DNA of 64,000 nucleotides from a bacterium. GTDB lineage: Bacteria > Myxococcota_A > Bradymonadia > UBA7976 > UBA1532. This document shows positions 1 through 64,000 of this stretch, one piece after another. Where the stretch lies: positions 1 through 64,000 of the forward strand of contig JAUHYW010000041.1 in assembly GCA_030426085.1 (NCBI GenBank). The letters are read 5' to 3'. The translations under genes and the position numbers were made by a program. The notes beneath the pieces were generated by a model. It saw only the letters and a list, made by a program, of their open reading frames with translations. It made no database searches and was not told the DNA's origin. Position 1 is the first letter of the stretch. Each line of letters starts with the position of its first letter.

Positions 1-770
1 TTGGTGAGGGTGTCGCCGTCGATATCATCGTCACAGGCATCGCCGATGCCATCGCCGTCGATGTCGGACTGGTCGGGGTTGCGGGTGAACTCGCAGTTGT
101 CGAGCGGGCCACCGTCGGCGTCGAAGTCATCGACGCCGTCGTTGTCGTCGTCGGGGTCGCAGGCGTCCCCCAGACCATCGCCGTCAATGTCGCCCTGGGC
201 CTGATTGGGGTGATCGGGGCAGTTGTCGGGGCCGTCGAGGATGGTGTCGCCGTCGCGATCCGAAATGAGCGGAGCGGCGTCGTCGAGGTCATCGACGCCG
301 TCGCCGTCGGAGTCGGCGAGGAGCGGGTCGGTCCCGCGGTCGGCTTCGTCGTCATTGGAGATGCGGTCGCCGTCGATGTCATCGTCGCAGGCGTCGCCTT
401 GGCCGTCGCCGTCGGTGTCGAGCTGGTCGGGGTTGGAGACGAGGCGGCAGTTGTCATTCGCGTCTAGGACGGAGTCGTTGTCGCTGTCACCATCACATGC
501 GTCCCCGATGCCATCCTCGTCGCGGTCGGCCTGGTTTTCGTTGCCTGTATCGGGGCAGTTGTCACTGCATGCCAGGGGATCGTTCGGCCCCGTACATCGT
601 GGGACACCCCTACAGCTACAGATGGTGTCCTGGCCGAATCCCTGCTCAGCTAGCGGGCAACCCCCTGCGTCCGGTGTCCCTTCGGGGCATTCATCCGTTA
701 TGGGCAAACCCAGCGCCGACGTTGGTGTGAGCAGCAATACCATGAGCAGGAGTCGCGTGTAGCTCCTCAT
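1..770 (-). CDS. Thrombospondin type 3 repeat secreted protein (partial, C-terminus beyond window)
   Basis: Starting at the ATG at 770-768, the minus strand is open to the window edge, giving about 256 residues with no stop. The N-terminus ([21 protein letters not shown]) looks like a cleavable signal peptide. A short Cys-containing segment follows, and then a run of DxDxDG calcium loops typical of thrombospondin type 3 repeats (for example [36 protein letters not shown]), with about nine loops visible. TSP3 repeats bind calcium and form rigid extracellular stalks. The start lies 3 bases after the stop of the lipoprotein gene at 774, so it is the last visible gene of the transporter operon. 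The C-terminal function and anchor cannot be seen. Confidence 0.85.
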
Positions 771-773
771 CCC

Positions 774-1163
774 TCAACTCCCGCGCAGCGTGCCGGTGCG
801 GACCACCAGCTTGTTGACGGTGACCTCGAGCGTGGTCCCCTCGGCCGGCGGGCGCTCGGTCTCGGGGAACTGGAGGTTGAGGATCGTCCCGGCGGTGGCC
901 TCCTCCAGCCAGTAGGGCGGGATGCCGTTGGTCTGGAAGCCGCGGTCGTCCGACATGACGGTGGCCTGCTGCTGCTGGGCCTGATAGCGCACGATGCGAC
1001 AGCGCAGGCGCGAGGTCGCGGTGTCGATCTCTTCGGGGGGCTCGACGAGTTCGCAGCTCGTGGGCAGCAGGTCGGCGCCGAAGCCGGCCTGGGGGCCGCC
1101 GCAGGCCAGGAGCCCGGGCAGGGTGGCCAGCGCCAGGAGCAGTGAGCGGGTGGGGGGGGTCAT
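774..1163 (-). CDS. Small lipoprotein of the peptide-transporter operon
   Basis: This 129-residue protein has a lipoprotein signal (hydrophobic stretch LLLALATLPGLLAC, lipid-modified Cys about residue 21). The mature part is short, mixed alpha/beta in character, with two Cys at about 37 and 54, and no family is recognised. Its ATG (1163-1161) overlaps the TGA of the ABC ATPase gene in an ATGA junction, and a GGAGGAC ribosome site sits inside the end of the ATPase gene. Coupling implies it is made together with the transporter. It could be an accessory lipoprotein near the permease or an envelope protein that merely shares the operon; the sequence does not decide. Confidence 0.8.
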   Translation of the reverse strand: MTPPTRSLLLALATLPGLLACGGPQAGFGADLLPTSCELVEPPEEIDTATSRLRCRIVRYQAQQQQATVMSDDRGFQTNGIPPYWLEEATAGTILNLQFPETERPPAEGTTLEVTVNKLVVRTGTLRGS

Positions 1164-2905
1164 GGCGTCCTCCGGGGGCGGGGGGGGTGATGGCAGGCGA
1201 CCTCGCGGTCGCCGAAGCGTTGCAGTCGGGGGCGATGGGCGTCGCAGGTGGCGGTCCGGGATCGACACCACGCCCGGGCGGGGCAGCCGGTGGCGGTGTC
1301 GGGCAGGGTGAAGCGGCGCAGCTCGGGGTCGCCGTCGGCCTCGCGCTGCTCGCGGCCGGCGCGCAGCAGCAGGCGGGCGTAGGGGTGCAGCGGGTCGAGG
1401 GTCAGGCGGTCGACGGGGGCCTGCTCGACCAGCTCGCCGTCGAACATGACGGCCACCCGGTGGCAGAGCGCTCGCATGAGCTCGAGGCTGTGGGTGATGA
1501 AGAGGTAGGTGACGTCGTACTCGTCGGCCAGGGCGGCGAAGATGTCGACGACCTCGCCCACGAAGGCCGGGTCGAGCATGCTGGTGGGCTCGTCGGCGAC
1601 CATCAGCGTGGGGCGGTCGGGGCGCAGGCCGTGGAAGGCGCGCAATATCTCGACCCGCTGGCGCTGGCCGCCGCTGAGGTGGGCTGCCCGGCGGTCGGCG
1701 AGGTCGGCGAGGCCGAAGGCGGCGAGCTTCTGGTGGACCCAGCGCCGGCCGGCCTCCTCGGCGCCGGGCTCGCGGGCGAGGCGCGGCTCGAGGATGACCT
1801 GCTCGACGGTGAGCCGGGGGTCGATCGATCCGATGGCGGCGTCGGGGTCCTGGAAGACCATCTGGATGCGGTGGCGCAGCGGGTGGTCGGGGCGGTGCAG
1901 GCCGATGAGCGAGGCGCCGTCGAAGGTGAGGGTGTCGGCCTCGCGGGGGTCGATGGGCAGCACGCCGGTGACGAGGTTGGCCAGGGTGGTCTTGCCCGAT
2001 CCGCTGGCTCCGATGAGCGCGGTGTGCTCCCGGTGACGGATGCGCAGGTCGAGGCCCCGCAGTACGAGCCGGGGGCGGCGGAAGGGGGCCCGGAATCGCT
2101 TGGAGATGCCCCGGGCGTCGAGCAGGGTCGGCGCGTCGTCGTCGGCGGTCTGTTCGGCGGCGACGGCCCGCAGGCCCATGGCGGGGGTGACCCGCTGGGG
2201 GTCGCCGTCTTCGACGACCCGGCCGTGGTCGATCACGACGACCCGGTCGGCGTACTGCCGCACGAGCCGGGTGTCGTGGCACACGAAGACGACGGCCATC
2301 TCCGGGCGCTGGCGGCGCTCGCCGGTGATGAGTTCGAAGACGACCTGCTGGTTGATGACGTCGAGCGCCGAGGTGACCTCGTCGGCGATGACGAGCCGGG
2401 GGCGGTTGGCGAGCGCGAGCGCGACGAGCGCCCGCTGCTTCATGCCCTGGCTGAGCTGGTGCGGGCGGTCACCGACGCTGTCGACGGGGAAGTTGACCCG
2501 GGCGAGCGGGGTCCGGGGGTCGGCCGCGAGCCCGGCGAGCGTCTGCATCTGGCGGAGCTGGCCCCCGATCGAGCGGATGGGGTTCAGGGTGTGGCTGAAG
2601 TCCTGGAAGATCGCGGCGAGGTGCCGGGCCCGCAGGCGGCGCAGCGCGCGGGGGCTCAGCGTGAGCAGGTCTTCGCCGCAGATTTGGATGTGCCCCCCGA
2701 GGTGCACCCCGGGCGCCCGGTTGTAGCGGCCGAGCAGGGCGTTGGTGAGCACGGTCTTGCCGGCGCCGTTGGGGCCGACGATGGCCAGGCACTCGCCGGG
2801 GCGCACGGTGAGGTCGAGGCCGTCGAGCACGGTCCGGCGGCCGGCGGGGGTGTCGAACGCGACCGAGAGGCCGGTGACGCGCACGGTGGGTGGGGTGGCG
2901 GTCAT
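1160..2905 (-). CDS. Fused double ABC ATPase of a peptide/nickel-type importer (DppD-DppF fusion)
   Basis: This 581-aa cytoplasmic protein carries two complete ABC nucleotide-binding domains. The first has Walker A GPNGAGKT near residue 42, a variant signature LSQGMKQR and Walker B LVIADE. The second has Walker A GASGSGKT near residue 317, signature LSGGQRQR and Walker B LMVADEPTS. The extreme C-terminus has the HPYARLLL segment followed by a Cys cluster, as in the oligopeptide-transporter ATPase C-terminal extension. In most Dpp/Opp systems the two ATPases are separate; a fused form is known but less common. It should power the permease pair encoded just upstream (ATGA overlap with the DppC-like gene at 2902-2905). 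The first domain lacks the canonical LSGGQ, so the two ATP sites may be unequal. Confidence 0.92.
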   Translation of the reverse strand: MTATPPTVRVTGLSVAFDTPAGRRTVLDGLDLTVRPGECLAIVGPNGAGKTVLTNALLGRYNRAPGVHLGGHIQICGEDLLTLSPRALRRLRARHLAAIFQDFSHTLNPIRSIGGQLRQMQTLAGLAADPRTPLARVNFPVDSVGDRPHQLSQGMKQRALVALALANRPRLVIADEVTSALDVINQQVVFELITGERRQRPEMAVVFVCHDTRLVRQYADRVVVIDHGRVVEDGDPQRVTPAMGLRAVAAEQTADDDAPTLLDARGISKRFRAPFRRPRLVLRGLDLRIRHREHTALIGASGSGKTTLANLVTGVLPIDPREADTLTFDGASLIGLHRPDHPLRHRIQMVFQDPDAAIGSIDPRLTVEQVILEPRLAREPGAEEAGRRWVHQKLAAFGLADLADRRAAHLSGGQRQRVEILRAFHGLRPDRPTLMVADEPTSMLDPAFVGEVVDIFAALADEYDVTYLFITHSLELMRALCHRVAVMFDGELVEQAPVDRLTLDPLHPYARLLLRAGREQREADGDPELRRFTLPDTATGCPARAWCRSRTATCDAHRPRLQRFGDREVACHHPPRPRRTP

Positions 2906-4083
2906 GGCGCGTCCGTCGTCGGGGGTTCGGGCTCGCCGAGGCGGGCTTCGATGGCGTCGCCGAGGTCCCGCAGCGCGGCGGCGAGGGCGACGGTGAGCAG
3001 GCACATCACCAGGGCCGGGGCGAGGTCGGCGGGTCGGGCGAAGGGGTCGATGCGGTGGAGCTGGGCCCCGAGGGTCGAGCCGGTCGACGAGGGGCCGAAG
3101 CCGAGGTAGCTCAGCGCGGTCTCGACGAAGAGGCCCCACACGACGAGCTGGGTGAAGGGGATGATCAGCTCGTGGCGCAGGTGGGGCACGATCTTGCGCC
3201 GCACGACCCGCAGCGCGGACCAGCCCATGAGCCGGGCGGCGATCACGTACTTGCGGGCGGCGATCAGCCGGGTCTGGTGGTGCACGACGAGCAGGACCTG
3301 GGTCGAGTTGACCGCGCCGATGAGCACCCCGACGGCGAGCAGCAGCGCGTCGCCTTCGGTGCCGGCGAGGTCGCGGTACAGGGCGACGGCGGTGACGAGC
3401 ACGACGAACTGGGGCAGCGCGTCGAGGCCGTCGGCGAACCAGCGCACGGCGACGCGCTCGACGAGGCCGCCGCGGTAGCCGCTGATCAGGCCGAGCAGGC
3501 CGCCGAGCAGGGTCGCGACGACCGCGGTGAGCAGGCCGACGAGCAGGCTGCCGAGGGTGGCCCGGCTGAGGGTGAGCGGGTCGGGGCCGGCGGGCGCCGG
3601 ATGGTCGGGGGTCGGGTCGGGCTGCGCGCGGGCGGGGGTGCGCTCGGGCGCGCTCGGAGGGGCCGGCTCGGGGTCTGCGAAGAGCGCGTCGCCGAGCGGG
3701 TCGCCGCTCTCGGCAGGGGCGTCGGGCGAGGTGGGGCCGGGGTCGCCGTCGCCGAACAGGTCGTCGTCGCCCAGGGCGTCTCCTCGGGCAGCGGGCGCGG
3801 CGTCGGGCGCGGGGGGCGCGTCGAAGAGGTCGCCGTGGTCGAGGGGCGCCCGCTCGCCGGGCGGTGGGTCGAGGGGGGCTTCGTCGAGCGGCGCACTGTC
3901 GGGGGCAGGTGGCGTGGAGTCAGGCGCCGTGGAGTCGGAGGCCGTGGGGGCGGGCGCCTCTTCGGTGTTCGCGGGCGGCGGCGTGATGAGCGCGCCGATG
4001 GGGCCGGTCAGCCACGGCAGGCCGAAGACGATGAGCGCCAGCGCGCCGAGGTCGAGGGCGATGCGTCGGGTCGGGCTGCGCAT
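2902..4083 (-). CDS. DppC-like ABC permease with a long Pro/Asp-rich periplasmic insertion
   Basis: This 393-aa inner-membrane permease has TM1 at residues about 9-32. A low-complexity segment rich in Pro, Asp and Ala follows at about 35-168. The usual block of five transmembrane helices (from about 172) carries the EAA-type cytoplasmic loop (ARKYVIAARLMGWSALRV). The C-terminal half matches the BPD_transp_1 domain of peptide transporters. The inserted loop contains three related acidic motifs (GDLFDA, DDLFGD, DALFAD). It pairs with the DppB-like subunit by a TGATG overlap at 4083 and with the ATPase by an ATGA overlap. A low-complexity loop this long is not typical of DppC/OppC; it may span the periplasm or recruit a partner (inference). 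Confidence 0.9.
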   Translation of the reverse strand: MRSPTRRIALDLGALALIVFGLPWLTGPIGALITPPPANTEEAPAPTASDSTAPDSTPPAPDSAPLDEAPLDPPPGERAPLDHGDLFDAPPAPDAAPAARGDALGDDDLFGDGDPGPTSPDAPAESGDPLGDALFADPEPAPPSAPERTPARAQPDPTPDHPAPAGPDPLTLSRATLGSLLVGLLTAVVATLLGGLLGLISGYRGGLVERVAVRWFADGLDALPQFVVLVTAVALYRDLAGTEGDALLLAVGVLIGAVNSTQVLLVVHHQTRLIAARKYVIAARLMGWSALRVVRRKIVPHLRHELIIPFTQLVVWGLFVETALSYLGFGPSSTGSTLGAQLHRIDPFARPADLAPALVMCLLTVALAAALRDLGDAIEARLGEPEPPTTDAP

Positions 4084-5492
4084 CAGGCCGCCCTCCGCTC
4101 GATGAGCACGACCGCGAGCCGCACGGTGAGCTGCACCGCGATGGCGACGCTGAAGAAGACCACCGCGCAGGTCAGCAGCAGCGGCACGTCGTGGGCGTCG
4201 CTGAGCGCGTCGATCAGCAGGCGCCCGAGCCCGTCGCGGGTGAACATGCGCTCGACGACGACGGCGCCGCTGAGCAGGAAGATGGTGCGCTGGCGCAGGA
4301 AGATGAGCGAGAGCACCGCCACGTTGGGCAGCAGGTACCACAGCACGATCGCCAACCGCCCCACGCCCCGGACCCGGGCGTAGTCGACGTAGCGCGAGCG
4401 GTCGACCTCGGCCAGGTTGCGGGAGAGGTCCCGCACGAGGTAGCCCAGGTTGCCGTCGCCGAGGGCGAGCACGGTGGCCGGGATGGCCAGGTGCACCAGG
4501 TAGTCGCCCAGGCAGCCGCCGTCGGAGAAGAGCATCAGCAGGCCGAATCGGCGCTCGGGGCCGAAGCAGGCGCCGACCAGATCGGGGTCGAGCGCCCGGA
4601 AGACCTGGAAGTCGGCGCTGTTGAACGCCGCGCCGAGCAGGTAGCCCACGAGCACGATGGGGATGAAGCTGGCCCCGAGCAGCCCGGTGATCGTCGGGCG
4701 CAGGCCGCGCCGCTCGCGGCCGAGGTGCAGCAGGATCACCAGCGCCACCGCCGCGACGCCCGAGAGGAGCAGGCTGGCGCCGACCAGCATCAGGGTCTGG
4801 CCCAGCGCCGAGATCACCCGGGGCAGGATGCGCATGCCGTCGGCGCCCAGGATGCGGCCCGAGGCCATGTTGCCCGCCCAGCAGGCGTACTTCTCGAGCA
4901 GCGAGGTGCGGTCGTACCACGGCCGGACGATCGGGCGGCCGCTGAGGCAGCGGTCGGGGTCGGGGCCCGGCTCGGGGTGGTCGGCGGCCTCGGCGCCGTC
5001 GCGGCGGCCGGGGCAGAGGTCGTCGCCGTCGAGCACGCCGTCGCCGTCGGAGTCGTCGGCCTCGGGCGAGGTGCCGGCGTAGGGCGGGGCGCCTTCGAGC
5101 GCGTCGCGGATGCCGTCGCGGTCGGCGTCGGCCGGGGGTCGGATCGGCTGGCCGTCGGGGCAGCGGTCGCCGGCGGCCGGCCCGGGGTCGGTGGGGCAGG
5201 GGTCTTCGGCGTCGAGCAGGCCGTCGTCGTCGGTGTCGTTCCAGATGGGGTCGGTGGCCCGGCCGTCGGAGCCGCCGGCCACCTCGAGCCGGTCGGGCAG
5301 CCCGTCCAGATCCACGTCGACCGCGCAGTTCAGCGGGGCGCAGGCGGCCGGGCTGTCCTCGCACGGACGCCACGCGTACCACGCCGCCGCCAGCACGGCG
5401 ACGCCCGCCACGAGCAGCAGCACGAGGCGGTTGGCCAGCAGGGCCAGCGCCGCCGCGACGCGGGCGGATCTCTCCTGTAGTGCGTCCTTCAT
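4083..5492 (-). CDS. DppB-like ABC permease carrying thrombospondin type 3 repeats in its first periplasmic loop
   Basis: This 469-aa protein has TM1 at about 18-42. A periplasmic region at about 48-190 holds four DxDxDG-type calcium loops (DVDLDGLPD, DTDDDGLLD, DADRDGIRD, DSDGDGVLD) and Cys pairs. From about 200 the regular DppB fold continues: helices GQTLMLVGASLLLSGVAAV and following, and a cytoplasmic EAA loop YVDYARVRGVGRLAIVLW. TSP3 repeats bind calcium in extracellular proteins; I know of no standard peptide permease that contains them. The permease core is intact, so the subunit is probably functional. The start at 5492 has only a weak ribosome site; it is kept because TM1 begins soon after it. 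Confidence 0.9.
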   Translation of the reverse strand: MKDALQERSARVAAALALLANRLVLLLVAGVAVLAAAWYAWRPCEDSPAACAPLNCAVDVDLDGLPDRLEVAGGSDGRATDPIWNDTDDDGLLDAEDPCPTDPGPAAGDRCPDGQPIRPPADADRDGIRDALEGAPPYAGTSPEADDSDGDGVLDGDDLCPGRRDGAEAADHPEPGPDPDRCLSGRPIVRPWYDRTSLLEKYACWAGNMASGRILGADGMRILPRVISALGQTLMLVGASLLLSGVAAVALVILLHLGRERRGLRPTITGLLGASFIPIVLVGYLLGAAFNSADFQVFRALDPDLVGACFGPERRFGLLMLFSDGGCLGDYLVHLAIPATVLALGDGNLGYLVRDLSRNLAEVDRSRYVDYARVRGVGRLAIVLWYLLPNVAVLSLIFLRQRTIFLLSGAVVVERMFTRDGLGRLLIDALSDAHDVPLLLTCAVVFFSVAIAVQLTVRLAVVLIERRAA

Positions 5493-5595
5493 GCACCCAA
5501 CCCGGGATCGCGGTCACGCGATCCGACTCCCAATGCGTATCGACCACGGCGCCCGGGGGCCCGGCGGTCGGATCAGCCGCGCCCGCCTGGGGCGC

Positions 5596-7266
5596 TCACT
5601 CGCCGCCGATGAGCCGCTTCATGTCGATGGTCCACTCGGTGAGGCTGCCGAAGAAGTCGATGCGCTTGGGATCGACCCCGGTGAACCGGCGGTTGATGGC
5701 GATGAAGCGCTTGCGCGACCACAGAAACAGCGCGGCCTGATCGTCGTAGATGGCGTCGTGGAACTCGCCGAGCACGTCCTGGCGGAGCTGGGCGTCGGCG
5801 GTGCGCTGGCGCTCGAGCAGGGCGTCGAGGCGCGCGTCAGCGTAGCCCCAGTGGTTCGACAGCCCCGCCGAGTGCCAGTCCTGGTACGGGTCGAAGTTCA
5901 GCGACATCGCGTGGGTGACCAGGATCAGGTCGAAGTCACCGCCCCGGCGCCCCTTGGGCCGGGTGAGCCGCTGGCCGAGCCGGCGGGCGTTGAGGCCTTC
6001 GAGCTCCATCTCGACGCCGTGAGCCTCGAACGCCTCTTCGAGCGCGTAGGCGATGCGCCGGCTGCGCTCGACGTCTCCGTTGAAGACGAGCCGGAACGCG
6101 AGCGGCTTGCCCTTGCAGCGGCGCTTGCCCTTGGCCGGAGCCGGGCCGCAGATCTCGTCGAGCAGGGCCCCGGCCGCGTCGGGATCGTGCTCCCAGCGGG
6201 GGTCGATGTCGGGGTCGTAGGTGCCCGTCAGGTGGGGGTCGTAGGGGCCGGTCACCGGGATGGCCGCGTCGGAGACCCGGTCGAAGACCGAGTGGATGAG
6301 GCCGTGCTTGTCGAGCATCAGCGACAGCGCCCGCCGCATGCGCACGTCCCCCAGAAGCGGGTGGCGGTGGTTGACGCCGACGAAGGTGTACGACAGCGAG
6401 GGGGTGGCCTCGCGGGCGGCTTTGGACTCGGCCCGGGAGGCGATGTCGTCGGCGTCCTTGGGCGAGAGATCCATCATCAGATCGGTGTTGCCGATGACGA
6501 GGTCGGTCTTGACCGCCCGCATGTCGTCCCGGTGCTCGCGGTGCACGACGTGGATCGCCGGCCCGGCGTCGCCCAGGTCCCGCCGCCGGGTGAGCCGCAC
6601 GGTGCCCCCGGTCTTGCTCTGCACGACGTAGGGCCCGGTGCTCCACGGCTTGCCGGTCCACGGGGTCTTGAGCTTGCGCAGCCGGATGGCCTGGGCCCGG
6701 CTCATCAGCCGCAGGTTGATGAGCTGCCCCAGCGTATCGGGCCGCCAGATGGCCTTGTCGAAGTCGAGGTGCACCGTGTCGTCGCCGTCGGCGCTCCACT
6801 TGACGAGCGCCTCGAGCAGCCCGGCGACCTGGGGGCTGGCGGTGTCGTTGGCCACCCGGCCCCGGGCCTTGTTGAGCGAGTAGACGACGTCCTTGGCGGT
6901 CACCGGCAGCGGCTCGTCGAGGTCGGAGCCGGCCCAGCGGGCGTCGCGCAGCTTGAAGGTCACCCGGATGCGGTCGCCCTGCTCGCGCAGGGTGTAGGTG
7001 GCCAGATCGGGGCCGAGCTGAAGGTTGGCGTCGACCCGCACGAGGCCTCGCAGCATCAGCTCGATGAGGTTCCACGAGTCGAGGTCCTCGGCCACCATCG
7101 GGTCGAGGTTGATGTGGCTGCCCTGCTGGGCGTACGACAGCTCGCGGTCGACCTCGAGCGTCTGGGCCCCGGGCGCCGTCGGCAGAGCGAGGGCGACGCC
7201 GATGGCGAGGGGCAGCGCGGCGAGGCGGAGCTGCCGCCGGGCGGTGCGATACTCGGGCGGTGCCAT
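5596..7266 (-). CDS. Periplasmic peptide-binding protein, ABC substrate-binding family 5
   Basis: This 556-aa protein has a signal peptide (cleavage likely after LPTAPGA, about residue 34) and the SBP_bac_5 fold. Visible family features are the N-terminal DPMVAEDLDSWNLIELMLRGLVR block, VTAKDVVYSLNKA, STGPYVVQS, and the MRRALSLMLDKHGLI helix. The length fits DppA/OppA (500-560). It is presumed to deliver peptides or related solutes to the permeases encoded downstream after a 103-base gap (5493-5595), the largest gap in the operon. The protein has no lipobox, so it is a soluble periplasmic protein. The substrate cannot be told from sequence. Confidence 0.9.
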   Translation of the reverse strand: MAPPEYRTARRQLRLAALPLAIGVALALPTAPGAQTLEVDRELSYAQQGSHINLDPMVAEDLDSWNLIELMLRGLVRVDANLQLGPDLATYTLREQGDRIRVTFKLRDARWAGSDLDEPLPVTAKDVVYSLNKARGRVANDTASPQVAGLLEALVKWSADGDDTVHLDFDKAIWRPDTLGQLINLRLMSRAQAIRLRKLKTPWTGKPWSTGPYVVQSKTGGTVRLTRRRDLGDAGPAIHVVHREHRDDMRAVKTDLVIGNTDLMMDLSPKDADDIASRAESKAAREATPSLSYTFVGVNHRHPLLGDVRMRRALSLMLDKHGLIHSVFDRVSDAAIPVTGPYDPHLTGTYDPDIDPRWEHDPDAAGALLDEICGPAPAKGKRRCKGKPLAFRLVFNGDVERSRRIAYALEEAFEAHGVEMELEGLNARRLGQRLTRPKGRRGGDFDLILVTHAMSLNFDPYQDWHSAGLSNHWGYADARLDALLERQRTADAQLRQDVLGEFHDAIYDDQAALFLWSRKRFIAINRRFTGVDPKRIDFFGSLTEWTIDMKRLIGGE

Positions 7267-7275
7267 GGGTCCCTC

Positions 7276-8058
7276 TCAGTCGTTCATCGGGCGGGTGCCC
7301 GGCGGCAGGTCGCCGAACAACGCCGTGCGGCGCTGCCCGAAGTCGGTGAGCAGTTCGGTGATCCGGCGGGACAGCTTCGGGGCGAGGCGCCGCCGGATGG
7401 GTTCGAAGACGTCGACGAAGTCGTAGGTGACGATGAAGAAGTGCCGCCGGGCGCCCACCCGGTGATAGAGCCGGGCGAGCGCCCCGAAGATCTCGAGCAT
7501 CTCGCCGACCCGGGCCGGCGACTTGCCGGCGAGGCGCTCGATGGCGGCGGCCTTGTAGGCGAGCAGGCCGCCGAGGTCGACCCCGGCCCGGGGGTCTTCG
7601 AGCAGCGCCCGGAACGCGCAGCGGTCCTGCGCGCCGAGGCCCGCGACCGCCCGGGCGTTGCGCTCCAGCTCGGCGCGGCCCTCCACGTAGCGCAGCCGGG
7701 GCAGCAGGGCGACGTGGGCCGCGTACAGCGCCCCGACGCCGCCCCCCGGGGCCGCCCGCCCGACGGCCTGGCCGTGCGCGAGGAAGGCCGAGCGCTTGGA
7801 CTCCCGATCGAGCGCGTTGAGCGCCTCGACTGCCGCGGCGAACGCATCGGACACCGCGGGGGTTGGCGCCTCGGCCGGGCAGTCGTCGGCGTGGGCCGCG
7901 AGGGGTGTCGTGGCGTGGGCCGCGAGGGGCATCGTCAGGCTCAGCGCGGTCAGGCTCAGCGCGGTCAGGCTCAGCGCGGTCAGGCTCAGCGCGGTCAGGC
8001 TCAGCGCGGTCAGGCTCAGCGCGGCCCGGCCGACGGGTCGGAGGGTGGGTCGTCTCAT
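7276..8058 (-). CDS. Secreted protein of unknown function with a repeat-expanded signal peptide
   Basis: This 260-aa protein has an N-terminus reading MRRPTLRPVGRA, then six copies of ALSLT, a hydrophobic end and an AHA-type cleavage region near residue 55. The mature part (about 200 residues) is alpha-helical, with Cys in DDCPAE and QDRCAF and a C-terminal stretch rich in Arg. I recognise no family. The gene overlaps the propeller gene upstream (ATGA at 8055-8058) and ends 9 bases before the binding-protein start, so it belongs to the transporter operon. The pentapeptide array stands in for a normal signal-peptide hydrophobic core and is much longer than usual. Confidence 0.8.
   Translation of the reverse strand: MRRPTLRPVGRAALSLTALSLTALSLTALSLTALSLTALSLTMPLAAHATTPLAAHADDCPAEAPTPAVSDAFAAAVEALNALDRESKRSAFLAHGQAVGRAAPGGGVGALYAAHVALLPRLRYVEGRAELERNARAVAGLGAQDRCAFRALLEDPRAGVDLGGLLAYKAAAIERLAGKSPARVGEMLEIFGALARLYHRVGARRHFFIVTYDFVDVFEPIRRRLAPKLSRRITELLTDFGQRRTALFGDLPPGTRPMND
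7934..8023 (-). repeat. 15-bp tandem repeat, six copies, encoding ALSLT in a signal peptide
   Basis: Six head-to-tail copies of a 15-base unit (plus-strand reading gtcaggctcagcgcg) lie in the 5' part of the gene at 7276-8058. The unit is a whole number of codons, so gain or loss of copies would lengthen or shorten the signal-peptide hydrophobic core without shifting frame. The copies appear identical, which suggests recent slippage expansion. Confidence 0.95.
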
Positions 8059-9632
8059 GGGGTCTTCCGCTGTACGAAGGTCAGGGTGAGGCGGGCTCGA
8101 TCGGCGCCGGGCACCGGATCCCAGCGGCCCTGCACATCGAGGCCGCCGCCGAGGTCGTGGCGCGGCCGGGGCCCGGTCAGGTTGACCGGCGTCGCGCCGG
8201 CCTCGCGCAGCGTCAGGTAGTACTCCGGCGCGGGTCGGCTCTCGGCCTCGGCGGTCTGCACCTCGGCGAGGAAGATGCCTTGCTGGCCGGAGAACGCGCT
8301 GACCGCGAGGCGGCGGCCGACCGGATCCCAGGCGAGGTCGTAGTGGGTCGGGAAGACCCGTGAGAGCACGGTGGGCCGTCGCTCGGGGTCGACGTGGGCC
8401 ACGACCACCGGGTGGCGGCCGCCGGTGCCGTCGACGACGGCGGCGATGTGATGGGTGTCGAGCCACACGATGTCGGACTTGTTCGAGTTGTAGCGGCCCC
8501 GGCCGATCGACAGCGGCGTCGAGGTCCGGGGGGCGCCCGGCTGGCCACCGGCGGTGTCGGCGATGTGGATCCGCCCGTCGCTGACGAACGCGAGGTGCGC
8601 CCCGGACGGGCTGTAGGCGATGGCCATGGCCGGCTTCTTGCGCGCGCCCGCCCGCTGACCGGCGGCGGCTTCGACCGGCTGCGGCCGCCCCAGCAGCCGC
8701 TTGCGCCGATCGAGGCCGGCCACGACGACCTGCTGCCCGCCGCTGCGTCCGGGCTCGGCCCACCAGAACGCGATCTCGTCGCCGTCGGGCCGCCAGCGCA
8801 CGCCCCGGCAGACCGCCGTCCGCAGCGACGGGTCGGCCCCGTCTCCGCACAGCGCGCCGATCGGCTCGCCGCCCACCGGGCCCACCCGCAGCGCCTCGGC
8901 GCCGACCGGGCGCCACACGAGCCAGCGGCCGTCGGGGGAGAACGCGAAGTCGGTCGCTTCGGGCAGGTCATCGGCGACGGTGATCCGGGCCCGGCACCCT
9001 TCGAGCGCGACCCGGCGCAGCTTGCGGGCCCGGGTCAGCCGCACCACCAGCGTCGTCGAGCCCGGCAGCCACTCGAAGTGGCTGATGCCGTCGTTGCTGT
9101 CTCCGAAGAGCTCGTCGGCGTCCTCGGCGGCGAACTCGATGCCCCGGGGCTCGGGCGCGGCCGCCTTCAGGTCGAGGCACCACAGGCGGGGCAGATCGCC
9201 GATCTGGCGCCAGACGAGGTAGCGCCCCGAGGGGTGCCACAGCGGTCGGTAGTTGCCCGCCTCGTCGCCGGTGAGCAGCCGGTAGCGCGCCCGGTCGTCG
9301 AGCCGGGCGAAGCGGCGGTCGGCGATGCCCGGGTCGCGGGCCACCGGCGAGAACCGCAGGGTGCGGGGGGCGGCGCCGCCGACGATACGTACGGTCGTCG
9401 GATCGGCGGCCCGCCCGACGGGCACGTCGATGGACACGGTGACCGGCCGCCGGCCCCCCAGCGCCTCGGGGGTCGCCTCGCCGCAAGCGTCGCCCGCGGC
9501 CGCCGGGTCACCGGCCACGAGGCACAGCGCGGGGCGCGCGTCGTCGGGGGCGCCGTCAGCCCCGGCGGCGCCGAGCAACAGCCCGACGAGCAGCGCGGAT
9601 CGACCGCGGCGCATTCCCGCCCTGCGGTTCAC
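8055..9632 (-). CDS. Secreted TolB/PD40-like beta-propeller protein
   Basis: This 525-aa protein reads from a GTG at 9632 that overlaps the upstream stop in a GTGA junction; an in-frame ATG at 9614 is an alternative start. A short signal peptide (SALLVGLLLGAAGADGA) is followed by a non-propeller N-terminal segment with a Cys pair. The rest is a set of PD40/WD40-like blades: PLWHPSGRYLVWRQ, FSPDGRWLVWRPV, RWRPDGDEIAFWW, AYSPSGAHLAFVSD, AWDPVGRRLAVSAF. Such propellers bind proteins or peptides in the periplasm. Its place between the TPR lipoprotein and the binding protein suggests an accessory role in the same transporter or envelope complex. No catalytic motif is seen. Confidence 0.82.
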   Translation of the reverse strand: MNRRAGMRRGRSALLVGLLLGAAGADGAPDDARPALCLVAGDPAAAGDACGEATPEALGGRRPVTVSIDVPVGRAADPTTVRIVGGAAPRTLRFSPVARDPGIADRRFARLDDRARYRLLTGDEAGNYRPLWHPSGRYLVWRQIGDLPRLWCLDLKAAAPEPRGIEFAAEDADELFGDSNDGISHFEWLPGSTTLVVRLTRARKLRRVALEGCRARITVADDLPEATDFAFSPDGRWLVWRPVGAEALRVGPVGGEPIGALCGDGADPSLRTAVCRGVRWRPDGDEIAFWWAEPGRSGGQQVVVAGLDRRKRLLGRPQPVEAAAGQRAGARKKPAMAIAYSPSGAHLAFVSDGRIHIADTAGGQPGAPRTSTPLSIGRGRYNSNKSDIVWLDTHHIAAVVDGTGGRHPVVVAHVDPERRPTVLSRVFPTHYDLAWDPVGRRLAVSAFSGQQGIFLAEVQTAEAESRPAPEYYLTLREAGATPVNLTGPRPRHDLGGGLDVQGRWDPVPGADRARLTLTFVQRKTP

Positions 9633-12600
9633 TTGCACGCCGCCCCCAACGCCGTGAGCGCCTGTTGACGCTCGGTGGAGAAGTCGGCCGCTTCGCTCAC
9701 GATGCTGTAGCCCTCGATGCGCATGCCGGGGCGCAGCTTGCGCCACGCCGCGAGGGCTTCCTTGCAGGCCGCCTCGGCCTCGGGCGACCCGCCCTCGGCG
9801 AGCGCGCGCCACAAGGCCGTCCGCCCCCGGGCCATCCAGTACTTGTGCACGTCGCCCAGCCGGACCGCGCCCCGTCGGCTGCCCGGCAGCACCTTGAACA
9901 GGTAGCGGAGCTGGCCATAGGTGCCCCCGAGCGCCCCGACCAGCGCGCGCAGCCGCTCGGGGGGGGCGTCGATGCCGGCGCGCAGATCGACCACCCGCTG
10001 CAAGACCCGGGCGGCGACCACCGCTTCGAGGTCGTTGCCCAGGCTGCTGCTGCACCGGCGGAAGCTGCCCCGGGCCACCTTGGACTTGCCCGACAGCCCC
10101 TGGGCATACCCCAGGTAGGTCCACGCCATGCAGAAGTCGCCGTCCGTCCGGGTGGCCTTGGTGAACGCCGCGATCGCGGCGGGCAGCGCGCCCTTGCCCA
10201 GCGCGGTGATGCCCGCGCTGAAGTCGGCGTGCGCGGCGCTGCGATGGGCGTAGAGCCGCACCGGGCCCTGCTTCTTGCTGCGCCGGCCGAGGTTGATCGT
10301 GCCCCGACGGGGCTCGGCGTTCGACGCGGTGACCGTGAACCGGTGGGCGCCGGGCGGCACGCTGTCCTCGGGGAAGGTGAAGGCGCCCGAAGGGGTGTCC
10401 CGCTCGAGCTTGCCCCCGTCGACGCGCAGCTCCATCCGAGCCCCCGCCGGGCGGGCCACGACGTCGGCCGGCTCGTCGGACGGCGGCGGCGGGGCGGGCC
10501 TCGGCTTGCCGGCGTCCGGCTCTGGTGGGTCGGGCGGCGGAGGCGCCTCCGGGTCGGGCGGCGGGGGCGCCTCCGGCTCGGGCGACGGCTCGCCGACGTC
10601 GAAGTGGGCCAGCAGCCGGCCGCACGCCGCCCGGCGCCGGGCCTGCTCGCACGGCGCGAGGATCGCGCGCAGCGCCGGCCCCCGCCCCTGCACGCCGGTG
10701 ATCTCGCGATAGAACGCCGCCTCGTCCTCCACGATGTACAGCGCCTGGGCGACCATCTCGACCGCCCGCTTCATGGCGTCGACCTGCTCCTGCCCCTCGC
10801 TCACCTGGGCCAGCAGCCGGGAGGCCTCGCCCATCTGCGCGCCGGGCTGCATGCGCTTCAGCGCCGCCCGCAGGATCTGCCGGGCCGGCTGCGGGTGGCC
10901 GCCGTCGATGTGGCCCCGGGCGATGCACGCCCCGAACCGCGCCTCGGCGTCGCTCGCGTCGGGGTGAGCGGCCGCTTCGGCGTGGCGCCCCTCGCGGCAC
11001 AGCGTGGCCACGGATTCGCTCGGGGTCGCCGGGGCGTCGACGAGCGCGTCGCACAGGGTGTGGCGGGGCTGCTCGGCGCACGGCTCGACGGCCTTCGCCC
11101 GCTGGGCGTCGTCGAGCCCGCCGGCGTCCAGATCGCGCCGGACCCGGGCCGGCGAGACCAGGAAGCTCGACCGGCCCGCGAGCGCGAGGCCGATCGCCCG
11201 CCGCCACGAGGCCGCGGCCGCGTCGCGCTCTCCGGTCGCGGCCTGGCACCCGGCGATGATCTGGAGCGCGGGCGCCGTCTCGTACGCGATGGCGCCGGCC
11301 AGCGGCTCGGCGGTCTCGATGGCCAGGGCGCAGTCGCCGCCCATGCGCAGGCCCAGCGCGAGGCAGAGGCGCTCGGCGCGGCTCGGGGCGTGGGTGTCCC
11401 GATCGGCGAGGCCCCGATAGAGGCGACCGGCCGCGGTGTAGTCCCGCGCCTCGCACGCGCTCGAGATGGGTCGCCAGGGGTCGGCCGGGGGCGGAGCGGT
11501 GGCGCCGGCATCCAGGGGCGGATCACCCTCGGGGTCCGGCGTCGGCGGAGCTTCGGGCGCCGCCGCTCGGGTCAGCGCGGCGCACGGGTGGTCCGGCTCG
11601 CGGTGATCGACGCACGACAGGAGCACGCTCGCCGGCGCGCCGCTCTCGGCGATGCGCGCGCCGAGGCGGGCCGCCGCCCCGGTCGAGATCAAGTCGTCGC
11701 CCCGGCTCTCCGCGATGCGGTCCACGACCCGGCGCCACAGGGCGTCCCGCGCCTCGTCGTCGTTCGTATGCCCGTTGGCCACCGCCCCCGAGATCAGCGT
11801 CGAGAGCGGCAGCCCGGTGTCGGCCGCCTGCCCGACCAGCTCGGCGACTCGGGCCCAGGCTTCGGCGCGGGTCGCCCCCCGCACCAGGCATTCGGTCAGC
11901 GCCTGCGATCCGGCGGGGTCGCCCTCGAGCCGCCCGCGGGCGCGCCACGCCGCGTCGTAGCGCTTCCGGGCGCACAGCGCCGCGACCGACGGCGGGGGCT
12001 GGGGCGCGTCCTCGACCACCTTCGCGTCGAGCACGATCGCGGTCTCGGCGCTCGCCTGACGGCGCCAGGCGCGCACGGTCAGCGGGTTCTCGCCGGCCTC
12101 CAACTCGATGGCGACCTCGACCCGGTCGGTCGTCGCGGTGGCCCGGCCGAGCAGCGCGTCGCCCCGCGACACCTCGATGCGGACCCCAGGCTCGGTGTCG
12201 ACGACGAGGGGATAGCGCCCCGGCGAGGCGCCGATCGGGACCTCGGCCGGCGACTCGGGCAGCTCGGGCAGCCGCGGCGCGGGGGGCGGCACGAACCGGT
12301 ACTTGAAGTCGCGCTCGGCCTCGGTGACCGGCTTGCCCGAGCGATAGGCGGTCACCCGGAGCTTGTAGACCCCCTCGGCGTCGAGGGTGACCCCGTCGGT
12401 GTGACGCTCCCCGTTGGCCGAGTACAGCTCGCCCGTCGCGACCGTGCCCGCCGCGCCTGCGACATGGGTCATGCCGACCGTGTAGCGGATGACATCGACC
12501 TTGCCCGGGCCGTCCTCGACGTCGACCCGGATCTCGACCTCGTCGGCCTCGACCATGGTCTGGGGCGAAGTGATCGTCAGCGTGGGCGGGCGCTCGCCGG

Positions 12601-12721
12601 GGTCCTCGCCGTCATCACACGCGAGCGCACCCCCGAGCAGCACGAGGCATGCTGCGAGCCTGATGGAGCCACGAAGCGAGCATCGCCGCGGGCGGACACA
12701 TGCGTCCTGCCTGGCATACAT
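9629..12721 (-). CDS. Large TPR-containing lipoprotein, first gene of the transporter operon
   Basis: This 1030-aa protein is read from the ATG at 12721-12719, which has a strong GGGGAGGAAAC ribosome site; an in-frame ATG at 12754 lacks one. A lipoprotein signal ends in LVLLGGALAC with the modified Cys at about 35. In order the protein has beta-sandwich-like segments (about 45-260), helical TPR-like repeats rich in Cys and Ala (about 260-700), a Pro/Asp/Glu linker (about 705-755), a PEGA-like beta segment, and a C-terminal TPR region (about 810-1030). It probably acts as a scaffold on the inner face of the outer membrane or in the periplasm. The exact domain families are an inference from composition and repeat pattern. 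Confidence 0.82.
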   Translation of the reverse strand: MYARQDACVRPRRCSLRGSIRLAACLVLLGGALACDDGEDPGERPPTLTITSPQTMVEADEVEIRVDVEDGPGKVDVIRYTVGMTHVAGAAGTVATGELYSANGERHTDGVTLDAEGVYKLRVTAYRSGKPVTEAERDFKYRFVPPPAPRLPELPESPAEVPIGASPGRYPLVVDTEPGVRIEVSRGDALLGRATATTDRVEVAIELEAGENPLTVRAWRRQASAETAIVLDAKVVEDAPQPPPSVAALCARKRYDAAWRARGRLEGDPAGSQALTECLVRGATRAEAWARVAELVGQAADTGLPLSTLISGAVANGHTNDDEARDALWRRVVDRIAESRGDDLISTGAAARLGARIAESGAPASVLLSCVDHREPDHPCAALTRAAAPEAPPTPDPEGDPPLDAGATAPPPADPWRPISSACEARDYTAAGRLYRGLADRDTHAPSRAERLCLALGLRMGGDCALAIETAEPLAGAIAYETAPALQIIAGCQAATGERDAAAASWRRAIGLALAGRSSFLVSPARVRRDLDAGGLDDAQRAKAVEPCAEQPRHTLCDALVDAPATPSESVATLCREGRHAEAAAHPDASDAEARFGACIARGHIDGGHPQPARQILRAALKRMQPGAQMGEASRLLAQVSEGQEQVDAMKRAVEMVAQALYIVEDEAAFYREITGVQGRGPALRAILAPCEQARRRAACGRLLAHFDVGEPSPEPEAPPPPDPEAPPPPDPPEPDAGKPRPAPPPPSDEPADVVARPAGARMELRVDGGKLERDTPSGAFTFPEDSVPPGAHRFTVTASNAEPRRGTINLGRRSKKQGPVRLYAHRSAAHADFSAGITALGKGALPAAIAAFTKATRTDGDFCMAWTYLGYAQGLSGKSKVARGSFRRCSSSLGNDLEAVVAARVLQRVVDLRAGIDAPPERLRALVGALGGTYGQLRYLFKVLPGSRRGAVRLGDVHKYWMARGRTALWRALAEGGSPEAEAACKEALAAWRKLRPGMRIEGYSIVSEAADFSTERQQALTALGAACK

Positions 12722-13141
12722 TCGGTGTTTCCTCCCCAGACGCAGCGGTCGCACGGGTCCCGCACCACTGCATGAGTGGTCGGTCCGAGTCAGCGATCCG
12801 CGAGGACGTCTCGGATGATCATTGCCCCATCGGCGACCCGGAAGGCAATTTCACGGCTATAACAGCACACATCACACTTATGTGAGATTTCGGTATGGGT
12901 TCGGCGATGGGGGTCTCATCCGGGCCTCTCGTCCGGTCCATCGTCCGCGGCGTGGAGAGCGGGCGTGCTGGGCCGGCCCCACCCGAGACCGGCATGTCCC
13001 ACCGGTAGGTCACGGATCGGGCCGCGTCGGGCGATCGAGGGCCGCCGGGAGGCGCGTCCGACCGTGCCGCGGGGGGCTGGCACGCATGCTGCGTATGAGG
13101 CGAATGTGAGCCTGTACGCCCCCGACGACCCGGAGGTCCCC
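12722..13141. other. Divergent intergenic region with an AT-rich core
   Basis: The 420 bases between the transporter operon (leftward) and the lipase-like lipoprotein (rightward) hold no convincing gene. A short island around 12821-12890 has lower GC than anything nearby, with TATAAC and TTATAG-type -10 candidates on the two strands. It also holds two inverted repeats: ATTGCC/GGCAAT at 12821-12849 and TCACA/TGTGA at 12872-12885. The rest (12890-13130) is GC-rich with no feature seen except the GGAGGT ribosome site for the gene at 13142. Confidence 0.6.
12872..12885. promoter_or_regulatory. Inverted repeat TCACA-CTTA-TGTGA, possible operator
   Basis: A perfect 5-bp inverted repeat with a 4-base centre lies in the AT-rich core between two divergent transcription units. 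The half-site order is opposite to the CRP/FNR consensus, so it is not called a CRP site. The position near candidate -10 elements for the leftward operon makes an operator plausible. Confidence 0.35.
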
Positions 13142-13987
13142 ATGCGCCGCCCCGCTCGCCTCGTCCGCCTCGCCCTGCTGCCGTTGCTGCTCGGCCTCGC
13201 CGCCTGCGCCGATCCGGTGGGGGAGGGCGAGGCGCCGCTCGAAGCGGGTGATCCGATCGCGGTGAAGAACGGGGGCGGCACGACCTACATGCTGCACGTC
13301 GGCGGCATCTGCTCGTACAGCTTCACCAACAGCTCCAAGGGGGACGGCGACGCCCGGCTGGGACAGTGGAGCGGGGTCGAGAGCGTCAACCTGGAGATCG
13401 ACCAGACCGAGAGCATGTCGACGGCGGTCTCGCAGATGATCGGGCACCTCGACACCTACTGCACCGGCGAGGACGAGTGCCTGCTGTACACCTACAGCAA
13501 CGGGGGCGCGGTCATCAGCCAGGCGCTCGCCCTGACCGAGAGCGGGCGGTGGAACATCTTGTGGGTCTTCGGCACCGCGAGCAATGAGGGGGGGTCGGAG
13601 ATCAGCGACAACTTCCTCGCCGCGCCGGTCACCGGGCTCGGCTTCGCCTGCCGCCTCGCCGACGAGATCGGGCCCAGCGATCACCGGGCGGGCTGGAACC
13701 ACAATGACACCGGCGGCACGCTGTTCTATCTGCTCGCCGGGCGCGATGAGTGGTGGTACACCGGCGGCGTGCCCGACTTCTTCGGAGGCAGCGCCAACGA
13801 CGGCGCGGTGGCCTATCACTCCTCGGGCGGGCTCAACGACACCTATCACATCAGCGATGACGAGCCGTGGCTGTGTTACGAGCCGGCGTATCACTTCGCC
13901 GGGCATCAGGCGGCGTTCACCTGCGAGGGGCGCGATCTGGATCACAACGCGATGAAGATGGCCGGGATCGCGGAGCTGGGCGGGTGA
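13142..13987 (+). CDS. Lipoprotein with a lipase-like alpha/beta-hydrolase signature
   Basis: This 281-aa protein starts at 13142, preceded by GGAGGT. The lipobox LLLGLAAC gives a lipidated Cys at about 22. The mature part opens with TTYMLHVGGICSYSF, then an IDQTESMSTAVSQMIGHLDTYC helix and the turn LLYTYSNGGAVIS (Ser about 119). This resembles the nucleophile elbow of lipase-like hydrolases, although the first Gly of GxSxG is missing. Later FACRLADEIGPSDHRAGWNHN and DLDHNAMK could supply acid and His residues. Six or more Cys suggest disulfides. The probable role is an exported hydrolase on the outer membrane; the catalytic assignment is tentative. It is coupled by GTGA to the next gene. Confidence 0.75.
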   Translation: MRRPARLVRLALLPLLLGLAACADPVGEGEAPLEAGDPIAVKNGGGTTYMLHVGGICSYSFTNSSKGDGDARLGQWSGVESVNLEIDQTESMSTAVSQMIGHLDTYCTGEDECLLYTYSNGGAVISQALALTESGRWNILWVFGTASNEGGSEISDNFLAAPVTGLGFACRLADEIGPSDHRAGWNHNDTGGTLFYLLAGRDEWWYTGGVPDFFGGSANDGAVAYHSSGGLNDTYHISDDEPWLCYEPAYHFAGHQAAFTCEGRDLDHNAMKMAGIAELGG

Positions 13988-15138
13988 GGCGGCTCCTGCC
14001 GGCGCTGGCCGCGGGCGCGCTGGCGCTGCTGTGGCTCGCGCTGCGACCGGGGCCTGTGGATCGACCGGCGCCGGGGGAGGCGCCGCCGTCGGCGGCCCCG
14101 GGCGCGCCGGCCCTGCCGCCCGAGGCGCGTCGCGAGGGACCGGCGCGGGCGGCATCGGCCGGGCGCCCGGGGCGGGCCGAGGTCGGGCGCGCGGTCGCCG
14201 CAGAAGAGAGCGCGCCCCAGGCGACGCCGGCGCTGAGCCCGGTCGAGGCCTATCGCCGCTACGCGGTCCATCCCCCCGACAGCCGCCCGCTCGACGCCCG
14301 CCAGTCCGATCTGATCGATTGGAACCGGCGCCACGAGGCGCCGCGGCCCGACCCCGACGATCCGGGCGTGACGATCCTGTTCACCGCCGATCGCTTTCAT
14401 GTGGTGGGCGATCAGACGCTCAGCCCGGTGCTCGATGTGCGCCGGGGCGAGGCGCCGGCGGCGGTGCGGGTCGCCGAGAGCGTCGTCGAGCTGCCCGACG
14501 GCCGGCGGATCCCGTTCACCCTGGCGCCGCAGGGTGAGGTGCACGCGGGGGTCGTGCGGCCGGCCGAGCTGGATCTCGACGGGCCGGCCCGCCTCGCGGT
14601 CCGGGTCGCGTTCGACGCGGGGGCCGGCCCCCGGCACGCCCGCATCTTCGCCCACTACACCCCGGCGGCGGCGGTCCCGGCCCGCTTCGGCGCGCCGCTC
14701 GGTGATCGGGTCGTCGACGGCAGCCTCGAGGTCGCCGTCGAACTGCACGTCGAGACGCCGGGGCTGTACCTGATCGACGCCAACCTGTTCGCCGACGGCC
14801 GGCCGGTGGCCTGGACCCGCACCAAGCCCCGCCTCGAGGCGGGCACCCACCGGCTGCCGCTGCGCTTCTTCGGCAAGGCGATCACCGACGCCGGGCTCGA
14901 CGGGCCGTATACGGTGGAGCAGCTCCGGGGGGCGCTGGCGGCCCCGGGCTCGACCCCGCCGACGGTGCAGGTGCCGCCGTTCGCCGGCGCGATCACGACC
15001 GGGGCCCACCCGGCGGGGGACTTCTCGTCGGCCGAGTGGGACGCGCCCGAGAAGCGCGATCGCATCGCCCGCCTGCGCCGCCTCGAGGCCCGCGGGGGCC
15101 CGGTGGTGACGACGCCCGCGTGGCGCGACGATCGCTGA
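13984..15138 (+). CDS. Membrane-anchored envelope protein of unknown function
   Basis: A 384-aa protein starts at a GTG that overlaps the previous stop (GTGA, 13984-13987). One N-terminal hydrophobic helix (LLPALAAGALALLWLAL) acts as an anchor or signal. An Ala/Pro/Arg-rich linker to about residue 85 follows. The globular part begins at SPVEAYRRYAVHPPDSRPL and continues into repeated beta-strand segments (RFHVVGDQTLSPVLDV, VDGSLEVAVELHVETPGLYLIDANLFADGRPVAW), suggesting immunoglobulin-like sandwiches. A helical Arg-rich tail ends the protein. I do not recognise the family. Coupling to the lipase-like lipoprotein suggests they work together, perhaps as hydrolase and foldase or partner; that is a guess from context only. 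Confidence 0.75.
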   Translation: MRRLLPALAAGALALLWLALRPGPVDRPAPGEAPPSAAPGAPALPPEARREGPARAASAGRPGRAEVGRAVAAEESAPQATPALSPVEAYRRYAVHPPDSRPLDARQSDLIDWNRRHEAPRPDPDDPGVTILFTADRFHVVGDQTLSPVLDVRRGEAPAAVRVAESVVELPDGRRIPFTLAPQGEVHAGVVRPAELDLDGPARLAVRVAFDAGAGPRHARIFAHYTPAAAVPARFGAPLGDRVVDGSLEVAVELHVETPGLYLIDANLFADGRPVAWTRTKPRLEAGTHRLPLRFFGKAITDAGLDGPYTVEQLRGALAAPGSTPPTVQVPPFAGAITTGAHPAGDFSSAEWDAPEKRDRIARLRRLEARGGPVVTTPAWRDDR

Positions 15139-15167
15139 CGATCGCGGCGCGCAGGCTCGGCGGTCCG

Positions 15168-16112
15168 TCAGGCTTCGTCGGAGTCGAGGAAGCGCCGGGC
15201 GATGGTCGCCGAGGGGTGCTCGGGGTCGAGCGAGAGGTAGGCCTGCCAGTGGATGCGGGCCTGGAGCCGCTGGCCCTGTTTCTCCCACAGCAGCGCGAGG
15301 TTGAAGTGGGCGTCGGCGTAGCCCGGGTCGAGCTCGATCGCGGTCTCGTAGGCCCGGGCGGCGGCGTCGGGGTGGCCGAGGTCGTCGAGCACGTTGGCGA
15401 GGTTGTACCACGCCTGGGGGTAGTCCGGCGCGGCCCGGGTGGCGGCGCGGTACAGCTCGCAGGCCGGGCGCAGCTTGCCCCGGGCGTAGACCAGGTTGCC
15501 CAGGTTGAGCAGCGCCCCGGGGTGGGTCGGCTCGATGGACAGCGCCCGGCGGTAGGCCATCTCGGCCGCTTCGGGGTCGTCGCCCCGCTCGGCGTCGAGG
15601 CCCGAGCGCAGCCAGCCGTCGGCGTCCTGGGGTTCGTCGCCGGGGTCGGTCGCCGCCGGCTTGGGGCGGACCCGCACCACCTCGCCGGCGGCGTCGTAGA
15701 TCGGGCCCATGGGCAGGTCGAGCACCGCCTGGCCCGAGCGGGGCTCGACCAGCGCCTCGTCGAGCCGCACCATCAGCGTGCCGTGGTCGCTCGTCACCCG
15801 CAGCGAGGCGAGGGGATGGGCCCCGTCGGGGCGCCACGCGCGCACCGCCTCGACCGCCTCGCGCACCCGCCGGGTGGTGACCCCTTTGTTGATGAGGTCG
15901 ATGGCGGTGCGGGCGGCGACGACGTCCTGAAAGCCGTAGTGCAGGCCGCCCTCTTCGCTGCGGGCGGGCAGCAGGCCGCTCTTGTGCCACGCCCGGAGCT
16001 GGCGGGCGGTGGCCCCGGTCAGCCGGACGAGCTCGTTGAGCGCGTAGAGGGTGCCCGGGTCGTCGGGGCGCGCGGCGGGCGGCCCGGCGGGCGGCGGCGG
16101 GTCGGTGCTCAT
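15168..16112 (-). CDS. MerR-type HTH protein fused to TPR repeats
   Basis: This 314-aa cytoplasmic protein has a MerR-like DNA-binding domain at about 22-90: LYALNELVRLTGATARQLRAW, GLLPARSEEGGLHYGFQDVV, INKGVTTRRVREAV. After a linker with beta segments (SDHGTLMVRLDEALVE), a TPR array runs from about 175 to 305, with repeats ending PTHPGALLNLGNL, PDYPQAWYNLANVLDDLG and PGYADAHFNLALLWEKQG. MerR regulators normally end in a dimer coiled coil and an effector domain; here protein-binding repeats replace them. It overlaps the gene at 16109 (ATGA), so the two are co-produced. The regulated target is unknown; autoregulation from the promoter at 16646-16675 is possible. Confidence 0.85.
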   Translation of the reverse strand: MSTDPPPPAGPPAARPDDPGTLYALNELVRLTGATARQLRAWHKSGLLPARSEEGGLHYGFQDVVAARTAIDLINKGVTTRRVREAVEAVRAWRPDGAHPLASLRVTSDHGTLMVRLDEALVEPRSGQAVLDLPMGPIYDAAGEVVRVRPKPAATDPGDEPQDADGWLRSGLDAERGDDPEAAEMAYRRALSIEPTHPGALLNLGNLVYARGKLRPACELYRAATRAAPDYPQAWYNLANVLDDLGHPDAAARAYETAIELDPGYADAHFNLALLWEKQGQRLQARIHWQAYLSLDPEHPSATIARRFLDSDEA

Positions 16113-16615
16113 TGGCCGGTGTCGACGTCCGGGGCGCGGTGGTCGAGGGGGGCCTCGAGGTCGGCGGTCAGCCGCACGGTCGTGCCCTCGGCGAGCGCGA
16201 CGCAGGTCACGTCGAAGTCGGCCGGGGTGTCGGGCCCGAGCATGCGGGCCAGCTCGCGGTAGAGCCGATCGTCGATGACCCGCCGGGCCCGGGGGTCGGC
16301 CATCAGCACCCCGGCGAGCTTCTGCGCCAGGGCCCCGTCGGCCCGGTCGGTCCGATCGGCGAGCGGCAGCCGCCGCAGATCGAGCGTCAGCACGGTCGTG
16401 CCGAACCACGTCTCGCAGGTGGAGCCGGGGTAGATCCGGCCCTCGCTGATCGCCTCGGCGCTCTCGACGAGCCGATGCAGGGTGTCCAGATCGAGCGGCC
16501 CCTCGGCCGGGAAGAGCGTCCAGATGCGGTCGCCGTCGCCGCGGTGGCGGGCGGTGCGGACCCCGGCCCGGGCCATCGGGCGGCGGGCGATCGACCGGGG
16601 GTCGGGCTTGGCCAT
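16109..16615 (-). CDS. Conserved protein of unknown function, partner of the MerR-TPR gene
   Basis: This 168-aa soluble protein has no signal peptide or membrane helix. It starts with a basic segment (KPDPRSIARRPMARAGVRTARHR), then DGDRIWTLFPAEGPLDLDTLHRLVESAEA, GSTCETWFGTTVLTLDLRRLPL, and a C-terminal half with TPADFDVTCVALAEGTTVRLTADLEA. I recognise no family. It is the first gene of a two-gene operon with the MerR-TPR regulator (ATGA overlap) and diverges from the gene at 16795. It could be a regulatory partner or a PilZ-like small domain; the sequence does not settle this. Confidence 0.7.
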   Translation of the reverse strand: MAKPDPRSIARRPMARAGVRTARHRGDGDRIWTLFPAEGPLDLDTLHRLVESAEAISEGRIYPGSTCETWFGTTVLTLDLRRLPLADRTDRADGALAQKLAGVLMADPRARRVIDDRLYRELARMLGPDTPADFDVTCVALAEGTTVRLTADLEAPLDHRAPDVDTGQ

Positions 16616-16645
16616 CGTGCTGCCTCGTGTGCTGTCGATGGCGGG

Positions 16646-16675
16646 ATGCTAACCGCGGTCGGCCGATCACGCGAA
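16646..16675 (-). promoter_or_regulatory. Sigma70-like promoter for the 16615 gene
   Basis: Reading the minus strand, TTCGCG and TAGCAT are separated by 18 bases, about 30 bases upstream of the ATG at 16615. The -10 is the same TAGCAT, in the same TTAGCATCCC context, as the one at 21846-21851. Confidence 0.45.
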
Positions 16676-16769
16676 CTTTCGACCGGCCCGCCGCCGGCTC
16701 CGATCCCGGCGGCGGGATGTCAGGAGGGCCGAGAAAGATGTGCATCGCCCGGTCGGTGCCGTTACAGTG

Positions 16770-16786
16770 ACGAGCAGACTGCTCGT
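16770..16786. promoter_or_regulatory. Perfect 17-bp palindrome (8-1-8) ahead of the 16795 gene
   Basis: ACGAGCAG, a central A and CTGCTCGT form a perfect inverted repeat. It lies 8 bases upstream of the ATG, immediately before a GAGGA ribosome site and just downstream of GTTACAGT (16761-16768), a possible -10 region. The geometry fits a dimeric repressor site that blocks transcription start or ribosome access. Confidence 0.6.
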
Positions 16787-16794
16787 GAGGACGC

Positions 16795-17565
16795 ATGCCG
16801 GCGAAGCGACCCGACCCGACGCCCGAAGCCATCCCATATCCCGAGTATGCGCTGCGGGTCCTGTTCGCCTCGTTCTACCCGGCGGTCAAGATGGCGGTGG
16901 AGTTCAACTACCCGCTCGACACCGTCAAAGACATGATGACCCTCGCCCTGTGGCGGGAGGCCAAGCGCAAGCACTCGACGATCAACCTGATCTCGCTGAT
17001 CTTCGGCAAGTCCACCCGCACGGTGAAGGCGCTGTCGGCCCGGTTCAACAAGGGCGGCTTCTTCAACCTCAACGAGACCAACCTGATGCGGCGGATCGAG
17101 GATCTGCTGCGCCAGAAGCCGATGACGATGGATCAACTCGCCGAGCGCCTGCCGCACTGCAACGAGTTCGACTCGACGCGGCTGGCGGTCAAGGCCCTCG
17201 TCGGCGAGGGGCGCATCGAGGCCGAGGCGCCCCGGCCCGGGTCCCGCACCCGGTATCGCATCGTGCCCCGGCACACCGATCTGTACAGCGACGCCCACTG
17301 GGAGGCCCGGGTCGACGCGCTCTACGAGCACCTCGAGGCGGTCACCGAGACGGTGCGTCGGCGGTTTCTGAGCGACACGCCGGAGGACGCGGCGGCGCGT
17401 ACGTTCACCTTCACCGCCCGGCGGGAGGACGTCGAGGCGTTCCGCGAGGAGCTGTTCCAGTTCCTGCGCGAGCGCACCAACGCGATGGAGGCCCGCGCGG
17501 CGGACGATCCCTCGGCCGAGGTCTACGCGGTCTACACCGGCGTCACCGCGACCGAGAACGAGTAG
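16795..17565 (+). CDS. Probable winged-helix DNA-binding protein of unknown family
   Basis: This 256-aa soluble protein starts behind a GAGGA ribosome site. The N-terminal half contains helix-turn-helix-like segments: MAVEFNYPLDTVKDMMTLALWREAKR, INLISLIFGKSTRTVKALSARFN, then a second unit MRRIEDLLRQKPMTMDQLAERLPH with a wing-like GEGRIEAEAPRPGSRTRYRIVP. The C-terminal half is helical (LYEHLEAVTETVRRRFL, RREDVEAFREELFQFLRER) and may form a dimer. It looks like a two-wHTH bacterial regulator. The perfect palindrome directly upstream suggests autoregulation. I cannot name the family or its targets. Confidence 0.72.
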   Translation: MPAKRPDPTPEAIPYPEYALRVLFASFYPAVKMAVEFNYPLDTVKDMMTLALWREAKRKHSTINLISLIFGKSTRTVKALSARFNKGGFFNLNETNLMRRIEDLLRQKPMTMDQLAERLPHCNEFDSTRLAVKALVGEGRIEAEAPRPGSRTRYRIVPRHTDLYSDAHWEARVDALYEHLEAVTETVRRRFLSDTPEDAAARTFTFTARREDVEAFREELFQFLRERTNAMEARAADDPSAEVYAVYTGVTATENE

Positions 17566-17624
17566 TTGCATCCCGGAGCCGCAGGCGGGGGCGTCGGCGG
17601 CGCCGGGGCCCGGAGGACGATTCC

Positions 17625-18200
17625 ATGAAGTGGTTTTCCCGGCTGGGTGTGGCGGCGGCGGCGCTGGCCCTCGTCGCCTGCGGTGCCGAAGGCGAGCACC
17701 CCGAGGTGGGGGCGCAGGCGAGCGCGATGAAGCGCTTCGCGCCGTTGCAGCCCAAGCCGATCGAGCTGTCCGCCGAGGCGCCGGCCGATGAGCCGGCCGA
17801 CGCGCCGCAGCCCGAGGACGAGGCGCCCGACGAGGTGCGCGAGACCGGGTTCGCGCCCGCGCCCGACGACGAGGCGGGGCCCGAGGACGCCCCGTGCCTC
17901 GACTGCGTGCGCGAGACGGGCTTCGTGCCCCCGCCCATCCTGCGGGTGGCCGAGGTCGCCGACGGCTTCGCCCGCCTCGAGTGGACGGTCGATGACACGG
18001 TGGAGCGGGTGCGCATCGACGCGACCCGCTACGGCAGCGACGGCCAGTCGGTGGAGAGCGAGACCTGGACCGTCTCGGGCTACACCCACTTCGACCTCGA
18101 CCTCGAGGGGCAGCGCACCGTCGCCACGGTGACCGCGGTCGACGAGAGCGGCAAGTCCCGCTCCAAGCCGTCCAACGCGGTCGACATCCCCGCCCGCTGA
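17625..18200 (+). CDS. Lipoprotein with acidic linker and fibronectin III-like domain
   Basis: This 191-aa protein has a GGAGGA ribosome site and lipobox AALALVAC (Cys about 19). Residues about 20-105 are Glu/Ala/Pro-rich and contain the motif VRETGF twice, the second with an adjacent CLDC pair. The last about 85 residues have the strand pattern of a fibronectin type III domain (PPILRVAEVADGFARLEWTVD, TVSGYTHFDLDLEGQRTVATVTAVDESG, SNAVDIPAR). It is probably an outer-membrane-anchored surface or periplasmic protein; the partner is unknown. It stands alone, 59 bases after the winged-helix gene. Confidence 0.78.
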   Translation: MKWFSRLGVAAAALALVACGAEGEHPEVGAQASAMKRFAPLQPKPIELSAEAPADEPADAPQPEDEAPDEVRETGFAPAPDDEAGPEDAPCLDCVRETGFVPPPILRVAEVADGFARLEWTVDDTVERVRIDATRYGSDGQSVESETWTVSGYTHFDLDLEGQRTVATVTAVDESGKSRSKPSNAVDIPAR

Positions 18201-18209
18201 TCGAGCGAT

Positions 18210-18244
18210 CCGACCATCGCCGTGAGGCCCGACCATCGCCGTGA
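18210..18244. repeat. 16-bp direct repeat upstream of the histidine kinase gene
   Basis: CCGACCATCGCCGTGA occurs at 18210-18225 and again at 18229-18244, a 19-base period. It lies between the lipoprotein stop and the kinase ATG at 18293. Direct repeats are a common layout for response-regulator binding, but local duplication is equally possible. Confidence 0.5.
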
Positions 18245-18292
18245 CGGCGGGTCGCCGCCCGGTCCACGGCCCGTCTCCCGGAGGCGCCGCGC

Positions 18293-19474
18293 ATGCGCAG
18301 CCCGCACACCGGAGTGACCGACGAGGTCGACCTCCTCACCAGCCAGAAGCACATCGAGCAGCTCTCCGAGGAGGTGCTCGACCTCTACCGGCAGGTCAAC
18401 CTGCTCTATCGGCTGGGCGATGTGTTCAACGCCGGGCTCGAGCGGCACCAGATCTGTCAGCTCCTCATCAAGGAGAGCTGCAAGGTCCTGCGGGCCCGGG
18501 CGGGGCGGGTCGTGCTCGACGACGGCTTCGCGGTGGGCCGGCGGGTCGAGTCCCCCGACTCGGTGCTGTCGGTGGCGGTCGAGACGCTGCAAGGGCACAT
18601 CGGCGAGATCACGCTGTATGACAAGCGGCGGGGCTTCTTCACCGCGGCCGACGAGAAGCTGATCCGGGCGGTGGCCCGCCAGGCGGGGGTGGCCCTCGAG
18701 AACAGCCGGCGCATCGCCGGGCTCATCGAGCAGAACCGGGCCCTCGAGCGGCTCAACGCCGAGCTGAACCAGATCGCCCAGATGAAGAGCGACTTCGTCA
18801 GCAACGTGAGCCACGAGCTGCGCACCCCGCTGGCGTCGATCAAGGGCTTCGCGGCGACGATCATCGACGATCACCAGATGCCGCCCGAGGTGGTGCGGGA
18901 GTTCGTCGGCATCATCAACGACGAGAGCGACAAGCTCGTCGTGATCATCAACGACCTGCTCGATGTCTCGAAGATGCTGTCGGGCCACCTCAACTATCAG
19001 CTCGCCCCCCGGCCGCTCGAGCGGGTGGTCGAGGAGGTCGTCACCCTGCTGCGCATCCAGGCCGAGGCCAAGGGGCTGGGCCTGTCGTTCGAGCGGGTCG
19101 ACCGGGCGGTGGTCGATATGGATCCGACCCGCATCTCGCAGGTGTTCACCAACCTCATCGGCAACGCGATCAAGTTCACCGACGAGGGGCGGGTGACGGT
19201 GCGCCAGTGGGTGGCCGGCGGTGAGGCCCACGTCGCGGTGTCCGACACCGGCATCGGCATCCGGACCGACCTGCTGCCCCACGTCTTCGACCGCTTCTAC
19301 CGGGTGGAGAACGTGGTGCACACCAAGGAGGGCACCGGCCTGGGGCTGGCGCTCGTGCGCGGCATCGTCGATTATCACCGGGGAGGGGTCGACGTGGAGA
19401 GCGAGGAGGGGCGAGGCAGCGTGTTCACCGTGCACCTGCCGCTCGCCGGCTCGCCCGCGCCGGAGGTCGGATGA
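18293..19474 (+). CDS. GAF-domain sensor histidine kinase (soluble)
   Basis: This 393-aa protein has no membrane helix. An N-terminal coiled region (about 14-42) leads into a GAF-like domain (about 40-145, RLGDVFNAGLERHQICQLLIKESCK through AVARQAGVALENSRRI). A short coiled coil and the HisKA domain follow, with the phospho-accepting His at 174 in NVSHELRTPL. The HATPase domain has an N box (QVFTNLIGNAIKF), G1 box (DTGIGI), and F and G2 boxes (FDRFYRV, GTGLGLALVRGIV). It should autophosphorylate in response to a cytoplasmic signal and pass phosphate to the receiver encoded next (ATGA overlap at 19471). It has a GGAGG ribosome site; the two direct repeats upstream may control it. Confidence 0.92.
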   Translation: MRSPHTGVTDEVDLLTSQKHIEQLSEEVLDLYRQVNLLYRLGDVFNAGLERHQICQLLIKESCKVLRARAGRVVLDDGFAVGRRVESPDSVLSVAVETLQGHIGEITLYDKRRGFFTAADEKLIRAVARQAGVALENSRRIAGLIEQNRALERLNAELNQIAQMKSDFVSNVSHELRTPLASIKGFAATIIDDHQMPPEVVREFVGIINDESDKLVVIINDLLDVSKMLSGHLNYQLAPRPLERVVEEVVTLLRIQAEAKGLGLSFERVDRAVVDMDPTRISQVFTNLIGNAIKFTDEGRVTVRQWVAGGEAHVAVSDTGIGIRTDLLPHVFDRFYRVENVVHTKEGTGLGLALVRGIVDYHRGGVDVESEEGRGSVFTVHLPLAGSPAPEVG

Positions 19475-19860
19475 ACAAGCGCATCCTCATCGTCGATGAC
19501 GAGAACTACATCCGGCTGCTGCTGCACCGCACGCTCGAGGATCTGGAGTTCGAGGGGGTCTCGATCCACTTCGCCGAGGACGGCATCCAGGGGCGGGACA
19601 TGGCCCGCGCGCTGCGGCCCGATCTGGTCTTCCTCGACATGATGATGCCCGGCCTGAGCGGGGCCGAGGTGTGCACCCTCATCCGCCGCGACCCCGAGCT
19701 GGCGGCGACCCATGTGATCATCCTGACCGCCAAGGGGCAGCTCCCCGACTTCCCGCCCGACGCGGCGCCCCACGAGTACATGACCAAGCCCTTCGACCCC
19801 GATCAGATCGTGTCCCGGGCGGCGGCGGTGCTCGGCGTCGACCTCGACTTCGACCTGTAG
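19471..19860 (+). CDS. Single-domain response regulator (CheY-like receiver)
   Basis: This 129-aa protein consists only of a receiver domain. The acidic pair is D9-D10 (ILIVDDEN), the phospho-acceptor Asp 56 (DLVFLDMMMPG), the Thr at 86 (IILTAKG) and the Lys at 106 (MTKPFDP). There is no output domain, so it must act by protein contact or as an intermediate in a phosphorelay. It is coupled to the GAF kinase upstream (ATGA) and lies 6 bases before the second kinase, so all three are probably one pathway. Confidence 0.93.
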   Translation: MNKRILIVDDENYIRLLLHRTLEDLEFEGVSIHFAEDGIQGRDMARALRPDLVFLDMMMPGLSGAEVCTLIRRDPELAATHVIILTAKGQLPDFPPDAAPHEYMTKPFDPDQIVSRAAAVLGVDLDFDL

Positions 19861-19866
19861 GCGTCC

Positions 19867-21789
19867 GTGGAGTCGCCCCGCACCGTCCCCTCGACCCTGC
19901 CCATCCCCACCCTCGCCCGGGACTACGGCCCGGGGCTGTCGGGGCGGGTGTACCGGGTGCTGGCGGTGCTGGCGCTGGGGCTGCCGGTGCTCGGCGCGCT
20001 GGGCGCGTGGTCCCTGGTGGGGGCCGGCCTGCCGGTGTGGGTCGCCGGGGCGGCGCTGGGCGTGGCGCTGGCCGGGGTGGTCGGCGCCATCGGGGCCTGG
20101 TTCGTGCGCCGGGTCGCCCGGCCGCTGCAAGAGGTCGTCGGCCGCATCGAGGACGTGGCCCACGGGCGCCTCGACGGGCACTTCGACGTGCCCCGGGTCG
20201 AGGACGAGATGGACGCCCTCAAGCAGAGCCTCAACGAGATGACCGCCTATCTGGTCGTCGCCCGCGAGGCCCGGGTCGACCGGCACTTCCTGCAGAGCGT
20301 GATCGACGCGATGCCCGACGCGCTGGTGGTGCTCGACGCCAACGGGGTGGTCGAGCTGGCCAACCGCCGCTTCTCGGAGCAGCTCGGGCTCGACGCGGCG
20401 ATCGGCGCGGTGGGTCAGGGGCTGGGCACGCTGGTCGGGGTGCGCATGCCGCCGTGGTACCGCACGCTGCTCGACAGCGGGGTGCTCAGCCGGGAGGTCA
20501 TCCGCTTCACCCCCAAGGGCGGCACCCCCATCAGCATGGTCACCAGCGGGGCCCTGGTGCGCGACGAGGACGACCGCCCGAGCTGGGTGGTGCTCGTCGC
20601 CCGCGACCGGCGCGAGATCGACGAGCTCAACCAGGAGCTGCGCGACGCCAACAGCCGGCTGGCCGACTCGGAGCGCTTCTTCCAGAACCTCTTCGACGCG
20701 ATGGAGGATCCGATCACCGTGCTGGCCCCCGACGGGCAGGTGCTCCAGGCCAACCGGGCGGCGCGGGCGATGTTCGGGGTCAACGTGGTGGGGCAGAAGT
20801 GCTACCGCGCGTTCCGCATGCGGGACGGGGTGTGCGACGGCTGCCCGGCGATCGAGACCTACGCCAGCAAGCGCTCGACCAGCGTCGAGCACCGGGTCTT
20901 CGGCAACGCGATCACCCGCATCAGCACCTACCCGCTGCTGGGCAAGAACGGCGAGCTCAAGGCGATCATCAACCACAAGCGGGACGTCACCAAGGAGCGC
21001 CAGCTCGAGGACCTCAAGGCGGGCTTCCTCGCCGGGGTGAGCCACGAGCTGCGCACCCCGCTGACCTCGCTGATGGGCTTCAACAAGCTCAACCTGCGCC
21101 GGCTGACCCGCTACGTGCAGCCGCTGCTCGCCGAGGCGCCGCACAAGGTGCGGGTGGCGTTCCAGAAGATCCTCGACGACATGCGGGTGATGGAGACCGA
21201 GGGCGCCCGGCTCGGGCGGCTGGTCAACGACGTGCTCGACCTCAGCAAGCTCGAGGCGGGCAAGCTCACGTTGCAGATGGGGGAGGTCGACGTCGCCTCG
21301 CTGGTCAACGGGGCCATCGCGGCGACCTCGGCCCTGTGGCGGGACAAGGGGCTGACGATGGCCTGCGACGTGCCCTCGCCCATCCCGGCGGCCTGGGGCG
21401 ACGGCGACCGGCTCTCGCAGGTGCTCGTCAACCTGCTCAGCAACGCCATCAAGTTCACCGACGCCGGCATCATCGAGGTGTCGAGCCGGGTCGAGGGTCA
21501 CGAGGTGCGCATCGACGTGCGCGACTCGGGCAGCGGCATCCCGCCCGACGAGCTGCCCCACGTCTTCGAGAAGTTCCGCCAGGTCGAGGACATGCGCCAG
21601 GGGCGGTCGATGGGCACCGGGCTGGGGCTGCCCATCTGTCGGGAGCTGATCCGGCTGCACGAGGGGCGGATCTGGGTCGACAGCGTGGTCGGCGAGGGGT
21701 CGACCTTCAGCTTCACCATGCTGCGGGCCGACCGACTCGACGAGTTCGAGCGCAGCATCCGCGAGCGGCCGTCGTTCGTCGGGTACTGA
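19867..21789 (+). CDS. Membrane sensor histidine kinase, HAMP-PAS-PAS-HisKA-HATPase
   Basis: This 640-aa protein starts at GTG 19867. Two transmembrane helices (about 29-51 and 55-80) are separated by only a few residues, so there is essentially no periplasmic sensor. A HAMP domain follows (about 80-135), then PAS1 (about 140-245) and PAS2 (about 270-378). PAS2 carries Cys 312, 323 and 326 (CYRAF, CDGCP), a cluster that could bind a metal or act as a redox switch. The phospho-accepting His is at 393 (GVSHELRTPL). The HATPase domain has QVLVNLLSNAIKF, DSGSGI and MGTGLGLPICREL. Signals are probably sensed in the membrane or cytoplasm. It sits with a kinase and a receiver upstream. Confidence 0.92.
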   Translation: MESPRTVPSTLPIPTLARDYGPGLSGRVYRVLAVLALGLPVLGALGAWSLVGAGLPVWVAGAALGVALAGVVGAIGAWFVRRVARPLQEVVGRIEDVAHGRLDGHFDVPRVEDEMDALKQSLNEMTAYLVVAREARVDRHFLQSVIDAMPDALVVLDANGVVELANRRFSEQLGLDAAIGAVGQGLGTLVGVRMPPWYRTLLDSGVLSREVIRFTPKGGTPISMVTSGALVRDEDDRPSWVVLVARDRREIDELNQELRDANSRLADSERFFQNLFDAMEDPITVLAPDGQVLQANRAARAMFGVNVVGQKCYRAFRMRDGVCDGCPAIETYASKRSTSVEHRVFGNAITRISTYPLLGKNGELKAIINHKRDVTKERQLEDLKAGFLAGVSHELRTPLTSLMGFNKLNLRRLTRYVQPLLAEAPHKVRVAFQKILDDMRVMETEGARLGRLVNDVLDLSKLEAGKLTLQMGEVDVASLVNGAIAATSALWRDKGLTMACDVPSPIPAAWGDGDRLSQVLVNLLSNAIKFTDAGIIEVSSRVEGHEVRIDVRDSGSGIPPDELPHVFEKFRQVEDMRQGRSMGTGLGLPICRELIRLHEGRIWVDSVVGEGSTFSFTMLRADRLDEFERSIRERPSFVGY

Positions 21790-21821
21790 CGCCGGGGGCC
21801 GCCGTCGATCATGCGCGAACA

Positions 21822-21851
21822 TTGCCAGCCGGGCGGGGCTCGGTTTAGCAT
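21822..21851 (+). promoter_or_regulatory. Sigma70-like promoter for the pseudokinase-phosphatase operon
   Basis: TTGCCA (21822-21827) and TAGCAT (21846-21851) are 18 bases apart, about 60 bases before the GTG at 21912. Confidence 0.5.
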
Positions 21852-21911
21852 CCCCGATGTCGGCGCCCCCGGCCGGCGACACCCCGACGACGGGACCCGC
21901 AGGAGCGTGGC

Positions 21912-23801
21912 GTGGCCAGTGCCGACCAGACCGTGGACATGACCGGGATCCACTGCCCGGCATGCGGGACGGTGACCGCCGGCCCCTACTGCCACAACTG
22001 CGGGTTCGCCCTCGAGGGGCGCAGCTCGGCCGACGACCGCTGGCCGCAGCCCGGTGACCGCATCGACGGCGACGCGGCGCTGTACCTGCGAGGCAACTTG
22101 CAGTGCGTCGGGCCGGGCCGGCGCTATCTGGCCGAGGCCGACGACAAGGCCCGCTTCGAGGTCTACGTCGCCGAGTCGGCCGAGGTGCTCGCCGACCGGG
22201 CGAAGGCGGTCGCGGCGCTGGGCACCTACGGGCTGCCCGCCCGGTGGACCGGGCGCTACGGCGAGCTGCACTACGCCGCGGTGCCGCTCGGCGAGGGCAC
22301 CCCGGTCGCCGAGGCGCTCGCCCGCATCATCGCCGAGCGGGACCACAACGAGGCCCGGGTGATCGTCGAGCGCTGGGTGCTCCCGCTCGCCCGCTGCGTG
22401 GCCGACCTGCACGCCGAGGACAAGATCTGCGGCGGCCTCGATCCGACCGAGGTGCTCATCGACGACCAGGGGCGGTGCCGGTTCCGCTGGCCGCCCACCC
22501 TGCACGACCGGGCCGACACCCCGCTCGCGCCCCGTCGGCGGCGGGTGCATCGGGGCTTCAGCGCGCCCGAGCTCTACGGTCGCTGCGGCGGCGGGGTGGG
22601 GCCCCGGGCCGATGTCTTCTTCGTGGGCGTGCTCTTGTATTACGGGCTGGCCCGGGTCGCCCCGATGACCGAGGCCGGCCACAGCGTCGACCGCCTGCCC
22701 GCGCCTCACATCTATCACGCCGACGTGCCGCCCGAGCTCGGCGCCGTCGCCCGACGCGCGGTCTCGCCGGTGCCCGAGCGGCGCTACCCCGACGGCGAGG
22801 CGCTGCTCGCCGCGCTCGAGACCGCCCTCGAGGTGGCCGAGCTGCGGCGGGACACCGGCCGGGGGCCCATCGGGGTCGACGTGGGCCACGAGCTGCACAT
22901 CGGGGTGCTCAAGGGCCAGTACGCCCCTCAGAACCAGGACGACCTGTTCCTCGCCTACCACGTCGACAGCAGCATCGGGCTGTTCGTCGTCAGCGACGGG
23001 GTGAGCATCTCGGAGTTCGGCTCGGGCGACATCGCCTCGAGCTGCGTGCGCCAGGAGGCGCTCAACGGGTGGCGGCTCATCCTCGACGGCCACCTCGCCG
23101 GGGACGAGCCCGACGACAGCGTCGACGTGCACGACGAGACCCTCGCCGGCCTCGGCGAGCCGACCCCCACGCTGCCCCTCGACTTCGAGGGCCGCTGCCG
23201 CTTCCTCGCCTCGCTGCTCGATCAGGCCAACCGCCGCATCGGGCAGCTCGTGCAGCAGGAGATCCCGCATTTTCCGGGGCAGCCGGAGGGCATCATGGCC
23301 GCGACCGCGGTCACCGCGCTGCTCGAAGGCAACCGGGTGACGCTCTCGTCGATCGGCGACAGCCGGATCTACCTCATCCGGGACGGGCACATCTCCCAGC
23401 TCAGCATCGACCACGACCTCGCGACCCAGCTCCTGCGGCTCGGCCGCCCGCCGACGGTGGCCCGCAGCTTCCCCGCGGCGGGGGCCCTCATCCGCTGCGT
23501 GGGCGAGTTCGACAAGGACCCCGACCACCAGCTCGTGCCGGTGCCGCTGCAGCCGGAGTTCCTCGAGCTGATGGTCATGCCCGGCGACACCCTGCTGCTG
23601 TGCTCCGACGGCATCCCCGATTACGGCGGCTACGACGAGGAGGACGCCGAGGAGCGCATGCGGCAGTGCGTCGAGAGCGCGCCCGGGGCGCCGTGGGCCG
23701 CCTTCGAATTGATGGTGCTCGCCAACCGGGGCGGCGGAGGGGACAACATCTCGTGCATCGTGCTGCGGTTCCACGACGACGACCGCCCGAGGGCCTCGTG
23801 A
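21912..23801 (+). CDS. Zinc ribbon / pseudokinase / PP2C phosphatase fusion protein
   Basis: This 629-aa cytoplasmic protein begins at GTG 21912 after AGGAG. A zinc ribbon lies at 15-30 (Cys 15, 18, 27, 30). Residues about 45-310 have a Ser/Thr kinase outline but no glycine loop or catalytic HRD/DFG Asp; the catalytic-loop position reads ICGGLDPTEVLI, while the APE-like GFSAPELYG is kept. Residues about 318-629 form a PP2C phosphatase with its metal-binding residues (QNQDD, VVSDGVS, SSIGDSRIYLI, LLCSDGI, GGGDNISCI). The phosphatase should be active and the kinase inactive. It is coupled by GTGA to a vWA-like gene, recalling the TerY-P triad (kinase, PP2C, vWA) described for Ter-type stress systems. 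Confidence 0.85.
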   Translation: MASADQTVDMTGIHCPACGTVTAGPYCHNCGFALEGRSSADDRWPQPGDRIDGDAALYLRGNLQCVGPGRRYLAEADDKARFEVYVAESAEVLADRAKAVAALGTYGLPARWTGRYGELHYAAVPLGEGTPVAEALARIIAERDHNEARVIVERWVLPLARCVADLHAEDKICGGLDPTEVLIDDQGRCRFRWPPTLHDRADTPLAPRRRRVHRGFSAPELYGRCGGGVGPRADVFFVGVLLYYGLARVAPMTEAGHSVDRLPAPHIYHADVPPELGAVARRAVSPVPERRYPDGEALLAALETALEVAELRRDTGRGPIGVDVGHELHIGVLKGQYAPQNQDDLFLAYHVDSSIGLFVVSDGVSISEFGSGDIASSCVRQEALNGWRLILDGHLAGDEPDDSVDVHDETLAGLGEPTPTLPLDFEGRCRFLASLLDQANRRIGQLVQQEIPHFPGQPEGIMAATAVTALLEGNRVTLSSIGDSRIYLIRDGHISQLSIDHDLATQLLRLGRPPTVARSFPAAGALIRCVGEFDKDPDHQLVPVPLQPEFLELMVMPGDTLLLCSDGIPDYGGYDEEDAEERMRQCVESAPGAPWAAFELMVLANRGGGGDNISCIVLRFHDDDRPRAS

Positions 23802-24997
23802 GCGCCCCCCGCACGCCGCTCTCGCTGCGCTGGCGGGTCGACCCCCCGATCAGCCTCGTCACCGACGGCGCCGTCGACGTCGGCGCGCTGCTCACCCTCG
23901 ACCGCAGCGGCCTCGTCGACCGTCAGGCGCGCCCGCTGAACCTCGTGGTGGCCCAGGTCGGCACCCCCCGGCCCTCGCGCACCGCCGAGCTGAAGCGGGT
24001 CTTCGGCCGCATCCGGGAGGCCGCGCGCCCCGACGACCGGCTGATCTTCGTCGGCGCCGGCGGGTCCGGCGACGGGATCGAGGCCTGCTTCGACCGCCCG
24101 GTGCCCACCCTGGCCGGGGCGCTCGACGCCGGGGCCCGCCTGCTCGGCAACCTGCGCGACGGGCGGGCGGCGACCCGGCTGGCGGTCGTGGTCAACACCG
24201 CGGTGCAGGAGCCGATGCAGCCGCTGCTCACCGCCGCCGGCGCGCTCAGCGAGCGGGCCATCGGGGTCGAGCTGTTCTGCGGCCACAGCGCCGCCGATCT
24301 GGGGCTGTTGACCCGGCTGGCCAACCTCGGCGGAGGCGAGACCCGGGTCAGCCAGCCCGGCCGCTCGCTGGCCGAGGCGGTGCTCGACCGGGTCGAGTCG
24401 CTGCGCGACCAGCGGGCGCTCGATGTGCAGATCGAGCTGACCTTCAGCCCCATCGTGCAGCCGGGGCAGCTCTTCCGGGTCGCCCCGAGCCCGGTCTTCC
24501 TGCGCAACGTACGGCTCGGCGACGACAACCGGCAGCTCACCATCGAGGTGGGCCCGGTCACCGCCCGGGGGCCCGACCCGGCGTTTCTGCTCACCGCGAT
24601 GCTGCCCAAGCGGCGGATCGGCCGCTACCGGCTGTTCGACGCCCGGGTCTACAGCCGGGACGGCGGCGAGCGGCCGGTGTGGTCCGGGGGCGCGGTGCAG
24701 CGCTGCGGGGCCGACCCGTCCGAGGCCGGCGAGGTCGAGGCCGAGGTCATCGCCGCCCGGGAGCGGGTCGAGGTCACCGCGTGGTCCGAAGAGGTCGCCC
24801 GGTGCTACGCCGAGGGCGACGCCCGGGGGGTCTCGAGCACGCTCGACCGCCTCGTGCGCCACTTCGTCACCCTCGGCCGCAAGCGCTCGGTCGAGCAGGT
24901 CAGCCAGATGCGGCTGCGCTTCCTGCGCAGCGGCGCGCTCAGCCGGGCCGACGTCAACCGCCTGCGCCGGATGGCGTCCAACCCGGCGCTGGGCTGA
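23798..24997 (+). CDS. von Willebrand factor A-like protein with degenerate metal site
   Basis: This 399-aa protein starts at a GTG overlapping the phosphatase stop (23798-23801). The N-terminal half follows the vWA pattern: strand RPLNLVVAQVGTP, where DxSxS should be, then TRLAVVVNTAVQE, and the typical final strand-helix IGVELFCGHSAADLGLLTRLANLGGG. The MIDAS residues are absent. A beta-rich C-terminal region (QIELTFSPIVQPGQLFRVAP, FLRNVRLGDDNRQLTIEVGPV) and a helical tail follow, as in other bacterial vWA proteins. It is probably a binding partner of the phosphatase rather than an enzyme. The family call is from pattern and context. Confidence 0.72.
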   Translation: MSAPRTPLSLRWRVDPPISLVTDGAVDVGALLTLDRSGLVDRQARPLNLVVAQVGTPRPSRTAELKRVFGRIREAARPDDRLIFVGAGGSGDGIEACFDRPVPTLAGALDAGARLLGNLRDGRAATRLAVVVNTAVQEPMQPLLTAAGALSERAIGVELFCGHSAADLGLLTRLANLGGGETRVSQPGRSLAEAVLDRVESLRDQRALDVQIELTFSPIVQPGQLFRVAPSPVFLRNVRLGDDNRQLTIEVGPVTARGPDPAFLLTAMLPKRRIGRYRLFDARVYSRDGGERPVWSGGAVQRCGADPSEAGEVEAEVIAARERVEVTAWSEEVARCYAEGDARGVSSTLDRLVRHFVTLGRKRSVEQVSQMRLRFLRSGALSRADVNRLRRMASNPALG

Positions 24998-25124
24998 GCC
25001 CGGGGCGCCTGCCCGCTCAGAGAATCAGAGAAGAAGACGAGGAGGCGGCCGGTGTGGCCGCGGCGCCGAGGGCCGGCGCTGCGCGTGGCGGGCAGGTCCG
25101 TGACGGTGGACCGCGGCGGACGGC

Positions 25125-28278
<3,154 letters not shown>

Positions 28279-28316
28279 TCGCGCCCGTGCCCCCCCTGCT
28301 CCCGGGCGGCTGACCC

Positions 28317-29198
28317 ATGCGCAACGCGCGCGGCGCGTCCCCCCGCAGAGCGATCCTGACCGGGCTGGTGCTCGTCAGCCTGTCGCTCGTCTTCCTCTTC
28401 TTCGACCGCAAAGGCGTGCACCCCGGCCCGATGGGCACCGCGGTGATCGCGGTGACCGCGCCGCTGCACGGCGGGCTGACCGGCGTCGGCCGCTCGGTGC
28501 ACGGGCTCTACGAGAGCTACCTGGCCCTGCGCGGGGTGCGCGAAGAGAACGCCGAGCTGCGCGACCGGGTGCGGGCCCTGCAGGAGCAGGCGGCCCGCAC
28601 CGCCGATCTGCTCACCGAGAACACCCGCTTGCGGGCGCTGCTCGACCTCGCCGACCGGCGCAAGGACCTGCGGCTGCGGGCGGCCCGGGTCGTCGGCCGC
28701 AGCAACAGCGCGTTCTTCCGGGTGATGCGCATCGAGATCGACGTCGGCGACGCGACCCGCATCGAGGAGGGCATGCCGATCATCGCCCCCGGCGGGGTGG
28801 TCGGCCAGATCCGGACGCTGGTGGGCACCCGGGCCGAGATCCTGCTCGTCACCGACCCCCGCAGCGCGATCGACGTGGTGCTCGAGAAGAGCCGGGCCCG
28901 GGGAGTGGCGGTGGGCACCGGCGAGGAGGACCGCTACGAGGCCCGCCTGGAGTACCTCGAGCGGGCGGTCGAGGCGCTCGACGGCGAGCGGGTGCTGACC
29001 ACCGGCGACGACGGGCGCTACCCGGCGGGGCTGGTGCTCGGGGCGGTGATCTCGGCCGAGGAGGGCGAGGAGTCGGGGCCGTTCCAGAGCGCCCGGGTGC
29101 GGCCGCTCATCGACCTCGGCGCGCTCGAGGAGGTCTTCGTCGTGCTCGGACCGACCGGCCTGAGCCCCGACGGGGCGCGCTTCGAGGCCACGCCATGA
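28317..29198 (+). CDS. mreC: Rod-shape-determining protein MreC
   Basis: This 293-aa inner-membrane protein has one N-terminal helix (about 12-32) and a coiled coil (about 60-110, LRGVREENAELRDRVRALQEQ). The beta-barrel periplasmic domain carries ARVVGRSNSAFFRVMRIEIDVG and GMPIIAPGGVVGQI. It links MreB to PBP2 and RodA. It lies 38 bases after mreB and overlaps mreD by ATGA. Confidence 0.96.
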   Translation: MRNARGASPRRAILTGLVLVSLSLVFLFFDRKGVHPGPMGTAVIAVTAPLHGGLTGVGRSVHGLYESYLALRGVREENAELRDRVRALQEQAARTADLLTENTRLRALLDLADRRKDLRLRAARVVGRSNSAFFRVMRIEIDVGDATRIEEGMPIIAPGGVVGQIRTLVGTRAEILLVTDPRSAIDVVLEKSRARGVAVGTGEEDRYEARLEYLERAVEALDGERVLTTGDDGRYPAGLVLGAVISAEEGEESGPFQSARVRPLIDLGALEEVFVVLGPTGLSPDGARFEATP

Positions 29199-29695
29199 TC
29201 CTGCCGCTGATCTTCGGGCTCGCGGCGCTGTGCGCCGAGGTCTTCTTGCGGGAGGCGTTCGCCGCCGACGCCTGGGCCCCCGACCTGCTGACGGTGGTCG
29301 TCATCTGGCTGGGCGTGCAGCGCAGCCTCGTCTCGGGGGCGGTGGTCGCCGCGGCGCTCGGCATCCTGGCCGACGGCTTCGCCGGCAGCCCGCTCGGGGT
29401 GCACATGCTGCACGCGCTGCTGTTGTTCTACGCCTCGGCGATCCTGGCCGACCAGGTGCGGTTGCAGGGGCTGGCGGGGCATGTGCTGATGGGGCTCGGC
29501 GGCGGCTTCGTGGGGCTGTTCCTGCTCGCGCTCATCAGCCGGGTGATCCTGGGCGACACCGGGCTCGCCGCCCGCATCGGCGACCTGCTCGTGCCCCGGG
29601 TGGCGGTGGTGACCCTCGCCACGCCCCTGATCTTCCCTGTGCTCGACAAGCTCGACAGCCTGTTCTCGCGCCGGGCGGAGACCGATCTGGTCTGA
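29195..29695 (+). CDS. mreD: Rod-shape-determining protein MreD
   Basis: This 166-aa polytopic membrane protein has about five helices (for example LPLIFGLAALCAEVFL, LLTVVVIWLGVQRSLV, VLMGLGGGFVGLFLLAL). Sequence is weakly conserved in this family; the call rests on topology, size and position between mreC and mrdA. The ATG overlaps the mreC stop (ATGA). The ending, LDKLDSLFSRRAET, is cytoplasmic. Confidence 0.9.
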   Translation: MILPLIFGLAALCAEVFLREAFAADAWAPDLLTVVVIWLGVQRSLVSGAVVAAALGILADGFAGSPLGVHMLHALLLFYASAILADQVRLQGLAGHVLMGLGGGFVGLFLLALISRVILGDTGLAARIGDLLVPRVAVVTLATPLIFPVLDKLDSLFSRRAETDLV

Positions 29696-29750
29696 CGGCG
29701 GGGCCCCGCTCGCCTGTCAGCAGGGCGGCGCCCGCGGGCGGCGATCCGGG

Positions 29751-29779
29751 TTGGCCTCGGCGGTGCGTTCTGCTAGGTT
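29751..29779 (+). promoter_or_regulatory. Possible internal promoter for mrdA
   Basis: TTGGCC (29751-29756), 17 bases and TAGGTT (29774-29779) lie in the 158-base gap between mreD and mrdA. This is the only sizeable gap in the rod-shape cluster. Confidence 0.35.
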
Positions 29780-29853
29780 GCAGGGCGTTTTTCGGCCGCT
29801 TGGCGCAGCGCGTCGTCCTCCGACGCCCGGGCGCCGACCGGAGCCAGGTCTGG

Positions 29854-31770
29854 ATGTCGGACGTCTACCTCGACTCGAGCATCGTGGGCTATCGCCAGCG
29901 GGCGCGCCGGCTGATGGTCGGCGCGACGTGCGTCTTCCTCGTGCTCATCGGTCGCCTGGCCCACCTCCAGGTCGTGGAGGGCGACACCCTCGAAGACGCC
30001 TCCAGCCGCAACTACATCCGCACCGTCGTGCTGCCCGCCGACCGGGGCACGATCTACGACCGGCGGGGCCGGGCGCTGGCGATCAACCGCCCGTCGTTCG
30101 ACTTGTACGTCACCCCGGCCCAGGTCGAGGACGTCGACCGGCTCATCGAGGGCCTGCGCACGGTGGTCGAGATCGACGAGCTCGACGCCACCCGGCTGCG
30201 GGAGAAGATCGAAGAGCCCCGGGGCATGTGGCGCCATCGGCCGGTGCGGGTCGCCCGGGACATCGACCGCAAACGGGTGGCCCTCGCCGAGGGGCTGCGG
30301 GCCCGCATCGACGGCATCTCGATCGAGGTGCGCTACCAACGAGAGTACCCCGAGGGCGAGATCGGGGCCCACCTCGTCGGCTACCTGGGCAAGCCCACCG
30401 CCAGGGAGCTGGAGGTCGACACCGAGGGCCGCTACACGGTCGACACCATGCGGGGCCGGTTCGGGCTCGAGCGGCGCTTCGAAGACGTGCTCGCCGGGTG
30501 GAACGGCTTCGAGCGCTACGCGGTCGACGCCCGCGGCGAGCGGCAGGAGGGCGGCTGGGCCGAGGCGGCGCTGGCCGGGGTCGACACCCGCCGCCCGCCG
30601 CGCCGGGGGCACGACCTGCGGCTGACGGTCGACATCGAGGTGCAGCGGCTGCTGGTGCACGCCCTGCGGGATTACGAGTCGGGCGCCGCGGTGGTGATGG
30701 ATCCCCGGGACGGCTCGCTCATCGGCATCATCTCGAAGCCGTCGTTCGACCCCAACGTCTGGTCCGGCCGCCTGACCCGGGATGCCAAGCGGGCCATCGA
30801 CGAGAACCCCTACAACCCGATGCTGGACAAGGCGGTGCACGCCTACTACCCCGGCTCGGTGTACAAGGTCGTCACCGCGCTCGCCGCCCTCGAAGAGGAG
30901 GTGCTCGACCCCGACGCGCTCATCGACAGCCCGGGCATGTACGAGTACGGCAACCGCATCTTCCACTGCCACAAGCTCTCGGGGCACGGCTCGATCGACC
31001 TCTACGCCGCGATGTCCGCCTCGGCCGACGTCTACTTCTACAAGCTCGGCGAGCAGCTCGGCATCGACACCCTGGGGGTGCACGCCCGGCGGTTCGGCTT
31101 CGGGTACAAGCCGGGGCTGGGCATCAACGGCGAGTCGGCGGGGGTGGTGCCGACCCGCGAGTTCCACGAGAAGCACACCCGGGGTGGCTTCCAGCACGGG
31201 CTGGCGCTGTCGACGGCCATCGGTCAGGGCGCGGTGCGCACCTCGCCGGTGCAGATCGGCTCGGCCTTCGCCGCCCTGGCCAACGGGGGCACGGTCTACA
31301 AGGCCCGGGTGGTCGATCGCATCACGACCCACGGGGCCAAGGTCGTCAGCCGCTACGACGCCGAGGTGCTCACCCGGCTCGGCGCCGACGAGGGCCACAT
31401 CGCCGCGGTCAACCGGTCTCTGGAGCGGGCGGTCAACGACCCCGAGCTGGCCACGGGCCACCTCGCCGCGGTGCCCGGGGGCCGGGTCGCCGGCAAGACC
31501 GGCACCGCCCAGGTGCGCAAGATCGTGCGGGGGCACCTGCGGCAGGCGGTCAAGCGCTTCCGCGACCGGGATCACGCGTGGTTCGCCGCCTTCGCCCCCT
31601 ACGAGAGCCCCAAGCTGGCGGTGGTGGTCTTCCTCGAGCACGGGGGCAGCGGGGGCAAGGACGCCGCGCCGGTGGCTCGGGAGATCATCGAGGCCTATCA
31701 CCAGCGCATCGAGCCGATCTTCGAGACGACCGCGGCGGTCGATCGCAAGCGGGAGAGGCGTCGGCGATGA
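29854..31770 (+). CDS. mrdA: Penicillin-binding protein 2 (elongation transpeptidase)
   Basis: This 638-aa class B transpeptidase crosslinks side-wall peptidoglycan with RodA. It has one N-terminal membrane helix (about 20-38) and a dimerisation domain starting NYIRTVVLPADRGTIYDRRG. The transpeptidase domain has the nucleophile Ser 335 in SVYK, the second motif SAD (390-392) and KTG (548-550). The family's second motif is usually SxN/SxD, so SAD is acceptable. The chosen ATG gives a short cytoplasmic tail before the helix; no strong ribosome site is seen. rodA overlaps its stop. Confidence 0.96.
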   Translation: MSDVYLDSSIVGYRQRARRLMVGATCVFLVLIGRLAHLQVVEGDTLEDASSRNYIRTVVLPADRGTIYDRRGRALAINRPSFDLYVTPAQVEDVDRLIEGLRTVVEIDELDATRLREKIEEPRGMWRHRPVRVARDIDRKRVALAEGLRARIDGISIEVRYQREYPEGEIGAHLVGYLGKPTARELEVDTEGRYTVDTMRGRFGLERRFEDVLAGWNGFERYAVDARGERQEGGWAEAALAGVDTRRPPRRGHDLRLTVDIEVQRLLVHALRDYESGAAVVMDPRDGSLIGIISKPSFDPNVWSGRLTRDAKRAIDENPYNPMLDKAVHAYYPGSVYKVVTALAALEEEVLDPDALIDSPGMYEYGNRIFHCHKLSGHGSIDLYAAMSASADVYFYKLGEQLGIDTLGVHARRFGFGYKPGLGINGESAGVVPTREFHEKHTRGGFQHGLALSTAIGQGAVRTSPVQIGSAFAALANGGTVYKARVVDRITTHGAKVVSRYDAEVLTRLGADEGHIAAVNRSLERAVNDPELATGHLAAVPGGRVAGKTGTAQVRKIVRGHLRQAVKRFRDRDHAWFAAFAPYESPKLAVVVFLEHGGSGGKDAAPVAREIIEAYHQRIEPIFETTAAVDRKRERRRR

Positions 31771-32864
31771 ACCGGGCGGTCGCCACGGCGGCCGGGCGCA
31801 TCGACTGGGCCGTCGTCGGCCTCGTGCTCGCGCTCGGCGCGGTCAGCGTGATCAACCTCTACTCGACGTCCACCGCCACCGGCGGCAGCATCTACCTGCG
31901 CCACCTCTACTGGCTGCTGCTCGGCGGGGGGGTGATGGGCATCGTCGCCGCGATCAACTACCGCGATCTACAGCGCTTCGCCCCGGTGTTCTACGGGGTG
32001 GTGGTCGTGCTGCTGATGGCGGTGCTGGTGGTCGGCAAGGAGGTCAACGGCTCCAAGCGCTGGATCGACCTCGGCTTCGTGGGCTTCCAGCCGTCCGAGC
32101 TGGCCAAGATCGCGGTGATCCTGAACCTCGCGAGCTGGTTCCAGCGGGTGCCCCGGCCGGGGGGCTACACCCTCAAGGATCTGGTGCCGATGGGGGTGCT
32201 GCTCGGGCTGCCGATGTTCCTCATCCTGCAGGAGCCCGACCTGGGCCACACCCTCATGCTGATGTTCATCGGCGGCTCGATGCTGGCCTACGAGCGCTTC
32301 GAGCGGCGGGCGATGATCTCGGTGGTGGTCTTCGCGGTCATCGCCGCCCCGCTGGCGTGGAAGTTCGTGCTGCGGGACTACCAGAAGGACCGCATCCTGA
32401 CCCTGGTCGACGGGCAGTCCGACGCGCTCGGCTCGGGCTGGCACGCCCGGCAGGCGCGGGTGGCGGTGGGCAGCGGCGGCCTGCTGGGCAAGGGGCTGCA
32501 CGACGGCACCCAGGTGGCCGGCGGGTTCCTGCCCGAGAACCACACCGACTTCGTCTTCGCCCACCTCGCCGAAGAGCACGGCTTCGTCGGGGCCGGGGCG
32601 GTGCTGTTCCTCTACCTGCTGCTGGTGCTCGCCGCCCTGCGCAGCGCGGCGATGGCCCGGGACAAGTTCGGGGGCCACGTCGCGGTCGGCGTCGGGGCGC
32701 TCGTCTTCTGGCACGTCCTGATGAACATCGGCATGGTACTCAACCTGCTGCCGGTGACCGGGGTGACCCTGCCGCTGCTGAGCTACGGGGGCACGTCGGT
32801 ATTGACGGTGATGGCCGCGATGGGCCTGTTGCTGAACATCAACCTGCGACGTACCGTGTTCTGA
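31767..32864 (+). CDS. rodA: Peptidoglycan glycosyltransferase RodA
   Basis: This 365-aa SEDS-family membrane protein has about ten helices and polymerises glycan strands with PBP2. Family motifs are NGSKRWIDLGFVGFQPSELAKIA, LQEPDLGH, the loop Asp/Glu-rich GGFLPENHTDFVFAHLAEEHGFVGA, and VTGVTLPLLSYGGTS. Its ATG overlaps the mrdA stop (ATGA). Confidence 0.97.
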   Translation: MNRAVATAAGRIDWAVVGLVLALGAVSVINLYSTSTATGGSIYLRHLYWLLLGGGVMGIVAAINYRDLQRFAPVFYGVVVVLLMAVLVVGKEVNGSKRWIDLGFVGFQPSELAKIAVILNLASWFQRVPRPGGYTLKDLVPMGVLLGLPMFLILQEPDLGHTLMLMFIGGSMLAYERFERRAMISVVVFAVIAAPLAWKFVLRDYQKDRILTLVDGQSDALGSGWHARQARVAVGSGGLLGKGLHDGTQVAGGFLPENHTDFVFAHLAEEHGFVGAGAVLFLYLLLVLAALRSAAMARDKFGGHVAVGVGALVFWHVLMNIGMVLNLLPVTGVTLPLLSYGGTSVLTVMAAMGLLLNINLRRTVF

Positions 32865-32917
32865 TCGCATCGATCGCACCCCCAGACGGGGCGCCGCCGC
32901 GCCCGAGGAGAACGCCC

Positions 32918-33247
32918 ATGGCCCACCACATCGACGTGACCGACAAGGACTTCAAGAGCAAGGTGATCGACAACGACCTGCCGGTGGTCGTCGACTTCTG
33001 GGCCCCGTGGTGCGGGCCCTGCCGCGCCATCGCGCCCCACCTCGAGAAGCTCGCCGTCGAGTACGAGGGCAAGCTCGTCGTGGCCAAGGTCAACGTGGAC
33101 CAGAACCCGGACACGGCCCGGGCGCTCAAGGTGCGGGGCATCCCGGCGATCAAGCTCTTCAAGGGGGGGGAGGTGGTCAACGAGATGACCGGCATGCCGC
33201 GCAATGCCTTCAGCGCCCTCAAGACCCTCGTCGCCGACGTCGCCTGA
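32918..33247 (+). CDS. trxA: Thioredoxin
   Basis: This 109-aa cytoplasmic protein has the active site WCGPC in FWAPWCGPCRAIAP and the cis-Pro segment VRGIPAIKLFKGG. Size and motifs match classical thioredoxin, a general disulfide reductant. It starts 53 bases after rodA behind GAGGAG and may be co-transcribed with the rod-shape genes or have its own promoter. Confidence 0.96.
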   Translation: MAHHIDVTDKDFKSKVIDNDLPVVVDFWAPWCGPCRAIAPHLEKLAVEYEGKLVVAKVNVDQNPDTARALKVRGIPAIKLFKGGEVVNEMTGMPRNAFSALKTLVADVA

Positions 33248-33352
33248 CGGCGCGCGCCGCCTCTTCTCGCCCGCCCCGGTTGATGTAGTATCGTGCGAGC
33301 CGGCCGCGCTCGGTCGGCCGCCCGATCCCGATACGCACGAGGTCATCGCGGG

Positions 33353-34138
33353 TTGAACGCTCTCTTCGCCATCGGCGCCGGCGCCTTCGCGGCCACCACC
33401 GTGGCCTATCTGGCCTCGCTGTGGACCGCCCGCCCGGGCATCGGCGACCTCGCCACCTGGATGCTGCGGGGCACGCTGCTCTTCTGGGCCGGCCTGCTCG
33501 GCTGGTGGGCGGTGGACGCCGGGCCCGCCGGCGGCACCCGGCTGTGGCTGGGGCTGTCGGCGTTCAGCCTGGGCGCGCTGTACCTCTTCCTCGCCCGGCG
33601 CTACCCCATCGCGGCTCTGGGCAGCTTCGTGGTGGCCATGGCCACCGTGCTGGCCGCCTTCGCGCTGTTCATGGCCAACACCCAGCACGCCCTGGTCAGC
33701 GGCGAGCTGGCCACCTGGATCCTGCGGATCCACATCGGGCTGGCGTTCATCGGCATCACCGCCTTCGCCTTCGCCACCGCCGTCTCGATCGTCTACCTGT
33801 TGCAGGCCCGGGCGTTGAAGCAGAAGGCCCACAGCGGCCTGCGCCGCCGACTGCCCCCGCTGGACGTGCTCGACCGGCTGTCGCTGCGCAGCATCATCGC
33901 CGGGTTCCCGTTCTACACCATCGCCCTGCTGCTCGGCAGCGCCCAGGCGGTGCGTCAGGGGTCGGGCGAGATCAAGCTGGCCTACATCCTCGCGGTGCTG
34001 TCGTGGCTGATCTACGGCGCGGTGCTCCAGGCCCGGCTCACCGCCGGCTGGCGCGGGCGGCGGGCGGCCTACCTGACCATCATCGGCCTCGTCGCCGCGC
34101 TGACCGTCGTCGGCCTGTACACCTCGGGGGTCGCATGA
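33353..34138 (+). CDS. HemX/CcsA-like cytochrome c assembly family membrane protein
   Basis: This 261-aa protein, read from TTG 33353, has about eight transmembrane helices; a GTG at 33293 would add 20 basic residues that do not look natural. The C-terminal part (ILRIHIGLAFIGITAFAFATAVSIVYLLQ, FPFYTIALLLGSAQAV, AYILAVLSWLIYGAVLQARLTAGWRGRRAAYLTIIGL) matches the cytochrome C assembly domain. The WDPKE-type haem-binding segment of true CcsA is missing, as in HemX. Standing directly before hemA, it fits HemX, a membrane protein reported to control HemA level in Bacillus. The function here is inferred. A TAGTAT -10-like element lies at 33286. Confidence 0.82.
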   Translation: MNALFAIGAGAFAATTVAYLASLWTARPGIGDLATWMLRGTLLFWAGLLGWWAVDAGPAGGTRLWLGLSAFSLGALYLFLARRYPIAALGSFVVAMATVLAAFALFMANTQHALVSGELATWILRIHIGLAFIGITAFAFATAVSIVYLLQARALKQKAHSGLRRRLPPLDVLDRLSLRSIIAGFPFYTIALLLGSAQAVRQGSGEIKLAYILAVLSWLIYGAVLQARLTAGWRGRRAAYLTIIGLVAALTVVGLYTSGVA

Positions 34139-34169
34139 TGCGGGCCGCTCCCGCCCCGGGGGACGGCTG

Positions 34170-35450
34170 ATGCAACTGCTCGTCCTCGGCCTCAGCCACA
34201 AGACCGCGCCGGTTCAGATCCGGGAGCACTTCGCGATCCCCGAAGAGGCCCTGCCCCGCACCGCCGAGGCCGCTCGGGCGGCGGGGGCCGCCGAGTCGTT
34301 CGTCGTCTCGACCTGCAACCGGGTCGAGCTGTACGCCGCCTTCGACGACAAGAGCGACCCCACCGAGGCGCTGACCGACATGCTCGCCCGGGTGGGCAAC
34401 GCCCGCCCCCGGGTGTTGCAGCGCCACCTCTACACCCACCAGAACGAGGCCGCGATCGCCCACCTGTTCCGGGTCGCCGCCAGCCTCGACAGCATGGTGG
34501 TCGGCGAGCCCCAGATCCTGGGCCAGCTCAAGGCGGCGTTCGAAGCCTGCCGCGGCGCGGGGTTGACCGGGCCGGCGCTCAACCGGGCGGTCGAGCGGGC
34601 GTTCGCCGTCGCCAAGCGGGTGCGCACCGAGACCGGCATCGCCCGCCACGTCGTCTCGATCAGCAGCGTCGCCGTCGACCTCGCCCGGCAGATCTTCGCC
34701 AACCTCGACAACAACGTCGCGGTGCTCATCGGGGCCGGCGAGATGGGCGAGCTGGCCGCCCGCCACCTGTGCCAGGCCGGGGTGCGCGAGCTGCTCGTGG
34801 CCAACCGCACGCTGGAGCGGGCGCAGCGGCTGGCCCACGACCTCGGCGGCCACCCCCGCGAGCTGGACGAGCTGCCCCGGCTGCTCGTCGAGGCCGACAT
34901 CGTCATCACCTCGACCGGCGCCCGGGGCTACCTGATCGACCGCAAGATGATGAAGAAGGCCCTGCGGGCGCGGAAGTACCGCCCCATCTTCTTCATCGAC
35001 ATCGCGGTGCCGCGCAACGTCGACCCCGCGCTCAACGGGCTGGAGAACGTCTACGTCTACGACGTCGACGACCTCACCGGCATCGCCGACGAGAACCTCG
35101 CCGCCCGCCGGCGAGAGGCCGAGGTCGCCGAGAGCCTCGTCGCCGAGGAGGCCCGCCGCTTCCTGCGCGAGCTGGCCGGGCTGCGGGTCAAGCCGACGAT
35201 CAAGGCGCTGCGGGCCAAGGCGGCGACCCTCAAGAACGCCGAGCTCGAGCGGGCGTGGCGCAAGCTGGGCGAGCTGACCCCCAAGCAGCGCAAGTCGGTC
35301 GAGATCCTGGCCGACGGCATCGTCAACAAGCTGCTGCACGACGTGATGATGGGGCTCAAGCGGGCCGCCGACGGGGACGATGTCGAGCGGGTCGTCGACC
35401 TGGTGCAGTCGCTCTACGACCTGCGACCCCACGACGAGGAGGACGGATGA
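34170..35450 (+). CDS. hemA: Glutamyl-tRNA reductase
   Basis: This 426-aa enzyme reduces glutamyl-tRNA to glutamate-1-semialdehyde, the first committed step of the C5 pathway. The nucleophile Cys 49 lies in VVSTCNRVELY. The NADPH-binding domain has VAVLIGAGEMGELAARHL, and the dimerisation domain ends SLYDLRPHDEED. GLSHKTAPV at the start is the family signature. A GGGGGAC ribosome site precedes the ATG. It overlaps hemC (ATGA at 35447). Confidence 0.97.
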   Translation: MQLLVLGLSHKTAPVQIREHFAIPEEALPRTAEAARAAGAAESFVVSTCNRVELYAAFDDKSDPTEALTDMLARVGNARPRVLQRHLYTHQNEAAIAHLFRVAASLDSMVVGEPQILGQLKAAFEACRGAGLTGPALNRAVERAFAVAKRVRTETGIARHVVSISSVAVDLARQIFANLDNNVAVLIGAGEMGELAARHLCQAGVRELLVANRTLERAQRLAHDLGGHPRELDELPRLLVEADIVITSTGARGYLIDRKMMKKALRARKYRPIFFIDIAVPRNVDPALNGLENVYVYDVDDLTGIADENLAARRREAEVAESLVAEEARRFLRELAGLRVKPTIKALRAKAATLKNAELERAWRKLGELTPKQRKSVEILADGIVNKLLHDVMMGLKRAADGDDVERVVDLVQSLYDLRPHDEEDG

Positions 35451-36376
35451 AGATCCGGATCGGGACCCGGGGATCGGCGCTGGCGCTGTGGCAGGCCGAC
35501 TACGTGGCCGACCGGCTGCGGGCGGCCCACGGCGAGGCGCTCGAGACCGAGCGCATCATCTACAAGACCACCGGGGATCACATCCTCGACCGGCCGCTGG
35601 CCGAGATCGGGGGCAAGGGGCTGTTCACCAAGGAGCTCGAGGTCGGGCTGGCCGAGGGCGCCATCGACATCGCGGTGCACAGCCTCAAGGACATGCCCAC
35701 CGCGCTGCCGCCGGGGCTGGTGCTGGGCGCCATCCCGGTGCGGGGCGACGTGCGCGACTGCCTGCTCAGCCGCCCGGGGGATGCGCTCGACGCCCCGAAG
35801 CGGGTGGGCACCGCCAGCCTGCGCCGGCAGTGTCTGGCGTCCGGCCGGTGGCCCGAGGCCCACATCGAGCCCATCCGGGGCAACGTGCAGACCCGCATGG
35901 GCCGGCTGCACGAAGCGGGCGAACGGCGCATGGACGTGGTCATCCTGGCCATGGCCGGCGTGCTGCGCATGAAGTTCCCCGAGGAGCGGGACGACGTGGC
36001 CTTCCAGCCGCTCAACCCCGAGCGCTGGATCCCGGCCGTGGGGCAGGGGGCGCTGGCCATCGAGTGCAAGGCCGACGACACCGCGGTGATCGACGCGCTG
36101 GCCGCCATCCACCACCCGGGCACCGCCGCCTGCGTGACCGCCGAGCGGGCGTTCCTGCGCGCGGTCGAGGGCGACTGCCGGGTGCCGGTGGGCGGGTATG
36201 CGACCTTCGACCGGGGCACGCTGCGGCTGCGGGCGTTCGTCGGGGCCCCCGACGGCTCGAAGACCGTGGTGCACACCGCCATCGGGGCCGACCCCGAGGC
36301 GCTCGGCGCCGAGGTGGCGACCGCGCTGCTCGACGCCGGCGGGCGGGAGATCCTCGCCCGGCTGAGGCCCCATTGA
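35447..36376 (+). CDS. hemC: Hydroxymethylbilane synthase (porphobilinogen deaminase)
   Basis: This 309-aa enzyme joins four porphobilinogen units. The dipyrromethane cofactor attaches to Cys 244 in EGDCRVPVGGYA, and the catalytic Asp is 82 in VHSLKDMPT. IGTRGSALALWQ, the Arg-rich GTASLRRQC and GNVQTR are typical. It is coupled to hemA on one side and to the cobA-hemD fusion on the other (TTGA). Confidence 0.98.
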   Translation: MKIRIGTRGSALALWQADYVADRLRAAHGEALETERIIYKTTGDHILDRPLAEIGGKGLFTKELEVGLAEGAIDIAVHSLKDMPTALPPGLVLGAIPVRGDVRDCLLSRPGDALDAPKRVGTASLRRQCLASGRWPEAHIEPIRGNVQTRMGRLHEAGERRMDVVILAMAGVLRMKFPEERDDVAFQPLNPERWIPAVGQGALAIECKADDTAVIDALAAIHHPGTAACVTAERAFLRAVEGDCRVPVGGYATFDRGTLRLRAFVGAPDGSKTVVHTAIGADPEALGAEVATALLDAGGREILARLRPH

Positions 36377-37929
36377 CCCCCGAGGGCCCGGAGCGCTCCG
36401 CGGGCTGCGCGCCCGGCTTCGTCTACCTCGTCGGGGCCGGCCCCTGGGATCCGGGCCTGCTCACCCTGCGCGGTCGGGCCCTGCTCGCCCGGTGTGACAC
36501 CGTCGTCTACGACTACCTCGTCAACCCCGAGCTGCTGGCCCACGCCCCCGATGGCGCCGAGCGCATCCCGGTGGGCCGCAAGCCCGAACGGCTCGATCAG
36601 GACCGGATCAACGACCTGCTGGTCGCCCGGGCCCGGGCCGGCGAGGTCGTCGTGCGGCTCAAAGGCGGCGACCCGTTCGTCTTCGGGCGGGGCGGGGAGG
36701 AGGCCGAGGCGCTCGTCGCCGCCGGGGTGCAGTTCGAGGTGGTGCCCGGGGTCACCGCGGCCATCGCCGGGGCCGCCTTCGCCGGCATCCCGGTCACCCA
36801 CCGGGGCTACGGCTCGACCCTGGCGCTCGTCACCGGCCACCGGGCGGTCTTCGCCGCCGACGACGTCGACTGGTCGGCCCTGGCCCGGATGAGCACCGTG
36901 GCGCTGTACATGAGCGTGCGCCGGCTGCCGGCCATCCGCGACGCCCTGATCGACGCCGGGCGGGCCCCCGAGACGCCGGTGGCGCTCATCCGCTGGGCCA
37001 GCCGCCCCGACCAGCAGACGGTGGTCACCACCCTCGAAGGCTGCGCCGAGGCCGCCCGGGGCGCGGGGCTCGAGCCGCCGATGACCATCCTCGTCGGCGA
37101 GGTGGTCGAGCTGCGCCGGCGCATCGGGTGGTACGAGCAGCGGCCGCTGTGGGGCCGGCGGGTGGCGGTGACCCGCAGCCAGGGCCAGCAGGGCCCGCTC
37201 GCCCACCGGCTGCACGAGCTGGGGGCCGAGGTGGTGCCGCTGCCGACCATCGCGTTCGAAGCCGGCCCCGAGGCGCCCGTCGCCGCGGCCATCGCCCGGC
37301 TCGGCGCGTACGACCGGGTCATCTTCACCAGCGCCAACGGGGTCGACTACTTCCTCGACGCGCTCTACGCCGCCGGCCGCGACCCGCGGGCCTTCGGGGC
37401 GGCCCGGCTGGCGTGCATCGGCCCGGCCACCGCCCGCCGGCTGCGGGCCCGGGGGCTGGTGGCCGACACCGTGCCCGGGACCTTCGTCGCCGAGGGGCTG
37501 CTCGACGCGCTGCTCGACGAGGGCATCACCGGGCAGCGCATCCTGATCCCCCGGGCCGAGGTGGCCCGCGAGATCCTGCCCGAGACGCTGCGGGCCCACG
37601 GGGCCGAGGTCGAGGTGCTGCCGGTCTATCGCACGGTGCAGCCGCCCATCGACCCCGCCGCGCTCGCCCGGGTCGTCGACGGCGACGTCGACCTGGTGAC
37701 CTTCACCTCGTCGTCCACCGTGCACCACTTCCGGGCGCTGTTCGACGACGCCACGTTCGCCGCGGTGAAGGGCCACATCGGCGCCGCCTGCATCGGCCCG
37801 ATCACCGCCGACACCGCCCGGGCGCACGGCCTGCGGATCGCGGTGGTCGCCGAGCGCTACACCATCCCCGGCCTCGTCGACGCGCTGGTGGCGCTCGGCC
37901 GGACCGAGCGGGAGGCGGCCGATGGCTGA
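36373..37929 (+). CDS. Uroporphyrinogen-III C-methyltransferase / synthase fusion (CobA-HemD)
   Basis: This 518-aa bifunctional enzyme starts at TTG 36373, which overlaps the hemC stop (TTGA). Residues about 15-255 are the SAM-dependent uroporphyrinogen-III methyltransferase (VYLVGAGPWDPGLLTLRG, VVRLKGGDPFVFGRGGEEAE, VPGVTAAIAGAAFAGIPVTHR), which makes precorrin-2. Residues about 260-515 are uroporphyrinogen-III synthase (RRVAVTRSQGQQ, VIFTSANGVDYFLDAL, TFTSSSTVHHF). Fusion of the two is known in several phyla. It would produce both uroporphyrinogen III for haem and precorrin-2 for sirohaem or B12. No earlier start in frame fits the domain. Confidence 0.95.
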   Translation: MTPEGPERSAGCAPGFVYLVGAGPWDPGLLTLRGRALLARCDTVVYDYLVNPELLAHAPDGAERIPVGRKPERLDQDRINDLLVARARAGEVVVRLKGGDPFVFGRGGEEAEALVAAGVQFEVVPGVTAAIAGAAFAGIPVTHRGYGSTLALVTGHRAVFAADDVDWSALARMSTVALYMSVRRLPAIRDALIDAGRAPETPVALIRWASRPDQQTVVTTLEGCAEAARGAGLEPPMTILVGEVVELRRRIGWYEQRPLWGRRVAVTRSQGQQGPLAHRLHELGAEVVPLPTIAFEAGPEAPVAAAIARLGAYDRVIFTSANGVDYFLDALYAAGRDPRAFGAARLACIGPATARRLRARGLVADTVPGTFVAEGLLDALLDEGITGQRILIPRAEVAREILPETLRAHGAEVEVLPVYRTVQPPIDPAALARVVDGDVDLVTFTSSSTVHHFRALFDDATFAAVKGHIGAACIGPITADTARAHGLRIAVVAERYTIPGLVDALVALGRTEREAADG

Positions 37930-38863
37930 CCGACGGATCGTGCCCCTGCTCGCGCTCCTGCCCGCCCTCGCGCTGCCGGGCCTCGCCCTCGGGGCGCCGG
38001 ACGACGGGGACGCGCCGTCCAAGCCGGCCAGCGCGCTGTTCGCGCCGCCGATGACCCTGTGCACCGGCACTCCGGGCAACCGCTACCACAAGGTGGGGCA
38101 GCACATCGCCGAGGCGGTCGAGGGTCACATCCGGGTCGAGGTGGTGACCACCCGCGGGTCGTGGGAGAACCTCGAGCGGCTCGAGAAGGGGAGCTGCGAC
38201 GCGGCCATCGCCCAGGAGGACACCTACGTCGTGCGCCAGTTCGAGGCGGCCCGCGACGCGCAGGAGGCCGGCCAGCCCCCGCCGACGCCGGCCATTCTGC
38301 GCACCACTGCGCTGTACCCCGAGCACGTGCACCTGCTGTGCAACGCCGCCGTCGAGGCCAGCGGGCTCGGCGACCTGCCGCCCGACACGCGGATGTATCT
38401 GCACCGCTACGGGTCGGGCTCGTTCCTCTCGTGGCGGCTCTTCGGCACCCTCGAGCCGCGCTACGCGAAGCTGCCCACCACCGAGGTCGACCTGACCGTG
38501 GCCATCCCCCGGCTCGCCCGGGAGAAGGCGCCGGCCTGCCTGTTCCACGTCAGCGGGCTCGGCGGGCGCACGCTGAAGACGGCCAACGACATCTACGGCG
38601 CCGAGCTGCGCCTGCTGCCGGTCGTCGACCGCAAGCTGCACCGCCCCGCCGGCCCCCAGCGGCGCCAGATCTACACCCCCTCGACGATGACCGCCCGCAC
38701 CTGGCCCGGCCTGCTCGACGGCGACCTCGACACCCAGACCGTCGACGCCGTGCTGTTCGTCGCCGCGACCTGGCGCGCGCGCCACCCGACCGCGGCCGAT
38801 GCGCTCGACCGGGCCCTCATCGCCGTCGTCGCCCGACTGGCCGAGCCGCCGGCCCGGCGCTGA
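37922..38863 (+). CDS. TAXI-family solute-binding protein (orphan)
   Basis: This 313-aa protein has a signal peptide (VPLLALLPALALPGLALGA) and a TAXI/TRAP-type binding fold: MTLCTGTPGNRYHKVGQHIAEAV, VEVVTTRGSWENLERLEKGSCDAAIAQEDTYVV. The ATG overlaps the cobA-hemD gene by 8 bases behind GGAGG. TAXI proteins normally feed a fused TRAP permease; none lies next to it. The substrate is unknown. It may be a periplasmic sensor subunit or work with a permease elsewhere. Confidence 0.85.
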   Translation: MADRRIVPLLALLPALALPGLALGAPDDGDAPSKPASALFAPPMTLCTGTPGNRYHKVGQHIAEAVEGHIRVEVVTTRGSWENLERLEKGSCDAAIAQEDTYVVRQFEAARDAQEAGQPPPTPAILRTTALYPEHVHLLCNAAVEASGLGDLPPDTRMYLHRYGSGSFLSWRLFGTLEPRYAKLPTTEVDLTVAIPRLAREKAPACLFHVSGLGGRTLKTANDIYGAELRLLPVVDRKLHRPAGPQRRQIYTPSTMTARTWPGLLDGDLDTQTVDAVLFVAATWRARHPTAADALDRALIAVVARLAEPPARR

Positions 38864-38871
38864 GCCTCGGG

Positions 38872-39273
38872 CTACCCCCCGCGCTGGACCGCCTCGATCT
38901 CGGCCCGCATCGCCGGCGCGACGGCGGACAGGTCGAAGGCGTGGCGCAGCCGCTTCAGCGCCACCCGATCGGCCTCGTCGAAGGCGACCCCCTCCTGCTC
39001 GAGCAGCGCCCGCTGAAGGCGGCCGCGGGCGGTGTCGCCCTTGAAGCTGATGCGCCCCCGGCTGTTGATGACCCGGTGCCAGGGCACCCCCGGATCATCG
39101 AGGGCGGCCAGCGCGAAGCCCACATGCCGGGCGACGCGGGGAGAGCCGAGGACCGTGGCCACGTCGCCGTAGGTCGTGACCGCGCCGGGGGGCACGGTGC
39201 GCACGACGGCGTAGACCCGGCGGTTGAATCCGGGCCCGACGATCCGCGGCTCGGCGAGGGGGGCAGGCGTCAT
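38872..39273 (-). CDS. Alkyltransferase-like protein (ATL), MGMT family
   Basis: This 133-aa DNA-binding protein has the O6-alkylguanine transferase fold with VPPGAVTTYGDVATVLG and VPWHRVINSRGRISF. The active-site PCHR Cys is replaced by Trp 65 (PWHR), which marks the ATL group: they bind alkylated guanine but cannot transfer the alkyl group, and hand lesions to nucleotide excision repair. The family's short length (about 100-130 aa) fits. It lies tail-to-tail with the TAXI gene, 8 bases apart. Confidence 0.9.
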   Translation of the reverse strand: MTPAPLAEPRIVGPGFNRRVYAVVRTVPPGAVTTYGDVATVLGSPRVARHVGFALAALDDPGVPWHRVINSRGRISFKGDTARGRLQRALLEQEGVAFDEADRVALKRLRHAFDLSAVAPAMRAEIEAVQRGG

Positions 39274-39514
39274 GAGCGGCCTCGTTGGGGGTGGGTTGAG
39301 GTTGCATTCCTGTGACGAAGCGGCCGGGCGGGGCCCGGGTCGTCATGGATGTGGCGCAGGTCGCGCGGGTCGCCGCCCGCCCCCGGCGCCGGGGGCAGAT
39401 CAGGGGCAATACGTCTCGTAACTTCCCACGGCAATAGGCGTTATGCTAGATCGGACGAGAAGCAAGGGGTTGTTGTACCCCAACGCCGGATCCGCCGAAC
39501 CGGGGGGAGTGGGA

Positions 39515-39528
39515 GACTCACAAGAGTC
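39515..39528. promoter_or_regulatory. Inverted repeat GACTC-ACAA-GAGTC, possible operator
   Basis: A perfect 5-bp inverted repeat with a 4-base centre lies some 33 bases upstream of the GTTACAGT element (39561-39568), in the AT-richer leader of the PKD giant gene. Confidence 0.35.
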
Positions 39529-39560
39529 GAATTAACGGTTCGCGATCGATCTGGTGATTC

Positions 39561-39568
39561 GTTACAGT
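39561..39568 (+). promoter_or_regulatory. GTTACAGT element, candidate extended -10
   Basis: GTTACAGT is identical to the octamer at 16761-16768 ahead of the winged-helix gene. Here it is followed by TATAGG. No convincing -35 was found at 16-18 bases; TTAACG at 39532 is somewhat too far. Confidence 0.35.
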
Positions 39569-39680
39569 ATAGGCGTGTAATTTCAGTTCGGGAGACGTGC
39601 GCGCGCCGCTCGCGCCGCCCCGAACCGCGAGAACAGACGCTTCGGCCGCGCCGCGAGGTCGGCCGAACGGGGGGTTGACC

Positions 39681-42600
39681 ATGAATCGCAGATGGGGAGC
39701 ACTGCTCATCGTAGGCGCGCTCGCCGCGATGATCCCGCCGGGGACCGCGTGGTCCCAGGCGATCGAGGAGGATCAGGTCCTCCTGGTGCCGTTCTCGCAG
39801 CGCAATACGACGCTGCCGCACCCGGCCCACGAGCAGGCGCACATCACCCTCAAGGGCATCGTGCGCAACGCGACATGTCCCCAGGGGTACACCGTGGCCT
39901 GGGACACCGACCGGGACGGCGACTACGACGACGAGATCTCGAGCGTCGCGCCCCGGGACGGCACGACCGTGAGCGCCCGCGACATCGGCCGGATGTGGAA
40001 GGTCCCCAACGTCGACCGCGACACCCGCATGAACATCAACGTGCGGGTGCGCAACCGGTGCACCAACCAGGACAAGTTCGCGACCTATCGGCTCTTCGTC
40101 TACGACTTCACCCCGTCCACCCCCGAGAACTGGACGGCGGAGCAGATCGAGATCATGTCGCTGATAGCCGTGCAGGAGGCCCTGTGGTACCTGCACCGCA
40201 CGATCGGCGGCTTCTCGGCCAGCGACCACACGCTCTATGGCGTCGACCAGTACGAGCCGACCACCCCCATCACCCTGTGGCTGTTCACCATCAACGGCTA
40301 CCTGCCGGCCTACCCCCCCCAGCACGTCAACGCGAACAACTTCGGCAACGACCTGCCGGCCGGCTGGATCGCCGACAACCGCCGCCGGTGGAACGCCGGC
40401 CCCTACGGCGAGACGGCGATGCGGCTGGCCAACCGGATCGCGAACTCCTCCAGCACCGTGGGGCTGTACGCCGGTGAAGAGGGCAACACCTGCGGCTACG
40501 ACAACCAGGGGCGCGAGATCACCTGCAACCGCATCCCGGGCACCGGGGGCAACGACGTCGGCGCGTCTTCGGTCGGCGGGGCCAACACCTACCGCATGGG
40601 CACCAACCTCGGCGGCATCGCCACCGTGCTGCCGGCTCTCGCCGGCACCCCGCTCACCCGGGGCTCGAACGACACCCGGGGCCAGAAGTGGGAGTGGTTC
40701 ATCCAGCAGATGGCCGACCTCATGGGCTCGATGCAGATCGACGGGGGCTGCTCCCTCGGCGGCTGGATCTACAACCACCGCAACGGCTCGGCGAGCTGCG
40801 GCACGTCGGACGGCTCGACCTCGCAGTGGGCCTACATCGGCCTGGAGAGCGCCGAGATCGCCGGCGGGCCCTACGGGGTCTTCGTCAACAACCGCCACAA
40901 GTACCGCATCGCGGCCAACCTGCTGACCAATATCCGCTCCGATGGCGGCTCGGGCTACCGCAACAACAGCGGCCGGGGTGACGTCAAGCTGACCGGCGGC
41001 CTGCTCGTCGGCTCCCGCTGGCTGGGGGTGCACCTCTTCGACGAGAACGACGGCACCACCGCCTTCCCCCAGTACGTCAACCGCATCGACAACTCGGGCG
41101 AGATCGTCGACCACTACCAGAACCAGATCGCGACCCGGGGCCGCCTCAAGCACGCCTACAACCGGTACCTGACCTACCTGAACAACTCGTGGAACGAGCG
41201 GCTCAGCGTCGGCGGGCACTGGCAGGACAGCATCTGGCGCGAGGGCGACTACCTCTGCGGTGACCGGAACTCGGTCTACAACACCACCACCGGGTTCTTC
41301 GGCGGCAGCCGCACCGACGCCAACCCCGGCCTGCGCTGCGGCAGCTCGTACGCCATGTACTCGCTGCAGAAGGGCTTCCGCACCGGGCAGCCCGAGCTGG
41401 AGCAGATCGGGGCCCACGACTGGGTGCGCGAGTTCAGCATCTACTACCTGCGCTCCCAGGATCGGCACGCCTCCGACAACGACCCCTACGGGGCGGCCTA
41501 CGGCGTCACCGGGCGCATCCTCGACGAGTACTGCGACAGCCACTCGGTGACGTGCAGCTACGGGTCGGGCCGCCTCGCGGCGCCGATGGGCGGGCTGGTG
41601 CTGACCCCGACCATCTTCAACCCGAAGCCGGTGGCCATCGCCACCGTCAGCCCCCCGGTGGTGACCGAGGGCTGCGCGGGCGGGAACAGCGGGCAGGTCG
41701 TCTTCGACCACCACGACTCGTTCCACCCCAACCAGGAGAGCCGGATCATCGCCTACCAGTGGGACGTCGACGCCAACGACGGCCTGTGGTGGAACACCAA
41801 CGTCGCCGCCGACGGCCAGATCGGGTCCGACGCCGACGGCCGGCCGCTCTCCGACACCTTCGAGTACACCTACGACCGCAACGGGGTGTACACCGCGACC
41901 CTGCGGGTGGTGGACAACGTCGGCCAGTCCAAGACCACCACGGTCACCGTGCGGGTCAACGAGGCCCAGAACGTGCCGCCCTCGGCGGCCCACGGCGGGC
42001 CCTACGTCATCGAGGTCGGGCAGGCGCTCGAGCTCGAGGGCAGCGGGGCCGACGTCAACACCGGCTGCGGTGACCGGCTGCGCATCAACTGGGATCTGGA
42101 CAACGACGGGGCGTTCGACGACGCGGGCGCCGGCAACGCGACCGTCGCCTGGGCGGCGCTCGACGATCTGCCAGTGGGCCAGCCCAACCGCGTCCGCATC
42201 CGGGTGGTCGACGACGCCGGGGCCTCGGCCACCGCCGAGACGACCCTGACGATCTACCCCCGCGAGCCGGTGGCCAGCGGCCGGGCCAACCCCAACCCGG
42301 CGGCCTGCCGGGTCGAGGTGACCTTCGACGGCAACGCCAGCTACCACCCCAACCCCCAGCGCACCATCGCCCAGTACAACTGGAACGTGGACGGCCGGGC
42401 CGGCAACGAGGGCGCGGGGGCCATCTTCCGCTACGCCTACGCCGCCTACGGCACCTACCCGGTGACGCTCCAGGTGACCGACGACCTCGGTCGCCGGGAC
42501 GAGGTCACGTTCGAGGTCGTCGTCGACCAGGGCAACAACCCGCCCATCGCCCGGGTGTCCGACGTCGACGCCAACAACGAGGGCGTCATCGTGGTGCTCG

Positions 42601-45600
42601 AGGGCGACCCGCTGCGGCTCGACGGCCGAGGGTCGATCGACCCCAACGCGGACTGCGGGGACTCGATCGTCAGCTACCGGTGGGATATCAACGCCGACGG
42701 CGACTTCAACGACGACGTGGACGTCGCCGGCGACCGGCCGGTCATCCCGTGGGACGACCTGCTCGCCGCCGGGCTGCAGCCCGCCGACCGGGACACCGGC
42801 CTGCCGATCTACACCCTGCGGCTCCAGGTCACCGACGAGTTCGGCGCGGTGGGCGTCGCCGAGGTGCGGGTGCAGCTCCTCATCGCCCGGCCCGAGGCCG
42901 TCGTGGTGCAGAGCCCCGACCCGGCCCTCATCCGCCGGGGCGACGGCCGGGTGACCCTGTCGCTCGACGGCCGGGAGAGCCGCTCGCCGGTGCCCGGGGT
43001 CTCGATCGTGCGCTTCGACTGGGATCTGGACGACGACGGCGAGTTCGAGACCCTCGACCGGGCGGTGACCGAGTTCGAGCGCATCGTGCCCGAGGCGAAC
43101 CGGGTGCTCGACAACCTGCCCGAGTACTGCATCTCGCTGCAGGTCACCGACGACACCGGCCCCCCCGGCCGCGTCAGCCTGCCGACCCGCTACTGCATCA
43201 ACCTGACGGTGCCGCCGACCCCGCCGACGGCCGACGCCGACCCCACCGATCCGCCGGAGCAGGCCTATCACATCCTGCTCGGGGACGATGTCATCGTGGA
43301 CGGCTCGCAGTCGTTCGACCCCGATGACGACGACTACATCCGCTGGTACCGCTGGGACATGACCTACGCCGAGGCGGACGGCTTCCAGCCGGACGTCGAG
43401 CGGGAGGACGAGAACGAGGACGGCGAGGAGGCCCGCACCGAGCTGACCGCCGCCCAGCTCGCCGGCTTCGGCATCGACGCCACCGGGGTCTACCCCATCC
43501 GCTTGCAGGTGGAGGACGCCTTCGGCGAGAGCAACGTCGACGACAGCACCCTGACGGTGCACCCCCGCAACCCGACGGCCCGGGCGGTGGCCAACCCCAA
43601 CCCCGCCGCCTGCGGGGCCCGGGTGACCTTCGACGGCAGCCGCTCGAACCACCCCCACCCCCGGGTCGAGATCCAGGGCTACGCCTGGGACTTCGACGGG
43701 GACGGGCAGTACGACGACGCCCAGGGGGTCGTGGCGACCCACCGCTACGACCAGTTCACCTTCGACGGCCCCATCGACGCCGGGCTCCAGGTGACCGACT
43801 CCAACGGCAACACCGCCTCGGTGACCGTGCCGGTGCGGGTCGACCAGGGCAACCGGGCGCCGGTGGCGGTGGCCGGCGGCTATCGCGACGGCGACGGCCG
43901 GGTGGTCGGGCCCTACGTCATCGCGGTGGGCGACGCGCTCGCGCTCGACGCCGCCGGGTCCAACGACCCCGACGCGGCCTGCGGCGACGCCATCGTGAGC
44001 TACGAGTGGTTCCTCGACGCCGACGGCGCGTCCGACGCCCAGGGGGCGGAGGTCGACCTGACCTGGGCCCAGCTCAACGGCGTCGGCATCGACCGGGCCG
44101 GGCAGTACGACGTGCGCCTGCGGGTGACCGACCGCTTCGGGGTGACCGCGGAGAACGTGGTGACCCTGCGGGTGGTCAACGGGCCCGACGCCGCGGCGAC
44201 CGCCAGCCCGGACCGCACCGGCTGCGGCAACCAGGTGGTCTTCAGCGGTGAGACGAGCCGCGCCTTCGGCCCGCCCGAGCAGGGCTTCCGCATCGTGTCC
44301 TACGAGTGGGATCTGGACGGCGACGGCGAGTACGACGACGCCCAGGGCGCCCGGGTGACCCGGGCCGCGGTGGGCCTGCCGGGGGGTGACGGCGAGATCC
44401 GCATCACCGCCGGGCTGCGCATCACCGACGCCTCGGGCCGCACCGACACCACCACGGTGGACGTCGTCATCGACGTGCAGAACCTGCCCCCGGTCGCCGA
44501 CGCCGGCGGCCCGTACGTCACCGGCCCGCTGGGCAACTCGTGGGCCCCGGTCCGGCTCGACGGCCGGGCGTCGAGCGACCCCAACGCGCCGTGCGACCAG
44601 CTCGTGCGGTACAAGTGGGACACCGACAACGACGGGCGCTACGGCACCGACGACAACCCCGACGACCTCGAGGGCGCCGTCATCAACGGCTACATCAACA
44701 ACGCCTGGCAGGTGAACGTGGTCGACCAGGTGCGCCTGATCGTGTGCGACACCGAGGGCGCCTGCTCCGACCCCGATGTGGCCGACATCACCGTGCTCGA
44801 CGAGGCGCCGCCCGCCGGCAACATCATCGGCCCCCGGGCCGACGACCCCGACGTGTGCGTGGGCCGGGCCAACTTCGAGGTGGTGGTCTCCGTCAGCGAC
44901 CCCGAGGGCGACCGGGTCACCATCATCGTCAACATCGCCGGTCAGGAGCTGGCCAACGAGCAGGTGCGGACGAACGCCGACGGCTCGCCGGTCCAGGTGA
45001 CGCTCAACATCGACCCGGCCACCGTGCCCGAGGGGCGCCACATCATCGAGGTGCTCTTCGAGGACGAGGGCGGCGCGCAGGCCACCGCCGACAGCGGCGG
45101 TCGGATCACGTTCGACCGCACCCCGCCCGCCGTGGACATCGGCGACGCGCTCGGGGCGGACGTCTGCTACAGCCCCAACCAGGTGCCCAACCCGCCGATC
45201 GACGTCACCGACGCGCTCGACAACGCGCCCGAGCTCAACGAGGAGCGGCTCGAGGACGGCTGCCAGCGCACCCTGCGGGTGACCGCGGTCGACGCCTGCG
45301 GCAACGAGGGCGTCGACGAGCGGACCTATCGCCTCGGGGTACCGGTCGAGGTCGAGATCGAGGGGGCCGCCGAGGACGCGCTGCTCGCCGACGCCCGCAT
45401 GAGCTGGGACGTGATCGGGCCCGACGCCTGCGCCGGGGACATCACCGCCCGCCTCGCCCGCAACAACGGGCAGGGGCAGCCCTATGGCGAGAACGACCTC
45501 ATCGACCAGCCGGGGGCCTACGCCCTGGCGGTGACGGTGAACAACTGCCAGGGGGTGGGCCGCACCCAGGTGCGCAACTTCCAGATCAACGCGCCGCCCG

Positions 45601-47702
45601 AGGCGGTGCCCATCCCCGCCGAGCGGATCCTGCCCGACGAGCCGCTGACCTACTTCGCCGAGGAGGGCAGCGGCTTGCAGGTGGACGGCTCCGAGTCGCT
45701 GCCGCCCGAGCTGCAGGACGAGATCGTCGAGTACCGCTGGGACTGGAACTCGGACGGCAACATCGACGCCAACGGCGCCGTCGCGGCCTTCCCCACCGAC
45801 ACCGACGGCCGGTTCCAGGCGCGGTTGACGGTCGTCGACTCGCTGGGGGCCACCGACACCACCGACTTCACCGTGGTCATCGGTGACGTCAGCCCGGTGG
45901 CCGACGCCGGCGGGCCCTACGTGGTGCCCCAGGGGGCCGAGCTGGTCTTCGACGGCAGCGGCAGCCGCCCGGGCAGCGCCGACGACGCCATCCGGGAGTA
46001 CCGCTGGGACTTCGGCGACGGCTCGGACGAGGTCCGGGGGGCCGACGCGGTGCAGCCGCGGCACACCTACGACGACAACGGGACCTACATCGCCACCCTC
46101 ACCGTGTGCGACGAGGACAACTGCGACACCGCCGAGGTGCGGGTCGAGGTGCGCGACGTCAACCCGAACGTGCAGGGCGTCGACCCCGACGACCCGCTGT
46201 TCGAGATCCGGCCGATGTCGTTCCACGTCAACGCCGAGCCCGGCTCGCCGGCCGATCCGATCACCCGCTACGAGTGGGAGATCGTGCAGGGCCAGGGCCA
46301 GGACCAGCAGGTCATCGCCGAGTACGCCGGGGCCAACCTGGACACGATGCAGCACCGCTTCCGCGACGCGGGGCAGTACAGCGTGGTCGTGACGGTCTAC
46401 GACGGCGACTCGGAGACCGTCGAGATCCTGCCCGTCGAGGTGGCCGAGATCACCCTCGCCCAGCTCATCGAGTGGATCGGGGAGAAGATCAACCAGCTCG
46501 GCAACGCCGGCCAGATCCAGGGCAACCTCGCCAACCCGGCGCTCGCCGTGCTCGACGCGGTGCAGGACGGCCTGTGGGGTGAGCGCTACGACCAGCGGGG
46601 CAGCACCCTGATCGCGGTCGACAAGATCGTGACCGGCCTGGTGGCCCTGCAGGCCGGCGGCCTGGACTTCGGCCTCGAGCTGTGGGCCATGTCGCGCCAG
46701 ATGCTGCGCGAGATGACCCGGATGCGGGCGGTGCTGCTCGACAACGAGGCGGCGCTGATCAGCCCCGACTCGATCGAAGAGGCGTCGGACTACATCGGCG
46801 ACATCCGCGCGCAGTACGGCACGCTCGACGAGCCGTCGGAGGAGTTCGAGGACGACATCAACGGCCAGCAGCCCTTCCTCGTCTCCGACCTCGTCGCCGA
46901 CGCGGCCGAGGCCTACTACTGGATGAGGGACGCGATCGACCCCTGCAACGACTACGGGGACTTCCCGCTGACCGGCAATACGCCGCAGCAGATCTCGGAG
47001 AACGCGGTCAACACCAACCTGCAGCTCGTCCAGGCCCTCCAGGGGCTGCGGGCCGAGATGCAGGCCTACGTCGACCTGGGGGTCCAGGCGGCCGACACCG
47101 GCCCGGCCCGGCCGCAGGTGCTCGCCGCCATCGACGCGATGGACGACATCCTGGCGCTCGCCGGCTTCAGCGTGCAGAACCCCTGCCCCGAGAACCAGCG
47201 GTGCGTGACCGACATCGAGGCGCTGCGCCTCGAGATCTACGCGATGGAGCTGGCCGATGTGCTGATCGTGGCGCAGAGCGAAGGGGCCTGGAGCCGCAAC
47301 TGGCAGAACTGCCTGGTGCTGGCCATCAAGTTCCGCATCGAGCTGTCGATCCTGCGGGTGGAGAGCGTGTGTGGTCGCTTCGACGCCACCACTCAGCGGG
47401 CTCGGGCCGTGCAGTTGCTCGGCCTGAACCTCGTCGAGCAGGGCCGGAACGCCGCGGCGCTCGAGTACTACATCGATGACCGCCAGCAGTGCTTCATGCA
47501 CGAGATCCTCAACACCTGCCTCGCGCCGGCGATCAACGGCCAGGACGCCCAGAACAACCCGTTCCCGCCCAACTCGCCGCAGGACGAGACGCCCAACGTG
47601 TTCTACCCGGCCTTCTGCCCCCAGGCCGGGGAGAACGGCGAGGGTCAGCCGCCGGGCGCGGTGGACATGAACAACTGGGTCCCGCCCGACCTCGGCGGCT
47701 GA
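39681..47702 (+). CDS. Giant secreted PKD-repeat protein (2673 aa)
   Basis: The ATG at 39681 is followed by a signal peptide (LLIVGALAAMIPPGTAWSQA). An N-terminal region (to about 640) of unknown family contains AVQEALWYLHRTIGGF and many Asn/Gly and Cys residues. Residues about 650-2250 hold roughly 13 PKD-like domains; the diagnostic pattern is PxAxAGGPY...DGSxSxDP...YxWDxDxDG...VTLxVTD, repeated every about 110-130 residues, with an Ig-like stretch near 1720-1960. Many loops contain DxDGD segments that may bind calcium. The last about 420 residues are helical (LAQLIEWIGEKINQLG, MSRQMLREMTRMRAVLL) with several Cys. It is likely exported as a surface or adhesion protein; no sortase or MYXO-CTERM-type end is seen. 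It stands alone. Confidence 0.93.
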   Translation: MNRRWGALLIVGALAAMIPPGTAWSQAIEEDQVLLVPFSQRNTTLPHPAHEQAHITLKGIVRNATCPQGYTVAWDTDRDGDYDDEISSVAPRDGTTVSARDIGRMWKVPNVDRDTRMNINVRVRNRCTNQDKFATYRLFVYDFTPSTPENWTAEQIEIMSLIAVQEALWYLHRTIGGFSASDHTLYGVDQYEPTTPITLWLFTINGYLPAYPPQHVNANNFGNDLPAGWIADNRRRWNAGPYGETAMRLANRIANSSSTVGLYAGEEGNTCGYDNQGREITCNRIPGTGGNDVGASSVGGANTYRMGTNLGGIATVLPALAGTPLTRGSNDTRGQKWEWFIQQMADLMGSMQIDGGCSLGGWIYNHRNGSASCGTSDGSTSQWAYIGLESAEIAGGPYGVFVNNRHKYRIAANLLTNIRSDGGSGYRNNSGRGDVKLTGGLLVGSRWLGVHLFDENDGTTAFPQYVNRIDNSGEIVDHYQNQIATRGRLKHAYNRYLTYLNNSWNERLSVGGHWQDSIWREGDYLCGDRNSVYNTTTGFFGGSRTDANPGLRCGSSYAMYSLQKGFRTGQPELEQIGAHDWVREFSIYYLRSQDRHASDNDPYGAAYGVTGRILDEYCDSHSVTCSYGSGRLAAPMGGLVLTPTIFNPKPVAIATVSPPVVTEGCAGGNSGQVVFDHHDSFHPNQESRIIAYQWDVDANDGLWWNTNVAADGQIGSDADGRPLSDTFEYTYDRNGVYTATLRVVDNVGQSKTTTVTVRVNEAQNVPPSAAHGGPYVIEVGQALELEGSGADVNTGCGDRLRINWDLDNDGAFDDAGAGNATVAWAALDDLPVGQPNRVRIRVVDDAGASATAETTLTIYPREPVASGRANPNPAACRVEVTFDGNASYHPNPQRTIAQYNWNVDGRAGNEGAGAIFRYAYAAYGTYPVTLQVTDDLGRRDEVTFEVVVDQGNNPPIARVSDVDANNEGVIVVLEGDPLRLDGRGSIDPNADCGDSIVSYRWDINADGDFNDDVDVAGDRPVIPWDDLLAAGLQPADRDTGLPIYTLRLQVTDEFGAVGVAEVRVQLLIARPEAVVVQSPDPALIRRGDGRVTLSLDGRESRSPVPGVSIVRFDWDLDDDGEFETLDRAVTEFERIVPEANRVLDNLPEYCISLQVTDDTGPPGRVSLPTRYCINLTVPPTPPTADADPTDPPEQAYHILLGDDVIVDGSQSFDPDDDDYIRWYRWDMTYAEADGFQPDVEREDENEDGEEARTELTAAQLAGFGIDATGVYPIRLQVEDAFGESNVDDSTLTVHPRNPTARAVANPNPAACGARVTFDGSRSNHPHPRVEIQGYAWDFDGDGQYDDAQGVVATHRYDQFTFDGPIDAGLQVTDSNGNTASVTVPVRVDQGNRAPVAVAGGYRDGDGRVVGPYVIAVGDALALDAAGSNDPDAACGDAIVSYEWFLDADGASDAQGAEVDLTWAQLNGVGIDRAGQYDVRLRVTDRFGVTAENVVTLRVVNGPDAAATASPDRTGCGNQVVFSGETSRAFGPPEQGFRIVSYEWDLDGDGEYDDAQGARVTRAAVGLPGGDGEIRITAGLRITDASGRTDTTTVDVVIDVQNLPPVADAGGPYVTGPLGNSWAPVRLDGRASSDPNAPCDQLVRYKWDTDNDGRYGTDDNPDDLEGAVINGYINNAWQVNVVDQVRLIVCDTEGACSDPDVADITVLDEAPPAGNIIGPRADDPDVCVGRANFEVVVSVSDPEGDRVTIIVNIAGQELANEQVRTNADGSPVQVTLNIDPATVPEGRHIIEVLFEDEGGAQATADSGGRITFDRTPPAVDIGDALGADVCYSPNQVPNPPIDVTDALDNAPELNEERLEDGCQRTLRVTAVDACGNEGVDERTYRLGVPVEVEIEGAAEDALLADARMSWDVIGPDACAGDITARLARNNGQGQPYGENDLIDQPGAYALAVTVNNCQGVGRTQVRNFQINAPPEAVPIPAERILPDEPLTYFAEEGSGLQVDGSESLPPELQDEIVEYRWDWNSDGNIDANGAVAAFPTDTDGRFQARLTVVDSLGATDTTDFTVVIGDVSPVADAGGPYVVPQGAELVFDGSGSRPGSADDAIREYRWDFGDGSDEVRGADAVQPRHTYDDNGTYIATLTVCDEDNCDTAEVRVEVRDVNPNVQGVDPDDPLFEIRPMSFHVNAEPGSPADPITRYEWEIVQGQGQDQQVIAEYAGANLDTMQHRFRDAGQYSVVVTVYDGDSETVEILPVEVAEITLAQLIEWIGEKINQLGNAGQIQGNLANPALAVLDAVQDGLWGERYDQRGSTLIAVDKIVTGLVALQAGGLDFGLELWAMSRQMLREMTRMRAVLLDNEAALISPDSIEEASDYIGDIRAQYGTLDEPSEEFEDDINGQQPFLVSDLVADAAEAYYWMRDAIDPCNDYGDFPLTGNTPQQISENAVNTNLQLVQALQGLRAEMQAYVDLGVQAADTGPARPQVLAAIDAMDDILALAGFSVQNPCPENQRCVTDIEALRLEIYAMELADVLIVAQSEGAWSRNWQNCLVLAIKFRIELSILRVESVCGRFDATTQRARAVQLLGLNLVEQGRNAAALEYYIDDRQQCFMHEILNTCLAPAINGQDAQNNPFPPNSPQDETPNVFYPAFCPQAGENGEGQPPGAVDMNNWVPPDLGG

Positions 47703-47706
47703 GCCC

Positions 47707-47733
47707 GCGCGGCGGTCGCCCCGGCCGCCGCGC
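47707..47733. terminator. GC-rich hairpin after the PKD gene
   Basis: GCGCGGCGG and CCGCCGCGC form a perfect 9-bp stem with a 9-base loop starting 5 bases after the stop. No T-tract follows, so intrinsic termination is uncertain; it may act as a 3' end stabiliser. Confidence 0.4.
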
Positions 47734-47823
47734 ATCCCACCCCTCGGCGCAGCCCGCGCCCCACCCCGCACCGCTCCATTATCGGTAGACGCGACCCGCC
47801 GCCGACGGTAGGGTGCCGGTCCC

Positions 47824-48987
47824 ATGGAACTCGGACCCAACGTCACCGTCCTCGAAGAGGGCTCGCGCACCGTCTACCTCGTCGGCACGGCGCACATCTC
47901 CGAGCGCAGCGTGCAGGAGGTGCGCGAGACCATCGAGCAGGTCCGCCCCGACACCGTCTGCGTCGAGCTGTGCCGCACCCGGCACGACGCGATGCTCGAC
48001 GACAGCCGGTGGCGCACGCTGGACGTCTTCAGCGTCATCCGCGAGCGCAAGGTGCTCTTCCTGCTGTCGAACCTGGCGCTGTCGGCCTACCAGAAGCGGC
48101 TCGGCGAGCAGCTCGGCGTCGAGCCGGGGGCCGAGCTCAAGGAGGCGGTGAAGGTCGCCGAGGACGTCGGCGCCGAGCTGGTGCTCGCCGATCGGGACAT
48201 CCAGGCGACGCTCAAGCGCACCTGGGCCAACCTGGGCTTCTTCAGCAAGCTCAAGGTGCTCAACCTGCTGGCCGGCTCGTTCTTCGGCGAGGGCGAGGAG
48301 CTGACCGCCGAAGACCTCGAGAAGCTCAAGGAGCGGGACCACCTCAGCGACATGATGGGCGAGTTCGCCAAGGTGCTGCCCGAGGTGAAGGTGCCGCTCA
48401 TCGACGAGCGGGACCAGTACCTGATGTCGGCGGTGGACGACGCGCCCGGCGAGACGGTCGTCGCCGTCGTCGGCGCGGGCCATGTCGCCGGCATGATCGA
48501 GCGCCGGGGCGAGCGGGCCGACCGGGAGGCGCTGTCGGTCATCCCCCCGGCGAAGTCGTGGGTCGGCCTGCTGAAGTGGATCATCCCCGCGCTGATGCTC
48601 GGCGCGTTCTGGTTCGGCTACCAGAAGCACGCCGGGACCGGCCTCTACGAGCTGGTGATGGCCTGGCTGCTGCCCAACAGCATCTTCGCCGGCCTGCTGA
48701 CCCTGATCGCGGGGGGCAAGCTGCTGTCGGTGGTCACCGCCGTCGTCGCCAGCCCGATCACCTCGCTCAACCCCACCATCGGCGCCGGCATGGTCGTCGG
48801 CCTGCTCGAAGCGTGGCTGCGCAAACCCACCGTCGAAGACTGCGAGCGGCTCAAGGACGACATGCTCACGTTCAGGGGCATGTACCGCAACCCGTTCAGC
48901 CGGGTGCTGATCGTCGCCGTCGCGGCCACCCTCGGATCGGCGATGGGCGCCTGGGTCGGCGCCAGCCTCGTGCTCACCCGCCTCTGA
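47824..48987 (+). CDS. TraB/PrgY-family membrane protein
   Basis: This 387-aa protein has an N-terminal TraB domain (about 8-235) with VYLVGTAHISERSVQEV, RPDTVCVELCRTRHD, LADRDIQATLKRTW and VVAVVGAGHVAGM. These GTAH and GxGH histidine motifs are those of the Tiki/TraB/PrgY superfamily, proposed to be metalloproteases acting on peptides. A C-terminal membrane part has four or more helices (GLLKWIIPALMLGAFWF, SIFAGLLTLIAGGKLLSVVTAV, VLIVAVAATLGSAMGAWVG). Substrate unknown. There is no ribosome site; a TAGGGT element ends 9 bases before the ATG, so the message may be nearly leaderless. Confidence 0.9.
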   Translation: MELGPNVTVLEEGSRTVYLVGTAHISERSVQEVRETIEQVRPDTVCVELCRTRHDAMLDDSRWRTLDVFSVIRERKVLFLLSNLALSAYQKRLGEQLGVEPGAELKEAVKVAEDVGAELVLADRDIQATLKRTWANLGFFSKLKVLNLLAGSFFGEGEELTAEDLEKLKERDHLSDMMGEFAKVLPEVKVPLIDERDQYLMSAVDDAPGETVVAVVGAGHVAGMIERRGERADREALSVIPPAKSWVGLLKWIIPALMLGAFWFGYQKHAGTGLYELVMAWLLPNSIFAGLLTLIAGGKLLSVVTAVVASPITSLNPTIGAGMVVGLLEAWLRKPTVEDCERLKDDMLTFRGMYRNPFSRVLIVAVAATLGSAMGAWVGASLVLTRL

Positions 48988-49008
48988 GCCCGCCCATCGG
49001 TCGGGGCA

Positions 49009-50412
49009 TCACTCCGCCGAGTCCAGGTCCAGCGCGAGCTGCAGATTGGCCCCGTGCGGCGTGCGCAGGGCCGACATCGCCGCCGACAGGGTCGCCGTCG
49101 CCGCCGGGCCCGCCCGCCAGGTGTCGGGGGGCACGGTGAACCGCACGGTGTGGGTCGGCCGGCCGGCGGGCCCCTCGACCACGGTCGGCTCGGCGAGCAC
49201 CACCGCGTCTACCGGCTGCAGCTCGACCAGCGCCGGGGCGTGGGTGTTGACGATGACCTGGCGCAGCGGGTTGTCGGGGCCGGGCGCCCGGCGGGGGTCG
49301 ACCGCCATGCCTTGCAGCAGCGCGCTCAGCGCCGCCAGCCGCGAGGGATGGATCCCGTTCTCCGGCTCCTCGATGCACAGCAGCCCGCCCCGGCCATCGC
49401 CGGCGGCGACCCCCAGCCCCAGGGCCCGCAGCGTGCCGTCGGACAGCGCCCGGGCCGGCAGCCACGCCCCGTCGGCCACCCGGGCCTCCAGCCGCAGCAG
49501 CCGGCGGTAGTCGTCCCGCTCGACCCGGACCCCCTCGACCGGCGCCAGCGGGGTCACCCGGGCGGTCAGCCGGGCGCAGGCCGCCTCGGGGCCGTCCGCG
49601 TCGGCGTTGGCCAGCCGGAACAGCGTCGCCGGCAGCCGGGCCCCGTTCTCGGCCAGCTCGCGGGGCGCCGAGAAGCCGTCGTCGGCCCGCATCGCCCCCG
49701 GCTCGAAGCTCAGCCGGCGCCAGCCCTGCATCTCGCGGCGGGCGGCGAGGATGGTCGGCCGCTCGGACGTCGTCGTCACGCTGACCACCGTCGCCGGCGC
49801 CCGCTGCACCGGCGAGGGGCTCAGCAGCCCCGGGTGGCCCCCGTCGCCGTGCACCCGCACGCAGGGGCCGGCGGGCCCCGGCTCGGTGGAGATGAACGCC
49901 TCGCCGCTGCGGCTGTTGCGCACCGTCGCCTCGCGGAACAGGCGCGCGCTGTGGGGGAAGCGCAGGTGGCGGTGGGCCTCGCCCTTGTTGACGTGGTGCA
50001 GCTCTTCGGCGAGCAGCACCAGCCGCCCGGTGTCGCCCGGCCCGCCCGGCGGGGCCAGCCCCAGGGTCAAGGCGTAGCGCAGCAGCGTCGCGCTGGGGCG
50101 GACCGGCCGGCCGAAGTCGTCCTCCACCTCGCCGGGCACCAGCATCTCGGCGACGAAGCGCATCGAGTCGGCCCGGGCCCGGCCGTCGGTCCAGAAGAGC
50201 TCCTCGGGGCCCGGGGGGCCGGCGGTCGGCCCCCGCACCCGGCGGGCGGCCTCGGCGAGCGGGTGCTCGGCGAGCAGCGACAGGAAGCGGATCGCGTCGA
50301 AGACGTTGGACTTGCCCGTCCCGTTGGGCCCCGCCACGCAGGTGAACGGGCCGAACTCGGCCTCGAAGCCCAGCAGGTTCTTGAAGCCATGCACCTCGAG
50401 CCGGACCAGCAC
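49009..50412 (-). CDS. RecF/SMC-like AAA ATPase (AAA_21/AAA_15 type)
   Basis: This 467-aa protein starts at GTG 50412 behind GAGGAGG; longer readings add an unnatural Arg/Gly/Pro tract. LVRLEVHGFKNLLGF and Walker A AGPNGTGKS near residue 30 are followed by a long insertion. The ABC-type signature LSDGTLRALGL, Walker B LLCIEEPENGIHPSRL and the switch His segment VIVNTHAPAL lie in the last third. This family of OLD/RecF-like ATPases often works in DNA repair or phage defence with a nuclease partner. No nuclease domain is present and no nuclease gene is adjacent, so it is probably an orphan. It diverges from the gene at 50551. Confidence 0.88.
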   Translation of the reverse strand: MLVRLEVHGFKNLLGFEAEFGPFTCVAGPNGTGKSNVFDAIRFLSLLAEHPLAEAARRVRGPTAGPPGPEELFWTDGRARADSMRFVAEMLVPGEVEDDFGRPVRPSATLLRYALTLGLAPPGGPGDTGRLVLLAEELHHVNKGEAHRHLRFPHSARLFREATVRNSRSGEAFISTEPGPAGPCVRVHGDGGHPGLLSPSPVQRAPATVVSVTTTSERPTILAARREMQGWRRLSFEPGAMRADDGFSAPRELAENGARLPATLFRLANADADGPEAACARLTARVTPLAPVEGVRVERDDYRRLLRLEARVADGAWLPARALSDGTLRALGLGVAAGDGRGGLLCIEEPENGIHPSRLAALSALLQGMAVDPRRAPGPDNPLRQVIVNTHAPALVELQPVDAVVLAEPTVVEGPAGRPTHTVRFTVPPDTWRAGPAATATLSAAMSALRTPHGANLQLALDLDSAE

Positions 50413-50550
50413 CGCGCCTCCTCCGCGCCAGAATCGGGGCCGTCGGACGCCCTCAGTATCGCCGCTCGGGGCCCCCGGCGCACGTATCTCGCCACCGGAG
50501 GCGACCCCGGCGCGTCCTATCGGGGCCATCAAAACGATCGCGGAGGATGC

Positions 50551-51390
50551 ATGACACCCACCCGCTGGGGCATCGTCGGCCTGGGGCGGGCCGGTCAGGC
50601 CCGCTCACGGGTCATCGCCGCCCGCCCCCACGCCACCCTCGCCGGCACCGCCGGCCGCCGCCCCGGACGGGGCACCACCACCGTCGACGCCCTGCTCGCC
50701 GATCCCACCGTCGACGGGGTGATCGTGTGCACCGAGAACGCCCACCACGCCGAGGCCGCCGCCCGGATCCTCGACGCCGGCAAGCACGCCATCGTGGAGT
50801 TCCCGCTCGCCGCCACCGCCGCCGAGGGGCGCGACCTCTTCGCCCGGGCCCGCACGGTCGGCCGGGTGCTGCACACCGAACTCATCGGCCTGCTCACCGC
50901 CCGCCACCGCGCCGCCCGGGCGCACTGCCGACGAGCGCGTGTCGAGCAGCTCACCGTCCGCTTCACCGCCCGCACCTACCGCTGGGTGGCCGACGAGGTC
51001 GAGGCCGGCCGGGTGGGGCAGCTCGCCATCGCCCGGCTGCACGCGCTGCGGGACCTCTTCGGCCCGCTGACCCTCGACGAGGTGCGCTGCGACTTCGCCG
51101 ACGGCGGCTATCACCTCGTGGTGGACCTCACCGGCGCCGGCGGGGCCCGGCTCACCCTCGACGAGCGGCGGGCGCCCGAGCTGAAGCGGGGCAGCACCAC
51201 CGCCGGGCGGCTGGCCGACGGCCGCCCGTTCGACCCGGAGCCGCTCGACGAGCCGGGCGACCTCTTCGGGCAGGACTTCGACCGGGCGCTCGCCCGCGTC
51301 GCCGGCGAGGCGGGCGCGGCCTATGTGTCCGACGAGACCGTGCTCGAGGTGCTGACCCTCGCCGAGCGGATCAGCGCCGCCGCCGCCTGA
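50551..51390 (+). CDS. Biliverdin reductase-like Gfo/Idh/MocA oxidoreductase
   Basis: This 279-aa NAD(P)-binding protein has GIVGLGRAGQARSRVI and VIVCTENAHH. LDAGKHAIVEFPLAATAAEG and GRVLHTELIGLL line up with the human and cyanobacterial biliverdin reductase segments AGKHVLVEYP and GKVLHEEHVELL. Correspondence continues through the C-terminal domain (RFTARTY, ARLHALRDLFGPLTL, ERRAPELKRG, final helix). Such enzymes reduce biliverdin to bilirubin, but related oxidoreductases use other substrates. No haem oxygenase or phytochrome is in the window. The GGAGG ribosome site is strong. Family call fairly sure, substrate not. Confidence 0.8.
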   Translation: MTPTRWGIVGLGRAGQARSRVIAARPHATLAGTAGRRPGRGTTTVDALLADPTVDGVIVCTENAHHAEAAARILDAGKHAIVEFPLAATAAEGRDLFARARTVGRVLHTELIGLLTARHRAARAHCRRARVEQLTVRFTARTYRWVADEVEAGRVGQLAIARLHALRDLFGPLTLDEVRCDFADGGYHLVVDLTGAGGARLTLDERRAPELKRGSTTAGRLADGRPFDPEPLDEPGDLFGQDFDRALARVAGEAGAAYVSDETVLEVLTLAERISAAAA

Positions 51391-51466
51391 AGGGCGCTCG
51401 CAGGCCCGCCCCGTCACGCCGCCCGAAGGCTCGAGAGGGCCGACCCACGACGCGCGCCGTGCTGCG

Positions 51467-51496
51467 TTGTCGCCGTGGGCGGGTTTCTGCTAGCGT
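51467..51496 (+). promoter_or_regulatory. Sigma70-like promoter of the Gly-Glu lipoprotein
   Basis: TTGTCG (51467-51472), 18 bases and TAGCGT (51491-51496) lie 47 bases before the ATG at 51544, in an otherwise featureless 153-base gap. Confidence 0.45.
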
Positions 51497-51543
51497 GCGC
51501 CGGATCCGCAGCCGGCCGGGGGAGGCCGAGGAGTAGAAAGCCC

Positions 51544-53145
<1,602 letters not shown>

Positions 53146-53181
53146 CCCGCCGTCGCCCGCGGGCGACCGCCCACCGGGCTC

Positions 53182-53210
53182 GGGTGTCGGTATACTGAAG
53201 GCCGACACCC
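53182..53210. promoter_or_regulatory. Inverted repeat GGGTGTCGG/CCGACACCC enclosing TATACT
   Basis: A perfect 9-bp inverted repeat with an 11-base centre contains the near-consensus -10 TATACT at 53191-53196, 44 bases before the map ATG. A dimeric regulator bound here would cover the promoter. No T-tract follows, so it is less likely a terminator. Confidence 0.55.
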
Positions 53211-53239
53211 ACGCCGGACACCCCCCGAGAGGCACTCCG

Positions 53240-54277
<1,038 letters not shown>

Positions 54278-54281
54278 GCCG

Positions 54282-55484
54282 GTGGCCGGCGAGACATCGG
54301 GGGGGCCGCGCACGCTGATCGTGGGCGGGGGCATCGCCGGGCTGACCGCCGCCACCGCGCTGCATCGCCGGGGCATCCCGGTCGAGGTGGCCGAGCGGAC
54401 GCCCGAATTCGGCATCATCGGCTCGGGCATCACCATCCAGGCCAACGCCTCGGCGGTGCTCGACGCGCTGGATATCCCGCTGCCCGCCGAGGACGTCGTG
54501 CCCATCGGCGAGTTCCACATGCTCGACCCCAAGGGGCACAGCCTGATGAGCGGCAACGCCGCCCGTATCATGCCCGAGCCGCCCTCGTTCAACGTGCACC
54601 GGGCCGACCTGCATCGGCTGCTGCTCGCCGCCGCCGAGGGGGTGCCCCTGCGCCCGGGGCGGGCGGTGACCGCGATCACCCCCGGCCCGGACGGGGTCGA
54701 GGTCGAGTTCGACGACGGCGAGCGCGGGCGATGGGATCTGGTCGTCGGGGCCGACGGCGCCCGCTCGGCGGTGCGCCGGTCGCTGCTCGGCGAGGCCGGC
54801 GCCGCGCTGCGCTACTCGGGGCAGACTTGCTGGCGCTTCGCCATCGAGGCCCCCGACCTGGTGCCGACGGTGACCCTCGAGCAGTGGACCCCCGGCAAGC
54901 GGGCCGGCGCGGTGCCGCTCGCCCGGGGTCGGATCTACGTCTACCTCGTCGAGAGCGCGCCCGAGGGCACCCCCGGGCCGGGCACGAACCACCCCGACAT
55001 CGTGCGGGAGAAGTTCTCCGGCCAGCACCCGCTGCTGGATCCGATCCTCGAGCGCCTGGGCCCCGAGACCCCGATCCATCACGGCGACCTCTGCGAGCAC
55101 GCCGCGGTGCACTTCGGCGCCGGCCGGGTGCTGCTCATCGGTGATGCGGCCCACGCGATGACCCCCAACCTGGGCCAGGGCGCGGGCACCGCCATCGAGG
55201 ACGCCGGCGCGCTCGCGCTGCTCATGCCGCAGCACCTCACCGACCTCGACGGGCTGGCGCCGGCCCTCGACGCCCGCCGTCGGAAGCGGGTGGAGACGAT
55301 CACCCGCCTCGCGTGGCGCATCGGCCGCATGGCCCACTGGACCAACCCCGTCGCGGTCTTCCTGCGCAACGCCCTGCTGCACCGGGTGCCCGACTCGACC
55401 ACCGACGCCCAGACCCGGGAGATGTGGCGCCCGGGGCTCGAACTGGCCGCCGAGCTGCGGGATGCGGCGACGCCTGCCGCATGA
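54282..55484 (+). CDS. FAD-dependent monooxygenase (salicylate hydroxylase-like)
   Basis: This 400-aa protein begins at GTG 54282. The FAD-binding GxGxxG is LIVGGGIAGLTAATALHRRG with the acidic VEVAER end. The DG motif is VVGADGARSAVRRSLL and the GD motif is VLLIGDAAHAMTPNLGQGAGTAIEDA. This is a class A flavoprotein hydroxylase, related to enzymes acting on aromatic rings, squalene-type or polyketide substrates. No membrane helix is obvious. The substrate is unknown; the context, just after map and before the DUF1552 gene, gives no pathway clue. Confidence 0.9.
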   Translation: MAGETSGGPRTLIVGGGIAGLTAATALHRRGIPVEVAERTPEFGIIGSGITIQANASAVLDALDIPLPAEDVVPIGEFHMLDPKGHSLMSGNAARIMPEPPSFNVHRADLHRLLLAAAEGVPLRPGRAVTAITPGPDGVEVEFDDGERGRWDLVVGADGARSAVRRSLLGEAGAALRYSGQTCWRFAIEAPDLVPTVTLEQWTPGKRAGAVPLARGRIYVYLVESAPEGTPGPGTNHPDIVREKFSGQHPLLDPILERLGPETPIHHGDLCEHAAVHFGAGRVLLIGDAAHAMTPNLGQGAGTAIEDAGALALLMPQHLTDLDGLAPALDARRRKRVETITRLAWRIGRMAHWTNPVAVFLRNALLHRVPDSTTDAQTREMWRPGLELAAELRDAATPAA

Positions 55485-55516
55485 TCGGGTGGGCGCATTC
55501 TGCGGGATGCGCCATC

Positions 55517-55540
55517 TTTGGAGTCACTAAAGACTCCAAA
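55517..55540. promoter_or_regulatory. Perfect inverted repeat TTTGGAGTC-ACTAAA-GACTCCAAA in an AT-rich island
   Basis: A 9-bp stem with a 6-base loop lies 33 bases after the monooxygenase stop and about 97 bases before the DUF1552 start. It is followed by AT-rich sequence (55541-55567) with TAATAT and TATTAA, much lower in GC than the window. It has the look of an operator beside a promoter; as a terminator it lacks a T-tract on the plus strand. Confidence 0.55.
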
Positions 55541-55636
55541 TCTTGCTAAAACTATTAAAAGTAATATCGGCTTGCGCCGGGGATCCGTTTCTGGTGACCT
55601 CCGGGGCGCGCACGGCACACTCCGACGGAGCGCGGC

Positions 55637-56908
55637 ATGCTCGATCGCAGACGTTTTCTCACCGCCACCGGCGCGGGGCTCATCGCGGCCCCGTTCCTGG
55701 GGCTGCTCGGCCGGCGGCCGGCGCGGGCCCAGGGCGGCGCCCGGCGCCTCCTGATCTTCCACAGCCCCAACGGGACCATCCATCGCCACTGGCGGCCGAG
55801 CGGCGGTGAGCGGGACTTCGCCTTCCCCGCCGGCTCGGTCCTCGAGCCGCTCGCCGCCCGGCGGGACGATCTGATCGTCATCGACGGGCTCGACATCAAG
55901 ACCGGCACCAACCACGAGGGCGGCATGGCGGCCATGCTGACCAACCGCGGGGGGGCCGGCACGCCGACCGCGGGGGCCAGCATCGACCAGTACGTCGCCG
56001 CCCGGCTGGGCGCGGCCGATCCGTTCGCCTCGCTGGCGTTCGGGGTGCTCACCGATCTGTGGGGCGGGGGCCAGCAGACCCGGATGACCTATCGCCGCGA
56101 CGGGGAGCTGGTGCACCCCGACGCCGATCCCCGGCGGGCGTTCGGGCGCATGTTCGCCGATCTGCTCGGGGGCGACGACGTGGTGGCCCGCCGCCGGCTG
56201 CGGCGCCAGAGCGTGATCGATCTCGCCCGGGACGAGCTCGGCGACCTGCGCCGGCGGGTGGGGCGCCCGGAGCAGGTCAAGCTCGACGCCCACCTCGCCG
56301 GGCTGCGCAGCATCGAGCGCAGCCTGTTCTCCGAGGGGCTCGACTGCGCCCCGCCGGGTGAGCCCGATCCGCTGAGCAAGAACGAGAACGACAACGGCCC
56401 GGCCCTGCTCGACGCCCAGATGCGGCTGGCGGTGGCCGCGCTGGCCTGCGGGCTGACCCACGTCGCGACGGTGCAGTTCAGCCACACGATCAGCCCGGTG
56501 GTGTTCCGCTGGGCGGGCAACAGCGACGGGCACCACTCGCTGTCCCACGCCAGCGACAACCAGGAGGCCAAGGTCGCCGACTTCGTCGCCGCCGAGCGGT
56601 GGTGCGCCGAGCAGTTCGGCGCGCTGATCGACCTGCTCGCCGCGACGCCCGATCCGGCCGGCGGCACCCTGCTCGACTCGACGATCGTGCTGTGGGCCAA
56701 GGAGATGGGCGACCCGCGGGCCCACGTCTGCACCGAGGTGCCGTTCGTGCTGGCCGGGGGCGGGGTCTTCGAGCCGGGGCGCTACCTGCGCTACGACGGG
56801 CTGAGCCACAGCCACCTGCTGGTCTCGATCTGCCAGGCGCTGGGGCTCGACAACGACACGTTCGGTGATCCGAGCACCGGATCGGGGCCGCTGGAGGGGT
56901 TGGCGTGA
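55637..56908 (+). CDS. DUF1552 protein with Tat-type signal
   Basis: This 423-aa protein has a twin-arginine start (MLDRRRFLTATGAGLIAAPFLGLLG) and the DUF1552 layout: RRLLIFHSPNGTIHRHWRP, VIDGLDIKTGTNHEGGMAAMLTN, SIDQYVAARLG, the LGLRSIERS-type helix, HHSLSHASDNQEAKVADFV, and TIVLWAKEMGDPRAH. It belongs to the alkaline-phosphatase/sulfatase-like DUF1501/1552 group found beside DUF1592 cytochromes in Planctomycetes and Myxococcota. The enzyme activity is unknown. It is coupled to the DUF1592 gene (TGATG). Confidence 0.92.
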   Translation: MLDRRRFLTATGAGLIAAPFLGLLGRRPARAQGGARRLLIFHSPNGTIHRHWRPSGGERDFAFPAGSVLEPLAARRDDLIVIDGLDIKTGTNHEGGMAAMLTNRGGAGTPTAGASIDQYVAARLGAADPFASLAFGVLTDLWGGGQQTRMTYRRDGELVHPDADPRRAFGRMFADLLGGDDVVARRRLRRQSVIDLARDELGDLRRRVGRPEQVKLDAHLAGLRSIERSLFSEGLDCAPPGEPDPLSKNENDNGPALLDAQMRLAVAALACGLTHVATVQFSHTISPVVFRWAGNSDGHHSLSHASDNQEAKVADFVAAERWCAEQFGALIDLLAATPDPAGGTLLDSTIVLWAKEMGDPRAHVCTEVPFVLAGGGVFEPGRYLRYDGLSHSHLLVSICQALGLDNDTFGDPSTGSGPLEGLA

Positions 56909-59373
56909 TGCGCATCCACACCCCCCGCGCGGCGCTGCTCGCCGCCGCTCTGCTGCTCGCCTGCGACGGGGCCGGCGAGGGCCCCGGCGGCACGCCCGAC
57001 GGCCCTGGCACCGACGGCGGGCCGACCGCCGACCGCGGCCCCGACGACCCGACCCCCGACGGCGGCCCGCCGGCCCCGGTGGGCGGATGCGCCCCGATCG
57101 AGGCCTACTTCGCCGAGCAGATCTGGGCCGGCTTCATGTCCAGCGCCTGCCTCGGCTGCCACATCGAGGGCGGCGCGGCCGACGCGTCGCGCCTGCACCT
57201 GATGCCGTCGCTGCAAGACGGCGGGCTCGAGGCCAACATCGAGGCCCTGCGCCCGCTGGCGGCCGAGATCGTCGACGGGCCGGGGGGCAACGGGCTGCGC
57301 CTGCTGATCGCCAAGCCCACCGGGCGCCACCCCGAGAGCCACGGCGGCGGCGCGCTCCTGCGCCCCGACAGCGAGGAGGCCCTGGCCCTGGCGTGGTTCG
57401 CCGAGCGGCTGGCCGCCGCCGAGGATCCGTGCATCGCCGACCCCGACGGGCCGGTCCTGGGCGGCGCGGTGGACTGCGCGGCGCCTCCGCCGGGGCCCCG
57501 GGTGCTGCGCCGGCTGTCGCACGTCGAGTACCGCAACACCATCGCCGCCCTGCTCGGCGAGGCGGCCGCCGCCGAGGTCGACGGCGCGCTGACCCCCGAC
57601 GTGGTCGTCGACGGCTTCGACAACCACGCCGCGGCGCTGGTGGTGGGTGATCTGCTGGCTGATCAGTACCGGCTGCTGGCCGAGGCGCTGGCGGAGTCGG
57701 TCGAGCTGGCCGGCCTCGTGCCCTGTGATCCGGCCGCCGGTGGCCGCAACTGCGCCCGGCAGTTCGTCGTCGACTTCGGCCTGCGCGCCTTCCGCCGCCC
57801 GCTGACCGCCGACGACCTCGAGCGCTACGTCGCGATCTACGACCTCGTGGCCGCCGACGACGGCTTCGAAGGCGGCATGCGGTGGGTCATCTCGGCCTTC
57901 TTGCAGTCGCCGCACTTCCTCTACCGCACCGAGCTGGGCAAGCGGGGGGCCGACGGCTTCGAGCTGACCGCCTACGAGATCGCGACCGCGCTGTCGTACC
58001 TCGCGTGGCAGGCGCCGCCCGACGAGGCCCTGCTCGACCTCGCCGCCCGGGGCATGCTCTACGACCCGGCGGTGGTCGAGACCGAGCTGGCCCGCCTGAT
58101 CGAAGACCCCCGCTCGGAGGCGACGCTGCGCCACTTCGCCTGGCGTTGGCTGGGCCTCGACCGGCTGGACAGCGTCACCCGCGACCCCTCGATCTACCCC
58201 GCGCTGACCGATGACATCCGCCGGGCGATGGCCGGGCAGACCGCCCGCTTCCTCGCCGAGCGCTGGCGCGACGGGGGCACGCTGGCCGATCTCTTCTTGA
58301 CTCAGGACGAGCACCTGACCGACGGGCTGGCCGACTTCTACGGGCTGCCGGCCAGCGAGCAGGCGGCCGACGGCGAGGGTTTCCGCCGACGCAGCCTCGA
58401 GTTCTCGCCCTACGGCGGCCTGCTGACCCAGGGTTCGCTGCTGACGACCCACGCGCTGCCGACGACCTCGTCCCCCATCCACCGGGGGCTGCTGGTGCGG
58501 GAGCGGCTCTTGTGCCAGCACCTGCCCCCGCCGCCGGTCAACCTCGACATCTCGCCCCCGCCGGTGGACCCCGAGCTGTCGACCCGGGCCCGCTACGCCC
58601 AGCACAGCGACGACCCGGCCTGCTCGGGCTGCCACGCGCTCATCGACCCCATCGGCTTCGCCTTCGAGCACTTCGACGGCATCGGCCGCTGGCGGCAGGA
58701 CGACGGCATGCACGCCATCGACGCCAGCGGCGAGATCGTCGGCTCGGGGGCCACCGACGGGCGGTTCGACGGGGTCGAGGAGCTGGCGGCGCTGCTCGCG
58801 GTCAGCCCCGAGGTCGAGGCGTGCTACGCCGAGCAGTGGCTGCGGTTCGGCTTCGGCGGCACCGACGAGCTGCCCGCCGAGTGCTACGTCCACCGGGTCG
58901 CCGACGACATCGCGACCGAGAGCGGCGCCCTCGCGGCGGTGATGCCGGCTATCACCCGGCTGCCCCGGTTCACCGTGCGGGTCGGCGGCGAGGACGAGCT
59001 CGACGTGCCCGGCGGATCGCTGCTGCCGGCCCCGGCCGACGTGCCGCCCGGTGGCATCGACGAGCCCCCGCCCATCGACGATCCGCCGCCCGAGCCGGAG
59101 CCCGACCCGGGGCCGGTGGGCGGCGGGGTGGACTTCGAACTGGTCGAGCAGTCCCGGTGGAACGCCGGCTACTGCGCCGACGGCGTGGTGACCAACCGCG
59201 GCGAGGCGCCGGTGGTCTGGGAGGTCGAGGCCGACATCGAGGGCATCATCAACAACGCGTGGAACGTCGTGCGCTCGGGCGACAGCGGCCGGGTGACCTT
59301 CCGCGGCGAGGGCTGGAACGCCGAGGTGCCCCCCGGCGGCGAGGTCCGGTTCGGCTTCTGCGCCCAGCTCTGA
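56908..59373 (+). CDS. DUF1592/1588/1585 cytochrome-type lipoprotein with C-terminal cellulose-binding-like domain
   Basis: This 821-aa protein is read from ATG 56908 (GTG 56905 is an alternative) and has a lipobox ALLLAC (Cys about 19). A cytochrome c motif CLGCH (81-85) opens the N-terminal module. Planctomycete-type domains follow: VLRRLSHVEYRNTIAALLG (DUF1587), AFRRPLTADDLERYVAIYD (DUF1595/1592), HRGLLVRERLLCQHLPPPP (DUF1588), a second haem-like ACSGCH (572-576) with DPIGFAFEHFDGIGRWR, and DUF1585 at about 600-690. After a Pro-rich linker, residues about 742-821 match a CBM2 domain, with SRWNAGYCADGVVTN, NNAWNVV, GEGWNAEVPPG and RFGFCA. The pair with DUF1552 is a known cluster; a CBM2 tail is unusual. 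Confidence 0.9.
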   Translation: MRIHTPRAALLAAALLLACDGAGEGPGGTPDGPGTDGGPTADRGPDDPTPDGGPPAPVGGCAPIEAYFAEQIWAGFMSSACLGCHIEGGAADASRLHLMPSLQDGGLEANIEALRPLAAEIVDGPGGNGLRLLIAKPTGRHPESHGGGALLRPDSEEALALAWFAERLAAAEDPCIADPDGPVLGGAVDCAAPPPGPRVLRRLSHVEYRNTIAALLGEAAAAEVDGALTPDVVVDGFDNHAAALVVGDLLADQYRLLAEALAESVELAGLVPCDPAAGGRNCARQFVVDFGLRAFRRPLTADDLERYVAIYDLVAADDGFEGGMRWVISAFLQSPHFLYRTELGKRGADGFELTAYEIATALSYLAWQAPPDEALLDLAARGMLYDPAVVETELARLIEDPRSEATLRHFAWRWLGLDRLDSVTRDPSIYPALTDDIRRAMAGQTARFLAERWRDGGTLADLFLTQDEHLTDGLADFYGLPASEQAADGEGFRRRSLEFSPYGGLLTQGSLLTTHALPTTSSPIHRGLLVRERLLCQHLPPPPVNLDISPPPVDPELSTRARYAQHSDDPACSGCHALIDPIGFAFEHFDGIGRWRQDDGMHAIDASGEIVGSGATDGRFDGVEELAALLAVSPEVEACYAEQWLRFGFGGTDELPAECYVHRVADDIATESGALAAVMPAITRLPRFTVRVGGEDELDVPGGSLLPAPADVPPGGIDEPPPIDDPPPEPEPDPGPVGGGVDFELVEQSRWNAGYCADGVVTNRGEAPVVWEVEADIEGIINNAWNVVRSGDSGRVTFRGEGWNAEVPPGGEVRFGFCAQL

Positions 59374-59398
59374 CGCGCCCGCCCCACGCCCTCCGGGC

Positions 59399-60352
59399 TC
59401 AGCCCTTCGGCTGGGCCCGGAACCACGCCGCGAAGCGCTCGATGCCCTCGGCGATCTTCACCTGCGGGTCGTAGCCCAGCTCGGCCCGGGCCCGGCCGAT
59501 GTCGGCGAAGGTCCGGGGCACGTCCCCCGGCTGCATCGGCGCGAACCGCACCTGCGGGGTCTGCCCCAGCGCCCGGCCGAGGTGGTCGACGAGGTCGACG
59601 AGGGTCGTCGTCTCCGACTCGCCGAGGTTGTAGATCCGGTAGCCCTCCACCCGCTCGACCGAGGCGACCACCCCGTCGACGATGTCGTCGATATAGGTGT
59701 AGTCCCGGCTGCTCTGCCCGTCGCCGAAGAGCGTCAGCGGCTCGCCGGCCTCGATCAGCCGGGCGAACTTGTGGATCGCCATCTCGGGCCGCTGCCGGGG
59801 CCCGTAGACGGTGAAGAACCGCAGGCAGTGGGTGTGCAGGCCGTGCAGGTGGTGCCATGTGTAGCACAACAGCTCGCCGGCCTTCTTGGTGGCGGCGTAG
59901 GGCGAGATGGGGTTGTCGACCGGGTCGTCCTCCCGGAACGGCACCGTCTTGCGGGCCCCGTAGACCGACGACGACGAGGCGAAGACCAGCCGGTCGACCC
60001 CGGCGAGGCGGCACTGCTCGAGCAACGTCAGCGTACCCTCGAGGTTGACCTTCTGATAGATCGCGGGGTGCTCGATGGACGGCCGCACCCCGGCCCAGGC
60101 GGCGAGGTGGATCACCCGCTCGGGGCGGAACCGGGCGAAGGCGTCGGCCAGCGTGCCCCCGTCGCAGATGTCGCCCCGGATGCACTCGAAGTGGGGGTGG
60201 CGTTCCGCCTCGGCGATGTTTCGGGCCTTGACGACCGGGTCGTAGAATGCGTTGAAGTTGTCGACGCCGAGCACCCGGTGCCCGTCGGCCAGCAGCCGGT
60301 CGCAGACGCTGGACCCGATGAAGCCGGCCGCGCCGGTGACGAAGATGCGCAT
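59399..60352 (-). CDS. NAD-dependent nucleotide-sugar epimerase, UDP-glucuronate 4-epimerase type
   Basis: This 317-aa SDR protein has the NAD motif TGAAGFIGSSV, LGVDNFNAFYDPVVKARN (typical of UDP-glucuronate/galacturonate 4-epimerases), FASSSSVYGARKTVPF and the catalytic YAATK in SPYAATKKAGE. RFFTVYGPRQRPEMAIHKF is the family's substrate segment. It makes a sugar nucleotide for capsule, LPS or exopolysaccharide. No other polysaccharide gene is adjacent. It is divergent from the tandem HU gene. Confidence 0.94.
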   Translation of the reverse strand: MRIFVTGAAGFIGSSVCDRLLADGHRVLGVDNFNAFYDPVVKARNIAEAERHPHFECIRGDICDGGTLADAFARFRPERVIHLAAWAGVRPSIEHPAIYQKVNLEGTLTLLEQCRLAGVDRLVFASSSSVYGARKTVPFREDDPVDNPISPYAATKKAGELLCYTWHHLHGLHTHCLRFFTVYGPRQRPEMAIHKFARLIEAGEPLTLFGDGQSSRDYTYIDDIVDGVVASVERVEGYRIYNLGESETTTLVDLVDHLGRALGQTPQVRFAPMQPGDVPRTFADIGRARAELGYDPQVKIAEGIERFAAWFRAQPKG

Positions 60353-60439
60353 CGCTCGCTCCTCGATGATGAACCGGGCGATGATTCACCGCGCGCCGGC
60401 CGAACGCAATGGTCGGCCCCGGCGTTGGGAGGATGAAGC

Positions 60440-61048
60440 GTGACCAAGCGTGAGCTCGTCCGCGAGGCCGCCAAGGCCCACGACCTGCCCGTCAGCCTCG
60501 CCCAGGGGCTGCTCGAGGCGCTGTACGACTCGGTGGTCGACCGGCTCATCCGGATCGGCCGGCAGACCGTGCCCGGCCTGGGCACCGTCACCGCCGAGCG
60601 CCGGCCGGGCCGGGCCAGGATCGACCCCGAGACCGGGCAGCGGATCGTCGGTCCGCCCTCGACCCGGGTGCGCTTCGCCCCCGCCGAGAGCCTGCGCATG
60701 GCCATCCGCGGGGATGACCCCGAGGACACCCCCAAGCCCCTCGTCCCCCGCAGCGACCCGATCGTCGAGGCCATCTGGCGGGCCACCGGGCAGCGGCACT
60801 CGGGCAAGTTCATCGGGCGCTTCATCTTGTGGCTCGGCACCATCTACGCCCGCGAGCTGGGGGAGGGCCGGGACTTCCCCTGGCCCGGGTTCGGCACCGT
60901 CACCGTCACCCGGCGCCCGGCCCGCCCCGGGCGCAACCCGCGCACCGGCGCGCCCCTGGTCGTGCCGCCCGGGCTGCGCTTCGGCTTCCGCCCCTCGACC
61001 GCGCTCAAGGCCGGGCTGGCCGACGGCCCCGCGGGCCTCGACGGCTGA
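60440..61048 (+). CDS. Tandem HU/IHF-like DNA-binding protein
   Basis: This 202-aa protein begins at GTG 60440 behind GGGAGGA. Domain 1 (about 1-93) has the HU helix pair TKRELVREAAKAHDLPVSLAQ and the strand-arm segment VPGLGTVTAERRPGRARIDPETGQRI. Domain 2 (about 107-195) has IVEAIWRATGQRHSGKFIG, PGFGTVTVTRRPARPGRNPRTGAPLVVPP and RFGFRPSTALKAGL; RNPRTG matches the HU DNA-binding arm. HU proteins are normally about 90-aa dimers, so this looks like a single-chain dimer, with domain 1 the less conserved. It would bend or coat DNA in the nucleoid. Confidence 0.9.
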   Translation: MTKRELVREAAKAHDLPVSLAQGLLEALYDSVVDRLIRIGRQTVPGLGTVTAERRPGRARIDPETGQRIVGPPSTRVRFAPAESLRMAIRGDDPEDTPKPLVPRSDPIVEAIWRATGQRHSGKFIGRFILWLGTIYARELGEGRDFPWPGFGTVTVTRRPARPGRNPRTGAPLVVPPGLRFGFRPSTALKAGLADGPAGLDG

Positions 61049-61056
61049 GCCGGATC

Positions 61057-63372
<2,316 letters not shown>

Positions 63373-63571
63373 CGGGCCTCCTCGGGTCGGCGTGCCGTGA
63401 GTGCCAGAGCAATGCCCGTGCCCGGCTCGGGGCCCGTGTCTCACTGTCGGGTGACGTCGGGAGCACGGGACCGGGGCAGCACGGCGAGACCGCGGTGTCC
63501 CGGGGGGACGCGCCGACCGGCGCCCACCGGCTATGCTGGGCCGCAGACCCGATGACGAGAGGGAGGTGCGG

Positions 63572-64000
63572 ATGCGTGGCGATCGGATCGGGCCGGGAGG
63601 CCGGCTGGCGGTGCTGCTGGGGCTGCTCGTGAGCGCGGGGGCGTGCATCCCCGCGGGCGGCGGGGGCGGCGGCGACGACGAGGACGGCGGGGCCGACGTG
63701 TTCGTCGACCCCGACGACGGGGTGCCCCCGAGGGACATGTTCATCGACCCCGACGACGGGGTGCCCCCGGGCGACATGTTCGTCGACCCCGACGACGGGG
63801 TGCCCCCGGGCGACATGTTCGTCGACCCCGACGACGGCGTCCCGATGGGCGACGAGCGGTGCAACGGCGAGGACGACGACGCCGACGGCCTGATCGACGA
63901 GGACTGGCCCGCGCTGGGCGAGCGGTGCGCCATCGGCGTCGGCCAGTGCGAGGCGGAGGGGGTCGTGGTCTGCACCCCCGACGGCCGGGGCACGGTCTGC
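63572..64000 (+). CDS. Lipoprotein with 13-residue repeats and MopE-type metal motif (partial)
   Basis: The gene starts at ATG 63572 behind GGAGGT and runs off the right edge (143 residues visible). The lipobox is LLVSAGAC (Cys about 25). A Gly-rich and acidic stretch leads to four copies of FVDPDDGVPPGDM (or near), then CNGEDDDADGLIDEDW, the MopE/PF11617-type putative metal-binding motif, followed by Cys pairs (ERCAIGVGQCEAEGVVVCTPDGRG). Such motifs typically recur in tandem in surface proteins of Myxococcota and methanotrophs. Function unknown; the C-terminus is missing. Confidence 0.85.
   Translation, partial: MRGDRIGPGGRLAVLLGLLVSAGACIPAGGGGGGDDEDGGADVFVDPDDGVPPRDMFIDPDDGVPPGDMFVDPDDGVPPGDMFVDPDDGVPMGDERCNGEDDDADGLIDEDWPALGERCAIGVGQCEAEGVVVCTPDGRGTVC
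63701..63856 (+). repeat. 39-bp tandem repeat, four copies, encoding FVDPDDGVPPGDM
   Basis: Four in-frame units start at 63701, 63740, 63779 and 63818. The first reads VPPRDM at its end, the second begins FID, and the fourth ends VPMGDE, so the inner copies are the most alike. Slippage would change the linker length in steps of 13 residues. Confidence 0.92.

Follow-up and report, generated by a model that had tools for sequence, protein, structure and literature searches.

The gene at 4083..5492 of the window, the whole 64,000-nucleotide stretch of bacterial DNA analysed here, encodes a membrane subunit of a Dpp/Opp-type ABC importer in which a TSP3-like module, carrying four predicted calcium loops and seven cysteines, lies at the place of the DppB scoop. 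The leading explanation, which we hold tentatively and at somewhat short of an even chance, is that the module is a calcium-stiffened docking and sealing arm that replaces the scoop in engaging the substrate-binding protein (SBP). The permease gene has the following features:

4083..5492, minus strand: DppB-type permease with TSP3-like periplasmic module, 469 aa, ATG start
5370..5444, minus strand: TM1, residues 17-41 (approximate, by hydropathy)
4923..5369, minus strand: TSP3-like module, residues 42-190, at the place of the DppB scoop (by motif, alignment and PDB match)
5283..5318, minus strand: calcium loop 1, DVDLDGLPDRLE, residues 59-70 (predicted from motif)
5202..5237, minus strand: calcium loop 2, DTDDDGLLDAED, residues 86-97, followed by a CP...RC cysteine pair (C99, C111) (predicted from motif)
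5094..5129, minus strand: calcium loop 3, DADRDGIRDALE, residues 122-133 (predicted from motif)
5019..5054, minus strand: calcium loop 4, DSDGDGVLDGDD, residues 147-158, followed by a CP...RC cysteine pair (C160, C182) (predicted from motif)
4086..4922, minus strand: alpha3 helix, TM2-TM6 and coupling helix (EAA-type, YVDYARVRGV) (by alignment to E. coli DppB)

The permease matched BPD_transp_1 above cut-off (Pfam, 1.6e-7) and E. coli DppB by phmmer (6.3e-10). BPD_transp_1 was found in both permeases of the window (31.7 and 36.0 bits, against a cut-off of 26.4), these being the lowest scoring of the genome's 19 matches to that domain, and the core of the TSP3-module permease is divergent. In an alignment with E. 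coli DppB and the genome's own canonical DppB proteins, the module filled the position of E. coli DppB residues 32-62, exactly between TM1 and alpha3, and the DppB scoop motif was absent from this interval. An earlier note on this DNA had described an intact DppB-like core with the repeats in one of its loops; the DppB-like architecture holds, with TM1, alpha3, TM2-TM6 and the coupling helix all aligning, but the core is divergent and the module replaces the scoop rather than sitting inside an intact DppB loop. AlphaFold models, built with the two available orthologs, reached a pLDDT of 37.7 for the whole permease and 49.3 for the loop, and were unusable. In DppABCDF the DppB scoop sits in the cleft of DppA, and transport suffers when the scoop is deleted (PMC12136057); only recently was the scoop shown to be the DppB element that reaches into the binding protein and closes off the cavity (PMC12136057). 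The large periplasmic P2 domain of MalF likewise touches MalE (PMC3150292). It is because of these two contacts, and the position of the module at the scoop site, that a docking and sealing arm is favoured.

Four full 12-residue DxDxDGxxDxx[DE] loops lie between TM1 and TM2, against 0.006 expected, and none of 20,000 composition-preserving shuffles of the module segment gave four, which bears out the four DxDxDG units with paired cysteines seen earlier in this loop. The module consists of two tandem units of ~60-70 residues, each with two complete predicted calcium loops and a cysteine pair, and its seven cysteines are at residues 44, 51, 56, 99, 111, 160 and 182. In each unit one loop ends in E, a departure from classical TSP3, and the other ends in D followed by CP, the second cysteine lying within RC. 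Pfam TSP_3 (PF02412) scored 15.2 bits on the module, under its cut-off of 25, and the ortholog in the sister genome was not listed for this family at all, so the TSP3 label rests on the motif, the cysteine pattern and a PDB match. That match, the sole one obtained with the module, was to an OmpA-family protein with TSP3 repeats (5wtl, E 1.6e-5 over the whole chain, single stretches being weak), and within its own genome the module is nearest to an OmpA-like protein that has a TSP3 linker. The earlier assignment to TSP3 repeats is thus kept for the tandem loops, cysteines and structural match, and loosened by the sub-threshold Pfam score; the most fitting name for the module is TSP3-like, of the OmpA periplasmic type. 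Likeness to linkers that are themselves periplasmic favours the docking arm, and the TSP_3 score counts against it.

For such an arm, the module would fold in the oxidising, calcium-rich periplasm around about four Ca2+ and two or three disulfides, and the folded module would form a stiff arm docking the cognate SBP. In sealing the outward-facing cavity the arm would act like the DppABCDF scoop, and in docking like P2 of MalF. We infer calcium binding, SBP contact and sealing alike; the role of calcium would be mainly structural, in which case docking should fail without it.

An ortholog in the second genome of the genus (L039:9446-10873) is 76% identical over its full length and keeps all four predicted calcium loops and all seven module cysteines. 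Simple pN/pS values from the two orthologs were 0.28 for the core, 0.38 for the module (0.27 in the first unit, 0.62 in the second) and 0.88 for the acidic loop of the partner permease DppC. Conservation of loops and cysteines, and a module value far nearer the core than the DppC loop, favour the docking arm; the 0.62 of the second unit, which implies weak constraint there outside the calcium loops, and the restriction to two orthologs count against it. The same values bear on whether the module is a passive spacer, a stiff and functionally neutral insert left by domain drift in a tolerant loop. Unrelated domains (WD40, helical, lipoyl-like) do occupy this loop elsewhere, but every calcium-ligand position and cysteine was kept between the orthologs while the DppC loop drifted, and the scoop, known to matter, was lost in exchange, which makes a neutral spacer quite improbable. 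An artefact of assembly or gene calling, with a TSP3 gene joined to a permease gene, was considered since contigs of this genome break at TSP3 arrays and the window begins at a contig end. This we regard as having practically no chance: in the independent sister assembly this gene is also continuous and TM1 precedes the module, and the reading frame is under purifying selection. The assembly join that the earlier note had allowed for was rejected on this ortholog.

Nor is the insert a feature of many ordinary DppB proteins, as had also been considered. DxDxDG clusters occurred only in these two among a sample of ~63 DppB-like proteins, and only in this permease among the frames at the genome's 19 BPD_transp_1 matches. 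A search with a profile of the core returned two of the 57 class genomes and two of the 379 phylum genomes, both of this genus, leaving aside three genomes whose frames are of ordinary length and match more weakly; a contig scan across other genomes gave one locus, in the sister genome. About 50 other open frames in the genome, perhaps including alternative frames, carry DxDxDG repeats, with at most one or two hydrophobic segments each, so none looks polytopic.

The neighbouring genes are as follows:

8055..9614, minus strand: PD40-type beta-propeller secreted protein, upstream, syntenic
5596..7266, minus strand: cognate substrate-binding protein, SBP_bac_5 (2e-36), ortholog 78% identical
2902..4083, minus strand: DppC-type permease, with a 134-residue Asp/Pro-rich TM1-TM2 insert at 3580-3981
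1160..2905, minus strand: fused DppD-DppF ATPase, with both sets of Walker A/B and signature motifs and a C-terminal Cys cluster
774..1163, minus strand: small lipoprotein, lipobox LLACGG
1..770, minus strand: secreted TSP3-array protein, cut by the contig end, at the same position in L039

DppB, DppC, the fused ATPase and the SBP form a tightly coupled operon. Start and stop codons overlap by 1 base between DppB and DppC, by 4 between DppC and the ATPase gene and by 4 between the ATPase and lipoprotein genes, an arrangement that favours the docking arm. Two ABC ATPase domains were found in the operon (Pfam, 2.7e-48; motifs read directly), and neither a GTDxxGRD motif nor an OppC_N match was found in the DppC partner, whose insert (window 3580-3981, minus strand) contains three acidic motifs with LF and changes almost neutrally from one species to the other. 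The docking-arm reading does not account for this acidic loop, which counts against it. DppA residues R383 and D436 were without aligned counterparts in the SBP, in what is a weak alignment. The gene order is shared with the sister genome (large secreted protein, PD40 propeller, small protein, SBP, DppB, DppC, fused ATPase, lipoprotein, TSP3-array). The TSP3-array gene starts at 770, 3 nt past the lipoprotein gene, as expected from the earlier statement that the operon ends in a TSP3 protein, but the contig stops within it, so further genes of the operon may lie beyond. The gene is cut short in this way in both genomes, long repeats being the probable cause of the assembly breaks. Its adjacency and synteny raise the idea that the module docks the array protein through contact between their TSP3 segments, which would anchor the importer to some outer or surface structure; we give this a slim chance, as the module is closer to OmpA-type linkers than to arrays, and with ~50 other TSP3-bearing frames in the genome the adjacency may be chance.

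The TM1-TM2 periplasmic loop is, on sequence comparison, an insertion hot spot in Dpp/Opp permeases here. The same genome encodes a DppB-type permease with a WD40 beta-propeller in the scoop/alpha3 region (L085:10081-12033, G000:C61:122580-124529; WD40 7.3e-18, BPD 3.2e-40), which is kept in the sister genome (L086:8613-10580, 83% identical). The clade sister to the WD40 permease, with 18 sampled sequences of the class, has helical-looking inserts of up to ~350 residues after the scoop, with no Pfam match to the insert in the one sequence tested; the long-insert permeases are L092-L100, L102-L109, and also L038, L054, L056 and L057. A further phylum member has a DppB-type permease with a weak biotinyl-lipoyl/HlyD-like insert in the same loop, below cut-off (L063; G093:C72, near 158272-158619). 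A shared lineage of the TSP3 permease with the long-loop and WD40 permeases was not supported, the tree putting it on a separate branch of 2.35 changes/site, a long branch whose placement is unsure.

An OppC of another importer of the same genome (L173, G000:C12:41364-42602; orthologs L174-L197) has EF-hands in its TM1-TM2 periplasmic loop (EF-hand_7 1.3e-11, above cut-off; OppC_N 5.3e-11; four loops by motif). Orthologs spanning the loop region were found in about 34 of the 57 class genomes and in four further phylum genomes, most of those sampled having 2-4 intact loops by a simple motif. Predicted calcium-binding modules in this loop thus have two origins, in different subunit types and from different domains, and predicted calcium loops on peptide permeases recur in this class. 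The presence of four EF-hands in the equivalent loop favours the docking arm, and the co-occurrence of both permeases in one genome suggests that calcium stabilises or controls docking. A calcium switch, in which Ca2+ occupancy turns transport on or off and uptake tracks external or periplasmic calcium, would draw on the four complete predicted loops and on the independent EF-hand loop kept across the class. TSP3 and EF-hand loops are frequently structural only, however, and the module lacks a known switch motif; such a gate on the importer is possible, if unlikely, and of the two ideas in the earlier note, calcium gating and partner docking, the latter is better supported.

A wider proposal, that the class's peptide-type ABC importers are calcium-controlled through modules gained independently in the binding-protein-engaging loop (EF-hands in OppC class-wide, TSP3 in the DppB of this genus), so that uptake needs periplasmic calcium, is speculative and probably wrong. 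The natural exchange of a scoop for a calcium module, together with the EF-hand and WD40 versions, allows what the loop must do to be approached as a comparison of natural loop swaps. Among the papers searchable, there was nothing for TSP3 with ABC transporter permeases, two matches that look unrelated by title and abstract for EF-hands with ABC permeases, and no calcium dependence in a peptide ABC importer. We know of no earlier calcium-dependent peptide ABC importer, and if calcium is needed for docking, this would be, to our knowledge, the first such dependence.

Among known systems, the OmpA-family periplasmic TSP3 linker (PDB 5wtl) shares the repeat unit D.D.DG..D..D.CP......C. That linker connects a barrel and a peptidoglycan-binding domain, whereas the module here belongs to an inner-membrane permease and has alternate loops of the DxDxDGxxDxxE type. 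The EF-hand OppC proteins (L173-L197) are likewise Opp-family permeases with several predicted calcium loops in the TM1-TM2 periplasmic loop, but they are OppC subunits, use EF-hands, are class-wide rather than genus-restricted, and keep the canonical GTDELGRD. MalF P2 of the maltose importer is also a big periplasmic permease loop (residues 91-271) touching its binding protein (PMC3150292), but MalF is of another subunit family, with the domain at another position and no calcium, and the likeness is one of role only. E. coli DppABCDF (DppB, PDB 8z1v; PMC12136057) is alike in permease family, operon content, alpha3, TM2-TM6 and coupling helix; here, by contrast, the scoop (32-62) is swapped for a 149-residue Ca/Cys module, DppC is without GTDxxGRD and has a long acidic loop, and the ATPases are fused.
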